Origin: Actinomycetota bacterium
GTDB taxonomy: Bacteria; Actinomycetota; Humimicrobiia; Humimicrobiales; Humimicrobiaceae
Reading direction: 5' to 3'
NCBI GenBank assembly: GCA_016927635.1
Contig: JAFGMJ010000187.1
Coordinates: 1-7,600 of the forward strand
DNA: 7,600 bases
Shown: piece after piece, positions 1 through 7,600 of the stretch
Numbering within the stretch: position 1 is the stretch's first letter
Layout: each line of letters opens with the position of its first letter
The notes under the pieces: model-generated
The model's database searches: none
The model's input: the letters and a program-made list of their open reading frames with translations, nothing else
Told to the model about the DNA's origin: nothing
Made by a program: the position numbers and the translations under genes

Positions 1-584
1 CCATCCCTACCTGCATTCCCAAATCCTGCCAGATTCAGTTTTTTAAAATTCTTTACTATAACAAAAGCCAGCAGTCCGCCCAGGCCTCCTGAAAGCGAGG
101 CCCCTGCAATTGTCAGTATAAGAGGGATTGCCGGCAGTTTAAAAAAAACAAAATTTGATAGCACGGTTCCCGCTATATTTGCAGCCATGCCTGCAAAGAA
201 ACATGAGAAAATACTGTCTACTTTTTGTTTTGAGAGCAGCAGTACCAGCTCAACAGCAATGCCAGGAAGCAGGTATGTGACTATGCTTAATATCCCGTGT
301 GTGCCAACTGTGCCAATAGCTATTACCAGTATTGCCTGGACAAGCGCTATAAGTGTTGCTGCGCCCCTTTTTGCTACAAGTCCTGCACCTATCACTATCC
401 ACATCATATAAAATCCCCCCGCAATAGCGCCCCCCGGTATAAACAGGGGGCCCGTGATTATATGCACCAGGGGCACTATGACAGGCTTTGCAGCTATTCC
501 TAGAGCAGCAACAATAGCTATTATGATCAAATCAAATACTTTAAATTTTTTAAAAAAATTTTTTGACTGTATTTTTAATTTCAT
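1..584 (-). CDS. ECF transporter substrate-binding (S) component, YkoE-like; 3' end outside window
   Basis: This open frame runs from ATG at 584 off the left edge with 194 codons and no stop. The product is very hydrophobic. After a basic N-terminus (MKLKIQSKNFFKKFK) there are about six membrane segments, near residues 16-34, 50-68, 74-94, 98-117, 124-147 and 153-177. Short Gly/Pro-rich loops include ITGPLFIPGGAIAGG (43-57), then YMMW and AKRGAATL. This layout, a GP loop and a W-containing helix followed by a K/R-x-GAA segment, resembles YkoE-type S components (ABC_cobalt/YkoE family), which bind a small molecule in the membrane and dock on a shared EcfT plus two ATPases. B. subtilis YkoE is about 200 aa, so little is probably missing. 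No good Shine-Dalgarno precedes the ATG. The gene lies 63 nt after a lipoprotein gene on the same strand, probably in one operon. The substrate cannot be told from sequence; context suggests something linked to molybdopterin cofactors (inference). Confidence 0.75.
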   Translation of the reverse strand, partial: MKLKIQSKNFFKKFKVFDLIIIAIVAALGIAAKPVIVPLVHIITGPLFIPGGAIAGGFYMMWIVIGAGLVAKRGAATLIALVQAILVIAIGTVGTHGILSIVTYLLPGIAVELVLLLSKQKVDSIFSCFFAGMAANIAGTVLSNFVFFKLPAIPLILTIAGASLSGGLGGLLAFVIVKNFKKLNLAGFGNAGRD

Positions 585-647
585 GCTGCCATTTATGGGG
601 CTTTTCAATATTTAATCATTTAAATATAAATATAATATTGATCCAGC

Positions 648-1151
648 CTAATTTAAAATTTCAATAACAGTAACATTTTTTATCCAGAATTTGCCGCTTA
701 ATGCCGGGGCGACAAGTTCGACAAGGCCATCATCAACAGTTAATTCCTTGCCGTCAAGGTAAAAGCCAAGCATTGTACTTCCGTCATTTACTGTTGAGGC
801 TTCATATTCCTGCCTGTAGCCGTCACTTGCCTCTATTGCTACCGTTTTATACTGTTTAAAACCTTTACTTTTCAGTGCCTCTGAAAGCAGTACGCCTTTC
901 CAGGTTTCTTTTATTTTTGTGCCGTCCTTTTTTTCAAGCTCAGCTTTGATTTCTTTCAGCGCAAGGCCGGCTGCATCTTTATTTGTAAACTCAACTGATT
1001 TTCCATCTGCATCTTTTATTGTTATGCTCCAGTCTGTTTCTGTGACTATAGCGTCTTTGCCCTGGCCGCTGCAGCCTGCAAAAATCATGAAACTCAGCAA
1101 AAGAACAGCTATAATTGAGCCAATGATAAACAAAATCCTTCTTTTTCTCAT
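648..1151 (-). CDS. Lipoprotein with a single sulfite-oxidase-type (molybdopterin-binding-like) domain
   Basis: The protein has 167 aa. ATG at 1151 follows AAAGGGG by 4 nt. Residues 1-26 are a lipoprotein signal (RKRR, a hydrophobic stretch, then FAG-C with Cys27 as the predicted lipidated residue), so the mature protein should be anchored outside the membrane. Residues 38-167 form one small beta-rich domain. Its landmarks recall the oxidoreductase molybdopterin-binding (SUOX) fold: W84-KGVLLSEAL (ligand-cleft helix), EASDGYRQEYE (107-117), LGFYLDGKEL and the closing LVAPALSGKFWIKNVTVIEI (145-165), which matches the family pattern of VxPG followed by a VKW/WVKN strand. The only Cys is the lipid anchor, so the Mo-ligating cysteine of true sulfite oxidases is absent. 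A binding rather than catalytic role is therefore likely. It is 73 nt downstream of a related three-domain lipoprotein and 63 nt upstream of the ECF S component. Fold assignment is by pattern, not by alignment. Confidence 0.78.
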   Translation of the reverse strand: MRKRRILFIIGSIIAVLLLSFMIFAGCSGQGKDAIVTETDWSITIKDADGKSVEFTNKDAAGLALKEIKAELEKKDGTKIKETWKGVLLSEALKSKGFKQYKTVAIEASDGYRQEYEASTVNDGSTMLGFYLDGKELTVDDGLVELVAPALSGKFWIKNVTVIEILN

Positions 1152-1224
1152 TTTTCCCCTTTCTTCTTTTATTTATATAGTTGAAATTATCCTAAAGCGA
1201 TATAATTACGGTATTTCTTTTTTA

Positions 1225-2355
1225 TTATTCAGAAATTCCCATATATATAAGATCCTTGACTTTGGTATTCTTTTCAAGCCCTTCAAAATATAAGGCAGGA
1301 AGTCCATTTTCCTGAATATATATATAGCCTTTATCCACAGAAGCTGAGTCCAGCTCTACAGTATATCCGTCAATGGCCTTGAAGAGATATTTATCCGACT
1401 GGATAATTCCGCATGCTGAAAAGACATCGCTTAATTTTATGGCATCATTGCCATCGGCTTCACTGACAGTCATTGAAGAAAAACCGCTTTGAGCAGAAAA
1501 ATATGCTGAGCCGCCATATATAAAATAAAGTATATTTTTAATCCACATTCCCTTGGGCAAATCATCAGATAAAAACATGGGGGAATTTTCGCCTGTATAT
1601 TTTATGAAGCCTTTTTTAAATATTTCTGTTTTTTCATTTTTTTCAAGGCCATCTGAAGATTTTACAACAACTGTATCGTTTGCAGGATTTTCGCTGAACT
1701 CATAAAGCAGGCCTTCAATATATGCAGCCCTGGCCTTTTCATCATAATACTGGTAATCCACAGTCTCTATTTCGCTTATCCTGGCTTCAAGTATTATTAT
1801 TCTTTTTACCTCAGCTTGCTGCATTGACATAATTATTTCAATCTTTACAAGGTTTTTGACCCAGTACATTGCAAAAACTTCAGGAATTACTGAGCGCAAC
1901 GGCTTTTCCCAATCTTCAAGGGGCTCTCCGTCTATTTCATAGGCAAGTATAATTTGCCTGGACTTAATAATATCGGGCGCAACTTCAATGGCATAACCGT
2001 CTCCGGCAATAAGCCTTAAAGAGGCTGCGTCTTTTTGAGCTATTTGCAGATATTTCTGCAGCACATCATCAAGCAGCACGCCTTTTACATTGCGTGCTTC
2101 TTTCTCTTCATCATCTTTTGGCAATGCAGTCACATCTCTAATTACTGCCTTAAGCTGCATTATCTCTTCGACAGGCACATTTATGTCCTGGCCGCTGTAA
2201 TTCAGTACAAGAACATCAGCAGCATTATTTTGCCCCGCTTCAGTATTATTCTCTGTTTCTGCCAGAGCTGTATTTGTAGCGCAGGCGGTTAAACCCGAAG
2301 AGATAATTAAACAGATTAGAAGCAAGAATACAAATGTATTTTTGAATTTTATCAT
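1225..2355 (-). CDS. Lipoprotein with three tandem sulfite-oxidase-like domains
   Basis: I choose ATG at 2355 because GAAAGGA lies 5 nt upstream and the protein then begins with a clean lipoprotein signal (MIKFKNTF, hydrophobic core, LTA-C with Cys25). The in-frame ATG at 2397 has no ribosome site and would put 14 polar residues before the signal. The product is 376 aa. After a polar linker (26-46), domain 1 (about 48-175) has VKGVLLDDVL, LIAGDGYAIEV, YEIDGEPL and VIPEVFAMYWVKNLVKIEI. Domain 2 (about 185-281) is more divergent, with AYIEGLLYEF, VVKSSDG and DLPKGMWIKNILYF. Domain 3 (about 283-374) has AIKLSDVFSACGI, FKAIDGYTVELD, LPALYFEG and KVKDLIYMGI. These repeat the signature seen in the neighbouring 167-aa lipoprotein. 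Cys315 lies in a helix and does not match the Mo-ligand position. It is the first gene after a cofactor riboswitch and probably a surface binding protein; the ligand is unknown. Confidence 0.78.
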   Translation of the reverse strand: MIKFKNTFVFLLLICLIISSGLTACATNTALAETENNTEAGQNNAADVLVLNYSGQDINVPVEEIMQLKAVIRDVTALPKDDEEKEARNVKGVLLDDVLQKYLQIAQKDAASLRLIAGDGYAIEVAPDIIKSRQIILAYEIDGEPLEDWEKPLRSVIPEVFAMYWVKNLVKIEIIMSMQQAEVKRIIILEARISEIETVDYQYYDEKARAAYIEGLLYEFSENPANDTVVVKSSDGLEKNEKTEIFKKGFIKYTGENSPMFLSDDLPKGMWIKNILYFIYGGSAYFSAQSGFSSMTVSEADGNDAIKLSDVFSACGIIQSDKYLFKAIDGYTVELDSASVDKGYIYIQENGLPALYFEGLEKNTKVKDLIYMGISE

Positions 2356-2483
2356 GTGTTTCCTTTCATCAACACTTGTATGATAGTTTAAAACCATAGA
2401 TTAATTTATTTAAGACATTGCATTGAGGCAGTGCGCAATTCTGGCTTGCAACAGCACCTGAAAATATGCTTAATATCATGCAT
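2356..2483 (-). other. Untranslated leader between riboswitch terminator and first lipoprotein gene
   Basis: About 128 nt of leader follow the terminator U-tract. I see no second strong hairpin here. The only clear element is the GAAAGGA ribosome site at 2361-2367, 5 nt before the lipoprotein start. A 25-codon ATG frame begins near 2482, but it follows the U-tract directly, has no ribosome site and is not counted as a gene. Confidence 0.5.
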
Positions 2484-2517
2484 AAAAACAAAAGCTCCTT
2501 TCCAGCGAAAAGGAGCT
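2484..2517 (-). terminator. Intrinsic terminator, expression platform of the riboswitch
   Basis: On the minus strand AGCTCCTTT (2517-2509), a 7-nt loop and AAAGGAGCT (2501-2493) form a perfect 9-bp stem, followed directly by UUUGUUUUU (2492-2484). No T-run follows on the plus strand, so it acts in one direction. It sits about 40 nt after the aptamer core and 128 nt before the first lipoprotein start. Its 5' arm can alternatively pair with GGAAAGGAG of the aptamer (2564-2556), giving 9 bp with one G-U. This is the expected design of a transcriptional OFF switch: ligand holds the aptamer strand, the terminator arm is free, and the hairpin forms. Confidence 0.92.
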
Positions 2518-2565
2518 AAAAAACACATGCAGGCATAAACAATTATGCCCTTTTACTCCTTTCCA
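2495..2565 (-). repeat. 10-nt direct repeat TGGAAAGGAG shared by aptamer and terminator
   Basis: The minus strand carries TGGAAAGGAG at 2565-2556, inside the aptamer core, and again at 2504-2495, in the loop and 3' arm of the terminator. Both copies are complementary to the same terminator 5' arm (CTCCTTT at 2515-2509), so they compete for it. This is a functional duplication typical of terminator/antiterminator switches rather than a mobile repeat. Confidence 0.85.
2532..2549 (-). other. Small hairpin linking aptamer and terminator
   Basis: GGCATAA (2549-2543), loop TTGT and TTATGCC (2538-2532) form a 7-bp hairpin in the RNA. The same GGCATAA could instead pair with TTATGCC at 2580-2574, which is the 3' arm of the aptamer P4-like stem. 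The hairpin may thus be either a neutral spacer or part of the switch by opening P4 in the unbound state. The pairing is seen directly; the role is inferred. Confidence 0.6.
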
Positions 2566-2656
2566 ATACGGGAGGCATAACCATTACTAGTTATACCCTA
2601 TCGGTCTATCATCCCATAAGCAATTATACTTATTAGGGCTAAAAGGCTCGGAGAAT
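2550..2656 (-). promoter_or_regulatory. Molybdenum/tungsten-cofactor class riboswitch aptamer (Moco RNA motif)
   Basis: The RNA reads 5' CTCCGAGCC (2653-2645), then a CCCTA/TAGGG helix (2638-2634 with 2600-2596) enclosing ATAAG/CTTAT (2633-2629 with 2620-2616). Next is a stem-loop GGTATAAC/GTTATGCC (2597-2590 with 2581-2574) with loop TAGTAATG, then CCTCCCGTATTGGAAAGGAG (2575-2556). The closing helix is CTCC (2653-2650) with GGAG (2559-2556). From memory, the leader of E. coli moaA, the type member of the Moco RNA motif (Rfam RF01055), ends in the same arrangement: a stem closing in GCC, then TCCCGTAT, TGGAAAGG and a short P1 strand. Only one stem is evident inside the second helix; tungsten-cofactor variants are reported to lack P3, so Mo versus W is not decided. 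A downstream terminator that competes with the core indicates ligand-induced OFF control. The regulated genes are two SUOX-fold lipoproteins and an ECF S component, consistent with a cofactor theme. Confidence 0.82.
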
Positions 2657-2738
2657 ATGCAAATTTATATTCTTTTTATATTTAATTTTATCTAAAAGAT
2701 TCTAAATAAATTGCAGATAAAATTCAACTCTTTTATCT
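2657..2738 (-). promoter_or_regulatory. AT-rich region expected to hold the riboswitch promoter
   Basis: Between the folP stop and the aptamer are about 80 nt that are almost pure A/T. On the minus strand two TATAAA boxes occur (2680-2675 and 2669-2664), either of which could be a -10, but no convincing -35 hexamer is at 16-18 nt. GATAAAA/TTTTATC (2737-2731 with 2722-2716) can form a weak A/T hairpin without a U-tract, so I see no folP terminator. Transcripts from folP may therefore also run into the riboswitch. Confidence 0.3.
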
Positions 2739-4034
2739 TTACTTCTGGTTTTTTATTGCAGATGCTATTTTCAGGGCATCACAGGTCTGCTTTACATCAT
2801 GGACTCTTAAAATACTTGCGCCATTTATATATGAACAAACAGCGGCAGCAAGGCTACCTTCAAGCCTTTGCCCTGCCGGTCTTGGACAAATAGTTTCTCC
2901 AAGTATATTGCCTATAAATGATTTCCTTGAAGCGCCTGCCATAACAGGAAAACCCATATTCACAAAATCCGGCAATCTCCGGATTATTTTAAGATTATGC
3001 TCAAGTGTCTTTCCAAAACCTATTCCCGGGTCGATTATTATTTTTTCCCTTTGGACACCTGATTTAATGGCAAAGTCTGTCTGTTTGTAAAGAAATTCAT
3101 ATATTTCATCTATTACATCATCATAATGGGGATTTTTCTGCATATTTTCCGGGGTTCCTTTGATGTGCATTATTACCACACTTGCACCTGTCTCTGCTAA
3201 CAATTGCGGCATATTCCCGTCAAATGTAAGGCCGCTTATATCATTTATTATTTCAGCGCCGGCTTTTATTGCGGCCCTTGCAACTTCTGACCTGTATGTA
3301 TCACAGGATACAATAATATCACCGCATTTGTTGGGTTCAATTCCATTACCTGGTTTATAATCCTGCATTCTTAAATCTTTTTGGCCCGTAAAAGATCTTA
3401 CATAATCAATTGCAGGCAGCACTCTTCTCATTTCTTCTTCCGCACTTACCGGCCTGGAGCCTGGCCTGGTTGATAGCCCGCCAATATCGATTATATGTCC
3501 GCCTTCCCGCCATACAGCTTCTACCCTTTGCCTCATATCATTTTCGCTTAAGTATTTTCCGCCGTCAAAAAAAGAGTCATCGGTTACGTTGAGTATTCCC
3601 ATTATAATAGGGCCGTTATTAATGGTGTCAAATATTTTTTTACCTATTTTTACGGCTGACACAGGTACTCGCATTCCTAGGAAGTCAAGATATTCTTCAA
3701 GCTCAGCGGCAAGTTTTTTGAGCCCGAACGGCTGCATTTTGATTTTTTCTGCAAGACTTCTTACAGATTTTTCCGTTCCCAGTATTATTACATCAGTCAA
3801 TCCTTCGTCCTGGATAAGTGAATCTCTTGAAGTTACCACATCGCCAGCCCTGGAAAGCATTTCCTGCTTAAGTATATTGGCTCCGTGTGGATTTAAATCT
3901 TTGACCTTTAAAGCAAGAGGAAAAATCTTATCAGTCATTATGCGCTGGCCGGGAAGAGTGGAACCGATTTTTGCAAATTCCTGCATACCGGTATCTTTAT
4001 TTCTTATTTCAAGTTTGCGTATTCTATAACCCAT
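2739..4034 (-). CDS. folP: Dihydropteroate synthase with N-terminal extension
   Basis: FolP joins 6-hydroxymethyl-7,8-dihydropterin pyrophosphate to p-aminobenzoate in folate synthesis. The protein has 431 aa, against roughly 270-290 for the usual enzyme. Residues 1-140 are an extension with LNPHGANILKQEML (47-60), a type I have seen in long FolP proteins of anaerobes. The TIM-barrel domain follows: GILNVTDDSFFDGG (146-159), IIDIGGLSTRPGSRPVS (181-197), SCDTYR (243-248), INDISG (263-268), MHIKGTPENMQ (289-299), IIIDPGIGFGK (332-342), ASRKSFIG (368-375), RLEGSLAAA (390-398) and LRVHDV (409-414). Substrate-contact residues Asp183, Asp245, Asn264, Asp335, Lys371 and Arg410 are present. Departures are Asp152 for the usual Pro in NVTPDSF, Leu187 for the usual Glu in GGESTRPG, and an insert at about 213-238. 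The ATG lies 6 nt after the folE stop with only a weak AGTAGG site overlapping that stop, which suggests translational coupling. Confidence 0.95.
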   Translation of the reverse strand: MGYRIRKLEIRNKDTGMQEFAKIGSTLPGQRIMTDKIFPLALKVKDLNPHGANILKQEMLSRAGDVVTSRDSLIQDEGLTDVIILGTEKSVRSLAEKIKMQPFGLKKLAAELEEYLDFLGMRVPVSAVKIGKKIFDTINNGPIIMGILNVTDDSFFDGGKYLSENDMRQRVEAVWREGGHIIDIGGLSTRPGSRPVSAEEEMRRVLPAIDYVRSFTGQKDLRMQDYKPGNGIEPNKCGDIIVSCDTYRSEVARAAIKAGAEIINDISGLTFDGNMPQLLAETGASVVIMHIKGTPENMQKNPHYDDVIDEIYEFLYKQTDFAIKSGVQREKIIIDPGIGFGKTLEHNLKIIRRLPDFVNMGFPVMAGASRKSFIGNILGETICPRPAGQRLEGSLAAAVCSYINGASILRVHDVKQTCDALKIASAIKNQK

Positions 4035-4040
4035 AAATGC

Positions 4041-4607
4041 CTACTGGCCTGATTTAATAAGTGCCATTGCTTCTGCGCGTGAGGCCGGATTGCCCCTGAA
4101 AAGGCCCCTTACTGCTGATGTAACGGTTTTTGTATTTGGTTTCTTTACCCCTCTAATGCTCATGCAAAGATGTTCAGCTTCCACAATGACCATAGCGCCC
4201 CTTGGCTGGAGCTTGTTCATTATAGCATCAGCCACTATAGTTGTCAGCCTTTCCTGCACCTGAAGCCTTCTTGAAGCAATTTCAAGCACCCTGCATAATT
4301 TACTCAAACCTATGATTTTACCTGATTTATTGGGAATGTAGGCAATATGCGCTTTGCCGACAAAAGGGACCATATGATGCTCGCATACTGAATAGAAGGG
4401 AATATCTTTTACAATAATCATTTCATCATGATTCTCATCAAATAAGGGCTCAAGAACTTCCTCCGGGTCCTTATCAATACCTGAAAACAGCTCTTCATAC
4501 ATATCTGCAACTCTCTGAGGGGTTCTTATAAGGCCTTCCCTTTTTGCATTCTCTCCAATGCCTTTAAGTATCAGCCTTACGCCTTCTTCGATTAATTTTT
4601 TATCCAT
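4041..4607 (-). CDS. folE: GTP cyclohydrolase I
   Basis: FolE converts GTP to 7,8-dihydroneopterin triphosphate, the first step of folate synthesis; the family forms homodecamers in the cytoplasm. I start at ATG 4607 (188 aa), where AGGAG lies 10 nt upstream and the N-terminus MDKKLIEEGVRLILKGIGE fits the family. An upstream in-frame GTG at 4646 has no ribosome site and lies in the tail of a terminator. Landmarks are REGLIRTPQRVADMYEELFSG (23-43), SVCEHHMVPF (73-82) with zinc ligands Cys75 and His78, GLSKLCRVLEIASRRLQVQER (100-120), and EAEHLCMSIRGVKKP (143-157) with the third zinc ligand Cys148. The C-terminal VTSAVRGLFR segment is complete, so this is an intact type IA enzyme. It is followed after 6 nt by folP, forming a two-gene folate unit that supplies the early pterin and condensation steps. 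The start of its own transcript is unclear. Confidence 0.97.
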   Translation of the reverse strand: MDKKLIEEGVRLILKGIGENAKREGLIRTPQRVADMYEELFSGIDKDPEEVLEPLFDENHDEMIIVKDIPFYSVCEHHMVPFVGKAHIAYIPNKSGKIIGLSKLCRVLEIASRRLQVQERLTTIVADAIMNKLQPRGAMVIVEAEHLCMSIRGVKKPNTKTVTSAVRGLFRGNPASRAEAMALIKSGQ

Positions 4608-4641
4608 TTTTTTTAGACTCCTGTCACGTAAAACCTTGCAA

Positions 4642-4678
4642 ATCACAAAAAGGAGGGGTAATTTATACTCCCTCCTTT
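4642..4678 (-). terminator. Intrinsic terminator after ftsH
   Basis: On the minus strand AAAGGAGGG (4678-4670) pairs with CCCTCCTTT (4657-4649), a 9-bp GC-containing stem with a 12-nt loop. It continues into two more U residues (five in all) and then GUGAUUU. It lies 33 nt after the ftsH stop and 35-40 nt before the folE start. It should end most ftsH transcripts, leaving folE-folP dependent on read-through or on a promoter that would have to overlap the hairpin. The U-tract is short, so partial read-through is plausible. Confidence 0.8.
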
Positions 4679-4710
4679 AATATTTCAATATTTTAATTCT
4701 TCCTGATCCA

Positions 4711-6738
4711 TTATCTGGCTGTTTTCCCGGCTGCATTTTCTCCTGTAATTTCACTGCGGTTCAATTTTTTGCCTGAAGAAACTTTCCTGGCTGCATCCTT
4801 TTTATCAGTATTTTTTACCGCCCCTTTTTTATATTCTCCCCTGCCGTTGCTGCCGCTTTTGACGCTGCTTTTTTTATTTTTTGCGCCTGTCTGGCTCTCT
4901 TCATCATGTTTGGAAGAATCTTTTATTTTTTTCTGGCTCTTTACACTAAAGAGCATATTCATAACCTGCTCCCTTGAAAGCGTTTCCTTCTCAATAAGGG
5001 TATTGGCAAGCATTTTAAGCGCATCCCTGTTTTCAAGTAATATGCTGCGCGCTTTTTCATAACATTCCAAAATTATACTGTTTACCTCTTTATCTATTTC
5101 AGAGGCGACTTCTTCACTGTAATGTGGCCTTGATATTATTTCCTTGCCAAGAAATACTTCTTCATCATCTGTCTTATAGGTAACAGGACCGATTTTTTTG
5201 CTCATGCCAAATTCTGTGACCATTTTCCTGGTCAACTTAGTTGCCCTGTCAAGGTCGTTCTGGGCGCCGCTTGTTATGTCTTCAAAGTTCATCTCCTCGC
5301 TTACCCTGCCGCCGAGAAGCTGTGTGATATTATCCAGTAGCTCTTTCCTGGATTTTAAATACTTATCCTCCTCCGGAAGTGTTATCACATAACCAAGAGC
5401 CCTGCCCCTGGAAATTATGGATATTTTGTGTATTGGGTCAGTATTGGGCAGTATATGGGAAAGTAGGGCATGACCGGCTTCATGAAAAGCGATTATCCTT
5501 TTTTCGTCTTCGGATATGACCCTTGTCTTTTTCTCGGGACCGGCAATAACCCTTTCTATTGCATCCTCTATCTCGAACATGCTTATTTTCTTCTTATTGT
5601 GTCGCGCCGCAAGAAGCGATGCTTCATTGAATATATTAGCAAGGTCAGCCCCTGTAAATCCCGGGGTTTCCTTTGCTATTGTCTTTAAGTTTATGTCTTT
5701 ATCAAGAGGTTTTCCACGCGCATGTATCTCAAGTATCTGTTCCCTTCCGATAAGGTCAGGCCTGTCTACACCTATCTGCCTGTCAAAACGCCCTGGACGC
5801 AAAAGAGCCGGGTCCAGTATATCCGGCCTGTTGGTTGCAGCAATTAAAATCACAGTGCTGTCCTGGTCAAAACCGTCCATCTCAACTAGAAGCTGGTTTA
5901 AGGTCTGCTCACGCTCATCATGTCCTCCGCCAAGGCCCGCTCCCCTGTGCCTTCCGACTGCGTCTATCTCATCCATAAATATTATTGAAGGCTGCGATGC
6001 CTTTGCCTGCGCAAACAAATCCCTGATACGTGATGCTCCCACGCCCACAAACATCTCCACAAATTCAGAGCCTGAAATAGAATAGAAAGGCACTCCGGCT
6101 TCTCCTGCAACTGCTCTTGCAAGCAATGTCTTTCCGGTTCCCGGAGGACCATATAGCAGAACTCCTTTGGGGATTTTTGCCCCCATTGCCTTAAATTTTG
6201 AAGGATTTTCAAGAAATTCTTCAATCTCCCTTAGTTCCTCTATTGCCTCGTCTGTGCCGGCAACATCTTTAAAAGTCACCCTGGTTTTACCCTTGTTTGC
6301 AATACGGGCTCTGCTCTTGCCAAACTGCAGCACTTTTGACCCGCCGCCCTGGAGCTGGTTCATCATGAAAAATATAAGACCGAAAATGAGCAGGAAAGGC
6401 AGCGCACTTACCAGTATCTGTATCCATATTGACTGCTTCTGGTTATCAACCAGAAAAGGTATATTTTTTTCAAGAAGCAATGCTGTCACATCATAGTTCT
6501 CAAGATAAGCCACTTTAAAAGACGTGCCGTCTGCAAGTTTTCCCTCTATCAGTTTATCATCCCCTTTAATGCTTAAAGGTTCAGCTGTGTTTATCTGGCC
6601 CTCATTGACCTTTGCAACAAATTCATTTAAGTTAAGCTCTTTTACTTCAGGCGCCATAAACAGCGGATTCCTGAAAATAAGAAATATAACTACTATTAAC
6701 AGGATAAGAAGAGCTATATTTTTAAAACTCCTTTTCAA
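4711..6738 (-). CDS. ftsH: ATP-dependent zinc metalloprotease FtsH
   Basis: FtsH is a membrane-anchored hexameric AAA+ protease that removes damaged membrane proteins and short-lived regulators. The start is an unusual TTG at 6738 with AAAAGGAG 10 nt upstream; no in-frame ATG or GTG is nearby. The protein has 675 aa. The first membrane helix is at about 7-23, the extracytoplasmic domain at 30-103 and the second helix at 104-126. The AAA+ module has Walker A GPPGTGKT (197-204), pore loop MFVGVG (229-234), Walker B IIFMDEID (252-259) and a second region of homology [21 protein letters not shown] (301-321) with arginine fingers 314 and 317. The protease has HEAGH (419-423) and the third zinc ligand Asp495 in NDLDRAT. 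All catalytic residues are intact. The last 75 residues or so (603-675) are a Lys/Ser-rich, low-complexity basic tail. It is preceded by a 266-nt gap with candidate promoters and followed by a terminator, so it is probably its own transcript. Confidence 0.98.
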
Positions 6739-6775
6739 ATCAAAAACACTCCTTTTATACTAAAATTTCATTGAT

Positions 6776-6804
6776 ATTATATATTATTTTATTTAAATAA
6801 GAAA
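6776..6804 (-). promoter_or_regulatory. Candidate proximal ftsH promoter
   Basis: A perfect -10 TATAAT lies on the minus strand at 6781-6776, about 38 nt before the TTG start. The position 17 nt upstream (6804-6799, TTTCTT) is a poor -35. The site would give a leader of about 30 nt containing only the AAAAGGAG ribosome site. The surrounding DNA is very A/T-rich, so chance matches are likely. Confidence 0.45.
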
Positions 6805-6818
6805 ATGATAGAGCATAT

Positions 6819-6847
6819 GTAAAAACATCTTTTTACAAAGTTTTTAC
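6819..6847. repeat. Clustered GTAAAAAC / GTTTTTAC repeats upstream of ftsH
   Basis: GTAAAAAC (6819-6826) and GTTTTTAC (6840-6847) are perfect 8-nt inverted arms, and a further TTTTTAC lies between them at 6830-6836. The two TTTTTAC copies are 11 nt apart, one helical turn. The set sits between the two candidate ftsH promoters, about 15 nt upstream of the proximal -35 position. It could be a regulator-binding site or an A/T-rich hairpin; nothing identifies a regulator. Confidence 0.45.
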
Positions 6848-6905
6848 AATTGCGCTTTTTTAACCAGTTTACCTTAAATATCAGCATACCTGTTTATCTT
6901 AAAGC

Positions 6906-6933
6906 AATATAATCTGCTTTGACTGCATCTCAA
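6906..6933 (-). promoter_or_regulatory. Candidate distal ftsH promoter
   Basis: On the minus strand TTGAGA (6933-6928) and TATATT (6911-6906) are separated by 16 nt, a reasonable sigma-70/SigA match (4/6 and 5/6). Transcription from here would give a leader of roughly 160 nt before ftsH that includes the GTAAAAAC repeats. No experimental support is available from sequence. Confidence 0.4.
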
Positions 6934-6986
6934 TGGTAAAACTTTCAGGCTAATTTCAAAGCGGGCTTTAAAAATGGTTTGTTTAA

Positions 6987-7016
6987 AAAGCTTTTAAAGA
7001 AGATTTATTTATCTTC
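6987..7016 (-). terminator. Weak terminator-like hairpin at the hpt stop
   Basis: GAAGAT (7016-7011), loop AAATAA and ATCTTC (7004-6999) form a 6-bp hairpin whose loop holds the hpt stop codon. It is followed by UUU, AAAA and then an AAAAGCTTTT palindrome. The stem is weak and the U-tract is broken, so termination here would be inefficient at best. Confidence 0.3.
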
Positions 7017-7535
7017 AATATAGCCGATGTAAGGCAGATTCCTGTATTTTTCCCCTGCATCCAGTCCATATCCAATGACATATTTGTTGGGTATATCAAA
7101 TCCTTTGTATTTGACAGTATTTTCAGCTTTTCTTGGAACATTTTTATCGAGGAGCGCACAGACCTCTATGCTTTTCGGATTTCTTGCCTCAAGATTTTTT
7201 ATAAGGTAATTTAGTGTCCTTCCGCTGTCTATTATATCTTCGATTATTATTACATCTTTGCCTTCAATATTTGTATCAAGGTCTTTGGTTATCCTTACTA
7301 TACCGGAGCTGACTTTTGCATTTCCATAACTTGAAACAGCCATAAAATCAAAAAACACAGGAATCTTTATAAACCTGCATATATCAGCTACAAATATAAA
7401 TGAGCCTTTAAGTATTGCAATAAGCACAGGTTTTTTATCTTTATAATCCTGTGTTATCTGCTCTCCAAGCTTGCTGACTTTATTTTTGAGCGTTTTTTCG
7501 TCAATTAAAACTTTTATGTCAATTTGTTCTGGCAT
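7005..7535 (-). CDS. hpt: Hypoxanthine phosphoribosyltransferase
   Basis: Hpt salvages hypoxanthine (and usually guanine) to IMP/GMP using PRPP, in the cytoplasm. The protein has 176 aa, a normal length. Motifs are AILKGSFIFVADI (40-52) with the LKGS PPi loop, the flexible loop SSYGNAKVSSG (68-78), the PRPP-binding signature VIIIEDIIDSGRTL (95-108), ALLDKNVPRK (127-136), and the purine-binding/C-terminal FDIPNKYVIGYGLDAGEKYRNLPYI (146-170, with acid and aromatic residues as in the family). The ATG at 7535 is the only sensible start, but no Shine-Dalgarno precedes it: the 35 nt upstream are almost only A and T. In many Gram-positive bacteria hpt sits between tilS and ftsH; ftsH is indeed next here, after 266 nt. 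The upstream neighbour is outside the window. Confidence 0.96.
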   Translation of the reverse strand: MPEQIDIKVLIDEKTLKNKVSKLGEQITQDYKDKKPVLIAILKGSFIFVADICRFIKIPVFFDFMAVSSYGNAKVSSGIVRITKDLDTNIEGKDVIIIEDIIDSGRTLNYLIKNLEARNPKSIEVCALLDKNVPRKAENTVKYKGFDIPNKYVIGYGLDAGEKYRNLPYIGYIEDK

Positions 7536-7573
7536 GAATTAAAATTATTTTAAATTTTTATTTTAAAATTTTT

Positions 7574-7600
7574 AAAAAAATCGGCTTTAGCCCTATAAAA
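7574..7600 (-). terminator. Possible terminator remnant upstream of hpt, cut by window edge
   Basis: The minus strand begins with TATAGGGCTAAAGCCGA followed directly by seven T residues (7580-7574). Within the window only a 3-4 bp GGC/GCC hairpin can form, but the G/C-rich block followed by a U-run looks like the 3' arm and tail of an intrinsic terminator whose 5' arm would lie beyond 7600. Between it and hpt I see no coding sequence, only A/T. Confidence 0.3.

What the first reader, a model, noticed from the sequence alone, without database searches (positions are those of the whole stretch)
1..2355. Possible molybdopterin-cofactor (or precursor) uptake system
Two lipid-anchored proteins with cofactor-binding-like folds lacking the Mo-ligating Cys, plus a YkoE-like ECF S component, lie in one probable operon under a cofactor-sensing OFF switch. 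The coherent reading is scavenging of Moco, molybdopterin or a related pterin by surface capture and ECF import. That would be a new transport substrate for ECF systems as far as I know. Alternative: the proteins are redox or metal-handling partners unrelated to import.
Basis: inference. Interest (0 to 1): 0.85.

Follow-up and report, generated by a model that had tools for sequence, protein, structure and literature searches.

The report
Predicted molybdopterin-cofactor uptake operon
Behind a molybdenum/tungsten-cofactor riboswitch lie genes that likely let an uncultured anaerobe import a molybdopterin-type cofactor from outside instead of making it, and related gene sets stand in dozens of other bacteria, about half of those checked lacking the synthesis gene moaC while still carrying enzymes that would need the cofactor.

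Summary
A Moco/Tuco riboswitch (RF01055, 63.5 bits) with a strong terminator precedes two predicted lipoproteins of the sulfite-oxidase type without a Mo-binding Cys and a YkoE-like (PF09819) ECF S component that runs off the contig. Another contig of the genome overlaps by 34 nt (1 mismatch) and carries a phosphodiesterase, a third SUOX-like protein, ecfA, ecfA', ecfT, mobB, an APH-type kinase, folB/folK and moeA; a relative has lipA to kinase on one contig. The S component recurs at 74 loci in named genomes, with such neighbours; 50 of 74 have the riboswitch upstream. Of 49 such genomes searched, 24 lack moaC, and all 24 carry Mo/W-pterin enzymes, one complete chromosome among them. The LipA model matches PruR pterin-binding proteins first, sulfite oxidases nearly as well. 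Four aligned thiamine contacts of YkoE are not kept (weak alignment). Best reading: a salvage importer for molybdopterin or its Mo/W or nucleotide forms. No ligand is measured; species imported, metal state and phosphorylation are inferred. Ten searches of open-access papers showed no such system, apart from one unexplained phrase ('molybdopterin import cluster').

The parts
2540..2665 (-). Moco/Tuco riboswitch aptamer, P3-lacking type
   Evidence: RF01055 63.5 bits, E 7.6e-14, full model, P3 positions deleted in the alignment
2484..2517 (-). Intrinsic terminator after the aptamer (stem 2517-2493, then T run); predicted antiterminator pairs 2564-2556 with the stem's 5' arm
   Evidence: terminator -14.6 kcal/mol, z -3.89; alternative hairpin -23.3, z -3.99
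1225..2355 (-). LipA: predicted lipoprotein, SUOX/PruR-fold N-terminal domain plus a further C-terminal part, no Mo-ligating Cys
   Evidence: PF00174 E 9.5e-10, 30 of 30 aligned homologues match PF00174, model pLDDT 88 with PruR first among fold matches, Cys survey
648..1151 (-). LipB: second predicted lipoprotein, one SUOX/PruR-like domain, no conserved Cys but the lipobox
   Evidence: PF00174 E 1.9e-9; profile matches SorA (7.6e-8) and PruR 7kos/7kom (5.5e-4)
3..608 (-). YkoE-like ECF S component (cut by the contig end; likely start about 584)
   Evidence: PF09819 E 1e-12; 799 homologues; stop codon 6 codons beyond the window on the overlapping contig, overlapping the next gene's start

Best explanation
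These genes likely encode a salvage importer for a molybdopterin-type cofactor: behind an RF01055 riboswitch, two predicted lipoproteins of the PruR/sulfite-oxidase fold would catch the pterin at the cell surface and a YkoE-like S component would carry it in, powered by EcfA, EcfA' and EcfT that likely follow on the overlapping contig. Shown: the riboswitch, gene order, families, predicted folds, recurrence of the set, and Mo/W enzymes in genomes without moaC. Inferred, in order: released Mo/W dinucleotide cofactor is cut outside the cell by the membrane-anchored phosphodiesterase; LipA, LipB and the third SUOX-like protein hand the molybdopterin (possibly dephosphorylated) to the S component; after import the APH-type kinase would restore the phosphate, MoeA would insert Mo or W, and MobB (with MobA) would add the nucleotide. 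When enough Moco/Tuco is inside, the riboswitch would terminate transcription. In 33 of 74 loci a flavin-binding lipoprotein belongs to the set, often as first gene, and might keep the pterin or dithiolene reduced.
Confidence: 0.74

Rival explanations
1. The system imports another pterin or an earlier precursor (cyclic pyranopterin monophosphate, neopterin or monapterin type), not molybdopterin.
For: The first fold match, PruR, binds simple pterins and is reported to have a truncated site. Folate-pathway genes flank the set in the own genome. cPMP would also cure the lack of moaA and moaC.
Against: MobB family (59 of 74 loci), MoeA (5 of 74) and the riboswitch point downstream of cPMP. MoaE, needed to use cPMP by the usual route, is not found in 35 of 35 family genomes, though that holds for the moaAC-bearing ones too. 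A phosphodiesterase of this superfamily has no obvious use for cPMP (inference).
Confidence: 0.13
2. The ECF transporter imports molybdate or tungstate.
For: Moco riboswitches are known to control Mo/W transporters (PMC2408646). Four loci carry a FecCD-type gene cluster on the same strand in the fetched stretch (one member checked in Pfam).
Against: PF09819 includes the thiamine carrier YkoE, an organic-substrate carrier. Oxyanion uptake explains neither the pterin-type folds, the phosphodiesterase and the kinase nor Mo/W enzymes in genomes without moaC.
Confidence: 0.05
3. It is a thiamine or hydroxymethylpyrimidine transporter, as the YkoE-type name suggests.
For: PF09819 membership of 15 of 15 aligned S components; source names such as thiamin/hydroxymethylpyrimidine permease.
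Against: YkoE's Trp49, Glu77, Gln95 and Tyr46 align with Tyr, Val, an invariant Pro and Gly (weak pairwise alignment, numbering offset of 2 inferred from the Trp). No TPP riboswitch in the 34 sources scanned.
Confidence: 0.03
4. The lipoproteins are redox or metal-handling partners, or a PruR-like signalling branch, and the ECF transporter is unrelated to them.
For: A flavin-binding lipoprotein belongs to the set in 33 of 74 loci. PruR itself serves c-di-GMP signalling, and six of the contigs examined carry a related gene (the L017 member reads as PAS/GGDEF/HD-type), on either strand, near the set (read by eye).
Against: 72 of 74 loci have a SUOX-like protein and 64 of 74 EcfT in the fetched stretch, and SUOX3 as a rule sits directly before the ecfA genes. 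DcpA-type partners were not searched for.
Confidence: 0.05

Closest known systems
Group I ECF transporter YkoEDC (thiamine), S component YkoE (5EDL)
   Same: Pfam family of the S component, dedicated ecfA/A'/T genes beside it
   Different: Four aligned thiamine contacts replaced; Moco instead of TPP leader; pterin-type lipoproteins, phosphodiesterase, MobB and kinase in the operon
PruR periplasmic pterin-binding proteins (7KOM, 7KOS, 7KP2, 7RKB)
   Same: Secreted SUOX-type fold without the Mo-binding Cys; first fold match of LipA; a Tyr that by inferred numbering is PruR's Tyr104 is kept
   Different: Lipoproteins or membrane-anchored, in an importer operon; partner proteins, pocket size and ligand unknown
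Moco/Tuco riboswitch (RF01055) and its known regulons
   Same: Full match, P3-lacking form that Regulski et al. link to tungsten cofactor
   Different: Known regulons: biosynthesis, Mo/W transport, Mo/W enzymes; here an importer. They noted two S. wolfei RNAs before 'putative' sulphite oxidase genes, which may belong to this kind
Nucleotide pyrophosphatase/phosphodiesterase (NPP) family
   Same: Predicted fold and invariant Asp/His columns that fit the metal site (site recalled)
   Different: Phosphonoacetate hydrolase scores as high; N-terminal membrane anchor and a SUOX-like N-terminal part; proposed substrate MGD/MCD
Queuosine ECF salvage (QrtT; PMC11477304, passages)
   Same: Riboswitch-controlled salvage by an ECF transporter
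   Different: Substrate class

Membership tests
ECF transporter, group I (dedicated module) | S component plus two ATPases and EcfT in one operon | tested here: met
   On one contig in G032 and in many of the 74 loci; in the own genome across a 34-nt overlap
ECF transporter, group I (dedicated module) | ATP-driven uptake of a small molecule | not testable with these tools
   needs transport assay
YkoE thiamine transporter | PF09819 domain | tested here: met
   E 1e-12, above cut-off; 15 of 15
YkoE thiamine transporter | Thiamine-contact residues Trp49, Glu77, Gln95, Tyr46 | tested here: not met
   Replaced by Tyr, Val, Pro, Gly in the phmmer alignment; alignment is weak (E 0.15); Asp131 not mapped
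PruR-like pterin-binding protein | SUOX-type fold | tested here: met
PruR-like pterin-binding protein | No Mo-ligating Cys, secretion signal | tested here: met
   Only the lipobox Cys is conserved in LipA and LipB; lipoboxes in the window
PruR-like pterin-binding protein | Pterin-contacting Tyr104 and Trp160 | tested here: inconclusive
   The DGY Tyr aligns with PruR's NDY Tyr, Tyr104 only by inferred numbering; kept in 37 of 38 LipA, 15 of 17 LipB, 68 of 70 SUOX3. A Trp near the C-terminal end in 34 of 38 LipA and 69 of 70 SUOX3 fits Trp160 by position only; in LipB it is below the 85% listing
PruR-like pterin-binding protein | Pterin binding measured | not testable with these tools
   needs an assay
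PruR-like pterin-binding protein | DcpA/DTB partner gene | not tested
   no search for it was made
Sulfite oxidase enzyme | Mo-ligating Cys | tested here: not met
Moco riboswitch RF01055 | Score above gathering over the whole model | tested here: met
   63.5 bits against 36
NPP / alkaline phosphatase superfamily | Fold and metal-site residues | tested here: met
MobB | PF03205 P-loop domain | tested here: met
   E 5.2e-19, above the Pfam cut-off; below the NCBIfam equivalog cut-offs

The most novel reading that the evidence does not exclude
A complete salvage line for molybdenum/tungsten pterin cofactor that replaces its synthesis: anaerobes without moaA/moaC live on cofactor released by neighbours, which an ecto-phosphodiesterase trims, PruR-like lipoproteins catch, a flavin lipoprotein protects, an ECF transporter of new specificity imports, and kinase, MoeA and MobA/MobB rebuild, all switched off by the finished cofactor.
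Probability: 0.55. Interest if true: 0.92.

Novelty: new variant of a known kind. Interest (0 to 1): 0.85.

Why it matters
As I recall, Moco is held to be too unstable to be shared and is made by each cell; C. elegans, which takes it from bacterial food by unknown mechanisms (PMC9793310, passages), is an exception. A bacterial importer would give a first molecular route for cofactor uptake, explain Mo/W enzymes in genomes without moaC, add a substrate to ECF transporters, and make cofactor sharing in anaerobic communities testable. A protein that binds and moves the cofactor could also serve research on Moco deficiency.

Tried and rejected
Thiamine transport: contact residues and leaders do not fit. 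Sulfite oxidase enzymes: no Cys. The G006:C18 and G007:C7 hits are another PF00174 gene beside other genes and were dropped; the G025 hit has no other part of the set on its short contig and is not counted as a cluster. G006:C27 holds a Moco riboswitch, an interrupted S gene and a kinase piece in a genome that has moaAC; described only, not counted. The first genome-contig scan, with LipB, found nothing. A crude lipobox pattern fitted 38 of 64 LipA and 17 of 31 LipB; ORF starts are uncertain. The PDE's N-terminal part got no structural match of its own, where one domain filled the list; its SUOX-like nature rests. My P3 measurement over 63 riboswitches failed for 27 rows, so P3 absence is claimed only for the window and for one other printed alignment (L053's second riboswitch). 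The SUOX3 homologue search gave 49 proteins, the query among them, and no new idea. Literature: open-access PMC only. One genome report (PMC4511579, one passage) uses the words 'molybdopterin import cluster' for Desulfitobacterium hafniense PCE-S without detail; I did not check which genes it means. PMC12282271 (one passage) suggests that some type 11 secretion outer-membrane proteins may serve cobalamin or molybdopterin uptake.

Counting rules: I gave 50 of 74 loci, and 49 were searched (L052 not held). L046 and L050, left out, have the contig lengths of the family contigs G005:C143 and G032:C198. The 50 of 74 include weak model hits L089 (E 0.024) and L110 (E 0.3), and L078, whose riboswitch helped to build the model, as did L021, the same contig as L046; L049, L052, L057, L059 and L109 have a riboswitch hit upstream but failed the rule that no opposite ORF of 130 aa or more may intervene; 11 loci are cut at the contig end by the rule. 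The MobB count includes a separate ordinary MobB in L059. Component labels come from my own profiles; ABC ATPase labels can catch unrelated ATPases.

Full report
Where it lies. The window is the whole contig C259 (7600 bases) of a MAG of 1.61 Mb in 280 contigs, 77% complete. A relative of its S component (70% identical) is named 'Candidatus Humimicrobiaceae bacterium', and two records with the lengths of family contigs are titled Actinomycetota, so the host is probably of that family. On the minus strand the order is hpt, ftsH, folE, folP, then a riboswitch, LipA, LipB and the S component, which runs off the contig (ftsH and folE by reading only).

The leader. RF01055 matches over its full length with 63.5 bits. 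It lacks hairpin P3; Regulski et al. (PMC2408646, passages seen) link P3-lacking RNAs with tungsten-cofactor metabolism. Behind it stands a strong terminator, and an alternative hairpin uses the aptamer's 3' strand. This is the usual layout of an OFF switch; the ligand effect itself is inferred.

The missing half. Contig C38 of the same genome begins (on the strand of the genes) with 34 bases that repeat the end of the window with one mismatch. Read on, the S gene stops six codons past the window, and the next gene's start codon overlaps it. C38 then carries, in order, a phosphodiesterase (PF01663), a third SUOX-like protein (below PF00174's cut-off), two ECF ATPases, EcfT (PF02361), MobB (PF03205), an APH-type kinase, FolB/FolK and MoeA. 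In G032 of the same family the run LipA, LipB, S, PDE, SUOX3, EcfA, EcfA', EcfT, MobB, kinase is on one contig, which supports the join. G033, G005 and G030 also have the riboswitch before lipA.

Spread. An alignment of 15 S components found 74 loci in named genomes, mostly titled Clostridia, Bacillota, Tissierellia or Halanaerobia. Iterated profiles label the neighbours: any SUOX-like protein in 72 of 74, SUOX3 65, EcfT 64, MobB family 59, LipA or LipB 57, PDE 56, kinase 45, MoeA 5 (counted anywhere in the stretch, contig ends not corrected). In 33 of 74 a further lipoprotein cluster occurs; two members checked are FMN_bind. A riboswitch model built from eight members places the leader upstream of S in 50 of 74 loci, or 43 of 74 under a stricter rule, with 11 more cut by contig ends. 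Rfam's own model agrees in 16 of 16 chosen loci and finds none in eight chosen for having no hit, one of them cut. No TPP riboswitch appeared in 34 scanned sources.

Who needs it. Within the family (35 genomes): MoaC 19, MoaA C-terminal domain the same 19, MoaE 0, PF00384 enzymes 20, riboswitch 19. By reading the contigs, six genomes hold the importer or part of it (G000, G002, G005, G030, G032, G033); only G005 also has moaAC. All 19 riboswitch genomes have moaAC or the importer; none of the 11 with neither has it, and 5 with one of them lack it. In 9 of 15 genomes with riboswitch and moaC both lie on one contig. So the same switch seems to serve either supply route. The direct association of importer with lack of moaAC is weak (Fisher 0.07; 0.03 among the 20 with PF00384), and G011 and G020 have PF00384 with neither. 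Outside the family, 24 of 49 S-component genomes lack MoaC, 47 of 49 have the riboswitch, and all 24 MoaC-lacking ones have Mo/W-pterin enzymes: PF00384 in 19, AOR in 22. Incompleteness could explain single MAGs, not the complete chromosome CP118523.1, which has a formate dehydrogenase with in-frame TGA, FdhD and MobA beside it, and an AOR-like gene. In Anaerosalibacter (L059, no MoaC) a formate dehydrogenase-type gene follows ecfT.

Mechanism. Import is inferred from ECF genes; substrate from riboswitch, MobB, MoeA, pterin-type folds and missing moaC. Removal of the nucleotide outside and rephosphorylation inside are inferred from PDE and kinase, and from the analogy with thiamine salvage (recalled). 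Whether metal comes along is open; MoeA next to the operon speaks for metal-free molybdopterin.

Known or not. Regulski et al. list biosynthesis, Mo/W transport and enzymes as targets and mention two S. wolfei leaders before 'putative' sulphite oxidase genes; Sun et al. (PMC3766115, passages) list no Moco uptake category in their table of riboswitch-regulated functions. Ten searches of open-access papers showed no such importer; subscription papers and preprints were not covered. One phrase in PMC4511579 may concern a relative.

Verdict. A real, widely conserved operon and a well-supported but untested new ECF substrate.

Noticed in passing
35 family genomes: MoaE (PF02391) is found in 0 of 35 although 19 have MoaA and MoaC; these may use another molybdopterin synthase.
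   Followed up: no
L119:5619-5739 then 5849-7480 (CP118523.1, about 3.66 Mb): The second Moco riboswitch of this genome stands before an L-glutamate gamma-semialdehyde dehydrogenase gene, to my knowledge Moco-independent; possible isozyme control.
   Followed up: partly
G080 (genome of L093, Syntrophomonas sp. UBA4922): 14 Moco riboswitches in one genome, and SUOX-like proteins of 1463, 1212 and 481 aa beside the S gene.
   Followed up: no
L074, L075, L084, L085: Operons with SUOX-like proteins of about 1300 aa in the same run, perhaps multi-domain surface capture proteins.
   Followed up: no
L049, L062, L064, L070: A FecCD-type ABC transporter gene cluster on the same strand in the fetched stretch, and a 249-aa protein weakly like TiaS (below cut-off) in L049 and relatives.
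   Followed up: partly
L038 (G006:C27) 7815-8720: Remnant of the operon: riboswitch, interrupted S gene, kinase piece, in a genome with moaAC.
   Followed up: partly
SUOX3 family: A Cys next to the conserved Trp (W-C-K) in 45 of 70 SUOX3 proteins; role unknown.
   Followed up: no
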